Positions 1 through 64,000 of a stretch of 64,000 bases of DNA are shown one piece after another. Numbering within the stretch: the stretch's first letter is position 1; every line of letters starts with the position of its first letter. This DNA comes from Exobasidium rhododendri (Eukaryota > Basidiomycota > Exobasidiomycetes > Exobasidiales > Exobasidiaceae), in the NCBI GenBank assembly GCA_026210745.1, contig CP110631.1, forward strand, positions 434,001 through 498,000, given 5' to 3'. The position numbers and the translations under genes were made by a program. The notes beneath the pieces are model-generated. The model saw nothing but the letters and a program-made list of their open reading frames with translations. It was not told the DNA's origin and searched no databases.

Positions 1-2
1 CT

Positions 3-1457
3 AGGACGCTCTCCTCACTGGCAAGGATCTCAAATTCATCCGTGGGTGAGCGGGGGCAGCATGGGACAGGAGAGTGGCAGGTGGGAAAGAAAGGAAGGGA
101 CCGGGTGATACAAGTGCCAATTGGAACTGTCGTCACAGTGCAGTACGAAGAGCCGCAAGACGAAGGAGAAAAAAAGGCATTGTCTTACGAGAATGATCTG
201 AAACGAAAGTATAGGAATGCTTTCCTACGGCTGAGAAAGACCTCTTCACGCTCGCTACCTGAGACTCACGCCGAAGAGGAGAGGGAGGAGCCTGATGCAT
301 TCGACAAGAGGGCTCAGCGAGATGCTGTCTGGCGACACTATCCTGGTGGTGCACACGAACATGCTTACTCTGCTTCAAGGGATGACTCAGAAAGTATAAT
401 TCTGAGTGAGGAAGAGCTTGCCGAGCAAGAGGAGATTTCAGAAGCAACCTCGGACATCGCTGGATCGATGGCTAATTTCAAAGAGTCTGAGCGCAGATAT
501 GCATTCACTCTTCTCGAGAATGACATGGATATCAAGAAAGAGAAGACTTCGCGGAATTCAAGCTGGGGAGTGCAAGAAAACGAAGAGACTGGCGAGTGGT
601 CCGCGGATCTGATTGAAGAAACCCGAACACCACTACTGGTCGCTTCTGGTGGTCTAGGCGGATCAGGCAATGCCTTCTTCCTATCTTCTTCCAACAAGAG
701 TCCAAAGATGGCCACGAAAGGCGGCACTGGTCAGATAGCCACCGTACATCTGGAGTGGAAGTTCAAAGGCGACGTTGGCTTGATCGGCTTGCCCAACGCA
801 GGGAAGAGCACATTTCTGAAATCAGTCTGTGAGACTGGAGAGGACGTTCGAGTGGCCAGCTACGCATTCACCACACTTAGTCCCAACGTGGGTGTGGTGC
901 GCTTGAGTGAAGATGGACTTCTCGGTGTTCGCAGCCAAGCATCCATTGAAGAAAGTGGCCAGCGTAAATTAATAGCCGGCGCTGAAGAACCACCAGAAGA
1001 AGAGCAAGAGCACTATTCCAAAGCGAAGGGTGACGAGGTGATGCGATTCACTTTGCAAGACTTGCCTGGATTGGTAGAAGGAGCATCGGACAATCGTGGC
1101 TTGGGACACTCTTTCTTGAAACATGTGGAAAGATGTCTGGCGCTCTACTACGTGGTAGATGTTCAATCCAAGCCGTGGCAAGATATGATCCTGGTGCATG
1201 ATGAGCTCGAGTCGTATCAAGCTGGTCTAGCAAAGAAAGTGAAGGGAGTCATTGCGAATAAATGTGACCTCCTCGATCCGGCGCACCGGGAAACACTGCG
1301 CATACTACGAGAGAAGGTCGCCCACCTACACGGCAATGAAGTCAAGGTCTACAACGTCAGTGCCAAGCATCGTCAGGGCGTGGAAAGGGTGGCTAAAGAG
1401 ATGGCGGCCGTAGTTCGACGGGAGCAGCAAGCACGAGCGAATCAATTCATCACCTAA
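3..1457 (+). CDS. MTG2: Obg-family (Mtg2-like) GTPase, 5' truncated by window edge
   Basis: The reading frame is open to the left edge, so the N-terminus is missing; residues before the first internal GTG codon (position 42) still look like the Obg fold. The G domain is complete: G1 GLPNAGKST (about nt 786-812), switch region TLSPNVG, G3 DLPGLVEGA with the Obg-typical RGLGHSFLKHVERC, G4 NKCD and G5 SAKH. Obg/Mtg2 GTPases act in late assembly of the mitochondrial large ribosomal subunit. The protein is unusual in carrying a long acidic insertion between the remaining Obg-fold strands (about nt 200-640) and a second insertion of about 45 residues between switch I and G3. No intron is seen in the visible part. 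The family call is firm; the mitochondrial location is inferred from the fungal orthologue. Confidence 0.9.
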   Translation, partial: RTLSSLARISNSSVGERGQHGTGEWQVGKKGRDRVIQVPIGTVVTVQYEEPQDEGEKKALSYENDLKRKYRNAFLRLRKTSSRSLPETHAEEEREEPDAFDKRAQRDAVWRHYPGGAHEHAYSASRDDSESIILSEEELAEQEEISEATSDIAGSMANFKESERRYAFTLLENDMDIKKEKTSRNSSWGVQENEETGEWSADLIEETRTPLLVASGGLGGSGNAFFLSSSNKSPKMATKGGTGQIATVHLEWKFKGDVGLIGLPNAGKSTFLKSVCETGEDVRVASYAFTTLSPNVGVVRLSEDGLLGVRSQASIEESGQRKLIAGAEEPPEEEQEHYSKAKGDEVMRFTLQDLPGLVEGASDNRGLGHSFLKHVERCLALYYVVDVQSKPWQDMILVHDELESYQAGLAKKVKGVIANKCDLLDPAHRETLRILREKVAHLHGNEVKVYNVSAKHRQGVERVAKEMAAVVRREQQARANQFIT

Positions 1458-1955
1458 CCACTGCATCATGTAAATTAACAGCAAGACACACATACACTCC
1501 TCCCTTCCCTCTATCACTGTATTATCTATTCATTGCAATATCACACTCGCACAAGCATCCCCGTCGGACGGATCAGGACGGCAACGGGTGGCTAGGACGG
1601 TCTTCTAGTCTCCCCCCCTTTCCCTCTTGGGCTTACGCGAACAGGAGGGCAAAGTCGGAATGGGGCGCATTGGCCCTAACTGATTTTCTACCTGATTCTC
1701 GCCCTGGAATTAGGCTTTTACCGGCGCGGGGGACGATCATGCTTGTGTGATCCCATTGGATTTGTGACCCCTTGGCGTCTGTTAGTAGAGTCATGCGGGC
1801 ACACATTAATTAGTCAAGACAAGAAAGTATTTGAAAAAAAAGCTGGTGTCCGCCCTCGCCTCAAGGCTGAGCTGCAGATATAAGAGAGTGAACAGAAGAG
1901 AAGGAGAGCGGCAATACTTTGTTCTTCATACTTTGTCGTCAGCACTCTTGACAAT
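1458..1955. other. Intergenic: 3' end of Obg gene and AOX promoter
   Basis: No supported gene. The last ~100 bases before the alternative oxidase start hold a TATA-like GATATAAG (about 1877-1884), roughly 75 bases upstream of the ATG, in a suitable place for a core promoter. The rest is moderately GC-rich with an A-run near 1835. No RNA gene recognised. Confidence 0.5.
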
Positions 1956-3472
1956 ATGCTGACATTACGCTCCGCCCACACGTTGACCGCTTCCAGGGCA
2001 GCACTGCTACATACTCGTGCCCCTCTATACCACTCTGCTCTTCGACGTCAGTTCCACGCTGGATGCTCGCAGCGGCAAGGACTCCAAGAAGGAGATACGA
2101 GTGTGAAGAAAGCCCCGCCACTTGCTACCATAGCAGAGGAAGTACTAAAGGATAAATATGAGCCAGGTTGGGCGATGAATCATGCCAAATACACAGACGA
2201 AGATCTGAAAGCCGTCAGAGTGGTCCACAAGAAGAGGGAGAATTGGGGTGATCGCATCGCTGGTCTCATGGTTGCAGTAGCTAGAACAGGATTCGACATT
2301 GCCACTCGATATCCTAAGCACCAGCAGCGATTCCCTCGAACAAAGGCATCTGAAACAAACATGGTCAGGGTAGGCTTGCCCAAGCTGGAACAGAATCACG
2401 ACAAAGCAGTGGCGAGAGCGCAAGGAGAGCAAGTTCAAAGCAAAGACAAAGACCTACCAGAAGAGATGGAATTAGGCGAAATGAGAAGGAGACATCTATG
2501 CTTTGGACCTGAAGCTTGGCTCGTACGGATCGTCTTTCTCGAATCAATAGCCGGTGTACCAGTGAGTGCTTCTTTCATACGCTGATCTAGATAGAGGTGG
2601 CGCCCCAAAAGGAAGTGGTACTGCATGCACATCATTTTAAGACGTGTTTTTCGATGCCAAATTAGAGTTGTCGGGCATTTTATTCGTTTCTGAACAACGC
2701 GTTGCTGACACATTGTGTTGTGTACCCTTGCAACAGGGCATGGTAGCAGCCTCGGTTCGACATTTGCATTCGTTGCGACTGCTGCGGAGGGACAAGGGAT
2801 GGGTAGCAACGCTACTCGAAGAAGCAGCCAATGAAAGACAACATCTTTTGGTCTCGCTGAAGTTGTACAAACCAGGTCGATTCATGCGGACGATGCTCCT
2901 CTTGGCTCAAGGCGTGTTCTACAATTTCTTCTTCTTCTTTTACCTCGTTGCACCTCGAGTGGCGCACAGATTCGTCGGTATACTGGAGGAAGAGGCAGTG
3001 CTGACATACTCGAGGATATGTGACGATATAGTAGAAGGTCGACTACCGGAGTGGGAACACTATCCTGCACCTCAGATCGCTATTGACTACTGGGGACTGA
3101 AAGCAAATGCCAAGATTTTGGACGTGATGAAATCATTGCGAGCAGATGAAGGTGGGTGGTCTCCTGGTATCATCGGCTGTGGCACTTCTGCTGACTTCTT
3201 CTTCTCCCTCTTTCCCCTCAATGATATAAAAAGCCAACCACCGATATACCAACCATACTCTCGCGGAATTGAAAGACACAGACTACAATCCATTCGCTTA
3301 TGGAGATGCGTCGCCGTCTTCCAGAGGACTGACATGGGGACTCACTCGAGACGAAGCGATTCAGTACTTTGAGGTAGAAGATGCCAAGCGAAGGCAAAAG
3401 GCCCATGCGCCTGCTCTTCCTCACTCAGATGAAAAAGGACCCTTCCAAGGAAGAGATGGGTCGCCGGCCTAG
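1956..3472 (+). CDS. AOX1: Mitochondrial alternative oxidase
   Basis: Three exons: 1956-2561, 2737-3151 and 3234-3472, giving 419 residues; introns of 175 and 82 nt with GTGAGT/CAG and GTGGGT/AAG ends. Alternative oxidase is the cyanide-insensitive ubiquinol oxidase of the mitochondrial inner membrane. The di-iron ligand motifs are all present: FLESIAGVPGMV (Glu196, spanning intron 1), NERQH (Glu235, His238), LEEEAV (about 286-290) and RADEANHRY (Glu340, His343, spanning intron 2). The basic, Ser/Arg-rich first ~35 residues fit a mitochondrial presequence. NERQH has Gln where Met is commonest in the family. The third exon starts inside the last iron motif, which fixes the second splice site. 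Length is normal for fungal AOX plus presequence. Confidence 0.95.
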
Positions 3473-3653
3473 GAGTGCGCCTGATGCGAGCCAAGACAAA
3501 CCCCTGTAGAATAGCGACTTGGTACGACGATACCTTTCACCACTCCTTCATCCGTGACTATTTGTGCTCACAAACACGAAAGTCATCGTCTACCATGAAG
3601 TGTGTCGCGTTGATGTTTCACTGATTCGATTGATGAGACTAGTACACATCTTC

Positions 3654-4640
3654 TCAAGTGAAGAAGTCGAGTATCTCCTTCTCGAGTTCGGTGGGGATTT
3701 CTTCTGGAAGGTAGTGACCGCAAGGGTATGCCTTGCCAGTCGCATCTTTGCAAACATCCTTCCACAATTCAATCGTAGCATCTCCGAACATGAGCTGATT
3801 AAGTCCCTTTGATCCCCATAGAGCTCGAAGTGGCATCGCTACCTCTCGACCTGCTTTTCGGTCTGCCTCATCTAACTCAAGATCAACTCCACCTGGCGCA
3901 GAGCATCGGTAATCTTCACATGTAGCGTGAACGTGCTCCGGTGATGACAATTGGTCCAGGTACGATTCTAGTATCTCTGGTGGGAAGACGCTGCTATCCG
4001 ACGGATTGAATCGGGTTACCATCTTCTGTAGGTAGTTGCCCGGTCGACTTGCTATCATCTCTTCCGGAAATGGATAAGGTTGAATAAGAAAGAACCAATG
4101 CCAGTATGCAGTAGCAAAGGTAGAGTTTGTCTTGTTGTAAAGGTCCAACGTGGGCACAATGTCGAGTACCATGACCCGAGTGATGACTTCAGGAAAATCC
4201 AAAGCCATTCGGTGACTTACTCTACCACCACGATCATGACCGACAACAGCAAACTTTGAGTAGCTAAAGGACTTCATCAACTCCACCATATCCCTAGCCA
4301 TCTCACGCTTTGAGTATCGACTTTGTAGCGCTTTCTCTGTAGGTTGATCTCCACCTCCCTTCAAATTACGAACTCTAGGCACTCCACTCTTTCCATGACC
4401 TCGCAAGTCGGCAATCACGATATCTCGTCCTGCACTCTTGACTAGTGCAGGTGCGAGTCGATGAAAGATGAGAAGATTCTGCGGGTGTCCATGTAACAGT
4501 AAGAGCGGCTCCTTGCTGGATTCGCCATGTTTATACTGTAATGCATATATGTGGTGTTTGTCGAGCAGCGGATCAGAAGGAGAAGGCGGGATGGGGACCG
4601 TGTGCTCCTGGAAGCCTGCGGAGGTAAATGCTGTAGTCAT
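3654..4640 (-). CDS. Alpha/beta hydrolase, fluoroacetate-dehalogenase-like
   Basis: Uninterrupted 328-residue protein. The alpha/beta-hydrolase landmarks are HGHPQ (oxyanion region, 50-54), DLRGHGKS (78-85) and the nucleophile elbow GHDRGGR (135-140), with Asp136 as nucleophile rather than Ser. Asp160 (LDIVPT) and His309 (CGHY) can complete the triad. Arg137 and Arg140, the YWHWFF stretch (His181, Trp182) and Tyr243 in CEDYR match the carboxylate- and halide-binding residues known from bacterial haloacetate/fluoroacetate dehalogenases, which hydrolyse the carbon-halogen bond through an aspartyl ester. An epoxide hydrolase is the main alternative, but the His-Trp halide pair favours a dehalogenase-type enzyme. 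There is no signal peptide. It converges with nothing; its start is 125 bases from the end of ATG6 on the same strand. Confidence 0.85.
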   Translation of the reverse strand: MTTAFTSAGFQEHTVPIPPSPSDPLLDKHHIYALQYKHGESSKEPLLLLHGHPQNLLIFHRLAPALVKSAGRDIVIADLRGHGKSGVPRVRNLKGGGDQPTEKALQSRYSKREMARDMVELMKSFSYSKFAVVGHDRGGRVSHRMALDFPEVITRVMVLDIVPTLDLYNKTNSTFATAYWHWFFLIQPYPFPEEMIASRPGNYLQKMVTRFNPSDSSVFPPEILESYLDQLSSPEHVHATCEDYRCSAPGGVDLELDEADRKAGREVAMPLRALWGSKGLNQLMFGDATIELWKDVCKDATGKAYPCGHYLPEEIPTELEKEILDFFT

Positions 4641-4764
4641 TGTGGGGGTTTTCTTTTAATTATGCGGGTGGAGGAATGGAGGGAAGAAGTAGTAGCTTGA
4701 AATAGTGCGCGACTGCTTAGAGTCCCAAGCAAAGGCGCGGCGCACAGACCAAGCCTGCGCTTTC

Positions 4765-6198
4765 TCAGGCGGCATCCATCGTCGTGACAATGGAGGAGAG
4801 GAGCATCTTGAGCGTCATCAAGACGTTCCGTAGCGCTCTTGTCCACACCTCGTCCGACTTGCGAATCGAAGAGCCTCCAATCTTGTCTTTATTGATGATG
4901 TGAGGTGATTTGAAAGAGGTGTCTCGAACGGCAACATGTTCACAGAGCTGCCTCAAGCAATCCAGGAATGCTATCATACCGTGGTCAAATCTGCGATCAG
5001 GAAGGAGGCGTCCAAGCTGCCAATCCGACGATCCATGTAGCATGTACACCTCTTTCCGGTCTCCTCCTACTTTTTCCACCGCACTGAACGATCCCATCGG
5101 TACGACTTTATAGTTGATGAAAGTCAAGTCAACTTTTCGTGCCAGAGTCACCAATAAGAGAGCGGTCTGGCCCCAAGCAGCATTCACCTCTGTCCATTCT
5201 ACAGCTCCACCTCGACTTGTGGCGTCGTTCTGTAGTCGTCCAAGGCGTAGTCCGTTGATGGTTCCGTAACCGTCTTCATATCCGATGCAGAAAGCGTCGT
5301 TGTAGACATTAGTAGATTGTAGTCTGGTCAATTGAGCCCTCTCGGACGAAAGCGACGCTTGAAGGGAGGATCGTTGAGCCGAAAGTTCAGAAGCATTCCT
5401 ACTCAAGGCGGTATATGATTGCCAAAATTGTCGCTCTTCCTCCTCCAGCCTCTTCTCTTCCTCGTCTAAAGCTAGCAAATCAGCTTCAACGGCAGCCTCT
5501 TCCTCTTTCGCCGCTTCCAATTCTGCTTTTGTTTCTGTTGCTTGAATGACGAGCTTCTTGATTTCCAACGTCACGGCTTCCCTCGAAGTTTTCTCATCTT
5601 CGCCACTACGCAACTCCTCGTCGAAAGCAATGTATGCGTCCCTTTCCCGCCTTACCTCATCGAGCTGCCCTTCCATGACGGTGAGTAGTACATTGGTGCA
5701 GTCACTGCAGAGAGGATGATCGATTGCAGCGGTGAGCGCTCCATTTTCTCCAATTGGTAGACGAGCTTTCTGGTTCCTTTCTTTTGGTGTAAGCTTTAGT
5801 GTTGCAGCGGATAAACGAGGATCGGTGGGCGGTACCCAAGAAGGTGGTGGGGTAGTCTTTGACAAAAGCTCGAATAGGGATGTAGTCAGCGCCAGATGAT
5901 TCGACAGAAGATTACGACTCCCTTCTGGTCGCTCCACCAAGTTTTCTTCCTTAGATGACAAAGAAGAAGGTGCTATCGGTGAAATGGCTTGATCGGCCTC
6001 TACTGTAGCATGTGGTTTTGCGGCAGATTGCAGTGTCTTCCTTGCGGAAGTACTAGCTGGTTGACGAAGCAAGATAGACTCTGCCTCGATCACGTCGTAT
6101 GCCGATTGAGTCAATGCACCTCCGGCTGCTGTATCATCGGACAGCGAGGATGGAAGTTTCAGTGCCTGACGACATCTTTGACAACTGAAGGTGGGCAT
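4765..6198 (-). CDS. ATG6: Beclin-1/Atg6/Vps30 autophagy protein
   Basis: Single-exon 477-residue protein. The N-terminus has CxxC pairs (SCQRC near residue 5; CSDC near 160), followed by a strongly acidic/leucine coiled coil (about 180-285) and the evolutionarily conserved C-terminal domain with NVYNDAF, FCIGYEDGYGTING, LGRL, VEWTEVNAAWGQ and a FINYKVVPMGSFS stretch. These are the signature segments of Beclin/Atg6. Atg6/Vps30 is a subunit of the class III PI3-kinase complexes that make PI3P for autophagosome formation and vacuolar sorting. Length is normal for fungi. The start is the first ATG and lies about 270 bases from the divergent ATP16 gene. Confidence 0.95.
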   Translation of the reverse strand: MPTFSCQRCRQALKLPSSLSDDTAAGGALTQSAYDVIEAESILLRQPASTSARKTLQSAAKPHATVEADQAISPIAPSSLSSKEENLVERPEGSRNLLSNHLALTTSLFELLSKTTPPPSWVPPTDPRLSAATLKLTPKERNQKARLPIGENGALTAAIDHPLCSDCTNVLLTVMEGQLDEVRRERDAYIAFDEELRSGEDEKTSREAVTLEIKKLVIQATETKAELEAAKEEEAAVEADLLALDEEEKRLEEEERQFWQSYTALSRNASELSAQRSSLQASLSSERAQLTRLQSTNVYNDAFCIGYEDGYGTINGLRLGRLQNDATSRGGAVEWTEVNAAWGQTALLLVTLARKVDLTFINYKVVPMGSFSAVEKVGGDRKEVYMLHGSSDWQLGRLLPDRRFDHGMIAFLDCLRQLCEHVAVRDTSFKSPHIINKDKIGGSSIRKSDEVWTRALRNVLMTLKMLLSSIVTTMDAA

Positions 6199-6469
6199 TT
6201 CACGACACAGTCTCGATCACAAGCGACTTCAAAGCATGTTTTCTGAGGATTAGATAGTAATGGTCCTTGTGCGGACATTTGGCTCTTAGAAATTTAAAGA
6301 TTCGTGGGCTTGTGCGAGGATTTCGACACGTGTAGATTATCCACGTGAGTCCCCTTCTTGCTTCCTCTTTACCCGGCCAAGGTCGGCTGTCGATCTACCA
6401 TCTCACGAAAGTCTGTCTATTCTTCGCCAATTTTGACCTTTCATCCCACAGTCACTTTCACTGCCCATC

Positions 6470-7337
6470 ATGGTCTTCTCAAGCATCTCTCGAGCTGCTA
6501 TGCCAGCATTGCGATCGGCCGCCCGACCATCGATGATCAACATGGCGCGACCTGCCACTGTCAATTTGGGCCGACGTGGATACGCTGAAGCTGTCAGTGA
6601 CAAGCTTCAATTGAGCTTGATCTTGCCCCATCAAGTACGTAGGCAGCGAATCAGTAGATACAGGTGGGGACATGATTGATTCTTACACTGGTTTGCGCAG
6701 GCATTGTACGAAGGCGAGGTCACTCAAGTAAATCTGTCATCGTAAGTGGGAGAATTTGCATCTCCAATGATCTCCCTCCAGGAGTTTGCTCACAACCGTA
6801 TTACCGTTACAGAACCTCTGGTGACATGGGTATCCTTTCATGTGAGTAACGATGATACTGTGGATGATATTCAGCAATACTGCATGGTGCTGAGAATGTC
6901 CTTCTTAATAGCTCACGTTCCAAGTATCGAGGAGTTGGCACCCGGTGTATTGGAAGTCGTCGAATCCAGTGGTACAAAGAAATGGTTTGGTGAGTGGGGA
7001 GGAAGGTAGAGCTTTCGAAACTTTACACTGAACTGTGCAACTTTCGTTGTCAAAGTTTCTGGAGGTTTCGCAATTGTCCACCCCAACAACAAGCTGACCA
7101 TAAACGCCATTGAAGCATACCAGCTCGACCAATTCTCATCAGAGGTAAGATCTCCAGGACGAAAGCTCTTGTGACGATGCACGCAATTGACGCACTTTAC
7201 CTGCACAGGCCGTTCGATCTGCCCTTGCTGAAGCTCAACGAGTCGCCAGTGGATCAGGCAGCGCAGAATCGAAAGCAGAGGCTGACGTTGAAGTGTCAGT
7301 CTTGACCGCTCTCCAAAGTGCTCTTGGCAGCAGCTAG
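6470..7337 (+). CDS. ATP16: F1F0-ATP synthase delta subunit, mitochondrial
   Basis: Six exons: 6470-6634, 6701-6741, 6813-6841, 6912-6989, 7056-7144, 7209-7337, giving 176 residues; all phases fit and introns are 64-71 nt. This is the most finely split gene in the window, with 41-nt and 29-nt internal exons. The first ~38 residues are basic and Ala/Ser-rich, ending near RRGYAEA, as expected for a mitochondrial presequence. The mature part reads SLILPHQALYEGEVTQVNL, SGDMGILSSHVPSIEELAPGV and FVSGGFA, diagnostic for the delta/epsilon subunit of the F1 central stalk. The protein contributes to rotor assembly and coupling in ATP synthase at the inner membrane. Confidence 0.93.
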
Positions 7338-7460
7338 ATGTAGATAGACCACTATACGATGTACGTGAACTTTGTACCACACAAGGACTCATAGTCTGAG
7401 AATGTTGCGTAGATGTGATTTCAAAGCGGATGATAAATATACAAATTGGAAGGAAAGGGA

Positions 7461-8409
7461 TCAGCTCCGAGAGGCGACCTTTGGCTCCCAGGTGTTCTGA
7501 TGAAAGGGCAATTTAGTATTGTCAGTAGTGCTCCGTCAGTCTTCAATTTTATCCCGTCACTTACAATCTTCGGCCGCACAGTCGAATATGTCTTGAAGGC
7601 GCCTCGAGTTCCAGTGACACTGTCTCGGTGGTCCTGAAGGATTCAAATGAGATTGATCAGCTTTTGGCTCGAGTGAGATACTACGAGGCTTGATGAAATT
7701 GAGATGTAGAGACTACTAAACGAACCCATCACTTGTAGAAGTAAATAGCGAGAAAACGGGCAGATACGAGCTCGTGTTTCTAAGAAACACACGTTTACTA
7801 TGGGATCCATCATATGTAGATACGAACAGCCATCTCGATTGACTTGCTTTCTCCCTTCGACACACGCCTTCACCACGGACACGTAGTGACCAGGTTCCAG
7901 CGCCTTTCAAAGATGAAGAAAGCGGCAGTCAATCAACGCTATCGATCGATTTGGATCCAGAGAACGATGGAAAAGGGGGAAAGAATAGCAACGGTCAATG
8001 ACCGGTAGCATACTACTCACAGCCTGCCATGTAGGCTTGGAAGCTTGAACGACTGGGTCGGCATTCGGTGGATCTTGCCTGATGTGATTTAGCCAAGAAT
8101 GCCAGACAGGCTCAACTTGAGGTGCGCTGAAGTCGTGTGCCGCAAAGTCGACCCATCGATTTCGGCCAGGAATCTCATCAAAGTCCTCGTAGTACTTGTT
8201 ACCAAGCCTGTAGAGTCAGTGAATAGCATATTCATTTTGTCAGATAAGACTTCATGACTCGGACCCTATCTACCTTCCTTTTCCTGTGTGACTTACGAGT
8301 CAGTCCCCATCAGTGTTCCGGCTTTTGCATCACCTATGTAGTTGAGATCATGCCAGAACTTCTTCCAGCCGGCCTGTCTGATGTGTCTTATTGTACGAGG
8401 GAGCGACAT
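7461..8409 (-). CDS. NDUFA12: Complex I subunit NDUFA12 (B17.2 family)
   Basis: Four exons on the minus strand: 8409-8297, 8207-8021, 7633-7565, 7496-7461, giving 134 residues with consistent phases. The protein begins MSLPRTIRHIRQAG and contains KAGTLMGTDSLGNKYYED, PGRNRWV, VWHSWLNH and the C-terminal GTRGAFKTYSTVRPKI...TWEPK, all recognisable B17.2/NDUFA12 segments. It is an accessory subunit of mitochondrial NADH:ubiquinone oxidoreductase. Introns 1 and 3 are short (89 and 68 nt), but intron 2 (8020-7634) is 387 nt, the longest I assign in this window. No conserved protein segment is missing between WQA and DHRDSVTGT, so I read it as one intron and not a lost exon. It converges on ATP16 with a 123-base gap. 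Confidence 0.9.
7774..7790. repeat. Perfect 7-bp inverted repeat (3-nt loop) inside NDUFA12 intron 2
   Basis: The sequence gtgtttc-taa-gaaacac is a perfect short hairpin within the 387-nt intron of NDUFA12. A single short inverted repeat is expected by chance now and then; it is noted because the host intron is an outlier in length and could carry a structured RNA. Confidence 0.4.
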
Positions 8410-8821
8410 CTTCTCTTGTTGTCAGGTGTAAGATGTATGAGGAGCCACTTGAATGAGATCGGAAATGGAGATGAGAGCGCGGCGCTTGATCGGCAGCCAA
8501 TAAGCTGGCCTTGCCAAATGATGCATGCGCTAGTCAGGTGACGCGAGGGCGCCCCCTTCTCTCTCGACTTGAAATCGTACATCGTCAAGGCGTCGGGCAA
8601 GCCGACATCTACATATTCTTCCCCGCCATCACTAAACGCTGAGTAATCCTCTTGTATATTTTGTTGCACTACAGATACTGGCTGGCAATAGAAACAAAGT
8701 CCTTTCATACTTTTGCATCGGTCTTCCTCAGTGTATGGCTGACCCAACAAGCATTCTTGGACATACTCTTGAGAGACATTTGCGTCTTCAGGGCCTCGAG
8801 TAGAATTGAACATCTTTCATC
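8410..8821. other. Divergent promoter region between NDUFA12 and MPE1
   Basis: The two start codons face away from each other across 412 bases, so both promoters must lie here. No clear TATA box on either strand. A minus-strand frame open for about 140 codons crosses this region and runs over the NDUFA12 start; it matches no family I know and is treated as chance. Confidence 0.45.
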
Positions 8822-10775
8822 ATGGCGTCGGCTTCCGTCTATTACCGCTTCAAGTCCCAGAAAGAGCCTTCGAGAATCACTTTTGATGGGACTGGGATCA
8901 GTGTGTGGGACCTGAAGAGAGAAATCATCCTACAGAATAAGATGGGAAAGGGTCTCGACTTTGATTTGGCTGTCTACAGTCAAGACACTGAAGATGGTGA
9001 GCAGAGCAAAAGCAAGGTAGAGCGACTTCATCCGTACTCACACTGATCTCCTCCTCCTTTTGACAGAACTGAAAGACGACAATTTCATCATTCCGCGATC
9101 GTCTCAGGTGATTGCACGACGACTACCCCCCTCTAGACCAGGAAAAGGATCAGCGGCGCATTATGTAGCAGATCTTCAGGGTGGGTCATCTGCAAATGCC
9201 AATGTGACTGAGCAAAGACCAGGGGACACGAGAGGTCAAAAAGGTCAACTTCACAGAGGCCAGATGAGCATGCGGTTCGACGGTCGAGACTCGACAACGG
9301 CAGGGGCTGGAGGTAGCAATCCTACTGGTGGCCCATCCGCGTCAACGAGCAACCTGGAAGCGGGCGGTGACGACGAAGCCTCTCGAATCGCAGCCATGTT
9401 TCAAGCAACAACAGAGCAGTGGGATGAAACGCAGGAGAAGATGTCTCATGCAACATTTCGAGAGAGAGGTGGTGCTCCACGCAGAGGTGGACCTCCTCGA
9501 CCACTTCCTTCCACTCATCAGCAGACTCCACAAGGCGCCATGCCTGACCGACCCCCGCCGATCGGGTATATTTGTTTCCGATGCGGCACCAAGGGACACT
9601 GGATACATGATTGTCCTACGAACAACGATCGAGACTTCGACAACAAACCACGATACAAACGAACGACTGGTATTCCCAAGAGCATGCTGAAAACTATCGA
9701 GGCGCCTACTGATGAAATGAAAAGGGAAGGAGTCATGGTGACTCCCGATGGAAGCTATGTCGTCGCACAGGTAGACAGTGTGTCATGGGCCAAGAATCAA
9801 GCGATCCGCAACAAGCCCTTGACCAAATCGGATATTTTTGCCAATGTGCCGAATGATCCTAAACTGGCCTGTTCACTCTGTAATAAGCTGCTGAAGGAGG
9901 CAGTAAAGACACCCTGCTGCTCTACTCTATTCTGTCAGGAATGTATTGTGAACTACCTTCTGGAACACGAATTCCAATGTTCCGAATGCGACAAGAGAGT
10001 CAAGAATCTAGAGACTCTGACGAGAGACGACGAAGCCAGAAAACAAGTTCGAGAGTACGTCGACTCTGAAATCGAAAAGAGTGAGAAGAAGATTGAAGAA
10101 GTAGAGAAGGCGGAGAAGGAGAAGCTGGAAACTGCTCAAAAGGAAAAGGAGGCGAAAGAGGAAGAGGAAGCGAAAGAGAAAGCAAAGGCGGAAGGAGGCA
10201 CCGCACTGAACGGCGAGGGTGAAAAAGGCGTCAAGAAGGAGGTCAAGGAGGAAGGAGACGACGAACAGCAAGAAGGGGATGAAGCTGATCAGCAGCAGCT
10301 GCAGCAGCAACAAATGCAAGACCAATCCCAGCAGCAAAATGGATGGAATCCGCAAGCAGTGCAGCAAATCATGGCAATGCTGTGCAATCCGCAATTGCCA
10401 CCACCGATGCGACTTCAATTGCAAATGCAACTTCAGTTCATGCAGAATCAATTCATGCAGAATATGATGCTGCAGCAGCAGCAGCAGCAGCAAGGCGCTC
10501 ACCAACAGCAGACCCCCCTTCAAGGAAATATGCCCTTCCACCAGCAGTCTTCCAACCCGTACGCAGGCCAACATCAGATGGGAATGGGTGGGTTCATGGG
10601 AATGGGAAGCATGTTCAACCAGCCGCAAGCCACGCCGACCAGTGTACCGTTCCGACCAGCAGCACCTCTCAGCCACCAAGAGAGCGCTTACATGCGATTG
10701 CCCATCAATGCAAATAATCGAAACCGGTCAGGCGTCAAGCGTGAAAGACCTACCGACTTCCTCGAATTAGGTTGA
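8822..10775 (+). CDS. MPE1: Mpe1/RBBP6-type cleavage and polyadenylation factor subunit
   Basis: Two exons, 8822-8996 and 9067-10775, giving 627 residues. Order of parts: DWNN ubiquitin-like domain (about 1-78, split by the intron), a CCHC zinc knuckle CFRCGTKGHWIHDC (228-241) and a C4C4 RING/U-box-like finger (about 327-366). A Lys/Glu-rich helix follows (about 385-445), then a long Gln/Met/Asn-rich tail with a CAG tract at about 10470-10491. DWNN plus knuckle plus RING is the Mpe1/RBBP6 arrangement; Mpe1 is an essential part of the cleavage and polyadenylation factor, with ubiquitin-ligase-type chemistry suggested for the finger. The Q/M-rich tail is low complexity and prion-like in composition. 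The gene converges on the LIA1 gene with 108 bases between stops. Confidence 0.93.
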
Positions 10776-10883
10776 GTCTGGACCATTTTTCTTCTAGAGC
10801 TCATATCTGTCTACTCTCGACGAAAACAAACTAGAGGCACTACTGTAATTTACACATCTCATTACTGATAAAGACTGGCTACT

Positions 10884-12123
10884 TTAAGCCGTAGCAATCA
10901 CTGGTACAGGCTGAAACTGAGTAGGATCGTTGTTGTATGCCATCTCATCTAAAGCTACTAGACAGCTCTCGCGGACTACTCTTGGCGCCTGCTCGTTGGT
11001 GGCCCACTCCTTCAGTGTTTTCATGACTATGTTCACCTCTTGACCTTCAGCACCTTCTTCATCGTTCCCCGAGGCTTCTTCCACGACCGCCCCTAGAGCT
11101 TCGGCTGCTTCGTGTCGAACCATTTCTTCCTCGGCATCATCCCCTAGCACCTTCACCATGCTTTCCACACAACCGGGATGTGCCAATTCTCCGAACACAA
11201 AGCAAATTTCATGTCGGAAAAGTGCACTTTTGTCGGATAATCCTTTCGCTAACGCTAGAACAGCATTCAGAGCCAGTGTTTCAAATTCCTCTCGTTTGGA
11301 TGATGGTATTGAAGCGTCTTGTGACTTTTGCTTTGCCGCATGAACAGCGTTCCGAAGCGAGAACATTGCACGATATCGATCAAAAAGAGGGAGGCTATCG
11401 CCGGCTGTAAGTTGAGCTTGATAGAGTGGAATCGAAGAAAGCAGGGTTTGTGTCTGGTGTGAGTGTGCTGGAGCAGGGTCGATGGGCAAGAAAGCCGAGT
11501 CGAGTTGATCGTCTTCCACATGATCGAGTTGCTGCTTTGCTGCTACCTTGGCCCGGGCTAGAGCGGACCCCTCGCTTTCTTCTTTCTTATTCAAGTGTGA
11601 CGTTGACGACGACGATGACGAAGATGCAGCGTGATCATATTCAATCTTCTGCAGGGCCAATTCGCACGTCTCCCGCACGCTGACATTGGAGTCGTTGAGA
11701 TAGTGTCGCAGTATTGGTAGTGATTTGGTCGAAGAGATGGCGCCTAGAGCTTCGGCCGCCTGTAGTAACCAGATAGCGAAGCTTTTAGTGAATACCACGC
11801 TACCACAGATCTTCCTCGAGTACATCGTTACTCACCTCATGACGGACCATTGGGTGTTCACTTTCGGTTTTGAGGACACCTTCTAGACATTCGATCGCAT
11901 CTTCACTCTGAATTTGTCCTAGTACGTAAGCCAGCTCGTGCTTCAACAGAGCCGAATCGTTGTCTTCAAAGGCCTTTGCAATGATCGTTATGACTGGCTT
12001 GGTCAGCTCGGGAGAAGCACTTGCAACCCCCTTAAGTGCAAAGAGACATCGAAAGCGTGAGTCAAGAGCTGCATTGGAGTCTTGCAGTACATTGGAGAGC
12101 TCAGCTAGAGCTGGTGCACTCAT
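10884..12123 (-). CDS. LIA1: Deoxyhypusine hydroxylase
   Basis: Two exons, 12123-11836 and 11759-10884 (76-nt intron), 387 residues. A longer frame starts four codons upstream at a TTG; I choose the ATG giving MSAPALAEL. The protein is built of HEAT repeats in two halves, with the four His-Glu pairs that bind the di-iron centre: KHELAYVLGQ (62-63), MVRHEAAEALGA (95-96, across the intron), FRHEICFVFGELAH and a second MVRHEAAEALGA. The enzyme hydroxylates deoxyhypusine on eIF5A, completing hypusine. A Ser/Asp-rich linker and acidic insertion (about 310) are non-conserved. Neighbour MRT4 is divergent across about 345 bases. Confidence 0.95.
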
Positions 12124-12468
12124 ATTATAAAGCAAAGGAGTGTGGTATGAGCGAAGTACCGAGGGGAGAGGTGGTAGAATGACTGCTTGTGACTACCTCG
12201 CACTTTTAGATCAACAAATTCATTCTTAGAGGTTTGGTCAAAAAATAAACAGCCCTACGCCTTTACTTGTAATTTCGGCCGAGGCAAGCGCTTGTGAATT
12301 TCCCGAATTCCGGGCCTGCAGTTGATAAGTAAACTTTTTTTCCCCTTTTCCTAAAATTTCAAAAGACAGAAGAAGAGGAAGGCGTGCGGACGACAAACAC
12401 TTTAGCCTTGCCTGCTGACTTGCGACCCGCTCCTTTCCTACATCCAACCTAGCGTCTACTCATACAAC
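12124..12468. other. Divergent promoter between LIA1 and MRT4
   Basis: 345 bases separate the two starts. There is an AT-rich stretch with aaaatttc near 12353 and a pyrimidine-rich leader before the MRT4 ATG. An aaaattt core resembles the ribosome-biogenesis RRPE element of yeasts, but one short match is weak. Nothing else seen. Confidence 0.35.
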
Positions 12469-13471
12469 ATGCCTCGAACAAGGCGGAACAAGGTCGTCAG
12501 CTTGACAAAGACACCCAAGCGAAACACTCGATCATCTAAAGAGGCACACATTCAAGTCATCAGAGAAGCAGCTGCCACTTATCCGACCATCGTTGTCTTC
12601 TACATTGCCAATCTACGAAACACCCATTTGCAAGAGATTCGTAAGCTATGGAAGGAAAATAGCAAACTGGTGTTTGGCAAGAACAAAGTAGTCTCTAAAG
12701 CTTTGGGTGTTGACACGGAAAGCGAGGTCAGGACTGGACTGAGTGGAGTCAGTAAAAGCTTGGAGGGACCGGTTGGAGTTCTCTTCACAAAGAGTGATCC
12801 GGAGGAGATCCTCGAGTGGTTTGCAGACTACGCCAGAGAAGATTTTGCCAGAGCAGGAAATGTGGCTACTCAGGATGTCATCCTCGAAGCAGGTGAGTCG
12901 TGCAGGTCCAGCCAACTAAGTTCCGACATGTCATGCTGATGTCTTGCCCTCCATCTCCGCTACTTGTCTAACAATTGCAGGACCCATCATGATGTCTCTA
13001 GACCCACCGGAGCCACTACCCCACAGTCTCGAACCCCAACTTCGAACCCTTGGCATGGCAACAGAGTTGAAGCGTGGTGTTCCAACATTACTTGAGCGAT
13101 TCGTCGTGGCCAAAAAGGGAGAAAAGCTGACACAGGAGCGAGCTCAAATCCTCAAGCATCTACTGATCAAAGATGCAACTTTCCGATTGATCCCTATTGT
13201 CCATTGGACAGAAGGCGCAGAAGAGACAAAGGCGTATCCACTCAGTATCGAAGATGAAAAGATTGTCTCGGAATTAAAGAGAGTCTCTGCCACTCCCAAG
13301 AATGCAGGTGCAAAGGCAGCTTCTGGCCGAAAGGCTGCTGCCGCGAAGAAGAGTAAAAAGATGGATGATCTCATGGACGCCGATGACGCTGACGATTCGG
13401 ATGACGACTTTGACGAGGATGAAGTCGTCGATGCTGTGACGGAATCGATGATGCTTCCAGCCGGACTTTAG
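12469..13471 (+). CDS. MRT4: Ribosome assembly factor Mrt4 (P0-like)
   Basis: Two exons, 12469-12892 and 12981-13471, 304 residues. It starts MPRTRRNKVVSLTKT and shows the Mrt4/P0 L10-like core: RNTHLQEIRKLWK, FGKNKVVSKALG, GPVGVLFT and, after the intron, a P0-like ELKRGVPTLLERFVVAKKGEKLT segment. Mrt4 is a nuclear paralogue of ribosomal stalk protein P0 that holds the P0 site on pre-60S particles. The C-terminus carries a lysine-rich then Asp-rich extension (about 265-295), making it longer than yeast Mrt4 (about 236 residues); it lacks the P0 C-terminal DDDMGFGLFD-type tail, which supports Mrt4 over P0. Confidence 0.93.
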
Positions 13472-13774
13472 AGACGCATGCTCTCCAGAACTTCTCGTTG
13501 CTCTCTCCTCCCCTCCTCATCTTGTACTGTACTACTATGGCTTCCCAGACCCACTTACGACATTCATGCAATGCGATTCATCGCTTACGCAGAAGGCAGA
13601 GCAAAGAATCGTAGATTTGTGATTGAGGATTCGTGAGATTACAAGAACAAAGTATGATGGCTATGGGCAAGGGCATGAATATAGGAGAAGAGGTGAGGGG
13701 GGATCGTGACACTGGAACAAATACAGGAAATGGGAGGGGTGAGGGGGTATGAGTACCGCGGACACATTTCATAT
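13472..13774. other. Convergent 3' region between MRT4 and ATG26
   Basis: About 300 bases between two stop codons on opposite strands. Both 3' untranslated regions must lie here. No gene or structured RNA seen. Confidence 0.5.
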
Positions 13775-16700
13775 TTACACTTTGGGGAATTCTTCTTCAG
13801 AGCCACTGACGACGGACCATCCATCCATGTCCTCTTCGTCCTCTTCATCGCCATTCGCTTCTTCGATTGACTTGTCTTTATTTTCAAGTTCTGTACTTGT
13901 GCTCAGTGATGGTGATACATCAGTCCCCTTCACTGGGCCGCCTGTGGAAATCGCCGCCGCCTTCAGCTTTTCCGTCGATGGGGCTGCGACAGTGTCTGCT
14001 ATTATCCGGCCATCTCTCGGAATCCTACTACACGCATACTCCCAGTCGCCATAGAACGCTTTGATCGCATTTCCAACTCCATCTTCCGCTCGTATGAGTT
14101 GACCTATCTTCTTGGCATTCTCGACCATCTTCAAATCGCTCGTACACGTCTTCAATGCCTCTGCAAAAGTCTCGACGGAGAAGTTTCGAACAAAAGCACC
14201 GATATGCAAGCTCTCTACCTGTGAAGCCCAGAAGAACTGATCGCCAAAGTATGGCTTCACAATCGTTGGAATGCCTGCTCGCAAGGATGCTCCCAACGTC
14301 CCGGAACCGCCATGATGACACGCTGCATCCAGTTGAGGAAACAGCCAGTCGTGTGGAATGGATTGCACGATAAAGACGTCAGAGTCAATCACTTCCTCCT
14401 TCTTTGCCATTGCTTTCTTGCTCTCCGACGCCTGTAATCGATCAGACCATCCCTTAGACAAGATTGCACATACGCCGCTCTTCTTGACCGCCTGCAAGAC
14501 CGTCCGTGTCATTTCCTCGGCATCCGACACTACAATACTGCCCCAGCCAATATATACCAGTTTTCGACCTGTGTTCTTTGCCCGTCGGATGAACGACAAC
14601 AACTCTTCCGGAGGCTTCCAGCGGTTCTCGCCTGAATCATCTGCATGATCCAGGAACCAAAAGCCCGTGACGTGGATCCAGTCATACCAGTCAATCGGCT
14701 TCGGCACCAGATTCGGGCTGAAGTTGTACAGAAACGGCACCTTGTGCTGCTCGAGTCGATCAAGAGAAGTGGCTTTTAGACCTAGACACTCCTTTCGCCA
14801 ACTGTTGATCTGACCAGCACTCGCCCTCCAAAAGACCTGATCAAAGATGACGTAAGACATGTAGTTGTAGTTCCCACCTGCTTTATGACCTGGCACTGCG
14901 AACGCATGGGGGTAGACTCGAGTCCTTGTCCACGGCATGGTGAAGCTCCGATAGTACGGCACTTGCAGGGCTTCTGCGACATGTATGCCCGCGATGGCGC
15001 TTGGACTTTCGATCACGACATCCGTTCCTTGACAAGCTTTCCAGCACGAGATGAGCAGGTCGTCCAACCAGCCTCGGAACTTTGTCATGCTTTCTCGCAG
15101 AAACGACATGGTGAATGTGCCATTCTCGACGCATATTCGCATCAATTCGGCCGGATCTCCCCCCACTTCTTTGAACTCGATGTCGTAGCTCTCGATCCAG
15201 CTCTGAAACTCTTGATGGGTCGCAATTCGAACTCGATGGCCCTGCTGCTTTAGACCTTTGGCAAAGGCTATGTATGGCTGAACATCACCTCTAGATCCGA
15301 TGGTGAGGAAGGTGATGTGCAAGTCTTCCTTCGGTTTGGCAGCTAAGAACGTAGACGATACCGACCCAAAGAGTGAAGGAGAGGTGTGCTGGGAGGAAAA
15401 GAGGTCATTCGGTCTCTCGTTGACGTGCAAGTGTTGACCTAGGTCAGTGAGGAGTAGGGCTTCGTAACGATCAGAGGGAACTTCAACGCCGCCCTTTCCG
15501 TCCAGAAGATCTTCCTTCTCTTGCATATCCATCAGCGCTATGCTCTGATTTCGCCTCTGCGTCGTAGCAAACTCCAAGAACACCTCCTCATGTCCTCGTA
15601 CAATAATGACGAGTCCATGTTGCCCATATCGGAAGGCGTTGTTCTTTGCTGTAGAAATGACCTCTCTCTTGGGCAAGATCATCAACGTCCTTCCCATTGC
15701 CTTGGAGGCAAGTCGCGAAGAGCGGAAGCAGATGTAGTTCGTCGAGATGTACAGCCTTCCGGTGACAGGCAAGACTCTGTACAAGCTTACGCTGACGTGA
15801 CCAAGGAGTATTTCTGCATCTGGAAGGGAGAAGCACTCCTTGAACTGTCGAACCGCATCCGCCTCGATCGTCTCCCCCTCCACTTCCGGTGCCTCAAGGA
15901 CGGAAAAGAGTGAGCTGTTCGAGCTTGTCAGCACTTCTCTCTGTTCGCTGTGATCATGTTCCTCCTCTCCATCATCTGGTCCTTGCGCGTCGAAGGGTGA
16001 TGCAGACCAATCTTCTCGCACAGCCCTGCCCTGCAACTTGCTACGGAAGGCAAACCAATTGTCCGACTGACTAAGGTTCATCTTGGAAGATGCCTCTCTT
16101 ACCCATTGAGGCAATACGCTCTTACGATCCAAGACCAACGAAGAGATAACGGAACCTTTCGATGGTGAAGGCGGATAACTGTGTGTACTGGAGGATAGTG
16201 ACTTGATTGTTTTTACCGACGTAGAGAGTGAGCTGTAGTCTACCTCACTGGCCAATTGTGCCGTTCTTCCTGAAGGGGCAGGCATCGGTGTGCTTGAAAA
16301 GGAAGCTGCCTCTGCCAATTGAGACTCTAATCCGCTGGCAGCCATCACTTTCGTGTCGTCTCGCAGCTTGCTTGGAACAGCGATAGGCAGACTGATCGGA
16401 GAGATCAGACTCGATGTGGAATCTCGCACGATCGGTTTAGGTCGAGAGAAAGACTGAGCAGAGGCATATTCGATCAAGCTCTTCCTGATTTGATCAACAA
16501 AGCTGCTCGGATTGGCCAGATTGAGGAAAAAGTACTCATCCATAGAGAAGTCGACGTGACTCTGTATAGAATTGACGACCTTGATGCTGACCATATCTTG
16601 ACCTTCTCCTGTCCACTCTGCACTCAGTGAGGATGCATCACTACCATCAACATCCACGATTGCTTCGAATGGGATTCTGATTCGTACACTTTCGCCTTCA

Positions 16701-18057
16701 TTCTGTGCTCGAAAGACTGATCTCTTCAGCACACGAATCCACTCCAAAGCGCCCTCCTTGGATTCTGCTTCAAAAGTGAAAGTGCGGTAGGGCGTCTCGA
16801 CGTTGAAGCGAGCATCACTACCCACTTCCACGTTGATGACATTGCGCAAGTCGATGTGATCTTGGGGAAAAAAAGGGTCTTTGTCGCTCTCATACCAGCT
16901 GAGCGCTCTCCCTCGAAGTACGGCCCAGTGACGACTGAATCGGTGCGTGCGTTTTGTTCTCTTGCGAAGTGTGCTGGCCTTCAGGATCCTATCTTCTCGG
17001 GATGGTAGATATGCATAGAAGCAGACATGACTCGTAAGCACATAAATATATCCTTGAAGGAGAATCCCTCGAAAGAGCCAGCATGGAAGACAAGACACGA
17101 TCTCCTCTTCCTTTTCCAGAGCAAAGATACTCTTCAATCGGTCCCCCAGTTCTTCTCTGCGGCTTGGACCAGCAGCAGGAGCAGTCGAAAGAGCATGTAT
17201 GGACATTTGCATCACCCCAGTTGATACGTCTGATTGTGAAGAGTCTGTCGAAGATAGCGTCGCTGGGTTCGGCTTGGCATTCATGACGTCCTTGGGCATT
17301 TCTTGAGATCCAAGCGAGCTGTCATTATCGGAAGAGCTGTCCAAAGTATGACTCATGAAGCGTCGACTCGGAGCCGTACGAAGGGGCGTTGTATCGTTAT
17401 TGGCCGTCAGGGAGGAGACCAGTGGACTTCTTCCACCGCGAGGCGTGGCTGCAAGAGTGAGGTGAGGTGAATGGCATCGGGATGAGTGTAAGGGAGACTT
17501 TGCTGTAGCGACCATCATTACTCACAGTCTTCGTCGACTTGAGAGGCAAAGAGCCCTCGTCGCAGGCCCTTCGCGGGTATTTGTCGATCGACTCTCAGAG
17601 CACTGCTGCTGCTCTGGCGTGTGTCTCTAGTATCCTTGATCGGCTTGACTGGCTCCCCTTCAAGTGGTAACATACCGTTCCCCTCTGCTTCCAAGTATCG
17701 ATTGCCGACCAAGTTTAACATCTGCATCAGGGTGTGGTTGCTCGGGGTGGGATGGTAAGAAGAGAAAGCCTCCGATTCTAGCGATGGGACAGAAGTGGAA
17801 ACATGTCTTGAAACAGACGGGACAATGTTGTTGTTCGTCGAAACACCGCGTGATTCTGAGAGGGATGAGACAGTTGAGCTGAGCCCTGGTATAGTAGGTC
17901 GTAAGAAGGGTGCATGCGGTCTCGATGCAGTCTCTGCATAGTCAATATCGTGTGATCTTATCGCCTTATCGTCGTCGCTGTCAACGGTGTCGACTTCTTC
18001 ATCGGGGTCGACAAACGGCGAATCTGGTGCATTATGTTGGGTGGAGGAGGCATTCAT
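13775..18057 (-). CDS. ATG26: Sterol 3-beta-glucosyltransferase Atg26
   Basis: Two exons, 18057-17526 and 17448-13775 (77-nt intron), 1401 residues. Domains in order: Ser/Asp-rich N-terminus; GRAM domain (about 290-320) leading into a PH domain with WAVLRGRALSWYESD (about 330-420); a second GRAM domain with VTGRLYISTNYICFRS (about 715-805); then the GT1 glycosyltransferase from FLTIGSRGDVQPYIAFAKGL (about 885) to the UDP-sugar box HHGGSGTLGASLRAGIPTIVKP (about 1220). GRAM-PH-GRAM-GT is the Atg26/Ugt51 layout. The enzyme transfers glucose from UDP-glucose to ergosterol at membranes and is needed for pexophagy in some yeasts. The C-terminus is acidic. Length is normal for the family. Confidence 0.96.
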
Positions 18058-19884
18058 GGTGAGAGAGAGGGGTAAAGGTTGATACGCAGAAGAAGAAGCG
18101 ATCTCAAGCAGGTGATATCCGACTGTCGTTGAAGTTCATGTCGCAGACTATCCTCAGAAGGCTGGGTGTCAGATGGAGGAGGCAGTGCTTGGCTCTTGCT
18201 TGGTTGTAACAGGTGGAAGTGTCGATCGAAGGCCAATAATGTCAAAGCAGACCAATCCATCCCTGAAGGGTTAATTGAATCACACCTCCATCACCTTACG
18301 CGCATTTCAACTTTTCCCATAGCGTGCTTATTTAACTTTTTTTTGGTAACTGACCTTTTTGGGGCCCTGAGCGTCGTCCACACTTTAGATAAGACGCGGC
18401 TCAAATTTCGCAATACATATAGCAAGAGCTCCTCTACACACAATAATGAAACACGCCTCTTGGGAAAGCAAATGTGGGCGCTTAAGGAGGAGGGAGGAGG
18501 ACTTGTGCCTACGTAGGATCCAGAAGGCACCAACAAGAGCGGATATGATCATTGAGGGCACGCATGCAGGGGCGAGAGCGACCGTGCCTCTCGCTTGACG
18601 CATGGACGTCGATCGATTTCACCAGTCCAATCCCTTCTCAGCCTTACTTTCGTGATGTATGTATTGGAAGGGGCATCCTACATATGAGGCTGCCGAGTGA
18701 ATTAGAAAGAAGAGGGTGGTGGGTGATATGGCACTGTTCTGCTGATCTGAGCGGCTTCCATGTAGGCCCTGCGAGATGCGGCGGACGACCACTGATACAA
18801 TCTACTTAAGGGATGCTCCTTGCTTCTGTCTGCATCGGCGATTTTGCTACTACTAGGAGTGTACTTAAATTTTTTCCTGTCACCCTAAATCGGTTAGTCT
18901 TTTCTACCCCGCCAGGCGTCATCTCAAGGATGGGCTATATAACATTTTCCGTGACGATTATTATTATCACTTGTCTTGTGACTTTAATCCTATGCGGTTT
19001 TCGTGGCAAGGAAGAATACTGTATAATTATGTGCGTCGATTAACGTTTCTGAGGCTGGCCGCTATTGTACTGTATCTAGTATCTATCTGTATATGCCCTA
19101 TACTCCGTCCCATCGCTGGATTCGTTCTCTTTCCCCGGCTTACACATTTTTGCCTACTGGAACGGGGGGCGTGGATCTCCGACACTGAGGCTCAAGGCAG
19201 AAGCAGCGATAGCTCCATATACCAAGAGACCACATCATCCACATTTGACGACAAAAACCTCTTGGGTAGCCACGACGACCGACGAACGATCAGCACTCGA
19301 GCAAGCCGGACCACTAATATCATCGATCATCATCCACGTCTTCGCCAAGAAGAGCAAAGATCGACTTCCTTTTACGCCATTTACCGAATTAGTATCTATC
19401 TCGTCTAGAGAAACGATCCGAGGCTTGGAACTTCCCCTACAACGGCTCGACTCTCGCAACCGCAGAGCCAGCCTAAGCGCTATACCCTTCAGACTAGGAG
19501 TCTCATTCTACTCTTCAGGAAGACGAGCTCTGTGGGGAAGCAAGGAATCGGCAACGAGGACGCTTTGAAAAGTAGCATCTGGTGATCGTTATAGCCTTGC
19601 GCTCGATTCCTTCTCTGCTGTGTTCCCATTCTCTCGAAAGCGCAGACACGTTCAGTCATTGCACCGCTTGAGGAAAGCTCGGTCTATCGACTCACTAAAC
19701 TATCAGACACGACCTGCGTCTGCCCACCTCTGCAAAACAGTGGTCCTCGTCTTCCATACAATCACATAAGAAGCCCCTACAACCGATGTCACTTGGATCC
19801 TGCCTGCGATAGCTACCCTCCTATACACCGGCATTCCCTCGACAGCGAGGATCTCTCACTTTCATACAGCCTCCACCACGAGCC
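18058..19884. other. 1.8-kb gene-free region between ATG26 and the YANK kinase
   Basis: The longest stretch without a supported gene. Open frames here are all under 150 codons, lack family signatures and overlap on both strands. The two flanking genes diverge, so both promoters lie here; the right half (about 19400-19884) is C/T-rich and ends in the kinase leader. An AT-rich tract lies near 18955-19030. No RNA gene or transposon remnant recognised. Confidence 0.45.
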
Positions 19885-21744
19885 ATGGGCGCCTTTTGTT
19901 GCAAAGCAGAGGTAAGTTGAAGACGTAATGTGCGAGGGCTAAAGGATGGGCAGACACTGACAACTAGTCCCCGATATCCTTGACAGGCTATCGACTTTGA
20001 TGGGCCAGTAGATCTATACCACTTCTACCTTTTACGAGCAGTGGGTAAGGGCGCCTTTGGTAAAGTGAGAGTAGTACAACACAAGCAGACGAAGGTGAGG
20101 GGACAGGTGCAGCTGATGTAGAGCTCTTGTTGGTCTATGCAGCTGACACGCTTTCCTTCACTCAGAACCTCTTCGCGCTCAAATACATCAACAAGGCGAA
20201 ATGCATCAAGATGAGGGCCGTCTCTAACATCATACAGGAGAGGCGCCTACTCGAAGAGATTGAGTCACCTTTCATCTGTAATCTACGAGTAAGTAGGCTG
20301 TCGAAAGTTGCTGCTGTGCACGGGGAACCTGTAATGAATGCTCAATTTGCTCCTCGTCTTGCCTGCCCGCCTATGTAGTACGCATTCCAGGACGACGAGA
20401 ACATGTTTATGGTCTTGGATCTCATGCTAGGCGGTGACTTACGCTTTCACTTGGATCGTAGTGGGAACATGAAGGAGGACGTAGTGCGGTTCTATGTGGC
20501 GGAGCTAGCACTGGCACTGGATTACCTTCATCGACTGCAGATCGTTCATCGAGATCTCAAACCGGACAACGTCTTGCTGGATGAGAAGGGGCACGCCCAT
20601 CTCACCGACTTCAACATCGCCGTTCACTTTTCCACTCGAAGACCTTTGACAAGCGTGGCAGGCAGTATGGCATACATGGCACCAGAAGTGCTAGCAAAGA
20701 GAGGATATCTGTCAAGTGTAGATTGGTGGTCACTCGGGGTGATGGCATACGAATTATTGTTCGGAAGGAGACCATTTCGAGGGAAGACAAACTCAGCCCT
20801 GACTCACAGTATCCTAAACGATCGATGTAACTTTCCAGATAAGGTGGAGACGATCGTTAGTGCAGAATGCATTAACTGCATTAAGCTGTTGCTAGATCGT
20901 GACACCAAGAAGCGGTTAGGGTGTAGAAAGGGGATTGAAGATTTCAAGAATCATCCATGGTTCAGCGGCATGAATTGGCAAGCAGTGGAAGCGAAGCAAG
21001 CGGTGCCTCCCTTTGAGCCAGATGTGAGTGGAATGCTTCGGAAGAGAAGTGTCTTGTACCTAAGGACGTGTTGGGTGGCGCTCATGCTGAACACTTCTGA
21101 TTGCTTCTCTTCCCCTCTCCCAGAACAAGAAAGCGAACTTTGATGCGACACATGAGCTGGAGGAACTTCTACTGGAAGACAATCCCCTGAAAGCAAAGAA
21201 AAGAGATGAGAAGAGGGACATAGCGACACTCACGCCAGACATGAGGCAGATGGAAGAGCACTTTTTGCCCTTTGACCATATCAAGCAAGTCCGACGGTCG
21301 TACTTCAAAAACAGTAGGAATGACAGAGGAGATCGAGATGGGGACGCCCAAAGCTTCTCGCAAACATCGAGTGCAGCGTATACATTGGCAGATCAACCAC
21401 TGGCAGAGATGGGGCAAAATAGCAACGCTCGTGGTGGAATCGGTGCAAATAGCACGAATTCATCGATAGGGATGGCGAACGGTATACCTCACTCCACCGT
21501 GCCCTTTGCAAGCTCGAGCAATCACAAGCCGGCGATAGGCAATAATGGTGCTGATGCTCACGAAAGAGTAAGCCATAATCAGGCACTTATGAACGGCACG
21601 ACACCGCCATCAAGGAACAACTCCGTGGCTCCCTCTGCTTCGCAAGAATATGCAAAGGCGTATCAAGCAAAAGAAGAGTCGTCTCGTCGCCAATCTGAGT
21701 CAGGAAGCTACCCACTGCAAGTCATGAATGAAAAGACCCATTGA
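19885..21744 (+). CDS. YANK/STK32-family serine/threonine kinase with acylated N-terminus
   Basis: Five exons: 19885-19911, 19987-20094, 20166-20288, 20379-21023, 21124-21744, giving 507 residues. The first exon is only 27 nt and encodes MGAFCCKAE. Gly2 can be myristoylated and Cys5/Cys6 palmitoylated, so membrane anchoring is likely. The kinase domain has GKGAFGKV (29-36), Lys51 in FALKY, HRDLKPDN (143-150), DFN instead of DFG (163-165) and YMAPEV. DFN, the NMFMVLDLMLGGDLRFHL segment and the post-kinase FDATHELEELLLEDNPLKAKK tail are typical of the YANK (STK32) group of AGC-like kinases. The last ~120 residues are Ser/Asn-rich and disordered. Substrates are unknown for this family. Confidence 0.9.
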
Positions 21745-22173
21745 GGTGATTACTTGTCCACCACTACCCTTCTCCCCTTGTCTTTTGTCTCACACATATG
21801 ATACCAATCCGCACCAATCATCCCATCCCCTGCACATCTGGTCACACTTCAATCCCATTCACACCGCTCGTTTTGTTTCTCAGAATGACGTTAGTGTTTT
21901 GCTCTTTCTCCTCAAAAGTCACTCCTCCCTTTCTCTGTCTACTTTTCTTCTCCGTTCTTCTTCCCCGCCATCATCACACTCACACAATCGCGAGGCCTGG
22001 TCACCACTTCATCACACTTTCAATCATACTGCCATCAAATTCATCTCACTCCAGTTCTCTCTCTTTCCACACGTACTAATGAAGTCGTGCGGAGTCTCCT
22101 TCCATCGCGTTTGATTGTTGCACATGTGCTCTTCGTCATTTGAATAGATGCAATGCTTGACTCTAAACGTTAG
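21745..22173. other. Convergent 3' region, C/T-rich
   Basis: Lies between the kinase stop and the stop of the minus-strand membrane protein. Very C/T-rich on the plus strand (21770-22090), with frames that are only low-complexity Ser/His/Leu runs. No gene supported. Confidence 0.5.
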
Positions 22174-23563
22174 CTACAAGGACGAATCACGATGATGAAC
22201 ATGACGGGGACTCAATGTGCTAGAGGAAGGCGGGTATAGGGAGGAACTGGGAGAGCCCTGAACATGTAGACTTGAAGCCCAAGCGTGATTGTGTTGCTGA
22301 TCATTTGAGTCGTCCTCTGTCTTATCTTCTCCGACAACAAAGTAGGTTTCTTCTTCTCCTTCATCTTCCTGCACCTTCGCTCTGGTCGGATAGGAGATGT
22401 GGGAACTTCTATCGGAAGCCATGGCAGCAGCAGCATGCATGCTCAAGATCGAATGTCGATATGTCCATTGCTCACTGAAGAATTGATCAATCTCATCCGA
22501 TCGAATACTTCGATGACGAAGGTGGATCCGATAGAGAATGAACACGATTGTCACTAGACCAGAGATGATGGCTATGCCTACGAGACCCAGTGACCAAGGA
22601 GGGATCTGACGAATCGACTGCGGTGCAATCTCGCAAATCTTAGACTGGACGTTGCAGTTGAACTCGACGCACTCACGATTTTCGACACAACTTGAGCCGA
22701 TTTGCTTTTCTTGTCTACAGCTGGAGGTACCGCCTTCATTGTTGCAGTACAAACCGACCTGGCAATCATCTCGAGTAAATGTAGCTACGGTTTCGTGACC
22801 GCTTTCGTTGTAGCCCAGGTAGTCTGTGCTGTCGAGGATGCAGCCCTCTCCCAATCCTGAAGCAGCTCGTCTACACAGGCCCTGAAGGCAGTATGTAGAG
22901 AAGGTCGATCCATCAGACTGTCCGCAAGAGTCTGTTAAGAGCGAGACTTTTAGTTTGTTTTGCTCGTAGCTAGATACGTCACTACTGGATAAAACACTAC
23001 ATACCATCGCGATTCAATTGACACATCTTCCCGAGGGGGATCAAGGGCTGACATTCACTTTCGTCGTCTGGACAGTAGTGGCTTTCGTCGCACATAGAAG
23101 GGAGTTCCTCGAACGGGACTCCCTTGTATCCGAAGGGATATTCATCTCGACGACATGTTTTGTTGATGCACACACCAAAGTCGATAATTGGTGTGGAACT
23201 TGCCTTTGCCGCGGCAGGAATGTATAGAGAATTAAACGGGCTGGGAGGCTTGTAGACTGGCATTGTGGAAGGCAATACAAGGGAAGGGACTTGCTCTTGT
23301 CTTTTGTCGTTCTGCTCAATGGCAACATTGGGAGTAGGCTGAGCGAGGAGTGGGTCTCGATCGAACGTCGCAGTAGGCTTGCACCATTGTCGAGGACCGC
23401 AATCAGACCGGAATCGATGAGTGACACCGTCAAGAACAGAGTGTCGTGGATCGCAAGGGTCATCAATGGCAAGGGGCGGTGGCAGTGGAGGAGTGGCTTC
23501 GTTGTCATCTTGTGCATTCGTGTTGCAAAGTAAGGAAAAGGCGAGGTAGGGATACAGCCTCAT
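22174..23563 (-). CDS. Cysteine-rich type I membrane protein, function unknown
   Basis: Two exons, 23563-23005 and 22931-22174 (73-nt intron), 438 residues. A short signal peptide (MRLYPYLAFSLLCNTNAQ) is followed by a lumenal or extracellular part with about 20 cysteines. Many are in CxxxxxC-type pairs such as DCGPRQWC, CINKTC, CDESHYC and CQVGLYC. One membrane span follows (about 299-320, SLGLVGIAIISGLVTIVFIL), then a basic stop-transfer segment HLRHRS and an acidic, Ser/His-rich cytoplasmic tail of about 115 residues. I recognise no named family; the layout suggests a cell-surface or secretory-pathway receptor or wall protein. The splice is supported by continuity of the Cys-rich pattern. 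Confidence 0.75.
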
Positions 23564-24397
23564 TGCGTTACGATTGTCTGATGACCAGCGATGGTCCTAC
23601 CTCATCATCGTCAGCACACTCTCTTTCGCGCTGACTTTCGTAATCAGGCTGAGAATCCTGCAAACCAGTCAAGTGTCTACCAGATCTGTCCTCAATCGAA
23701 TGTGCTTGATGAAATGCATTGTCTTCAAGGCCTTGCAGGTGTTCCTCTAGCAGCATTCGACAGTATGCATGATCGAATTTCAACACCCTCTGACAGCCAA
23801 TCATCGATGGATCAAATTACTGTGCTAGGTCAGGGACAAGTTTGTTGGAACGCGCATCTTTCAGACTGGCTGTCGCTCCTCGCATTTGAATGCTTCCCTG
23901 ACAGTTGTTCTGCAGTCGATGCCGCGTTCAGTACCCTTGATACGCGCGGCTGTCTGGCACTGATAGTAGCATGCTTTACCTCATCTCGCCATCTTTTTCG
24001 CTCAAAGCTTCGGCAAGAGGGGCAAGAAGTGTGCTTGCATACTCTCACGGTCATCTAAATTATTGACAGCAGACTGCGCTATGTGTAAGACGTCGATTCT
24101 TGGCGTCCAGATCCGTTTACTGGTAAAAGAGTGGGAAGCGACACGGTTGTTGGAGACTCAGTCACACACGTGCGACACGCTCGGGGAACAAGAGACCAAA
24201 ATAATTTGTCTTGGGCAGTGAGCAATTGAAAGTCTACTTTTAGAGATACGGAAGGGTGACGACTCGCTTGCTCACCACTGCGTCCCTGCCCTCTGCTGTC
24301 CCTGGGACTTATCTTACTCGCCCTTGTTCTCAACAGCGCTATCACCGCCGGGCTGCAGTGAAAGGAACACCGACTGACTGCGCTGGTACGGCAAGCC
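23564..24397. other. Gene-poor 0.8-kb region between divergent genes
   Basis: Both neighbours start from this gap, so it holds two promoters. A plus-strand frame of 155 codons (23591-24058) has no recognisable domain. The opposite strand holds a short Cys-x9-Cys stretch (about 23910-24000), but I could not build a convincing small Cx9C gene from it. Confidence 0.4.
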
Positions 24398-26045
24398 ATG
24401 GCATATAACAATTCTCCACTTCTTGCCATGGCACCTTTGACCTCCCCCAATGGCTTGCATCGCCACCAGTCCGGCGCTGGAAGCGGTCAACAAGACTCGA
24501 GCACCATCAACAACAGTAACACTCACAGTAGTATGCAGCCCAGAGCACATCTCATTCCCTTTCAAGCTACACCTGTGCAACATGGCCCTACGCCGCTCAA
24601 CTTTGGGTTTGGGTTTGGGTCCGCTATTGGTTCGCCTTCGACGCAATTTGCAAGTCCATCGGCGAGCTCGCAATGGGGTCAATCGCCTCAACATCCGCAG
24701 ATACTGTCACCCTCCCATCGTGGCTCCCCCTCGTCTCGAGGCGGAGCAACAGCTTATCTTGCAAAGAAAAGCGAAACAAAGAGACGAAGAGACTCTGATG
24801 ACGATGACAGCGATGATGAAATGGGAGAAGGTAGAGAAAAGAGTGCCAGCCCTTCGATAAGTCATGACCGAATCTTTTCATCAAAACAGGCTTTACCAAA
24901 AAGGATGAGGTCTGGGATTGGTGCAGTAGGAATGATAAATTTGGGAGATTCGCGCTCGTCTAGAGGTATCGGCACGCCTACTGATAGCAATCTTGCCAAC
25001 ACAAGTACGGGGACAAGCTCTAGTGCAAGTATCGACAAGATGGACCTGGGAAAGGTTCTTTGTGAGTGTCGTGGTGAAGATCCACCGCTTTAAAAAGGTG
25101 CTCCACTGACCCTCATGAGACTTGCCTATTACAGCAACATTGGATAAACCATCACTCTTGACCCTTTTCTCTCGATTACTTTCCTCGTCGACGGACCCTA
25201 CGTTGCGAGATCAAATTATAGCTCACATACCATCGCCATCACTTATCTCGGTCGAGTTTGCGCTGGAAGAAATCGAAAAGGGCATTCGTAGTGCAGGTGC
25301 TCATGCTGGTGAAATGAGGGCAGGTTTTGCATGGGCCAGACTACGGAATCCAGTCGGTGACTTCACTGCGACTTCTCTCGGCTTTCTACCTTTCTTTGTT
25401 GATGAGACCAAAAATGGCGGCATTCTCTCTTCCCGGCAGGAATCACCGCACATCTCTACGACGTACAACTTTCTCCACGCCCTCACTGTGAGGACGTTGC
25501 GAATCATCAACTCGTTAGCACCAACACCTTCCACCATGTCCACCTCCCTTTTCGCCGTTGAATTGAACAAGCCACTACATCTTGGCAACAGTGCGCGCCC
25601 TTCCATCAAAATGTACCAGGAACTGCTGCCTTCTGATTGCTTGAGCTCTTCGAATCCCAACACGATTGTGACGCAGCTCATCCCATCGATCCTAGTACAG
25701 TGGAGTCGATTACAAGAGACGGTGTGCAAAGGGGTCAACGAGGAAGGAAAGATGTTTGGAAGTGAGATGATGCGAAGCTGGATCTTGTCACTTGAAGCTC
25801 TAGGATGGGCAAAGGCAGAGCAAGATCAGAATGTCAAGGTGGAAGAGAAGGCATTCCGGATTGCGATCGACGTTATCCGAATCAGGCTAGAGCAGGAGGT
25901 GGGCTGGCTGATAGGTATTCAGCCCCGTCACAACAGCAACAACGCATGGAAAGCGAGCATCACCTCCTCCCCACTCCAAGGCATATCTCATTCGAGCAAC
26001 GGCAGAGCACCGAGTCACATGGAAGAAGAGGAAGAGCAACTGTGA
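24398..26045 (+). CDS. STS1: Sts1/Cut8-like nuclear proteasome tethering factor
   Basis: Two exons, 24398-25061 and 25135-26045 (73-nt intron), 524 residues. The first half is Ser/Gln/Gly-rich and disordered, with a Lys/Arg-rich patch followed by an acidic run (about 125-145) that could serve as a nuclear import signal. After the intron lies a helical Cut8/Sts1 domain: LDKPSLLTLFSRLLSS, LRDQIIAHIPSPSL, EEIEKGIR, then AWARLRNPVGDF and a long helical repeat ending about residue 470. Sts1/Cut8 proteins tether 26S proteasomes to the nuclear envelope and are short-lived. The family call rests on the pattern of the domain, not on a single invariant motif. Confidence 0.75.
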
Positions 26046-26552
26046 TCTGAACATTTTTTACCCCAAATTGCATTCATCCACTAAGCATCTCCACCTTCAT
26101 CCTCCGTCATACCCTTTGTATCTACTACCCATATTTTACATCTCCATCCTTGTTCATAAACATAGCAGTTCACATCAATCGATACCTTCTCATAGCGACT
26201 ATGGGACGCCCAATACGATGACCGCTGTTCGATCTCATTCCGAGAAGGAGTCTCGATGCTCATTTCCTTCTCCTGTCCTTCATGAGGCCACCACTGAATC
26301 GATCATGGTCAAGAAGGACGAGAACTTACCAAGTACTTCCTTCATGGCTTGAAGGGCCTCCACAAGAGGTTTTTAGCCTCAGCTCTCCAAGTCTGAAATT
26401 TCTCGCGTCTCGCACAGGACTGACGACAATTGCTGCCGAAGGCCAGACAACTCCTCTTCGACACTTGTACCGACTACAGCCTCTGATTGCCAAGACTGGC
26501 AGCAAGATAATTAAAGAACACAAGGACACGATAGGGAGTCGGAGGACGCAAG
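26046..26552. other. Intergenic between STS1 and TLG1
   Basis: About 500 bases in tandem orientation: STS1 3' untranslated region, then the TLG1 promoter and leader. The only frames are His/Ser/Pro-rich low-complexity stretches. Nothing else seen. Confidence 0.5.
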
Positions 26553-27524
26553 ATGGCGACTGATCCCTATCACACCTTTGCTGCAGATTTGCGAGGGTCT
26601 CTAGATACAGCACGGCAACTATCACGTCGCTACAAGACGCTCCAATCACAAAGAAGGGGTAAAGTCTCGTCGTCTTCTTCGGCCTCATCCTCTTCACTTG
26701 CTGAATCAGACAATCAGCTGAAAAGCGCATACACGGAACTACAGGATCATTTGGAGACGTTGGAAAACGACATCAATGATGTTCAAGAGAGTGTGGATAT
26801 GTTGGAGAGGAGAGGACCTGAGCTATTTGGTATCGATAGCACTGAGCTGGACAAGAGGAAGCGTTTCGTAGACAGCTGTACCGAGGAGGTCAGGGTGAGT
26901 GCTTGCTGGTCCCTTCTCACCCTTGTCTACACTATCAGATATCAGTAAAAAGGCACCATGCTAAAGCCTCCGTTCTTTTCCCTCAGCATCTGGCAAAGAC
27001 TGTACAGGAGGAGGGGAAACGGAATCGTGGCGATTTCCACACGATTGACATGCACAACAACGCCTCCCACGATAGATACCACGACGACGACGACGAAGGC
27101 GAAGATCCTAATTTAGCATTTGAAATGGAACAGCAGCAGCAGCTCATGTCGAAGCAGGACAATACCCTCGACCTGATCGGCTCTACCTTGAACAACCTCA
27201 AAAGACAGGCAGGGACGTTAGGTCAAGAGATTGGTGAACAGGTCGAATTGATAGGAGCATTGGATACAGAGGTAGATACATCTCAGTCTAAATTGACGAG
27301 AGCGATGGGGAGAATGGATGAGTTGGTGAGGCGAAGTGATGATCGGATGGGAGGATGGTGCGTTTGGTTGCTAGTCATTGTGAGTCTCCTGATATGCGTC
27401 GGTGGTGGTGGTGTTGATTAGTAAATGGTCTCAAGCTAAGCATCACTGATGACATACGCTTATCTTTTCTTTCCATCTTCCTCAGCTTCTGTTCGGTCTT
27501 TTGCTTGTTGCAATATTGATCTAG
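26553..27524 (+). CDS. TLG1: Tlg1/syntaxin-6-type Qc-SNARE
   Basis: Three exons, 26553-26894, 26987-27379 and 27486-27524, 257 residues; introns 92 and 106 nt. The N-terminal Habc-like part starts MATDPYHTFAADLRGSLDTARQL, close to the syntaxin-6 N-terminal helix. The Qc SNARE helix is in the second exon (about 165-225: QDNTLDLIGSTLNNLK...TEVDTSQSKLTRAMGRMDEL, with the zero-layer Gln in TLGQEIGEQ). The tail anchor WCVWLLVI-LLFGLLLVAILI is split by the last intron; the third exon codes only 12 residues. It would act in endosome-to-Golgi fusion. The insertion of acidic Asp/His residues between helices is variable in the family. Confidence 0.88.
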
Positions 27525-27546
27525 TTCTGTGAGCGTGGGACGTCCT

Positions 27547-29535
27547 TCAAGCCGAGCGAGGCCAGCTACGTGGGGGGAAGCATCGAGTCGTGGAAGTATA
27601 TAACGAGTGAGGCTGAACGATTGCAGGGGTGGAGGAGCGCTCGAGGTGTCTCTTCGCTTTATCGTCCTCTGCATAGCAGCTGCCTGCCAATGGTGGAGTG
27701 CTGAATGGAGACAGAGTTTGTCGATCTTCTAGTATCGTATCAAAGATAGAAGAAATAGTCGAGTCGCTGGAACTTCGTCTAGAGTGCTGCAAGGGTGCGG
27801 AAACCGGAGAGAGAGAGATGGAACTCGACGAGGGTGGAGCAGGTGGCCAGTGACCAGACTTGATCCGCTCCTGATGCCTCGTCAACGACCATCCACTTAG
27901 CTTTGCAGGTATTGTGTCCGTTGCGAGTGCTATAAGCTGCTGCCACGTCTCTACTTTCGCCAGGCTACTCTCGTAATCTGTCGCTAGATGTTGAGCGTCC
28001 TTCTTGACGGGCGACGAGATTTCAAGGGAGGGATTCTTCTCATTGGGCTCCACCATGACTGAATCGACACTGGCAGCTGAGGGAGACGACTGTGCGGTAC
28101 TTTTTCCTGGCAGGGCAAAGTATCTGCTGCTCTCTTTGTAGTCGTCTCTGGCCAGCGCTTCTAGCTTGCAGTGGCCCTGGTCACTCATATCCTGAACACC
28201 TGCCGATGATCCTAACAGCACTGGCAGTCTCCAGTATTGCGGTACAAGCTGAACTGGGCTTGCGTCATGCTCATCTAGTACGAACATCTGTATCAGATGC
28301 TGCACCTCTTGTGGCGAAGGACGACCTGCTTCCTCTGCCTGATTTTTCACTCTTACGGTCTCAGTCACATGCATCCTTTCGCTCAACGACTTGGACAGAC
28401 TGTCATCGTCGTTGCGATTGCAGTCAAACGATGTCGTGTCGCAAAGATGCATCTCCATGCCAATCATTGCGGCTTCTGCTTCTTCTCTGCCAACGACACT
28501 ATCTTCAACGAGCAAAGCTTGACTTTGGCCTTGTGTCTCTTGTAGAGCGAGCATTGCAGTATCTTGATTAGATAGTGACGATGTCTGTTCAGCAAGGTAA
28601 GCTTTGTGCAATCTCTCTGTCTCTGGTGAAAAGTCCCGTATGGGTCGAGGCCGAGGTCGAGGTCCTTTCCTCTCCTGCCCTTGAGTCGGAACTTTTCTAG
28701 CTGGTGCGAAAGTGATGCCGAGGTATTCAACATCACTGGAAACGTCTGTATCGCTCATTTCGTATACTTCTTCGTCTACTTCCTCGACCAGTTGATCTTC
28801 TTCTTGCTCTACTTCTCCTCCTCCTTCCTCCTCATCACTGTCCAGTGAGACTGGATCTTTCGGCGTGCCCGCTCCAAAATACCTTTCAGCAAATCTTGCC
28901 GCTGCAATGGAGGATGAATGCCTTCTCTGTTAATGCCTGCATCATTCATGTCGACACTGCTCAATGAGCGTCTCACCAATTCGCATTTGTTGTCTCTGCT
29001 GGAACTTTCTAAGGAGGTCTTCACGATCTGGTAGCGATGTCGACGACGATCGCCTACTTATCGGCGTGATCATTACGAACACTTGCACTTGGAGAATCCT
29101 TCTGTGCACTCTAGCTCTCTTTATCTCTCTCTCTTCTGGTCTTTCTGGATTTTGCTTCTTCTTCGTCCTGAGCCCTCCTCCTTCAAAGCTCGAGCTGGAC
29201 GGTACCTCTTCGCTAGAGTATGCTACTATGCTAAGGCATGCTAAGCAGGTCAATTTAGTATTCTAGTTGGACATTACAAGTCAGAGTCAGCGACGTTTGC
29301 GAGTAGGCACTGCTGTGTGCGATACACTTACGATTGTAAAGTTGATCTCATCTGTCTGTAGGAAAGACAAAGAGTACGATGTGAATGTTCTGCATGATAG
29401 ACCGCATGATCCCCGCCCATCAAAGTCTGCGCTCGGACCGCCTCCGTTCATTTGAAGTTTCTCCTCTTCCCAATTTCCGCCCCAATGACTCTCCTCCTCG
29501 AGCTTAAATTCGTTGTCAGTACACGCATAGACCAT
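27547..29535 (-). CDS. Unrecognised protein, three exons, 5' end uncertain
   Basis: I do not recognise this protein. The main exon (28901-27547) codes about 450 residues: an acidic run, then VSSDVEYLGITFAPARKVP, an Arg/Pro cluster and long Ser/Pro-rich disordered parts. A 75-nt intron (28976-28902, GTGAGA...TTGCAG) joins it to 29262-28977, which contains DREDLLRKFQQRQQMRI and reads on as AARFAERYFG. A 69-nt intron (29331-29263, GTAAGT...CTAG, CTGAC branch site) joins that to 29535-29332, and the frame stays open through both joins (614 residues). The 5' exon could instead be untranslated, with translation from the ATG at 29073-29071 (483 residues). Low-complexity composition suggests a nuclear or scaffold protein; that is a guess. 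Its stop lies 22 bases beyond the end of TLG1, which converges on it. Confidence 0.5.
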
Positions 29536-29675
29536 CAAGATAGGGCCTTAGCACCTGCAAGAGTGTATGTGATAATATTGAACCTCTGCGAGAGTTTACT
29601 TACATGACTACCCCGAAAGTAAAAAGGGAAGAACGTTTAGAGATACGATGGATGAATAGATGTGTGTGTGTTGTA

Positions 29676-32600
29676 CTACGAGCTTCCTTCGCGAGCTTTG
29701 ACGATGTCCTCCCTCGTGATGCTCGACTTGTCGCACATGCTGTAGAAGAGCGCACCAGTACCGTTCTGAACGTCCTGAGCTTCGTCACCACCCTTTGACG
29801 ATTTCGATAGCTCCGCTCCCTTTTCGTACAGTGCCAAGGGAGTGTCGTACTCTGCTAAACGACCTTGATCAAAGACGGCTACCTTGTCGTATCCGATGAT
29901 CGTCTGTAGTCGATGAGCAATGGTGATGAGCGTCTTGTCGTTGCAAGAAGCTTGGATGGCTGATTGGATTTCACTATCACTGACCAAGTCGACACTTGAC
30001 GTCGCTTCATCGAGCACTAGTATCTTGGATCCTCGCAGTAGAGCTCGACCAACGCATAGCAGCTGTCTCTGTCCAGCACTGAAATTGGACGCTCCTTCTG
30101 TCAATAGCGCATCGAGACCTCCATCCAGTGACTTGATGTGATCTTTCAATCGAGCCTGATCAAGGCTGTGCCAGAGTTCTTCGTCGCTGTAGGTGCCTGT
30201 AGGGTCCATGTTGTCACGCAGAGTGCCTTCCCAGAGTTGCGGATCTTGAGGGATGATGGCAATATTCGACCGAAGATCCTTTAGGCCCAGCTTCTTGCTA
30301 TCGTAGTCATCTATCAGAATCGTGCCTTCTGCTGCTTCAATGATACGGAACAGCGCCAAGGTCAGACTAGACTTTCCCGCTCCTGTCCTGCCCACGACGG
30401 CCACCCTTTCTCCGTGATTGATGGTCAAGTCTATATTCTTGAGCACCATACCAAGATCCTTTCGATATCTCGTGGAGTAATTTGCAAACTCAATCTTGCC
30501 TTGCCTCGGCCAACCTGTAGGTGGTTTCTCATCCACTTCATAGGGCGCCTCTGGTTCCGTTTCGCTGTAGCTCAAGACTCTCTCCACAGACACAATGTTC
30601 TGCTCGACTTCAGATGCTGATCGTACGACCCAGTTGAGTGTTGAGGTGGTCGAGAGTGCTTGCGACATCATCAAGCCCAACAGACCCGCGTCCATCTTTC
30701 CCCCCTTTGTCACCAGTGTCACTGCCAACGTAGCCGCAGCCAGAATGACAATCGATCCAATAAATTCAATCCTGACGGCGAGCCATCGATTGCAGGTGGT
30801 GGCGGGAAAGTAACACATCTGATTACGGTCGACTCTTGCTTCACTTGTAGCCACGAACCTCGTCTGTTGATTGAACGCTCGGATAGTACTGAGTCCACCA
30901 AGACTTTCCTGGAACCAGGTAAAGATGGGAGACTTGCTTACCGCATCCAATCGCTTCAACTCTCTAGAAGTGGCCAGATAGTATCGCAAGACGGCTCGAT
31001 AGATGAACCAGAGTGGGACAATGGCCAGCAAGAACGGAGGAACCGAAACACTGACAACGACGAGGACCCCTACGACAACGACCATCGTACGGAAGAAGCC
31101 GTTCAAGACCCGGGGCAAAGTCTCGTCGATGACATTCACATCTCGAGAAAAGAGATTAAGTAGACGGCCAGTGGGGATGGTCTCGAACCACTGCAAGGGC
31201 GCCCGTAAGACACTCTTGAACATTCCGTCGTGGAATCGTTTGGCACTCCTGATCGCCAACCAGGTGTAGAGGATGAAGGGCGCGATGCAGATCGCGACAC
31301 TGGCTGCCACACCCAGGATACCATACAGCGTCAAGTAGAAGCGAGTGTCTGCAGGGCTGCCACCGGTCTGACTGTTGTGCGTCCCCCACTGTTTCAAGAC
31401 GATATCTCTAGAGACCTGCAGTACTTGCGTCATGACCTGAGCCAGTATATAGAGGGAGAAACCGATGGCGCTCGAGCTCGATGCGTACTGCTTGTAGACT
31501 TCACTGCTCACGCTGCCTTGCTCTGATTTCTCTTTCTGCTGTGTGGTGTCTCGCAGCTGACGCAAGGTCTCCTTCTTGATCTGCGCTTTGGACAGTGGCT
31601 TCGGTCTCCTCATCGAGGCTGTGCTCAACCTTCTGTGCAATTTAGTCTCTTGAAGTCCTTCTTCTCCTTGTACATGTGAGAATTCCTTGTCGTAATCGAC
31701 GACCTCGTGTGTCTCTTCATTCTCCTGCTTTTCGAGATAGGATAGCGGACTTTCTCCTTCTTCTGCCTCCTCTCCTCCTCCTCCTCCTCCTCCCGATCTT
31801 TCAGATTGCTTGCCTAGGCCATTGATCAGGTTGAAGATATCACCACGAGCTTCCATCACCTGTTGATACGTCCCTCTTTCCTTCAAGATGATACCCCTTC
31901 TAAGCGACACAATCTGATCCGCTTCGGGCAAAAAGGACACCATGTTCGTCGTGAGGATTCTGGTCTTGGTCTTTAGCATTCCTTCGGGTCCGATGACGTA
32001 CTTGAAGATGTGTGCACCTACATGAGCGTCCACTGCCGCCAAAGGATCGTCCAACAAGTAGACATCTGCTCTGGCATAGCAAGCACGAGCCAAGGCAACT
32101 CTTGCCTTTTGCCCACCTGACAGTGAAACACCCTTTTCCCCCACCTCTGTCATGTCTCCGTCTGGCAAGATGGCCAAATCGGGTTCGAGCGCACAAGCAT
32201 GAATGACTCGCTGATAAAAATCTTCTTCATATCGAAGACCAAAGAGGATGTTGTCACGAACAGAGACACCCATACACCACCCGCCTTGCGTGAAATAGGC
32301 CGTTCTACCTCGAACGATGCACTGTCCATCTGACCGATACATCTCCCCTAGTATCGCCGACAAGAGGGAGCTCTTTCCATCCCCTACCCTTCCCAGAACA
32401 GCAAGCAACTCTCCCTTTTTGACTGTCAGGTCGATGTCAGCCAGCGTCGGTACTGGTTGGCTTCGTGACCACTTGAATTCGGCGTTCTTGAGGGTCACCG
32501 TTGCTTCCGCGTCTGATTGTGCTTCATCTGCGGGACTGTCAGGTAGGAGTGGGTCTAGAGGATTTGCTGGCAAGATCATCTTTCGTGCATTTTCGTCCAA

Positions 32601-34664
32601 TTCACCGGCATCCAAAAAGTCCTCCAGTCGACGAGCAGAGACAAGAGCCTGGATTATTGCTGCTACGATACCCGCCAACATGGCCAGGGGAAAGGAGAGC
32701 AATTGGTAGAGACTCAGTGCTGGGAAGATGACGTCTGCCGTTAGAGGCTTGTCCGTCGTAGCACTGTAGACGATAAAGGTGCTCAAAGAGACAAAGAATG
32801 GAATCGCAGTCCAGAAGAAGTTGAAGAAAGCATTGACTATACCACTCTTTCGGAGTAGGGCCAATTCTTCATCGTTTCGTACTTTGAAGAGCTTGGCAGA
32901 AAAGGCGTCCTCCCAGGCAAACAATTTGATACTCTTGATGTTCGTCAGAATTTCATTCATCAGCCGAGTCCTCTTGTCCTTCACCTTCATTGTTCGTTCC
33001 GAAAGACTGCGCATGTATCGAGCAAGCGCTGTATTAATAGGCACCGAGACGACCATGATCCCGACTCCGATGAAGCTTGGCCATCCCAGTAAATTGTAGA
33101 GAGAGACAAAGGCCAAAGTCATCTGAAAGAGTGCAGACCAGGCAATGTGACCGTACGTACAGAGATCCTGCAGCCGAGTAGCATCAACGCTCATCAAATT
33201 GACGATGTCGCCGGTTGCCCTGCCGCTACGATCTTCGTTGGAAAGGCGTAGACTCTTTTTGAAGATAGCGGTGACCAAGCCAGCTCGCACTCTCATTCCT
33301 GTTGTGAAGCAGCGTTGAAAATAGGCATGTAGACAACTCGTTTGAACGATCGCAATCGCAAAAAGGAGGAAGGAGAAGAAGAATCCATGTAGTGGCGACT
33401 CGGGGTGTTTTGTCTCGTACGTCTGAACGAAACGCAACAAGTAACGCAGAACTTGGGGTTGAGCAAAGGCTAGCGCATCCTGGGCAGCTTTCAGGACAGC
33501 AGCAAAGAGAAAGGGACCTCCGTAAGCGTGAGCTAAGGTGACCCAAATCCGTGCCTTTCCGCCCTTCTTCCGAGTCTGATCATAGTACTTTTCGAATCGA
33601 TTCCCGAGATTCTCAGCATCTTCTCCTGGTGGCAATGTCCACATATCTTCCTGTGTGAGGAACTTCTTCGATCCAAGCGACATAAGTGGTTGCAGCCAAT
33701 GAAACGTGAGGCGGGAAAAGATGTTGGCAAAATTTTCGGGGCATTCCTTCTCCTCTACCTCGACGTGATCATGGAGGCGCTCTGTCTCGCTACCTTCGCT
33801 GATGTGGCTGAAACCACTAGTTCGAGGATTCTGACTTGCGGCCTCATGGGCGAATCCGTTTGCCCCGCTTGTCTTCTTCTCTACAGGTCTCGCCCCTCCT
33901 ACCTCCACTCCTACGCATTCCAACGAGAATATGATGACAACGAAGCTAAGTCGAGCTGCCTGCAAGACAAAGAAAGGGATGTTGTCTTTGATTGGCGGTG
34001 AAGGGTAGGTAGCCAGTGTTCGAATTCGAATGAAGCTGGCAAATATGTGGAAGAGCCAGAAGAAGAGCAGAACCGAAGACGACCGTCTAGTCCGGGTATG
34101 ATTCAAGTGCTGAAGGGGAAAGGCTAGGACATAGCTCGCCAGTGAGGCAACAGATCCATAAAAGGTTATCAGTCGGAAAGCATTCTTATTCGTGCTGATG
34201 TTCAGAGCAACTTCAAGAGCAGCACAAGACCCTACAAGCAGCAAAAGCCAGTTCTTGGTCACCAACAGTAGGTGACTGGCCTTCGTTAGCGATTTGACAG
34301 GCTGAGCTGCTAGTACTGAAAGGGTGAAGGAGGCAACAAAGGCGAGAAGAAAGGCTGGTGCTACGGCGAGAGCAGCGTCTTGAAAGCAGGGCGTGAAGTC
34401 AAGATCACGCATAGATGATACGGGACCCCATCCTTCCTTGTTATGGCATAAGGTATCCAGTAGTGAGATTGGTCGACTAGGTTTGAGGAAAGTCGGAATG
34501 CTGACGATGGAGACGTTGAGGGATGCGGTCGACTGAATCGAGGGAGAGAATTCTTCCGCACCGAATGCAAGTTGCTGAGAGGCGTCATAGATGGAGTAGT
34601 CTGATTGTAGTTGCGTATGAGCTCTACGTAGCAGACTCGACGCTCTTACCACCAGCGTCTCCAT
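29676..34664 (-). CDS. MRP/ABCC-type full-length ABC transporter (Ycf1-like)
   Basis: Single exon, 1662 residues, starting at the first ATG (METLVV); the frame opens four codons upstream at TTG. Layout: an N-terminal membrane domain TMD0 (about 90-260), linker, TMD1 beginning after FANIFSRLTFHWLQPL, NBD1, acidic linker, TMD2, NBD2. NBD1 has GRVGDGKSS (about 758), LSGGQKARVALARA (about 845) and LLDDPLAAVD (about 870). NBD2 has GRTGAGKSS (about 1423), FSAGQRQLLCVGRALL (about 1528) and LDEATSSVD (about 1550). TMD0 plus the Val-Gly-type Walker A of NBD1 place it with long MRPs such as Ycf1/MRP1, vacuolar pumps for glutathione conjugates and metals. Substrate and membrane are inferred. An intronless gene of this size stands out here. 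Confidence 0.93.
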   Translation of the reverse strand: METLVVRASSLLRRAHTQLQSDYSIYDASQQLAFGAEEFSPSIQSTASLNVSIVSIPTFLKPSRPISLLDTLCHNKEGWGPVSSMRDLDFTPCFQDAALAVAPAFLLAFVASFTLSVLAAQPVKSLTKASHLLLVTKNWLLLLVGSCAALEVALNISTNKNAFRLITFYGSVASLASYVLAFPLQHLNHTRTRRSSSVLLFFWLFHIFASFIRIRTLATYPSPPIKDNIPFFVLQAARLSFVVIIFSLECVGVEVGGARPVEKKTSGANGFAHEAASQNPRTSGFSHISEGSETERLHDHVEVEEKECPENFANIFSRLTFHWLQPLMSLGSKKFLTQEDMWTLPPGEDAENLGNRFEKYYDQTRKKGGKARIWVTLAHAYGGPFLFAAVLKAAQDALAFAQPQVLRYLLRFVQTYETKHPESPLHGFFFSFLLFAIAIVQTSCLHAYFQRCFTTGMRVRAGLVTAIFKKSLRLSNEDRSGRATGDIVNLMSVDATRLQDLCTYGHIAWSALFQMTLAFVSLYNLLGWPSFIGVGIMVVSVPINTALARYMRSLSERTMKVKDKRTRLMNEILTNIKSIKLFAWEDAFSAKLFKVRNDEELALLRKSGIVNAFFNFFWTAIPFFVSLSTFIVYSATTDKPLTADVIFPALSLYQLLSFPLAMLAGIVAAIIQALVSARRLEDFLDAGELDENARKMILPANPLDPLLPDSPADEAQSDAEATVTLKNAEFKWSRSQPVPTLADIDLTVKKGELLAVLGRVGDGKSSLLSAILGEMYRSDGQCIVRGRTAYFTQGGWCMGVSVRDNILFGLRYEEDFYQRVIHACALEPDLAILPDGDMTEVGEKGVSLSGGQKARVALARACYARADVYLLDDPLAAVDAHVGAHIFKYVIGPEGMLKTKTRILTTNMVSFLPEADQIVSLRRGIILKERGTYQQVMEARGDIFNLINGLGKQSERSGGGGGGGEEAEEGESPLSYLEKQENEETHEVVDYDKEFSHVQGEEGLQETKLHRRLSTASMRRPKPLSKAQIKKETLRQLRDTTQQKEKSEQGSVSSEVYKQYASSSSAIGFSLYILAQVMTQVLQVSRDIVLKQWGTHNSQTGGSPADTRFYLTLYGILGVAASVAICIAPFILYTWLAIRSAKRFHDGMFKSVLRAPLQWFETIPTGRLLNLFSRDVNVIDETLPRVLNGFFRTMVVVVGVLVVVSVSVPPFLLAIVPLWFIYRAVLRYYLATSRELKRLDAVSKSPIFTWFQESLGGLSTIRAFNQQTRFVATSEARVDRNQMCYFPATTCNRWLAVRIEFIGSIVILAAATLAVTLVTKGGKMDAGLLGLMMSQALSTTSTLNWVVRSASEVEQNIVSVERVLSYSETEPEAPYEVDEKPPTGWPRQGKIEFANYSTRYRKDLGMVLKNIDLTINHGERVAVVGRTGAGKSSLTLALFRIIEAAEGTILIDDYDSKKLGLKDLRSNIAIIPQDPQLWEGTLRDNMDPTGTYSDEELWHSLDQARLKDHIKSLDGGLDALLTEGASNFSAGQRQLLCVGRALLRGSKILVLDEATSSVDLVSDSEIQSAIQASCNDKTLITIAHRLQTIIGYDKVAVFDQGRLAEYDTPLALYEKGAELSKSSKGGDEAQDVQNGTGALFYSMCDKSSITREDIVKAREGSS

Positions 34665-35609
34665 CCTCAAGGTCAAGGAAGAATGGGAAAGGACGAGCAG
34701 GGTGTGCCAAGGTGATCGATCATTAATGCCCGATCTCCTATACGGAATTGCTTGCTAACGCAAGCTTTTTGTGCGCCCACGTGACGTTGTATCGAACAAT
34801 CATTCGGAGACTCTATCGCCGAGATCGGCGAACTGTCGGAGTCATTAGCGAATAGAAGCACGAAACGCTCGCGAGATTGGAGCATGGTCTTGATTTCAGA
34901 GGTCTTCGAAGTGTTGGAAAGAGTGTGTTCAGATTGGTACTTTTAACCTTCCCCCACTCCCTCTCCCTCTACCAACTAGCACGCCATATCCTGGCAATTT
35001 TTCACAGAACGTACACCCACCAAAGTTGAGGAAGTCTAATCTCGAAATTCGTCCTAGTCGCTCGCGCTAGCTTTCTACGTGTTCTCTCTTTGGCTGTTAT
35101 CAGCCTGGTCGTCCAGAGTGGATGGAGGAAGCAGAGAACGACCGACCCGTATTCACTGCTGTACCGACTCTGATGCGTGACATGAGACTCACATGGCTGC
35201 TCATCATGGTCTAGGACCCTGTCTGACACCACGCACGAATCGCATTCTAATGCATAGAATGCTTGGTCCGCTTTCATGACGTATCCTGGGATCTGGGGAA
35301 CATCCGCGGCTTTTAAGGAATCAGCTCTTCCGGGACGCGGTTTTCCCTTTTCTCTTTGGGGCTACTACTTGTTGTAAGAACTTGTGACAATATGTCCGGT
35401 GTGCGACCGAGACGCGCAAAGAAATACAAATGTTTGACCAACTTATCTCGACGATGGCAGGGCCTCCGCACAACTAAGAGAGATCCGCCACCCGCTGTCT
35501 TCACCCAACGAGCTCGTCCCATCCCGTCACTTCGCTGCAAGCTTGGCGTCGAAGGACAGTGTACCACCCTGCTGAGCAAAGAGAAAGCTACTTTTACTAT
35601 CGGACCACC
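34665..35609. other. Divergent promoter region, 0.95 kb
   Basis: Separates the ABC transporter and the Sec14-like gene, which start in opposite directions. Frames present are short and unsupported. A plus-strand ATG at about 35392 opens a frame in a different phase that overlaps the Sec14 start; it could be an upstream open reading frame in the leader. Confidence 0.4.
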
Positions 35610-37950
35610 ATGTCTTTTGTCAACCGTCAAACGTCTCGTGTCTCTACAGTGGAGTCCAGCACGGCTCCCTCAGAGAGGAAAGGCAGTCGGCCTTCTCTTC
35701 TTACGAAAGGTCTCGACAGCTTCAGAGGATCCCGGGGAGGGAACCATGCGAGGAATCAGTCTTCTTCAGCAGCAAGTAGTGGCGGCGGCGATGTGGTAGG
35801 AGAGAAGGCGGGACACCAAGATCTACGTGGATTCACTGGTGTCTTTCCCATTCCAGACAAGAGTAGTCAAGTCGGTCATTTCCCTGAACTGAAAGAGGAG
35901 GAAGAGGAAAAGTATGATCAAGTGCTGGAGTACTTTCGGAACCAGAAGGACTTCCCGGTCAGCTTGCATGCAGCTAATACTGAACGTAAACCGGCGTCGG
36001 AATGGGAGAAGCTTCGTCTGCTGAGCAGAGAGAGCATGCTCAGATACTTGAGGGCTTCCAAGTGGGACGTCACGATAGCTAAGAAGAGACTGACCGATAC
36101 GATTGCTTGGTCGAGAGAGTTTGGAATTGATGGCTTAGAAGCGGACGAGATGGCTAAAGAAGCACAGAGTGGAAAGGAGACTGTACTCGGCTACGACAAT
36201 CTATCTAGGCCCCTGCACTACATGCATCCTCATCGGAACAATACCAAAGTGAGTGTGACGTTGCAGGCGGAGAATCTGCTGCACTGCCCTATCCAGTTGC
36301 TCAGCTAAAAAAATTGTCATTTCAGGAAACGCCGAGGCAGATGCAGTACGCCGTCTGGATCCTGGAGAGGTGCATTGATTTGATGCCGCCAGGCACAGAG
36401 CAGCTAGCCTTGCTCATCAATTTCGATCACAAAAGCCGGAACCCTACAAGTATCGCCAATGCAAAGCTGATGTTGTACATCCTGCAGAATCACTACGTCG
36501 AAAGACTAGGGATTGCACTCTGCATTAATGGTGAGTATCAGCCACCTGCTCGGATCTTTGCCTTCAGTAATGCTGACTTGGACATCTTTCTTCTGCAGTA
36601 CCTTGGGTTTTCAAGCTCTTCTGGAATGCGATCCAGCCCTTCATCGATCCCGTCACCAAGAGCAAGTGCAAGTTCGACTCGGCCATCAAGACGGAAGTAC
36701 CGCTCAATCAATTAAGCTCGGAATTTGGTGGAGAGTTGGACGCAACGTACAATCATGAATTGTACTGGCCAGATCTTGTCGAGCTGAGTGCTGAAAGGAG
36801 GAGAGAGATGATCCGAAGATTCCGAGACGATTGCAACTCAGAGATTGGAGCATCAGAGTGGGTCATCAGGGGTGGTGACGATCCGACTTCACCTTTCAAC
36901 GCTAAAGATCGAGCGACGCCAAGTGAGTTGACAACCACCTCGAAGTCATCGGAAGCGGTTCCGCCTAGCAAGGCTCCGCTTAGCGAGCTCCAAGAGACCA
37001 AGAGTGGAAGAGGGACCGCCATTGATGCTAGCAACAATCGGATGGACAACTCTGCCTCAAACTTCACAACGATACACTCTGACGAGCCATCTACACCACT
37101 CGAAAGATACAAGACTCCATCCGAGATATTCAATTCAAGACCCTTGGACCGAACATTCAGTACCGCCAGCGTGAGTGCGGTCTCAGCAGCAGGAAGGTCA
37201 TCGGGCAGTGGATTCCGATCGAACGAAGAAAGAAGTGCGTCTGCTTCTGGAAAGGAACATGCCCGCAGCGGGTCAGTGACAAAGAGTTTCAAGGACCTCA
37301 ACCATAAAATTCACGATTCCCTCATTCGACCTTTTCAAAATTCCCCCAATTCAAGTCCACGCAGCTCTAGAGACCTTTCAAAGAGGACTGGGCATGAGGA
37401 CGCCAAGACAAAGAGATCGTCGTCATCGGCGCTTCCCAATGCAAAGCACGAAAAGGAGAAAGCGGCTGACATTGATCGAAAGGAGAACGTCGAGAATGGG
37501 CAAGATCGTAGTGCCAGTGCCACCGCTTCGACAACAGAGGCAGCTAAAGTGGCAGCTACAGGAGGCCTGGGAGGTGTAGTAGGAGCATTGGCGACTTCTG
37601 GCTCAGTGGAGAAGATACCTTCGAATAATACAAAAGCGGCGATGACGACGACTACCACCACGACATGCATCATCAACATGTTCTTCTTTGCCGCAGCCAA
37701 GGAAGCGGCGGGCGTCGGCTCGATAAAGATAACCCTCCCTAGCTCGTCATTCCCTCTATCTGAATTAGGTGACCATCTTGTTCAAAACGTTTCGCAAAAC
37801 AGTAAAGGTGATTCGACGGCACTTAAAAAGGTCTTGAAACAGTCAAAGTGGAGCGTCAATGAAGACATGGTCGACGAAGAGGACATTCACAGCATCTTTC
37901 TCAAGGGCGGAGAAGACGTGGCCATCATTCCTCCTGTTTCTGGTGGCTAA
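35610..37950 (+). CDS. Sec14-like (CRAL-TRIO) protein fused in frame to a MoaD/MOCS2A domain
   Basis: Three exons, 35610-36248, 36326-36530 and 36599-37950 (introns 77 and 68 nt), 731 residues. I start at the ATG in accaccATGTC; the frame extends upstream to a GTG. Residues about 100-165 are the CRAL-TRIO N domain (SMLRYLRASKWDVTIAKKRL), and about 190-400 the Sec14 lipid-binding lobe (LLINFDHKSRNP, LQNHYVERLGIALCIN, PWVFKLFWNAIQPFIDPVTKSK, LSSEFGGELD). Such proteins move phosphatidylinositol or other lipids between membranes. A Ser/Thr-rich disordered region follows (about 400-625). Residues 630-731 then form a complete MoaD-like domain ending in the carboxyl-terminal Gly-Gly. No stop separates the two parts. 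Whether one polypeptide or two are made is open; see the nested entry. Confidence 0.85.
37642..37950 (+). CDS. MOCS2A: Molybdopterin synthase small subunit (MoaD/MOCS2A-like), nested in the Sec14 frame
   Basis: From the internal ATG at 37642 the same frame codes 102 residues that alone look like a full MoaD/MOCS2A protein. It has a first beta strand INMFFFAAAKEAAG, the KITLPSSSFPLSELGDHL segment, WSVNEDMVDE (compare the AVNQxxV strand of MoaD) and the diagnostic LKGGEDVAIIPPVSGG at the very C-terminus. The terminal Gly-Gly is thiocarboxylated and donates sulfur in molybdopterin synthesis. About 100 residues is the usual length. The upstream stretch MTTTTTTT is low complexity. This could be an independent gene with its promoter inside the Sec14 coding region, an internal start on the same mRNA, or the tail of a true fusion. 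Confidence 0.8.
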   Translation: MTTTTTTTCIINMFFFAAAKEAAGVGSIKITLPSSSFPLSELGDHLVQNVSQNSKGDSTALKKVLKQSKWSVNEDMVDEEDIHSIFLKGGEDVAIIPPVSGG

Positions 37951-38176
37951 AGTCTTTGACTCAACACACACTGTATACCGCAGGGCACATTCCTCGTTCA
38001 ATTATTCACCTCAAAACCCACCTTTCCTCCTTTCTTCTCCTCTCCTCTCCTCCCCTCTCTCTCCCCTGACGAAATTGAAAATAAGATCTGGCTGTGCTAT
38101 TAAGACCATCCGTGTCACACTAATGTCATGAATCAAATATAAATACACCTTTGCAACGTTCTTCCTCTCAATCTCT

Positions 38177-39769
38177 TCAATCCGTGAGAGTAGTGGGTAT
38201 AGGTGTGAAACGAGGTAGAGCGCCAGTCCAGTACGCTACTCGCTTTCCAGTGGAATCAATTCCGTAGTCGTAGCCTAGATGTGGATACTTTTGCACCAAC
38301 TCAAAGACATCTTCATCTTCAAACGCCGACAGATCTGGTTCACCTTGACAGGCAGAGGCGTTGGAGTGAAAGTCGAGGATGCTCTCATTGCGATCCCATC
38401 CGAGCGATCGCGGTGCCACAATGCGTATATCTACTGGAGAGAAAGAGGAGTGCGAGTAGCGATGCGCTCCGTCACTGTAATGAACGTTGCTGTTCGACAC
38501 ATCTGCCCTTGCCTCTTGTGAATAACGAAGGAGGAGATTCTTGAATTGTTCGAGCAATTGCCAGTACGCCAGCCTACTCCCACAACGAGACTCTTCCTGC
38601 CTCTCCGCCCACTCTAGCCCTTCTTCACTCGTTAAAGGCACGTCGGCCGGAAAGTCCAGGGTGGCCAATTGACCGAGCTGACCAGTGGAGAATTGATCGA
38701 AAGGTGCACCAAATCCCCCCGTCGAAGGCAGTACTTCAGCAGCAGCAGCAACAACAGCAGCATCACTACCCGCGACACTGGCCCCGGCATTTCGCCTTTC
38801 TTGATCATCTTGCCATGGCGTTAAATGTTCGGGCATGTCTAGATCTCCCAGGTCCATCATTTCCAGACAAATGGTCCGCAGGGACGTATACTGTTCTACG
38901 CACTCTCGAAGAAGCAGAAGGAGAGGCTGAACAGAAGTCGAAATACTTCTATCAAACATTTCTTGGGCACTACTGCCATTACTACTCGAAGTAGTCCCCA
39001 AATTCATAGAGGGTAATTGTATGGCGTAGGAGGAGATTCGGGACAAGCGAAGACATTGCAAAGACTTGTACAGTGTTGAACCGAATCGCTCACTCAAGGT
39101 TGGCGGCACCCATTGAATCAAGTGTAGGTGAGTAAGATTCGGTGCCTCTAAAGAACCTACACCAAGATTCGGAAAGCTGAAGCTCAGGCTACTTATCGTG
39201 ACCCGCTTCAGTGATGGTAAGACTTCTTGTGGAGTGTTGGCATGTCTAATAAACTCTTGCAAAGCTTCACCGCCTGGTCTAGTCGCTATGAAGGTTGTCT
39301 CGAGACGGGAACAAAGGTGGAATATGGTCCGCAAAGATTCTACCCAGGCAAGCTTGTCGGCCATTCGATCGGAAGCGCCATGGAGTAGACCGTCGTTTGG
39401 GAGATGAAGATGACGTATAAGCTGGCCAAGCGACTTCCTGCGGCGTAGCGTAGATGCCAAGAGATTTGTAGAGATGATGCGATGCAGATTGATGGCAAAG
39501 TAAAGGAGGGGAGTCGCTAGCCGGTTGCCCTTCTTGCAAGTGAGCGCAAACGCACAAAGAGCGGGAGAAGCAGGAGGATGCGGCCAGGGAGGTCGACTGG
39601 CTGAAGTCCAGGAATTGGTTAGAGCAGTGTACGAACTTGACGAAGGGTGTCGAGGTGGGTAACTCGAAGTCAAGGGAGGTGGAAGCAAGAATCTTAAGAT
39701 CAGCGCTATTAGTTCATCCGGCAGCTGTAGGAGTCGAGATGGGGACGAAGCTTCCCGCCCCTCCATCAT
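38177..39769 (-). CDS. F-box-like protein
   Basis: Uninterrupted frame; from the tandem ATG codons at 39769 (MMEGREASS) the product is about 530 residues. An alternative ATG at 39994 would add 75 mostly Pro/Leu-rich residues that look like leader sequence, so I prefer the shorter form. Near the start lies SRLLQLPDELIALILRFLLPP, an F-box-like motif that would bind Skp1 in an SCF ubiquitin ligase. It is followed by CAFALTCKKGNRLATPLLY and weak leucine-rich segments (SLGQLIRHLHL, LKRVTISSLSFSFPNLG, LTHLHLIQW) of the sort seen in fungal F-box/LRR proteins. Substrate unknown. It lies downstream of secreted-protein gene A on the same strand. Confidence 0.65.
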   Translation of the reverse strand: MMEGREASSPSRLLQLPDELIALILRFLLPPPLTSSYPPRHPSSSSYTALTNSWTSASRPPWPHPPASPALCAFALTCKKGNRLATPLLYFAINLHRIISTNLLASTLRRRKSLGQLIRHLHLPNDGLLHGASDRMADKLAWVESLRTIFHLCSRLETTFIATRPGGEALQEFIRHANTPQEVLPSLKRVTISSLSFSFPNLGVGSLEAPNLTHLHLIQWVPPTLSERFGSTLYKSLQCLRLSRISSYAIQLPSMNLGTTSSSNGSSAQEMFDRSISTSVQPLLLLLRECVEQYTSLRTICLEMMDLGDLDMPEHLTPWQDDQERRNAGASVAGSDAAVVAAAAEVLPSTGGFGAPFDQFSTGQLGQLATLDFPADVPLTSEEGLEWAERQEESRCGSRLAYWQLLEQFKNLLLRYSQEARADVSNSNVHYSDGAHRYSHSSFSPVDIRIVAPRSLGWDRNESILDFHSNASACQGEPDLSAFEDEDVFELVQKYPHLGYDYGIDSTGKRVAYWTGALPRFTPIPTTLTD

Positions 39770-40085
39770 TGCATCGCTCGAGGAAGCGAAAGGACGACCC
39801 TCTTGCCCACGTCTCTGGAGGAGGGGAGACGGTTCGAAAGGCAAGAGAGGCAGAGAAGGGGGGAAGAGAAGTGGGCGGAAAATGTTTGGAGTCGCGAGAC
39901 CCTCTCTTTGAAAGGCAGGGGAGGTCTGGACAACTCTAAATGGTGAAAACACGGCTTTAGCAATTTTTTTAATCACCGCGCAGAATGACCTCATGACATT
40001 GGTTCTCACTACAACTGCTACGTCGCAATGTGCAATGCAGTGGCCGTCAAAGCTCTCCCTTTCGTACAGATATAGCTCCACCGCA

Positions 40086-41138
40086 TCAGCACCACTGGAC
40101 GTAGAGAGTGTCTTTCTTGAGCTTTGTCGTTCTCAACGAGTCCTTGAAGCCTCGCGTCTGACCGAGGTAGCCAGTCTTTTCCCCTGTCTCCGTCTGTGAC
40201 TTCCACCAGACATAGCTGTAGAGCGGCCGAGTAGCTTCAGTAAGGGGGGGACAATACTTTCATGCCCTGTGCATCTCTCACCTGATAGGAGCAATTTTAA
40301 GCCGCTACAAGATCGCATGAAGAGGCGGGTCAGCTTCGACGTGCGTCAGTCCCCTTCTCTGTCCCTCTCCGACTCGACTCACGGACTGCTTGGTCTCTTC
40401 ATCAGGATCCGTGTCGACCCAGGCTCCTGGACGGGGGTTTTGACAGTAAAGGAAGTAGTCAGCTCTTGCCCCCTCCTACTGCCAAGACGACTCGCCGACA
40501 CTCACGACTCTCCTCGGCGCTGAAGTCAATTCGGACACTCATCAAGCCAATGCGCTTGTTCATTTCTGGTTGATCAGTCAGCATCAATCGACCACGGAAG
40601 GTATCGGTGGCGGTGAAGTTTGTCTTGCTGTATTTGGTAATTTTAGACAAATCGATGAGGAATCTTTATCTTTTAGAGCGCCACGATTGACTCTATCTCC
40701 CACTCACACATAGTAATCCGTATTGTCAATCTTTGCGTCGCGGAAGACATGGCCTTCTAGCTGATGCGTACTTTCCTCGTTGTAAGGGATGTATTGATTC
40801 TTGTAGCGGAAGTCACCGGCAGTACATCTGCTCTGTAGCGGCGTGGGTGTGCAGAGAGAAGTCAGCTCGAATGGACCGTTCAGGGCTTTTACTTCTTTGT
40901 GGTCGGAACTCACGACATCAGTGACCACAGTGATATTAAGCGGGGCCTTCTTGTTGGTCCACTTGAACAGGACCTTAGGATCCGGGTAGGTCATTGGGTA
41001 GTCATTGGGTGCCCAGATTGAATCGTTGGAGAGTCCTGGCAAGTTGTTGCCAAAATTGCCATCGCGAGTTCTCAAGCTGGCAGCAAAGGCGGTGGGGACT
41101 GCGAGGACCCACAGGGCGAGGAGACTAGGGGCATGCAT
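40086..41138 (-). CDS. Secreted protein family, member A
   Basis: Six exons on the minus strand: 41138-40914, 40832-40708, 40627-40506, 40426-40383, 40304-40282, 40215-40086; introns 81, 80, 79, 78 and 66 nt; 222 residues. A clear signal peptide (MHAPSLLALWVLAVPTAFAA) and no membrane span or anchor. After intron 1 the protein reads SRCTAGDFRYKN, then FRGRLMLTD, AWVDTDPDEETKQS, the 8-residue join RLKIAPIS and a C-terminus ending TLYVQWC. The same landmarks and the same splice positions occur in members B and C. Intron 1 is a multiple of three without stops, so a gene finder could retain it; the paralogues show it is spliced. Function unknown; a secreted effector or wall protein is a guess. Confidence 0.8.
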
Positions 41139-41797
41139 GGTCGATGGAGAGGAAGAAGAGGAGGGGGAGCGGTGATGGACAGAAGACAGCGAGTATGTGT
41201 GGGTGTGTGTAGATGGAGATGAAGAGATGTGTGAGATATGTGAAAGACCAAGTATCATGGACCGGAAAGTGACGCTACGATTCGGCCGCTCTTGCGAAAC
41301 ATGTAATGTCCGAACATCGACGGCCATCATATTCAGCCACTGGCGGCATCTGCAATCGGAAGTCGAAAAGAGCGGAATGAAGCTGTCTCTGACACGGTGC
41401 TGGTGGCTTCGAGGCGTCAATCAGCGCGTCGGGGAACGGAGGCACGAAGCTGGGCGAAACGGTGAATGAAGGGTGTCTTCGAAATGCGCAAAGACAGCGG
41501 CCCCTAGGATGCGCGACTGAGCTGAGGGAGAGTGGCTAAGTCCTAGGAAGACTCGGAAGGAGAACACTTTTCCGCTTAGGGGATGATCCGTTCGCCAAAA
41601 TCATCAATAGGAAAGAGATACAGACACCCAGTGAGACGGTCAAGTGGGAAGGAAATTGTAACGAACATCTTTCCGTCTACTTTTGTGATGAAGGTAGAAT
41701 GAGCAATTGAATTTATTATGATTCAACGGAAAGAGGCTTCACCATCTACATTGTTTGAGCGTAGCAAGCAACACGATCAGCATCCACCAATACTGTA
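41139..41797. other. Intergenic between secreted genes A and B
   Basis: About 660 bases in tandem (minus-strand) orientation: the promoter and leader of A and the 3' end of B. A GT/GA-rich tract (41150-41240) lies just upstream of the A start, i.e. a C/A- and C/T-rich 5' leader on the coding strand, as also seen before C. No gene supported. Confidence 0.5.
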
Positions 41798-42877
41798 TCA
41801 ACACAATTGAACGTAAGCCCAATTGTCATGAACATTTCTGGTGACGAGTGTCGTCTTTTCGAATCCTCGCTTCGTGTAGTCCGTGATCTTTCCTTTGTGC
41901 TGCTTCTCTGAGTCGCCAAAGTAGTAGAAGGACGGCGGGACATTCAAGCTGGACTGTGTGAGCGAAGAAGAGGTAGGTAAAGTGAAAGCACAGGAAGCAG
42001 CTTCAGTATGGGTACATGTATTGACAGGCTAGGATGAGTCGTCTCCCGTTCACGACTCACAGTGAATCCAGTCTCTTCGTCCTTGTCGGAAGTGATCCAC
42101 ATTGCTGTTCAAGAGGCTGAGGTGAGCAAGCGAACTTCTAAGATTCAATCAAAGTGGCTTTCTGGAACTCACCGGCGTACTCTTCGTCGACGATGACCCG
42201 AATGGCAATCACTCCAGTGTACTGAACATTGCTTCCCGGTCGTTCATGGGCAAGGATCTTGCCGTTGAAGCCACAGTCCAGTTCGAATTGACGGTAGCTG
42301 AGGCATAGGGGAGAATTTCAGTTCTGCAAATGTCCTACCAGGACTGAGATCAAACAAGGAGTGGACGCACGCATAATTTTCCACTCCCTCCATCCTTGCG
42401 TGGAAGGTGGTAGCGTTGGGAGCAAGGAGCATGTCGGTACTGTATGTATTGTAAGGATAGGCGACAGGCTCGTATCGGAAGTTGCTTCCCGTGCATCGGC
42501 TCTGTATGAAGGTGACATAGACGTGTGTCAGTGACTGAGGCCAACCGTTCGTCTTCCTCGTATCTTGCACTCACAAGATCAGCTTTGACTTTGAGCTTGC
42601 ACTTGCCCTTCGATGTAGGCACGGCCGGATAGGGTATCTTCTTGTCGAGAGACTCTTCAGCTTTCAGGTATCTCCAGCCTACGTTTTTGGGATCCTTTGT
42701 CATGTCACCAATAGGATACGGTGGCTTCAGATCCGTATCGAGGAGCTGTTGAATCTGTTGATCACTCGGACCTTCGTAGTCCTTCTTGGTGGGGTCAGTC
42801 TTCTCGATTACGGCAGCCGAGACGACTAAGCTTAGAGCAAAGAAGGTTGTCAAGACCGCAAAAGCAGAGGTACGCAT
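41798..42877 (-). CDS. Secreted protein family, member B
   Basis: Five exons: 42877-42575, 42501-42371, 42297-42173, 42104-42061, 41953-41798; introns 73, 73, 68 and 107 nt; 252 residues. Signal peptide MRTSAFAVLTTFFALSLVVSA. Landmarks match A and C: SRCTGSNFRYEP opening exon 2, FELDCGFNGKIL, exon 4 MWITSDKDEETGFT, and an end in NWAYVQLC. Exon 4 is 44 nt as in A and C. The last two exons of A and C (23 + 130 nt) are a single 156-nt exon here, so one intron was lost in B or gained in the others. Four cysteines in the mature part by my count. Function unknown. Confidence 0.8.
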
Positions 42878-43480
42878 GATTAATGGTGAGATGAGGGTAG
42901 TGGTTGGGCGAAGGGATTGTGAGGCAAGATGACAAGAATGAAGAGAGTATCTTCCTCGCGAGAGTGAGACTAAATGCTGACGAGCGCAAATTTGCGTTAA
43001 TCGACGGAGCAAGAGTATGAATGACGAGGAGGGACAAGAAGACGTTGAACGTGAAATCTTGGCTACATTGGTAAAGCCTTCGCCATGAATTATTTTAAGC
43101 AGCTGTGGCTTCCTCCTCGGAGCGCATCGCTGCCCGTCGGAGTATACATCCGCTAAAGCAAGCGCTGATCGAAAAGGAGGGCGTTCTGGTCGGCAAATCT
43201 CCGTCGCGACAAAAATCAGCGACGGGTGGCGGCAGGAGGGAGAGAGGGGCGGACTTGGTGTTTGCGCGGCCCTGTCATTCTTCATTCTCCGTCAGCTCAT
43301 GTCTGAGCAATAGATGTACGCTGCGTCAGACGGCGTAGGTCGACTTCAGCGTACGACGAAGATGGGCAAGTGCTGTCTATCCGTGTGAAGCTTCTTTGTT
43401 TCTTGCACAACGTCGTCGATCATTCTACACTCTTCCTAGACATCATCTCCCATCATCACCCTCACCACACACACTTCAGC
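42878..43480. promoter_or_regulatory. Shared divergent promoter region of secreted genes B and C
   Basis: 600 bases between the facing-away starts of B (minus) and C (plus). The leader before C is C/A-rich (catcatctcccatcatcacc) and mirrors the C/T-rich leader before B. No TATA box or known factor site could be assigned by eye. Co-regulation of the pair is likely from geometry alone. Confidence 0.4.
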
Positions 43481-44576
43481 ATGCGTTTCTTTTGTTTTGC
43501 TGCCTTTGTCACCTTAGCACTGGGTGTATCTGCTGCTCCTCAGCAGGTACAGACTCGTGCCAGCAAGAGTGAGATCCCTCACACTGGAAGCGACTTACCC
43601 GGCGTGGTACATCTCGATCCCTCCTGGTCTAAGCAGATGTTTGGTCCGGACAGCATCACTGAGAAGCAGATCAAGTTTTTCCCCAAGCCGGAAAGTACGG
43701 GCGACGATTGCTCTACTACCGTCATCTTTGACAACGTGAGTGGCATGATATGACGGGTAGCGAAGACCAGAAAATGAGAATAATGTTTGCGGCACGGCTT
43801 AACTTGGACAAAACCATCTACAGTCTAGATGTACCGGCTCAGCAGCTCGTTACTTCCCATACGTCCAAGCTTTCAACCAGCAAAGCAAGAACAACTTCGT
43901 CGTCACCAGAGATTCCAAATCGTCTGATGGTGATTACTACGAGTGAGTCGCGGACCATTCCACTATGCGTACGTTGTCGATGATGCCTAATTAGCACATC
44001 CTTTGCACAGCAAATATCGCATCGACATCAGCCACCGATGGCAAGGTCGTATCTTCAACACCGATTCCCCAGAAGACTATGCCGTGAATCGCACCGGTCT
44101 TCGAGGGTTCCGCTTGTTCGTCAGTGAGAAGCAATCTTGTGAGTAGCAACTCGGGTCGCTTCATCCCATCAACGGAAGCTCATAGTGTGTACTGCTTTCC
44201 TTAATCTCAGGCGTATGGCTCGAGAAGCAGCCAGACGAAGAAAGTGGCCAGACGGTGAGCTTGCTCCTTGAAGCAGGGGAAGAGGAGTAGAGGAGATAGG
44301 CTGACCTTTGTGCCTTGCTTCTCATGATCTCAGAGAGACGTGATTGCGCCCATTACGTATGTCTGAGCCTACGGTAATCATATCTCTCAATATTGCTCAT
44401 GCTGATTGCACCTCTCTACCTTCTCTCCTGACATCCCACACTGCAGCCGCTACTTTTTCTCCAACACTCCTACAGCTTACCGAGGCAGGATTAAGAACGA
44501 GAATCCCGGAGGCTTTGAGGGCTCTCGCATCTGCACGACTGAGCCACACAGCGACCTCACCGTCCAGATCTGCTAA
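43481..44576 (+). CDS. Secreted protein family, member C
   Basis: Six exons: 43481-43735, 43824-43942, 44011-44138, 44211-44254, 44334-44356, 44447-44576; introns 88, 68, 72, 79 and 90 nt; 232 residues. Signal peptide MRFFCFAAFVTLALGVSA. Exon 2 opens SRCTGSAARYFPYV, exon 3 has WQGRIFNTDSPEDYAVNR, exon 4 VWLEKQPDEESGQT, exon 5 the RDVIAPIT join (compare RLKIAPIS in A), and the protein ends LTVQIC. Exons 4, 5 and 6 are 44, 23 and 130 nt, identical in length to those of A. The gene lies in the opposite orientation to A and B. Five cysteines in the mature part by my count. Function unknown. Confidence 0.8.
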
Positions 44577-44791
44577 TTATAGGTCCATCAACATCGTAAT
44601 CGCTCCTCCCCATGTCTATCTGATAGCTCCCCTTCGCGATAGCAAAATACGATGCCATTGAGTGCGATGTACAGTCAGAAGGCGTACGCGTTTGGCGCGG
44701 TTCCCCTAAAAAAGTGTGTGAAACGCTCGCTCCACTTTGGCAAAGTTTGACCACTTTCAACCTGCTCTTCCCCTTTCGAGTCACCGCAAAC

Positions 44792-46038
44792 ATGAGCGCT
44801 CGACACCTAATGCGGTGTGGTGTCCAGTCGAGGCTCATCGCAACCAACAGTGTAAGATTAGCCCCAAGTTTGGCCGGTCACAGTGTTGCAATGTCGTCAT
44901 ACCTGCACACCTGCAATGGGATTCCCTTCAAACTACCGCTTCTCTGTGCTAGACCGCCGTCCATTAGCCCCTCGTTGCGAAGTATACATACCTCCTCCAT
45001 CGTTCACCAAGCTCAGGAGCTCAACAAAAAGCCAAGAGATCCGAAAAACGTATCTGAAGGGTCGGCAGTCAAGCAGCCACCATCCTCCATGCTATCAGAA
45101 AGTTCGATTGGCGAGGTAAGAAAGGTGCATGTACTGGTCGACAGCCCCCTTCTTCTCTAACACATATCATTCCCTTCGAATCTACAGCACCAGCCACAAA
45201 ATCTATCAGAAGACATCCTTACCGTTCCGAACGTACTGACAATTCTTCGACTAGCGAGCACGCCTGTTTTGGGGTATCTAATCATCGTTGATGAGATGCC
45301 CTACGCTCTGGCGTTGCTAGCACTCTCTGGCTTTACCGACGTCCTTGATGGATGGCTAGCAAGGAAGTTCAAATCAGCTACTGTCTTTGGATCCATCGCA
45401 GATCCCGCAGCAGACAAAGCACTAATGACTGTGATGGTCGGTGCCCTGGCTTGGAGGGGTCTCATTCCTCGTGAGTGTCTGATGAAAGCCTAGACTTCCT
45501 ACTTTGCGGCCTCTTCTGATGTTCTTGTGACCTGCTTTGCATTGGATCGTCTGCAGTACCACTCGTCTTACTGATCGTCGGCAGAGATGTAGCGCTCATC
45601 ATCAGTGCTTTCTTGATACGGTATCGAAGCTTACCTGAGCCAAAGACGTTTTCTCGATATTGGGATCCAAGATTACCTTCTGCGAAAGTAGAACCGACTC
45701 AAGTATCCAAGTATAACACTTTCCTGCAACTTCTCCTCGTAGCTGGTTGCACTTTGATCGCATCCTTCAATGATAATTGGCGTCAATGGTGGAACACAAG
45801 ACAGGGGCTTTGGAATGATAGAAAGGAAGGAGACGAGCTCAATCGCATGGTAACGGAAGGGCAGGGAAAGTCAGACTGGGGCGACTGGACCAAGAAATCT
45901 TGGCATGCATTTATGGTAGTCGTCTCGATCACCACGATCTGGAGCGGGTCAAGCTACCTCTTTGGAAGTAAGGCTGTCAGATATCTCGGTCAAAGAGCGA
46001 AGAGTACGCAAGAGAAGGTCGTGAAGCTGCGAAAGTGA
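44792..46038 (+). CDS. CRD1: Cardiolipin synthase, mitochondrial
   Basis: Three exons, 44792-45115, 45188-45470 and 45557-46038 (introns 72 and 86 nt), 362 residues. The first ~75 residues are basic, Ser/Arg-rich and lack acids, fitting a mitochondrial presequence. The CDP-alcohol phosphotransferase signature D-G-x2-A-R-x8-G-x3-D-x3-D is exact at 162-184 (DGWLARKFKSATVFGSIADPAAD), preceded by LTVPNVLTILRLASTP, the usual entry helix. Several hydrophobic spans follow. The enzyme joins phosphatidylglycerol and CDP-diacylglycerol to cardiolipin in the inner membrane. A loop of about 50 polar residues (around 275-325, NDNWRQWWNTRQGLWNDR) is longer than in yeast Crd1. Confidence 0.93.
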
Positions 46039-46265
46039 GGAAAAAGAACATCAAAAACGTCATATGTATTTCTATCAAATCCTGTGCTTCCTACGACAGT
46101 GCATTATAAAATGCTGTCAAGGTTCGAGAACGTCTCTCCTTAGAAGTGGATTCAGCGCTTCATCCCACATGCCAATCTCAAGCCGGACAGCACTCAAGAA
46201 ACAGAGAAAAAGAGGAAAAAAAATCAGCTCATTTCTCACGACTTCATCGGCCTTTCGCTGCCTAC

Positions 46266-48117
46266 TCACGCATTCCATATTCTCTGAAGACTCTTCACCC
46301 TAGCTATGGACGGTGGATCGGTGCTCGCATACTCCTCCATGCTCTCGACGCCGTTTCGTACCACGACTTGAAACTCCTTTCCCGAGTAGTAATCGATCCA
46401 CTGCTCGAATCCTGCAATCTCGGAAGAAGTACCAGTAGGCTGTGTGACATCCTTGGAACCTTTTGCCCTCTCTGAGGCCATCCATAATCCAGCCTCGCCA
46501 TACCCTAGCAGACAAGGGCCAGTAGCAGCCAACAACTCCAAGGCGTCGCCCGATCTAGAGACATCCATGACAAAGCGGGTGTAGGCTAACGTAGCAGCAC
46601 TCTCTACCGTGTTGTGATCCAAGTCATGCCTTGTAATACCCCACGGTTGACAGATTTTGACATGATTATCGGCTTCCAGTGCCATTTCTGACGCTATCCC
46701 GGCGAATGTAGCTATCCTCTCGAAGGTATTACCGATACTGTATGAAGAAGCACCACTGGCCCATACCCGTGCGTAATGCTTGAGGAAGAGGTAGTCTTGC
46801 TTGAGAAAGTATATGAAGGACTCCCTTGGTAAGGTGTGGGAAACGAGTTGCTTGAGAAAGTCGTGATGGGTGAAAGCTCGCCAGATTGGCAAGGAATGAG
46901 CTATAAGGTTAGAGCAGAGGGGAACTCGATCAGACCCTGTCGCAGCAGGAGCGAGTATAGGGCGAGGAGTGATGTTGCAAAGATGGTTCAAAGGGCCCGG
47001 ACCTTTTCCAAGACCAGACAAGCCTCGAGAGATGCATCTTTGTACATACCCGATAGCGAGATGCGTGCTGCCAGCAACGGTCACACCCGACGCTAGATGT
47101 GCAGCCAGTGCCGATGAAAGCGTGCACCCGGTTCCATGCGTTGCTGTCGACTGAATGTGAGGCTTTACGAAGAGAGTGTACGTATCGTTGTTCTTCTCAT
47201 ACAGGACATCCAGTACGACGTCCTTGTCTGACGATGTGCTGACCTCGTGCCGCAGAACATCGGCGTATGGCTCCTCGTCTGTGCGAATGATGTTTACTTT
47301 GCTGTTGTTCCATTTTCCTTGGTACACTTCCGCTCCAGAGAAGGCTGACGCTGTACCGTCGCTCCTCTCTGAGATGATTATCCCTAGCTTGACTAATTCA
47401 TGCTGCAGACTTGTCGATTTCAGAACCTGGTGGCCACCTTTGACGAGGCAATTGAATGGACCAAGTGTACAAAGCGTATTTGCAGCATTCATGAGAGCTT
47501 CTACTGTGTCCAGATCCTTGGATAGTGTACCCTGGTGAGCTTTCGCATGAGAGAGTATTTGGCTAGCTTCGAGTAGATTGGGTGTGAGAAGGGTGCAAAG
47601 CGGAAGGAGGTGCTTGATGAGCTCTTCAATAGATTCGTCGGTGAGTAGGAGAGAACCCGAGGTCGAGACCATGACAGGATCCAGAACGATAGGAACTGCA
47701 GGATACAACGAGCAGCTTCCTTAGCTGACCGTGCTGCAATGAAGATGTCTGCATGCCTCGTCTACTTCGCTCACCTTTACTTGCATGCCGTTGCAATTCC
47801 TCACTGAGCGCCAGTATCACCTCGCTCGTCCCTAGCATTCCAATTTTGATGGCATCAATATCTACATCTTCCCAGAGCGCTCTCAATTGGCTCGTGAAGA
47901 ACTCCACGGGAGGAGTGTGTATCTTACTCACTCCTTGCGTGTTTTGAGCAGTAAGGGCTGTCAAGACAGACATGCCATAGCACCCTAGCGATGAAAAGGT
48001 CTTCAGATCAGCTTGTATGCCTGCCCCTCCCGAGGGATCAGATCCAGCGACGCTTAGCACCTGTGGAGGGGAGGCAGAGAAGGCCCTGCGTTGCTTAGAG
48101 GATGACATGGCCGCCAT
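46266..48117 (-). CDS. THI20: Thi20-type HMP/HMP-P kinase fused to TenA
   Basis: Two exons, 48117-47775 and 47695-46266 (79-nt intron), 590 residues. The N-terminal ThiD-like kinase has VAGSDPSGGAGIQADLKTFSSLGCYG, IKIGMLG, the intron, VLDPVMVSTSG, LTPNLLEA and the anion-hole HGTGCTLSSALAA. An insertion (about 205-290) lies between kinase strands. From about residue 370 the TenA/thiaminase-II domain follows: FLKQDYLFLKHYARVWA, YSIGNTFERIATF and PCLLGYGEAG with the likely catalytic Cys. In yeast Thi20 the kinase phosphorylates hydroxymethylpyrimidine twice for thiamine synthesis and the TenA half salvages pyrimidine from degraded thiamine. No TPP-riboswitch-like structure is evident in the intron. 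Confidence 0.95.
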
Positions 48118-48324
48118 CGAGACAAGTTTCGTGGTGGACTCAACGAGGAAGATTTGCCGGGCCTCGCCTTCTTCCCACCTATACCTGACGATAATTGATG
48201 CCCCACGCTCTTACGCATTGGCCACCCTCGATCGAATGTCATATAAATATGTTGTGCGCGATTGACCCACTCACTACTTATCGCTGCTCTCTCAATCGGC
48301 CATCACCAACCCTTCATCATCACC

Positions 48325-49454
48325 ATGGCGCCTGTCGCAACAAGCCACAACGCCTTGTCTTCCTCATCGACTGATGGCTCCTTGTCAGCTACTCAGCTCG
48401 CCAAGTTCCGCGTTGATGGGTATCTGATCCTCCCCGACTTCTTTGATCACGCTGCCATTTTCGACCATGCTCGCTCTCTCATACAGAACTTCGATCCTAG
48501 TCAGCACCCTCTCACAAAATTCACCACTGGTGACGATGCCAATAAAGACGATGCACATGTTGGAGATCGATACTTTCTAGAGAGTGGAGACAAAGTACGG
48601 TATTTCTTAGAGCAAGACTCGATGGATTCAGCAACCGGTAAACTGAATCGATCACCTGAACTTTGTGTAAATAAATGCGGTCATGCACTACACACCCTTG
48701 ATCCAGTCTTTCACAAGTTATCATTCTCCGCAAAAGTACAGAACCTGGTACGGTCTCTAGAGAATTTTCAGCAACCTCAGGTTCTTCAGAGCATGATCAT
48801 TTGTAAGCAACCTTCCATCGGTGGAGCTGTACCAAGTCATAACGACTCTACGTTCTTGTACACGTCGCCGCCGAGTGCCACCGGTCTTTGGTTTGCCTTG
48901 GAGGATTGTACACGATCAAACGGCTGCTTGTCTTTCTTACCTGGCTCTCATCGCTGGGTAAAGGGCATGAAAGTTCCTTCTAAGGCAGGACAAGGAAAGC
49001 GACTACGGCCTGAAAATGACTCGGAAGACGTAATCGGCCAGTATGGCGCTCCCAGAGGTGTCAACAAACGGTTCGTGAGAAGTGAGCCCAACAGCGTGGA
49101 CAGTGGAACTTCCTTTGAAGTGCTGGGCGAGGAGGAAGAGGATCAATGGGACGACAGTCGTGCTGTTGTAGAGGAATGCAAAGCAGGTGAGTCCAAACAC
49201 AATTTCACTACCCGAAAGTATTTGGCCTTTCATGAGTAGTCTCACCCCCTTAACGCTCTACAGGCACGCTGGTCTTGATTCACGGCTCGGTACTGCACAA
49301 GAGTGAGAAGAACCTATCTTCGAAGAGCAGGTACATATACACATTCCACTGCATCGAGGGCGAAGCACAGTACGACGAGAAGAATTGGCTTCAACCAACA
49401 CCCAAGATGCCCTTCAGCAAATTGTATGACCCACCACAGCAGCCTGCAGCGTAA
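48325..49454 (+). CDS. Phytanoyl-CoA dioxygenase family protein (PHYHD1-like)
   Basis: Two exons, 48325-49186 and 49264-49454 (77-nt intron), 350 residues. The ATG is preceded by an in-frame TTG-initiated extension that I discard. Fe(II)/2-oxoglutarate dioxygenase landmarks: FRVDGYLILPDFFD near the start, the metal pair in PSHNDSTF (His172, Asp174), GLWFALEDCTRSNGCLSFLPGSHRW and, across the splice, GTLVLIHGSVLHKSEKNLSSKSR, which supplies the distal His and the 2-oxoglutarate Arg. These match PHYHD1-type proteins more than peroxisomal PhyH: no PTS1 at the C-terminus (ends QQPAA). Substrate unknown. The gene is divergent from THI20 across about 200 bases and converges on RPD3. Confidence 0.9.
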
Positions 49455-49581
49455 AATGTGCATGAGAAAAATGTCATATTGGGCACAAGTAGAGAGAGGG
49501 GGAGAGGGTGTGTGGGAACAGTATGGGTAGTAAAAGTACAACAACGGTGGCATGGGGAGAGGCGATGGAGAAGTGAGATTG

Positions 49582-51671
49582 TTAAGCAGCGCCGGTGGCA
49601 TTTTGCACCTCGGCCATGTCAATGTCATCTGCACGAGCAGGAGCAGAGACGTCTCCGTTCGTCGGGGCGACTACGGCGTCACCGTTGCTACTGTTGGTGC
49701 CATTGCTGGGTAGTGGCGTAGACTCCAGAGTTTTTGTATTGTTATTGTTGCTGCCTGGCGCAGTCTGCTGCTGCGATCTATGCATGGGCTCCATGATGCT
49801 AGGTCCGTTTCTTGCAGACCTTTCATCGTAGCTGACGTGATTCCTTCTGCCACCCTCTCCCTCGTCTTCACTGTCACTCAAGTCTCCATCCTTTTGTCGA
49901 CTTTTGTCTCTGAAATTGGCATCTTTGCTACTTCGAATGTCGGGATGTATACCCTCCAGCATCAATTGATCTTCTTCATCGATGTCCAGATCTCTATCAA
50001 TGCGAGGCTCTTCGTGTCCTTGCACGGAAGGCGCATGCGAAGTCTGCCTTAGATTCTCAAAGACCTGCATCTTGACCCTCTCCAAGTAGGATCTGGTGTT
50101 GAGATCTTCCATATTGTTTGGCCTGACGTCCAGGGTGTAGTCTGGCCCAAAGTACTCGTAGTATTCATTCACCGGTACTTGAGGACTCAATTCTTGACCT
50201 GCAGCGATTCCCGTTTCGTAAGCCCAAGCTCGACTGACGTTTCTCATCGTATAGCCGCCTCCTCCGAGTAAGAGTAATGGCAACTTGAAGCTCTTGACAA
50301 ACTCCACGCAATTTGCGTGTCCTCTCATTGAGAGATTGAAGCTGCCCAATTTATCACCAGCCAGAGAGTCCGAACCACACTGCAAAACCACCGCTGTTGG
50401 CTGATAGTGCTCCATAATCTTGATGATGACTGGCTCGAAGACGCTCTTGTAGCTTTCGTCGGTGATGCCATCTCGGAGGGGGAAGTTACAAGCATAATTT
50501 TTGCCTTTCCCGTAGCCGGTGTCTCTCAACTCTCCAGTGCCTGGGAAAAATTCACCGTACTTGTGAAAGCTGCAAGTCATGACTCGGTCAGTCGTGTAGA
50601 AGGCTTCTTCGACACCATCTCCGTGATGGACGTCTATATCAATGTAAAGCACCCGTGGATGGTAGCGCAGTAGCTCCAAGATTCCCAATACAATATCTAC
50701 CAGGCAGCAGAAGGTGAGTCAGTCGATGCAGTCTGGGTGCTTCTCTACACAACATACACGGACTCACCATTGATGTAGCAGAATCCACTTGCTTCTCCTT
50801 TCTTGGCGTGGTGCAGTCCTCCTGCCCAATTGACGGCGATGTCGCACTTGTCGCGGGAGAGCCGTGCAGCTCCCTCTGGATGTCATTTTACAGTACGTGG
50901 ATCGAGTCAGAGATACATACATGACATGCTGATCCTGCGCATGAAACGTTCAAGCACTCACCCATAGATCCACCAGCAGAAATCGAGCAGTACTCGAACA
51001 GCCCATCGAAAACTGGGCAATCATCCCCTACATTGACTGTGATGATGTCGTATACGTAGAGGATGAACATCACCAATACTTGCGATAAGGCGCCGATAGA
51101 CTAGACCTTGCACTACTCACACTTTGATTGTTCCCTGACGAATTGGTCTACATTGTCAGGAGTGACTCTGTTCAGGAAATCGACATATTCATCCGTGTGA
51201 AATTGAGACATTTCCCGCTTCGTGGCTGGTTTCGCTCGCTGGTAATGAGGATGGGTAGCCGAGTCAGTGACATCACACAGCATACATTGAGGACTCCAGG
51301 TCTTCATCGCGTCCACAAAGACCGCAACAATATTGACCAAGACTCACGAATATTTCCATCTTCTTGTATAAGCCGTAGTTCATGACCAGGCTGTGACACA
51401 TTCGTATCCTCGTAGGCTTCATTGGGTGACCCGGTCCATAGTGGTAATTACCGATATCCGAATCGAAAAAGTAACAAACCCGAGAAGGTTGGTTCGAAGA
51501 CCCTTGCTTGGTGATTGGTGTCATGAGTGAGTGTGTATTGTGCTGAGTTGACCCACCAATGGCCCCATTACTACCTCCGTTGATGTTCATATTGTACGTT
51601 CTTGATAGCTCACCGGTGGATGTGTACCCGGATGGCTGGGGATTGGGAGGCAGAAAGGTGGAGGAGGACAT
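49582..51671 (-). CDS. RPD3: Rpd3/HDAC1-type histone deacetylase
   Basis: Five exons: 51671-51348, 51238-51121, 51036-50962, 50875-50768, 50696-49582; introns 109, 84, 86 and 71 nt; 579 residues. A ~65-residue Ser/Asn-rich N-terminal extension precedes [22 protein letters not shown]. The class I deacetylase core is intact: [39 protein letters not shown] (tandem His 194-195), [10 protein letters not shown] (zinc ligands Asp230, His232), the GSDSLAGD ligand and the [20 protein letters not shown] end. The C-terminal ~190 residues are acidic and disordered. Rpd3 is the catalytic subunit of Sin3-type corepressor complexes and removes acetyl groups from H3 and H4 tails. Exon 3 is fixed by the conserved FNVGDD join. 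Confidence 0.96.
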
Positions 51672-52092
51672 TGCTGCCTGAAACGATGATCGAAGGACGT
51701 CTAGAAGCAATGTCAAGGGCTACTTTGACCAATCCGCACACTGCCGGATGAATTTTGCAAGCTTACTTGGTAGCGATCGATCGCTGCAAGATTGATCCCT
51801 GCAAGAGGATGCGGATCCAGCGAAGTATGGGCAACAAGGCAAAGAGCGAGGGGTATCTACCTGCACCTCTCGTCACAAGAGGAAGATTGAGCTAAAATGC
51901 GTCCTCGTCGCGCCAAAAAGTTCCCAGTGCCGTCCGCATAGATTATCTCGAACCGGCCGAGAGAAAGAGAATCGAGAAAGTCACTGTGCCCGCCATTTCT
52001 TCAACATCATCCTCAATAATTTTTGTGATTAGCAAGTAGGGCGTCTATATACCCTTGGCAGCTTCCAGGACCTACCGTCTAGTACCCTCACA
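51672..52092. other. Divergent promoter between RPD3 and a small mitochondrial gene
   Basis: About 420 bases with two opposite-facing starts. Contains a run of GATC/CGATCG sites near 51775-51800 and no coding potential. Nothing else recognised. Confidence 0.45.
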
Positions 52093-52495
52093 ATGTCACA
52101 GCTCTCTAATAGGACGCTCAAATACATCACCTCGATATCAATAGCGATGAACCCCATGAGTCCATCTATTGCGACTAGATCGATACGACTCTTATTGTCT
52201 TCTCTTCCCACGAAACCTCCCACCGGTCTCACGTCGTTCCCACGAACTCTCCTCTCGACTACAGCCAACGAACAGGATCAGAAGCTTAATATCACCTATT
52301 CCGATAAGAAGCAAATCGAAGTGATACCAGACGGCCTGAATGTTCGCGATCTGATACGAAAGGTCAGTAGGCAGTCCGTCGAATTGGGGGTTCTCTTAGA
52401 TAATCACGGCAGCCACTGTTAAACACCTCAACCTCCTTCTCTGACAGATTGAAGAGCCTGCGAGGATACTGAGGGCAAAGGAAGAGGGACTATGA
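52093..52495 (+). CDS. Small, probably mitochondrial protein, unknown
   Basis: Two exons, 52093-52362 and 52448-52495 (85-nt intron, GTCAGT...CTGACAG), 105 residues. I do not recognise the family. The first ~58 residues are basic and rich in Ser, Thr and Leu (SIRLLLSSL, FPRTLLST), fitting a mitochondrial presequence. The mature part is short: NITYSDKKQIEVIPDGLNVRDLIRK, then after the intron IEEPARILRAKEEGL. The second exon codes just 15 residues, but they form a charged helix that fits the first exon. A start at one of two internal Met codons is possible. Located between the promoters of RPD3 and the 3' end of histone H3. Confidence 0.6.
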
Positions 52496-52982
52496 AGGGC
52501 TCTGTCGTCTCTGTATACTATTTTCTTTGTTCACTGTGAAAGCTATGAGAGTGCAGTACGGCTCAATCAGAAACTACTGTAGAAATGACTAGAGACGAGC
52601 GATACTGTATATTGACTTACTGCCGTGTTATAGAAGGTGGCCATTACCATAAAGTTTCAAGGCCGCCGACATGCAGCCATCAAAAGTGCCAGACTCGAAA
52701 AGAGTAAAAGTTTCATTCCATTCAAAGAGAAGAGAAAAGCAAGCCAGCTTCTACAAGAGGGCAGCTAGCGAACACGGTAGTTCGCAGAAGGAGAAAAGAG
52801 GAGTCTGGTGATACACAAGGTGGGATGAAGCAACAACATCGAGGAAGAAGAGCGTGTCTGTTCATGACGAGAGAGAGAGATTGAACATAAAGTCCACGAT
52901 TGACAGTAACCCCAAATCGCAGGACTATAACTATTTCCCCCCCCAGGCACTCCCAATTCCCGGATGTGACTATGAGCCTCCT
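52496..52982. other. Convergent 3' region between the small mitochondrial gene and histone H3
   Basis: About 490 bases, purine-rich on the plus strand around 52690-52880. A 229-codon plus-strand frame that enters from here is the antisense of the H3 coding region. No independent gene seen. Confidence 0.5.
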
Positions 52983-54612
<1,630 letters not shown>

Positions 54613-57600
54613 CTATACCTCCGTCTCTACCCCATTACTCTTATCGTTGTCAGTATGGAATTTGTTCTTGAGTAGAGTGAAGTTGTCCCGGATTTCATCT
54701 TTGATGGACGTGGTTTCATGATCACCCCTCCGAACGAAGCGATTGATGAGCTGACCTCGACTTCCGCTCGTGTTCATGCCTTCCTTGTTCTTGACAGCGG
54801 TGACGAATTCGTCTTTCCCTTCTTTGTGCTTGCCGTCCTTGTCGCTCTCGTCGCTGCTGTTGTCACCGCTAGCATTAGGGTCCGGAGGAATGTTCTCCAA
54901 CGCCTTGCTCTGGTCTCCGAGGCCAGCCTCGTCTACCGCACTGCAAGCAGGAGAAGTATGTCAGTCGTGTTACCTTTTCCTTCTTCACCTTATACCTGCT
55001 GCACTCACCACCATGCTTCGTATACTTTGGACGAATCTCCCGCTGACTTGTTTGCCTTTGCGTGGAGTCGGGTCATGCCTGGATGGAAGTCCAATTGAAC
55101 CTGAAGTGTCCCTCGCAATCTCATCCCAATCTTCGTCTCGTCTCTTTCAGTGCCTGTAGTGGGTGCGTAGATGAGATGAGGTTAGATCACGATTTGATAA
55201 CAATACAGGCCACGTCACTCACGGCTGGTCCAATTACGCTCAAGATGTTTCCGTCTTTGCTTGTTGCTGCGTACATCCCACAGAGCCAGCTCAAACGTCC
55301 GTGTGGCTAAATTCTGGTCACTTCCATCTTCGTCTGGAATCTGATTCAGCCAGAGTACTGCGATGACGATCGTCTGCTTCTTTTGGAGCGCAGTCTTCTT
55401 CAATCTCATCTTGACGATCATTGCCGTCGCTTCTCGACGGTAGATCGGCAAGCAGATTGGACCTTCCATTTGCCATTCACAGGACTCGTCGCCAGTCTTG
55501 CTGTACTGCCTTGAAGAGAGATGAGCTTTTGCGGATACGGTGGATAGATCGAGAGAACTATGCTGCAAGTCGTCCAGCGTATCCGCCTCTCTCACATTCA
55601 CTCTCAAGGCATGAACAGTGAGCAGACCGACGGAAGCAGGTAAAAGAGGGGCAGATTTAGGTATCTCCAAAGATCGGAACAACAGTGACAGTCGAAGTCT
55701 TCCCGATCCAATTCCACCTGCCATTGGATACGTCTCTGTGACGAGTGACGATTTCTGGAAGGCGTCGTGAAGTTGGATAGGGACCACGCCCAGGATTGCG
55801 TTCTTGCCGGCGACTTTGTTTTCACGAACTACAAACACGCAACTACTGCTTCGCCAATCGCAGACCTGTTCTGTTATTGCGTTAAAGTAAGGCTCACCAT
55901 CGTCCATCTTGGTCCTGCTCTTGAAGACGAAGCGGTTGGCTAGTAAGACCTCAACATAAGAGCTCGGCGCTTCTTCCAATGCCTCGTCCGCGCTTGCACC
56001 CTTGAACTTGAGTGAAGTAATGCCGTGGATCTGAATGGACAAGATGCCCAATGAAGGAGTGACACTGGGAGAGAAGCGTTCGATTGCTGGCTTCGTCTCC
56101 TCGGTTGGCTTGCTCTCCGCCTCCTTGCCTTCCTCCACCTTTTCATCCTTTGTCTCCTTATTCTGCTGATCGTCGGATATCTCCTTCTTGGGGAAATATC
56201 CGACGCTCCAGCTAATCCTCCCACCACACTGCCCACTACCGTTCTGGGTGCTCAACGAGTCTTCCCTGCGATGCATCTTTCCCTTGTCGGCATCGGATAG
56301 AGCATCTTGCAACGACCATTTAGCCCTTCCCATAAAGTCATCTTCCGAGCTTGTGTCACTGTCGAATATCTCAACACAGACAGACTCGCCTTGCCCACTC
56401 TCCGCTCCAAGCCCTGTCGAGTGAAGTGCTGCCAAGACTTGCGGAGACACAACAAGAGCAAAAGTCTGCTCCCAGATCGGATTCAGGTCGTTCATTATCA
56501 CTCGAGTCACCTTTGTGTTGACGGTGGTGGTGCGAGTCCAGCTGATGCGAGCGTATGGGTCCCCTACTCCGATCAGGTCGGATCTTTCCAGGTCGTGTGC
56601 AGAGTGAATGGTGACCAACACGATGCCACAGGCGTCACTTTCCCTCTTGATTCCGTCCCCGACTAGCATCTCGCCCATGTTCAATTTCAGGGACTTGGGA
56701 AGAGTGTACATTTCGAGAGCAGAGTCCACACTACTCTGAATGAGACCAGAGAGTCCCGGCACCTCTGCTAGGGACAGTTTGAGTGGCACTACATCCAGAG
56801 ATACTCGTGGCAATCCAACAAAGGAAATGGCCATGTCGCCCATGAACGGAGAACAGTTTGTCAGCTCTAATCGTACGTGAGCAATTCCGACCAGCCCGTT
56901 CAAGACAACTTTTACCGGCAGCTGCAATGCTGTAGGCCCAAGCTTCACTTGAAAAAGGAACAGAATCCGAGCATCTTGTCCTTTCGACGTAGTCTCGGGC
57001 AAATCTCCATCACTTTCGATTTTCCTAGTATTCTCCTTTGTCGGATTTGCAATGCCCCTTCTGCTGCCCCTCGCTCGATAGGCAAAGGCAACTTCCAGCT
57101 GTACATGTTTCTTCACGCCTCCGTTCCATTTGGCCTCTTCCTCGTCTTCGTCACTGGGGGGTAGTAGCCGGGAAGACAAGACTATAGAGGAAAAGCGGAG
57201 TGAGTATAAGTTATTCGTCAGAGTCAACTCTATTCTTCTCCGCTCAGCTTAGCATACCTTTCATCGAGTTCTTTCCTTGTGTCAGCTCGGCACACTTCAC
57301 TTCCGTGATGAACTTGGGAAGATTCGCCTGTATGACATCTTCCAGCATGTCCGCAACGCTTGAAAACATCTCTGCAGGTATACGTGGCCAGATGCCTTCG
57401 ACGAGTGCGTTCAACCATTCCACTGATTCCGGCAGAGACGCTGCTTGCATGGCTTCACTCCTCGCCTCAAATCGATCAGCCTCTTCCTCCTCTTCGTGTA
57501 GTTGCAGTTTTCGTATTGAGTGGTGAAAGTGCAAAACGACAAGTGCGGCGCCTGTTGCTACAACTATGAATGCCCGCAAGGTCCGTAACAGTACTACAGC

Positions 57601-57855
57601 TAGCACTGCCCAGATGAGTAGGTACACGCCTGTTCTCCTGTTGATGCTCTTGACCAACTCCGGCAGCTCAGACGGCTCTGAGGGACGTACTAAGGGAAAG
57701 GCACCCAGACCAGACACGGGCTGCAGGGCATCCCGTTCTGCGTCTTCCTTTGACGTCGAGGGCTGAGAAGGTTTGGCCAGAGCAATGCCCCGTTTGTAGA
57801 CTTCCGCATCGATTTCCTTTGGCCTCTCCTTGTCACTGAAGTGCCTGTCTGCCAT
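54613..57855 (-). CDS. Tricalbin/extended-synaptotagmin-like SMP-C2 protein
   Basis: Four exons: 57855-57258, 57181-55223, 55153-55009, 54940-54613; introns 76, 69 and 68 nt; 1009 residues. I start at MADRHFSDKE; an upstream in-frame stretch is probably leader. A hairpin membrane segment lies at about 77-110, then the SMP lipid-transfer domain from ESVEWLNALVEGIWP (about 145) through MAISFVGLPRVSLDVVPLKL. C2 domains follow, the first with GIVLVTIHSAHDLERSDLIGVGDPYARISW. A second C2 starts at LGILSIQIHGITSLK and a third at VGLLTVHALRVN. Tricalbins bridge endoplasmic reticulum and plasma membrane and move lipids. The last exons add an acidic tail. Somewhat shorter than yeast tricalbins (1178-1545). 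Confidence 0.85.
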
Positions 57856-58461
57856 GTCGCTGTAAGAAGGAGCAGATTCGGAAAGGCAGAAGCGAAAATG
57901 AGCGAGATAGTGACGACAGCCGTGTGCCTTGGAATACACGCCTCAACAGCCAAAAAAAGAAAGCCAAAAAAAGCAAGCAAGGGCAGTGTCGCGGCGCAAT
58001 GACGTTCAACGGAAATTAAAGATTCTGGCGCGCTCGGACCATGCAAGAATCGTAATCCTACCAAACAATCTCTTCAACGGTTACTGCTTCCGAACCTGAA
58101 TTCGACTCTCGTTAGACGGAGGACACTGTGGTTGATTCTTTGTTTAAAGCAGGCTCACATCTTCCAGGGTAAAGTACTGTGAGCGAATCGGTGTGACGGT
58201 ACGACAATGAAAATGGAGCTCAAAACTAGCAGGCTGATAGCAAGAAGCATTTGTCAATTTTGTGAAGGTGAAGCTTGCAGTGGATATTTGGTTCTCTTGA
58301 GCGCTGCCAAATTGGGCCCACGCGACAAAGGACATTTATCCTCGGAACACGGCTGCAAACCTCACCAAGAATCAAAATTTTGGAGAATTTTAAAGACCAC
58401 TGGGACCTCACGAATCTTCCCGTCGACCTCATCCTGATCTTTTCCTCTTAGGCTGCATTCA
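57856..58461. other. Divergent promoter region between tricalbin and the zinc-knuckle gene
   Basis: About 600 bases with both starts facing outward. Short frames (60-76 codons) on either strand show no family signature. An A-rich run (ccaaaaaaagaaagcc) lies near 57950. Confidence 0.45.
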
Positions 58462-59553
58462 ATGACGAGGTATACGAAATTAGACAGAAGGCGACCAGAG
58501 TTCGTCAAGGATCGTCTGCCTGGTGGAGCGGATCGGAGCTCAAGTCCGGAGGCTGAGGCGAGCACAAGTGCTGTAGCGGCAATCGCCACCAGAGCGACTG
58601 ACGATGTCGACAAGGAAGAAGTCACATCTTCCAGAGAAGTGCCGGCTAGTGTCACGACAAAAGATGGCAATGCGACGAAGCCAGAGCCTTCTGAGCCTGC
58701 AAAGCTATTGAAGCGCGCGAAGCTACTACGATTGAAAGCCAAAAAGGCCAAAGACGACACTCGAAAGCAGGAGCTACTGAGGCAAGTACAAGAGCTAGAA
58801 CGTAAAGTCAACACCTTAAACGGCGAGAGAGGAAGAGGCAAAATAGGAACAGCTGCAAACAAAGCACACAAAGAGGGAAAGAGGTCCACCAATCGATCTG
58901 ATGAAGCTGAACATTCTGCAGCTGGACCTGTCAATCCATGGAAAGTCATGGAGGCAGAGCGACGCAAAGTGTCTGATGTGCGGTCAGAAGTTCGAAGGGA
59001 GAAGCGAGAGCAGGAGAGACTGTCTACTACAAGATGCTTTGCATGTAGACAGATGGGTCACTCTGCGAAAGACTGTCCCGTCAGTCTCAATGAACCAACT
59101 GAAGAGACGGACGACCAGTCCATTCCCAGTGGCGTTGTCTGTTGCTATCGATGCGGAAGTACGGAACACTCTTTAGCGAAATGCAAAAGATCCGCTCCTC
59201 ATGTCGGACCTGACTTACCGTTTGCAAGCTGTTTCATCTGCAAAGAGAAGGGACATCTTGCTTCAAAGTGCAAACAAAACAAAGGAAGGGGAATCTACCC
59301 GAACGGTGGAAGCTGTATGTTGTGTCAATCAGTGGATCACTTGGCGAAAGACTGCGAACTCAGGACGAATGCAGCTGGTGTCAACAGCATCTCCAATGCA
59401 GCGATCAGTATGGGCAATACTTATTCAAAGACAGGGGCAGACGAAGATGACTTTCACTCGCTGTCCAGAAAGAGACGTGAAATCGAAGAAGAGGAAAAGT
59501 CGGCAGGAGCAAAGAAAAGGAAGACGGTAGAGAAGAAGGTCGTGTCCTTCTAG
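58462..59553 (+). CDS. ZCCHC9-like protein with four CCHC zinc knuckles
   Basis: Single exon, 363 residues. The N-terminal half is charged, with a Lys/Arg-rich helix AKLLKRAKLLRLKAKKAKDD and a coiled stretch. Four consecutive C-x2-C-x4-H-x4-C knuckles follow: CFACRQMGHSAKDC, CYRCGSTEHSLAKC, CFICKEKGHLASKC and CMLCQSVDHLAKDC. NPWKVMEAERRK and the basic C-terminus (AKKRKTVEKK, probable nuclear signal) match ZCCHC9-type proteins, which are nucleolar RNA-binding factors. The third knuckle is followed by GRGIYPNGGSC, also conserved in that group. Function in ribosome biogenesis is inferred from relatives. Confidence 0.85.
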   Translation: MTRYTKLDRRRPEFVKDRLPGGADRSSSPEAEASTSAVAAIATRATDDVDKEEVTSSREVPASVTTKDGNATKPEPSEPAKLLKRAKLLRLKAKKAKDDTRKQELLRQVQELERKVNTLNGERGRGKIGTAANKAHKEGKRSTNRSDEAEHSAAGPVNPWKVMEAERRKVSDVRSEVRREKREQERLSTTRCFACRQMGHSAKDCPVSLNEPTEETDDQSIPSGVVCCYRCGSTEHSLAKCKRSAPHVGPDLPFASCFICKEKGHLASKCKQNKGRGIYPNGGSCMLCQSVDHLAKDCELRTNAAGVNSISNAAISMGNTYSKTGADEDDFHSLSRKRREIEEEEKSAGAKKRKTVEKKVVSF

Positions 59554-59555
59554 CT

Positions 59556-59558
<3 letters not shown>

Positions 59559-59600
<42 letters not shown>
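59559..59600. repeat. (AC)21 microsatellite
   Basis: An uninterrupted run of 21 AC units begins six bases after the stop codon of the zinc-knuckle gene, in the 3' region shared with the convergent STI1 gene. Confidence 0.97.
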
Positions 59601-59604
<4 letters not shown>

Positions 59605-59679
59605 AGCTAATATATGAAATGAACAGTCACATTCTATTTCATTGCTGCCTCTCTACCAAAAGTATCGAAGGGTGCATCA

Positions 59680-61509
59680 TCATCTCGTCTTGATAATGCC
59701 TGCTGCGACCAACTTCTCGATCTTTGCTCTTACTCTTGAGTCTTGCATGTGATTTTGGAGTGCCTTTGGATCCCCTTGAGCTTGCTGTAGGATCGACTGC
59801 ATGACTGGATCTTGCATGATCTGTGCTACTTCTGGGTCTCTCATGGCTCGCTTCAAGGTCTCCTCTTCGGTCTCGTTACTCCTCTCTGCATACATGGCTT
59901 GCATGCACTTGTTTTCCTGCTGTTGAATCTCCTTTGCAGCAATGTTACCGCCGTGTTCTCTGTCAACTTCACCGGCCTTGTGAATAGCCTCTAGACATTT
60001 GCTGTAGTCCTTCATGCTGAACAGTACGTTAGACTTTCGAATGTAACCCTTTGTGAATTTTGGATCGATCTTGATCGCCTCTTCACAGTCCTTCAGCGCT
60101 TCGGGTAGGGCAACGAGTTTGGTGTAAGCACTTGCTCTATTGGTGTACCCTCTTGGATCTTCTGGATTCCTCTTGATACTCTCCGTGTACGCCTGAACAC
60201 TTGCAACAAAATCGCCTTTCTTGTACAGATCGTTTCCCTTGTTCCTCTCTTCGTCTGCTTTAGCTGGGTCTATATATGCCTGCTTCTGATTCTCCTTGAG
60301 TGTCTTTTCTGCCGTGCGAAGTTTGCTGAGGATCTCGGGTGTTCGGTGCTCTGTCAAACTCTTTTCGTAATTCGTGATGGCCTTTTCTAGGTCGTGCAAC
60401 TTCTCATACGATGATCCAATCCTTCCAAAGGCTTTCGCTACCAGCTTGTAGTCCGCACGCAGACTTCTGCCTTCTTCGACGGCCTTTTCGCACGTCTTGA
60501 TGCTCGTCTCGTAATCACCCTTTTCAAAGTAGCAAGCCGCCAAATTATTCAGATAGGTTATGTCCTTCGAATTCAGCTCCCACGCCTTCGTATAGTGGGG
60601 AATAGCCGCTTCAAAATCTCTCTTGAGATATCGCTCGTTTCCCTTTGCTTTCTCAGCGTCTCCTCCTGTTTTGTCTGCCTTCACTTCCGACTCTGGGCCG
60701 GCATCATCGTCGTCTCCATCTCCCACTTCCGTCATCGTAGCCTCAGGAGCAGGGTCAGCCTTCGTTGTCGATGTGGTAGGTACTTCTTCTCTTGCTGCTG
60801 CTGGTGGGCTGGAAGAGCTGGCACTGGCGCTCGCTGATGGCTTCGTCTGCTTTTCAATTTCATCCCGGTTCTTTTCGAGATTGCTGGGAAGTTCATCTGA
60901 GCCCTCGGGCCTCTCGAATGCTTGCAGATCGATTCCCATCAAGACACCCATGACTTGTATCATTCTTGGATCTTGGAAAGCAGTCATCGCTTCGTTTGGA
61001 TTAGCTTGAATCGATTTGAGCTTTGCCATGAAACCAGCATCAGCCAAAAGCGGCGCCGTCTTTGGATTAGCAGCCAGCTTTTGAAACATTTGAGGATCCT
61101 GAAACATCTTTCCCATTCCACCACCTGGCCCATCTTCACTATCTTGCGCCTTCTTGACATCTTCCAGACCTTTCTTCAGTGCTGCATCTGATGGAGCAAT
61201 CTTAAATCCTTCCTCGTAAGCTTCTAACGCCTCCTCGAGCTTTCTTGCACCATGCAGTGCTCCACCTTTACGTCCGTACCCCTTGGCAAAAGATGGATTA
61301 GCTTTTATCGTCGATTCAGCGTCCTCTAGTGCCTTGTTCCATTGTTTCAGTCCACTATAGCAGGCGCTTCTGTTAGAGTAGAGTACATGGACTGCATCTT
61401 CCTCTCCTTTGGCCGCTGCAATGGCTTCGGTGTAGTGTTCGATAGCAGTATTGTAGCTCTTTGCTGCAAAAGCTGCATTGCCCTTTGCCTTTAGCTCAGC
61501 AACAGACAT
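59680..61509 (-). CDS. STI1: Hsp70/Hsp90 co-chaperone Sti1 (HOP)
   Basis: Single exon, 609 residues from MSVAELKAKGN; the frame is open further upstream but the extension is leader. Order: TPR1 (about 1-105, AAFAAKSYNTAIEHYTEAI), DP1 with MFQDPQMFQKLAANPKTAPLLADAGF (about 135-195), a Ser/Ala/Glu-rich linker (about 215-290), TPR2A (about 295-400, GNERYLKRDFEAAIPHYTKAWEL), TPR2B (about 415-530, GNDLYKKGDFVASVQAYTESI) and DP2 (RAMRDPEVAQIMQDPVMQSILQQAQ). The carboxylate-clamp Lys/Asn positions of the TPRs appear kept (KGNAAF, NRSACY). Sti1 bridges Hsp70 and Hsp90 during client transfer in the cytosol. Confidence 0.97.
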   Translation of the reverse strand: MSVAELKAKGNAAFAAKSYNTAIEHYTEAIAAAKGEEDAVHVLYSNRSACYSGLKQWNKALEDAESTIKANPSFAKGYGRKGGALHGARKLEEALEAYEEGFKIAPSDAALKKGLEDVKKAQDSEDGPGGGMGKMFQDPQMFQKLAANPKTAPLLADAGFMAKLKSIQANPNEAMTAFQDPRMIQVMGVLMGIDLQAFERPEGSDELPSNLEKNRDEIEKQTKPSASASASSSSPPAAAREEVPTTSTTKADPAPEATMTEVGDGDDDDAGPESEVKADKTGGDAEKAKGNERYLKRDFEAAIPHYTKAWELNSKDITYLNNLAACYFEKGDYETSIKTCEKAVEEGRSLRADYKLVAKAFGRIGSSYEKLHDLEKAITNYEKSLTEHRTPEILSKLRTAEKTLKENQKQAYIDPAKADEERNKGNDLYKKGDFVASVQAYTESIKRNPEDPRGYTNRASAYTKLVALPEALKDCEEAIKIDPKFTKGYIRKSNVLFSMKDYSKCLEAIHKAGEVDREHGGNIAAKEIQQQENKCMQAMYAERSNETEEETLKRAMRDPEVAQIMQDPVMQSILQQAQGDPKALQNHMQDSRVRAKIEKLVAAGIIKTR

Positions 61510-61855
61510 CGTGTTTGTCCGATTGTGTTTTAATTGACAGAGATGGGGAGAGAAGAAAGGAATATGAGGGCCTACAGATAGGTAGCGATGGAGAGAGACG
61601 ACCTTCCTCTTCCACTCGAATCGAAAAGAAGCATCGAGAATCTGGCCTCGGGAGGTCACGTGTCACTGCACTTGGTGTCCGTACGAAAGTTTATGGGCCA
61701 GAACAACACTTTCCGCGAGCGCGTTCAATGAATTTTAATCTGGCGTCTCCCAGACCCACAGTGCCCCTCTCACGCGCATCCCTGCTCATTCTCTCCTCCC
61801 CGGTTCCCTTCGTCGAATCGTGGATTAAGTTCAATCTGTATGCTGATTCAAGGAC
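61510..61855. other. Divergent promoter between STI1 and the RGAG-repeat gene
   Basis: 346 bases. A gaatcgaaaagaagcatcgagaatctgg stretch near 61617-61645 contains GAA/GAATC units loosely like a heat-shock element, which would suit STI1, but spacing is irregular and the match is weak. Confidence 0.35.
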
Positions 61856-63673
61856 ATGTCGTCGTCGCTACCTGAGGGTAGCAAAGATAATCTTACGAAG
61901 GATGTGTTTGCTCAGCGACGTCAGGAAAGGATGCGAGGAGCCGGTAAACATGAGATTATTCAACGTATTTACCAATTCGGCGGCCATCCTTCCTCCTCTA
62001 CCTCATCATCCTCTACAAATACCACTCCCATTCACACAGGCATCACACGTATGAGGAGTGGATCGCTCAGCTCATCTGTCCTTGACGACGTTTCTGAGAG
62101 GTCTTTGACGCCACGCCGATCAGCTGGTCACGACCTGGCCTCTTCTAGCAGCACACCAGCCATGTCTGTTCGAAGCGGCAGGGAGAGGTCACATCCAATC
62201 AGCAGTCCCTCCAAATACATTGATCCGCGACTCCTAGCTGATCAAGATTACAAACTTACTGAACATGCTCGTTCACAAGACGCAGTGCCTGGAAAAGATC
62301 AATATGCTCCCACTGGAACGTCGATCAATCATCGTAGGCAGGAGAGGATGCGAGGGGCAGGTACACATCAGATCAAGCCAAACTCTTACCACTTCAGTCG
62401 GAGAAGCAGTGAAGCTTCAAGTAGTGCGTTTGGTGAACTTTCGACATCCGGCTTTCTTGAGAGGGCCTTGGCTGATCCTTCTAGTGATGTCGGGGCACAG
62501 CAAGGGCAGGCAGACTCCAGGGAAGTCTTGCCCGAATGGATAGAGCAACGCCGGATGGAACGTAGGCGAGGCGCTGGTACACATGCGATCGAAAGACTAC
62601 ACGTTGCATTCGGCGTAGGGAGCGCCCGACTGTCGAACGCATCTTCTACAGGCAGATCGGCAAGTATCTTGGAAGAGGGGGAGGAAGGACAAGAAGAGGA
62701 AGAGGCAGAAAGAGAGGACCTACTCAGTCAAGGAGACGACACTGCCACGATCCACAGTGGCATCACGACTCCCACGCAGAGTGCACGAACACGGACTCGA
62801 CAACAGGATCGAGGCACTGAAATAGACGAAATCAACTTTGGGGAGGAGTATGACGACTATCCTCACAATGACGCCGATGTCGATGCTGAAGCTGATGAAT
62901 TAATGAGTGTCTCGCGGATGGAAGTTGATGCATCGACAGAGACAGACTCACCTCGATCGAGATTAGCACACGATCCCATCGAAAAGCGCAAGAGACAAGC
63001 AAGTCCACGCCGAACCGTTCAACGTAGAGCGACGAAAAGGATGCTGCTACGGAGAAAGGGAACCAATCCTCCCAAAAGAAGAGTAGTCGACATTGCTTCT
63101 ACGGCTGACTTTGATGAAACTATGGTCGGGCAAGCTGACTTGACGATGGAAGAGCAAAGAGGAGCTGCCTTTATGGCACCTGAGCCGCCCATCTGGACAT
63201 TTCCAAAGAAGCCGGTCACGATGGAAGAATTGACGAAAATGAAACAGGAAGTCAAATCCGTCGTCACCTTGGCATTGGGAAATGAAGCAGGAGTTGGTAG
63301 GGTGAAATTCAATGATGCGGACGTTTTGTATGTCACGATCAGAGACGCAATCCAAGCTGTGCAAAGAGGTCAAGCACAACCAATACAGGATGTTCTCGAT
63401 GAACTGTTGCATTCAATACGAGAGACTTTCACCTATCTATCGAAGCAATCTGCGGAGAGATCTAGACTTATTCATCACCTACAGCAAGCTAGGAAGAAGA
63501 ATCTTCAAATACGCAAACATCTCTTCAAGAAGAGGAGTCATGTTTTGCAAATACAAAGGACTATGCAAGTCCTTAAGACGCAGGAGTTGAAACGGGTTCA
63601 AAGAGAGGAAAATGAGGAGAAAAGCTTGGACTTCCTGGGTAAACTTGCGCAGGTGTCGCACGAGTGGTGCTGA
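61856..63673 (+). CDS. Protein with three RRxERxRGAGxH repeats and a C-terminal coiled coil
   Basis: Single exon, 605 residues. No named family recognised with confidence. Three copies of a short motif stand out: RRQERMRGAGKHEI (21-34), RRQERMRGAGTHQI (160-173) and RRMERRRGAGTHAI (232-245), each followed 6-9 residues later by an aromatic/Phe (YQF, YHF, AF). Between them the sequence is Ser-rich and disordered, then acidic (about 265-340) and strongly basic (about 365-405). The C-terminal ~170 residues (TMEELTKMKQEVKSV... LQQARKKNLQIRKHLFKKR) are helical/coiled coil. This plan resembles a kinetochore linker of the Ame1/CENP-U sort, whose N-terminal Arg-rich motif binds the Mis12 complex; that is a hypothesis only. 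Confidence 0.75.
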   Translation: MSSSLPEGSKDNLTKDVFAQRRQERMRGAGKHEIIQRIYQFGGHPSSSTSSSSTNTTPIHTGITRMRSGSLSSSVLDDVSERSLTPRRSAGHDLASSSSTPAMSVRSGRERSHPISSPSKYIDPRLLADQDYKLTEHARSQDAVPGKDQYAPTGTSINHRRQERMRGAGTHQIKPNSYHFSRRSSEASSSAFGELSTSGFLERALADPSSDVGAQQGQADSREVLPEWIEQRRMERRRGAGTHAIERLHVAFGVGSARLSNASSTGRSASILEEGEEGQEEEEAEREDLLSQGDDTATIHSGITTPTQSARTRTRQQDRGTEIDEINFGEEYDDYPHNDADVDAEADELMSVSRMEVDASTETDSPRSRLAHDPIEKRKRQASPRRTVQRRATKRMLLRRKGTNPPKRRVVDIASTADFDETMVGQADLTMEEQRGAAFMAPEPPIWTFPKKPVTMEELTKMKQEVKSVVTLALGNEAGVGRVKFNDADVLYVTIRDAIQAVQRGQAQPIQDVLDELLHSIRETFTYLSKQSAERSRLIHHLQQARKKNLQIRKHLFKKRSHVLQIQRTMQVLKTQELKRVQREENEEKSLDFLGKLAQVSHEWC

Positions 63674-63868
63674 GAGCTGTACCTGTACATGTAGTATTCT
63701 TTGCATACCCTTCGTCCTATTCTGTAACATTATGATAGTACGCTGTATTCTCGAGAGCCCAACGAAAGTAAAATACAACATATAACAGAAACAAAGCGAG
63801 GGAGGGGAGAAAGGGGGGGGGGAGAGAGACATCGGAAGGCAAAGATGCGCAGAAAATGTATGATTCGT

Positions 63869-63982
63869 CTATTCGAGGCCGGAGTCTGTGGTGAACTCGT
63901 TGTGCTGCTTCAGGTCGGATTCATTCACGGTGGGCCGAACTTGTTGTATGGCGCGGAGGAAATCGCTCATTACAAGAGGAGG
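63869..63982 (-). CDS. VPS4: C-terminal exon of a Vps4-like AAA ATPase, cut by right edge
   Basis: The last 37 codons of a minus-strand gene are visible: PPLVMSDFLRAIQQVRPTVNESDLKQH and a short end FTTDSGLE. This DFLRA...RPTVN..DL arrangement is the C-terminal helix of Vps4, the ESCRT-III-disassembling ATPase of endosomes. A pyrimidine-rich tract and CAG (63983-63985) just upstream look like a splice acceptor, so I end the exon at 63982; the frame is also open to the window edge and the exon might continue. Spastin/katanin-type meiotic AAA proteins have a related but less similar end. Confidence 0.65.
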   Translation of the reverse strand, partial: PPLVMSDFLRAIQQVRPTVNESDLKQHNEFTTDSGLE

Positions 63983-64000
63983 CTGCAAAGGAGAGGAAGA

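What the first reader, a model, noticed from the sequence alone, without database searches (positions are those of the whole stretch)
35610..37950. Sec14-like lipid-transfer gene runs in frame into a complete MoaD/MOCS2A domain
Seen: one uninterrupted frame joins a CRAL-TRIO protein, a ~225-residue disordered stretch and a full MoaD-like domain whose LKGGEDVAIIPPVSGG ends exactly at the stop codon, so its C-terminal Gly-Gly stays chemically competent. Known: MoaD/MOCS2A must have a free C-terminal Gly-Gly and is normally a stand-alone ~90-residue protein; in animals it shares a bicistronic mRNA with MOCS2B. Inference: this could be a real bifunctional protein, an internally started small protein from the ATG at 37642, or two overlapping genes with a promoter inside the Sec14 coding region. 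I know of no described Sec14-MoaD fusion.
Basis: partly seen in the sequence, partly recalled or inferred. Interest (0 to 1): 0.85.

Follow-up and report, generated by a model that had tools for sequence, protein, structure and literature searches.

The report
Lipid-transfer protein carrying a cofactor-sulfur domain
In a class of smut-related fungi, one gene encodes a lipid-transfer protein that ends in the small sulfur-carrier protein used to make the molybdenum cofactor; the join looks real and is shared by many species, but how the two halves work together is untested.

Summary
The window is Exobasidium rhododendri. The gene at 35610-37950 has three exons; its frame is open only after two introns are removed. 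The 731-residue product equals NCBI CBS101457_003160: a Pdr16/Sfh3-type CRAL-TRIO protein, a low-confidence linker of about 256 residues, and a complete MoaD/MOCS2A domain ending in Gly-Gly. It is the only MoaD hit in this genome, which also holds MoaE, MoaC, an Uba4-like E1 and nitrate reductase.

The fusion is not a one-genome oddity: 30 of 78 returned proteins have it. Those with a fungal name are Exobasidiomycetes; 26 un-fused Ustilaginomycotina-type rows of the tree lie outside the fused group. Only 4 of 30 have a Met within 20 residues before the MoaD fold and 5 of 30 have none within 60, which speaks against a separately started MoaD as the general rule; but 21 of 30 have one within 40, so it is not excluded for many.

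Most likely this is one bifunctional polypeptide whose tail serves as the small subunit of molybdopterin synthase. Whether it works tethered or cut free is unknown. I found no paper on it.

The parts
35610..36248 (+). Exon 1 of the fusion gene (start ATG, N-terminal low-confidence region, CRAL_TRIO_N, first part of CRAL_TRIO)
   Evidence: product identical to NCBI CBS101457_003160
36249..36325 (+). Intron 1, 77 nt, GTGAGT...CAG
   Evidence: raw frame stops at 36308
36326..36530 (+). Exon 2 (middle of CRAL_TRIO; codes for Glu272, the equivalent of Pdr16 E235, at about 36500-36502)
36531..36598 (+). Intron 2, 68 nt, GTGAGT...CAG
36599..37950 (+). Exon 3: end of CRAL_TRIO (Lys304, the equivalent of Pdr16 K267, at about 36664-36666), linker, MoaD domain, stop codon 37948-37950
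36886..37653 (+). Coding region of the low-confidence linker, residues about 378-633; holds a motif shared by relatives (FKTP...PLDRxFS)
37642..37644 (+).
37669..37947 (+). MoaD/MOCS2A domain, residues 639-731, ending PPVSGG

Best explanation
One spliced mRNA is translated into a single 731-residue protein. Its N-terminal half is a Pdr16/Sfh3-type phosphatidylinositol-transfer protein. Its last ~93 residues are the cell's only small subunit of molybdopterin (MPT) synthase. The long flexible linker lets the MoaD tail reach its partners. The Uba4-type E1 adenylates and thiocarboxylates the free C-terminal Gly-Gly, the tail docks into the separate MoaE (MOCS2B) subunit, and cPMP is converted to MPT for nitrate reductase. 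I think it works mostly while still attached, because only the C-terminus has to be free. Shown by sequence: gene structure, shared fusion, sole detectable MoaD copy, presence of the partner genes. Inferred: a single translation product, activity while tethered, and every biochemical step.
For: Fusion in 30 of 78 returned proteins (two of the three searches used the fused protein as query, which favours finding it). An HMM built from these 30 and the two stand-alone MoaDs hits none of the other 46 at E up to 10. All 30 end in VSGG, 29 in IPPVSGG (the 30 were picked by 'SGG' at the end, and one search shows no other MoaD among the rest). Sec14-domain tree: all 23 fused rows lie in one group of 25. 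MoaD and Sec14 distances correlate, r = 0.69, 0 of 2000 permutations as high, 23 of the 30 fused proteins. Met within 20 residues before the MoaD fold in 4 of 30, within 60 in 25 of 30. Single MoaD place in the genome, single MoaE, MoaC, nitrate reductase with Mo-pterin, dimerisation, cytochrome b5 and FAD domains, an Uba4-like ThiF gene followed by a weak rhodanese-like piece. MoaD part of the model at pLDDT about 95, with best matches to MoaD of MPT synthases. PI-binding residues kept: Glu272 in 23 of 23 fused rows that cover it (7 do not), Lys304 in 30 of 30. The deposited human MOCS2A chain 5mpo_A is 106 residues long and matches from residue 24 (83 residues are in the structure), so extra residues before the domain were tolerated in that construct.
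Against: No transcript or protein data. Met is over-represented 21-40 residues before the MoaD fold (19 Mets in that bin against 2-9 in the nine other bins), and 21 of 30 have a Met within 40 residues, so an internally started MoaD with a short extension is possible in many species. One Tilletia-like ORF, P0059, ends just where MoaD should follow, which may be an intron or a real separation. On the tree the fused label needs 3 changes, not 1, because of P0059 and the partial P0026, and the group's support is modest (SH-aLRT 83). The known fused MPT synthase MoaX works only after cleavage (abstract of PMC4326299), though there the fusion blocks the MoaD C-terminus. Genome searches were six-frame and exon by exon, so a second MoaD split by introns could be missed.
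Confidence: 0.62

Rival explanations
1. The fusion is translated whole, then cut in the linker, releasing a free MoaD and a Pdr16-like protein.
For: Precedent: the fused bacterial MPT synthase MoaX must be cleaved to work (abstract of PMC4326299). The linker is long and low in confidence, hence easy to cut.
Against: No conserved cut site next to MoaD seen by eye: the residues just before the fold differ among the 30. Here the Gly-Gly is already C-terminal, so cleavage is not needed for the chemistry.
Confidence: 0.18
2. MoaD is made as a separate small protein, from an inner promoter or an inner start codon; the fused reading is a by-product or minor form.
For: ATG at 37642 in this species; 21 of 30 have a Met within 40 residues before the fold and Met is over-represented 21-40 residues upstream. 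In humans MOCS2A and MOCS2B share one bicistronic mRNA (passages of PMC9370521).
Against: 5 of 30 have no Met within 60 residues, one none within 240. All 30 predicted proteins run through 209 to 430 residues between the Sec14 end and MoaD, which a mere overlap would not need. In the Jaminaea/Sympodiomycopsis group the frequent Met sits inside a motif alike on both sides; P0027 has Thr there and no Met within 60, P0020 has Ile there with a Met two residues on, P0025 has Phe there. In this mRNA 24 ATGs (9 in frame, counting the true start) precede 37642, so scanning from the normal 5' end should not reach it.
Confidence: 0.15
3. The join is an assembly or annotation artefact (lost stop or missed splice).
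For: The sequences are predicted proteins or mechanical ORFs; this assembly was not checked against reads.
Against: The same architecture in nine named fungal species, this one included, and in many unnamed contigs; domain distances agree.
Confidence: 0.02

Closest known systems
Pdr16/Sfh3 (Sec14-family phosphatidylinositol-transfer protein of yeast)
   Same: Best solved match by sequence (4j7p, 5e-65, residues 93-375) and by fold; PI-binding pair E235/K267 (PMC4331669, abstract and passages) kept as Glu272/Lys304.
   Different: Yeast Pdr16 is about 350 residues (4m8z_A, 351) with no MoaD; here a linker of about 256 residues and MoaD follow.
MoaD / MOCS2A, small subunit of MPT synthase
   Same: Full-length match to TIGR01682 moaD (positions 1-80 of 80, 1.8e-10), weak match to human MOCS2A 5mpo by sequence (0.0046) and clear ones to MoaD folds; ends in Gly-Gly.
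   Different: Normally a free protein, as in the Rhodotorula paludigena relative P0009 (95 aa); here it is the tail of a 731-residue protein. It scores below the TIGR01682 curated cut-off (41.5 against 66.15), but higher than P0009 does (24.3).
MoaX of Mycobacterium tuberculosis, a fused MoaD-MoaE
   Same: A MoaD domain in a natural fusion.
   Different: There MoaD is fused to its own partner MoaE and must be cut after Gly82 (abstract of PMC4326299). Here MoaD is C-terminal and joined to an unrelated protein.
Prokaryotic ThiS/MoaD fusions listed by Iyer et al. 2006
   Same: Ubiquitin-like sulfur carriers joined to other proteins: ThiS-ThiG, MoaD-MoaE, ThiS at the C-terminus of sulfite reductase, possibly MoaD with aldehyde ferredoxin oxidoreductase (passages of PMC1779556).
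   Different: Those listed in the passages are prokaryotic and joined to sulfur or redox enzymes; 'Sec14' and 'CRAL' occur 0 times in that paper's main text.

Membership tests
Pdr16/Sfh3-type Sec14 protein | CRAL_TRIO_N plus CRAL_TRIO domains, closest solved relative Pdr16 | tested here: met
Pdr16/Sfh3-type Sec14 protein | PI-binding Glu and Lys (yeast E235, K267) | tested here: met
   Glu272 and Lys304 by alignment; conservation counts; role of the pair from PMC4331669
Pdr16/Sfh3-type Sec14 protein | Transfers or binds PI; place in the cell | not testable with these tools
   needs lipid-binding assay and microscopy
MoaD/MOCS2A | Ubiquitin-like beta-grasp fold nearest to MoaD of MPT synthases | tested here: met
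   Pfam ThiS above cut-off; TIGR01682 best NCBIfam match but below its cut-off
MoaD/MOCS2A | Free C-terminal Gly-Gly | tested here: met
   stop codon follows directly; all 30 fused end in VSGG
MoaD/MOCS2A | Stand-alone small protein | tested here: not met
   encoded as the tail of a longer protein here; sole detected copy in this genome. So it is a MoaD domain, not a typical MoaD protein.
MoaD/MOCS2A | Partner genes present (MoaE, E1 with rhodanese, MoaC, Mo enzyme) | tested here: met
   MoaE, MoaC, nitrate reductase; the E1 has ThiF pieces above cut-off and a rhodanese-like piece below cut-off (17.1 against 22.2 bits), its exons read separately and not spliced
MoaD/MOCS2A | Thiocarboxylation and MPT synthase activity | not testable with these tools
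   needs biochemistry
Urm1 (related sulfur carrier) | Urm1 family match instead of MoaD | tested here: not met
   the genome's one Urm1 hit lies elsewhere, C2:621139-621255; this domain matches MoaD

The most novel reading that the evidence does not exclude
In Exobasidiomycetes the molybdenum-cofactor pathway is physically coupled to lipid transfer: MPT synthase is held at a membrane or lipid droplet through the Pdr16-like half, so that lipid binding places or regulates cofactor synthesis, or loading of the sulfur carrier regulates lipid transfer.
Probability: 0.25. Interest if true: 0.82.

Novelty: new variant of a known kind. Interest (0 to 1): 0.62.

Why it matters
Both domains are well known, but their union, kept across five orders of fungi, appears undescribed in the library searched. 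It suggests that a sulfur carrier can live as the tail of a large unrelated protein, which tests how much freedom MPT synthase needs. It also points to a link between lipid handling and molybdenum-cofactor synthesis that can be tested directly. Automatic annotation already names two of these lipid-transfer proteins 'molybdopterin converting factor small subunit' (P0012, P0037), so one function of each protein is easily overlooked.

Tried and rejected
Second MoaD gene in the genome: not found by the Pfam ThiS model or by the stand-alone relative P0009.

Internal ATG at 37642 as the general rule: rejected, since only 4 of 30 have a Met within 20 residues before the fold.

Conserved cut site before MoaD: looked for by eye, none seen. 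A hand-made motif for the linker matched 11 of 30 linkers against a shuffled mean of 0.05, but I wrote it after seeing the sequences and it missed several cases I had had in mind, so I give it no weight.

Stand-alone MoaD in relatives: only two found by the 102-residue query, among 3 candidates.

Un-fused rows inside the fused group: P0026 is labelled partial and ends soon after the Sec14 domain; P0059 matches Tilletia indica P0057 up to PAPALQ and then stops. I read it as an ORF cut by an intron, but could not see its DNA.

The MoaD-only model (mean pLDDT 73.8, 3 sequences) is weaker than the MoaD part of the full model; in both, MoaD of mycobacterial and human MPT synthases are the best MoaD-side matches. 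The CRAL-TRIO part of the full model has low-confidence stretches, so its fold match (TM to target about 0.56, rmsd about 12) leans on sequence.

Papers: MOCS2A and Sec14 (0 papers), molybdopterin synthase and CRAL-TRIO, Exobasidiomycetes and molybdenum cofactor, Sec14, molybdopterin and fusion protein; one search gave 2 papers and one search gave 3, none on this by title and start of abstract. Searches were for background.

Full report
What is there. The window lies in Exobasidium rhododendri: the spliced product of the gene is identical to NCBI CBS101457_003160 over 731 residues. Exons are 35610-36248, 36326-36530 and 36599-37950, with two short introns of 77 and 68 nt. The raw frame is therefore interrupted (the first-exon ORF stops at 36308), contrary to a literal reading of 'uninterrupted', but the last exon joins the Sec14 end, the linker and MoaD in one frame. 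Pfam gives CRAL_TRIO_N, CRAL_TRIO and ThiS/MoaD. The model has a confident MoaD fold (pLDDT about 95 over residues 641-720) and a low-confidence linker at 378-633; parts of the CRAL-TRIO domain are low too.

What the halves are. The Sec14 half is nearest to yeast Pdr16/Sfh3 (5e-65) and keeps the residue pair that Pdr16 needs to bind phosphatidylinositol (E235/K267 in PMC4331669, abstract and passages; Glu272/Lys304 here). The tail is MoaD/MOCS2A: the best folds are mycobacterial and human MPT synthase small subunits, and the best NCBIfam model is TIGR01682 moaD over its full length, though below its curated cut-off. The genome has a separate Urm1 hit.

It is the only MoaD that I can find in this genome. 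One place in the 17.6-Mb assembly matches the ThiS model, and the stand-alone Rhodotorula relative finds the same single place. MoaE, MoaC, a nitrate reductase and an Uba4-like gene (ThiF pieces above cut-off, a rhodanese-like piece below it) are present, so the pathway should need a MoaD. The searches read six frames without splicing, so a heavily split second copy could be missed.

The fusion is shared. A search limited to the MoaD part among long proteins gave 8 proteins of 127 candidates at E up to 10. A full-length search gave 76 of 7993 scored candidates at E up to 1e-10. A search with MoaD alone gave 2 stand-alone proteins of 3 candidates. Of the 78 distinct proteins, 30 are longer than 300 residues and end in a MoaD domain. 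An HMM built from these 30 and the two stand-alone ones hits none of the other 46. Two of the three queries were the fused protein, so 30 of 78 is no estimate of frequency. Named carriers are E. rhododendri, Tilletiopsis washingtonensis, Jaminaea rosea, J. pallidilutea, Parajaminaea phylloscopi, Sympodiomycopsis kandeliae, Tilletiaria anomala, Tilletia horrida (two proteins) and T. indica, and one protein labelled Adiantum nelumboides, a fern, probably a fungal contaminant. By the look-ups these fall in Exobasidiales, Entylomatales, Microstromatales, Georgefischeriales and Tilletiales, all class Exobasidiomycetes. J. pallidilutea and T. horrida go by their genus, and Parajaminaea was not looked up.

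One origin is likely. On a quick tree of the Sec14 part (56 of 63 aligned rows; 7 too short were dropped), all 23 fused rows lie in one group of 25 rows with SH-aLRT 83, a modest value. The two other rows are the partial Ceraceosorus record P0026 and the Tilletia-like ORF P0059; because of them the label needs 3 changes, not 1. The other 26 un-fused Ustilaginomycotina-type rows, named Ustilago, Sporisorium, Pseudozyma, Testicularia, Violaceomyces and others or unnamed, lie outside. Violaceomyces, a Ustilaginomycete without MoaD, is placed next to the fused group (SH-aLRT 97), so a loss there or a misplaced row is possible; the class of the other un-fused genera is recalled. MoaD and Sec14 distances correlate across 23 of the 30 fused proteins (r = 0.69, 0 of 2000 permutations). 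That fits joint descent, though shared phylogeny alone would give it whether or not the proteins are translated as one.

Is MoaD ever started on its own? A Met within 20, 40 and 60 residues before the fold occurs in 4, 21 and 25 of 30. So 5 of 30 have none within 60 and one (P0003) none within 240. That speaks against a separate AUG start as a general rule, barring unseen introns or wrong gene models. Against my reading, Met is clearly over-represented 21-40 residues upstream (19 against 2-9 in the other nine 20-residue bins). In the Jaminaea/Sympodiomycopsis group this Met sits in a peptide motif alike on both sides. P0027 has Thr in its place and no Met within 60 residues, P0025 has Phe, and P0020 has Ile with a Met two residues on. 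That looks like a protein motif rather than a start, but I cannot exclude dual use. In E. rhododendri 24 ATGs, counting the true start, precede 37642 in the spliced mRNA, so an inner promoter would be the likely way to use that codon.

How it probably works. The sulfur of MPT comes from a thiocarboxylate at the C-terminus of MOCS2A, made by MOCS3 (passages of PMC9370521); that this end reaches into MoaE is recalled. The end is free here, and 209-430 residues between the Sec14 end and MoaD would let it reach. The deposited human MOCS2A chain carries extra residues before the domain (5mpo_A matches from residue 24 of 106; 83 residues are in the structure), so some addition at that end was tolerated there. 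I therefore favour an uncut, tethered MPT synthase subunit, with cleavage as the main rival: MoaX is the precedent for cleavage, but there cleavage frees the Gly-Gly (PMC4326299 abstract). What the Sec14 half adds is unknown; placement at a membrane is the boldest open idea.

Known or new. MoaD and ThiS fusions are known in prokaryotes with sulfur and redox partners (PMC1779556 passages). My literature searches found no Sec14-MoaD fusion, within an open-access library that lacks most subscription papers. One source already names two of these proteins as the molybdopterin subunit, so the domain was seen by automatic annotation but, as far as I can find, not discussed. I rate it a new variant of a known kind.

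Noticed in passing
P0016: A protein with this fungal fusion is filed under the fern Adiantum nelumboides (longest contig listed 1.1 Mb) and groups with unnamed fused sequences in the tree; probably a fungal contaminant contig in a plant assembly.
   Followed up: partly
P0059, end of protein: A Tilletia-like ORF matches T. indica P0057 up to PAPALQ and then stops, where MoaD would follow; perhaps an intron between linker and MoaD in Tilletia, which would allow a Sec14-only form by intron retention.
   Followed up: partly
G000:C3:3217250-3218159: A second place in the genome matches the Sec14 part in three pieces (38-44% identical): a second Pdr16-like gene, with no MoaD hit there.
   Followed up: no
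Un-fused relatives, e.g. P0035, P0040, P0051: They end in their own shared tail with a Gly/Ala-rich hydrophobic stretch (GDASLFAAVVGGIS...) instead of MoaD; function unknown.
   Followed up: no
window 29676-34676 (-) and 38177-40081 (-): Neighbours on the other strand: a 1666-residue ORF with the look of an MRP-type ABC transporter upstream and a 634-residue ORF that looks F-box-like downstream (names by eye, not searched).
   Followed up: no
G000:C3:915174-915689: A CRAL_TRIO match with one TGA inside; an intron or a broken copy, not examined.
   Followed up: no
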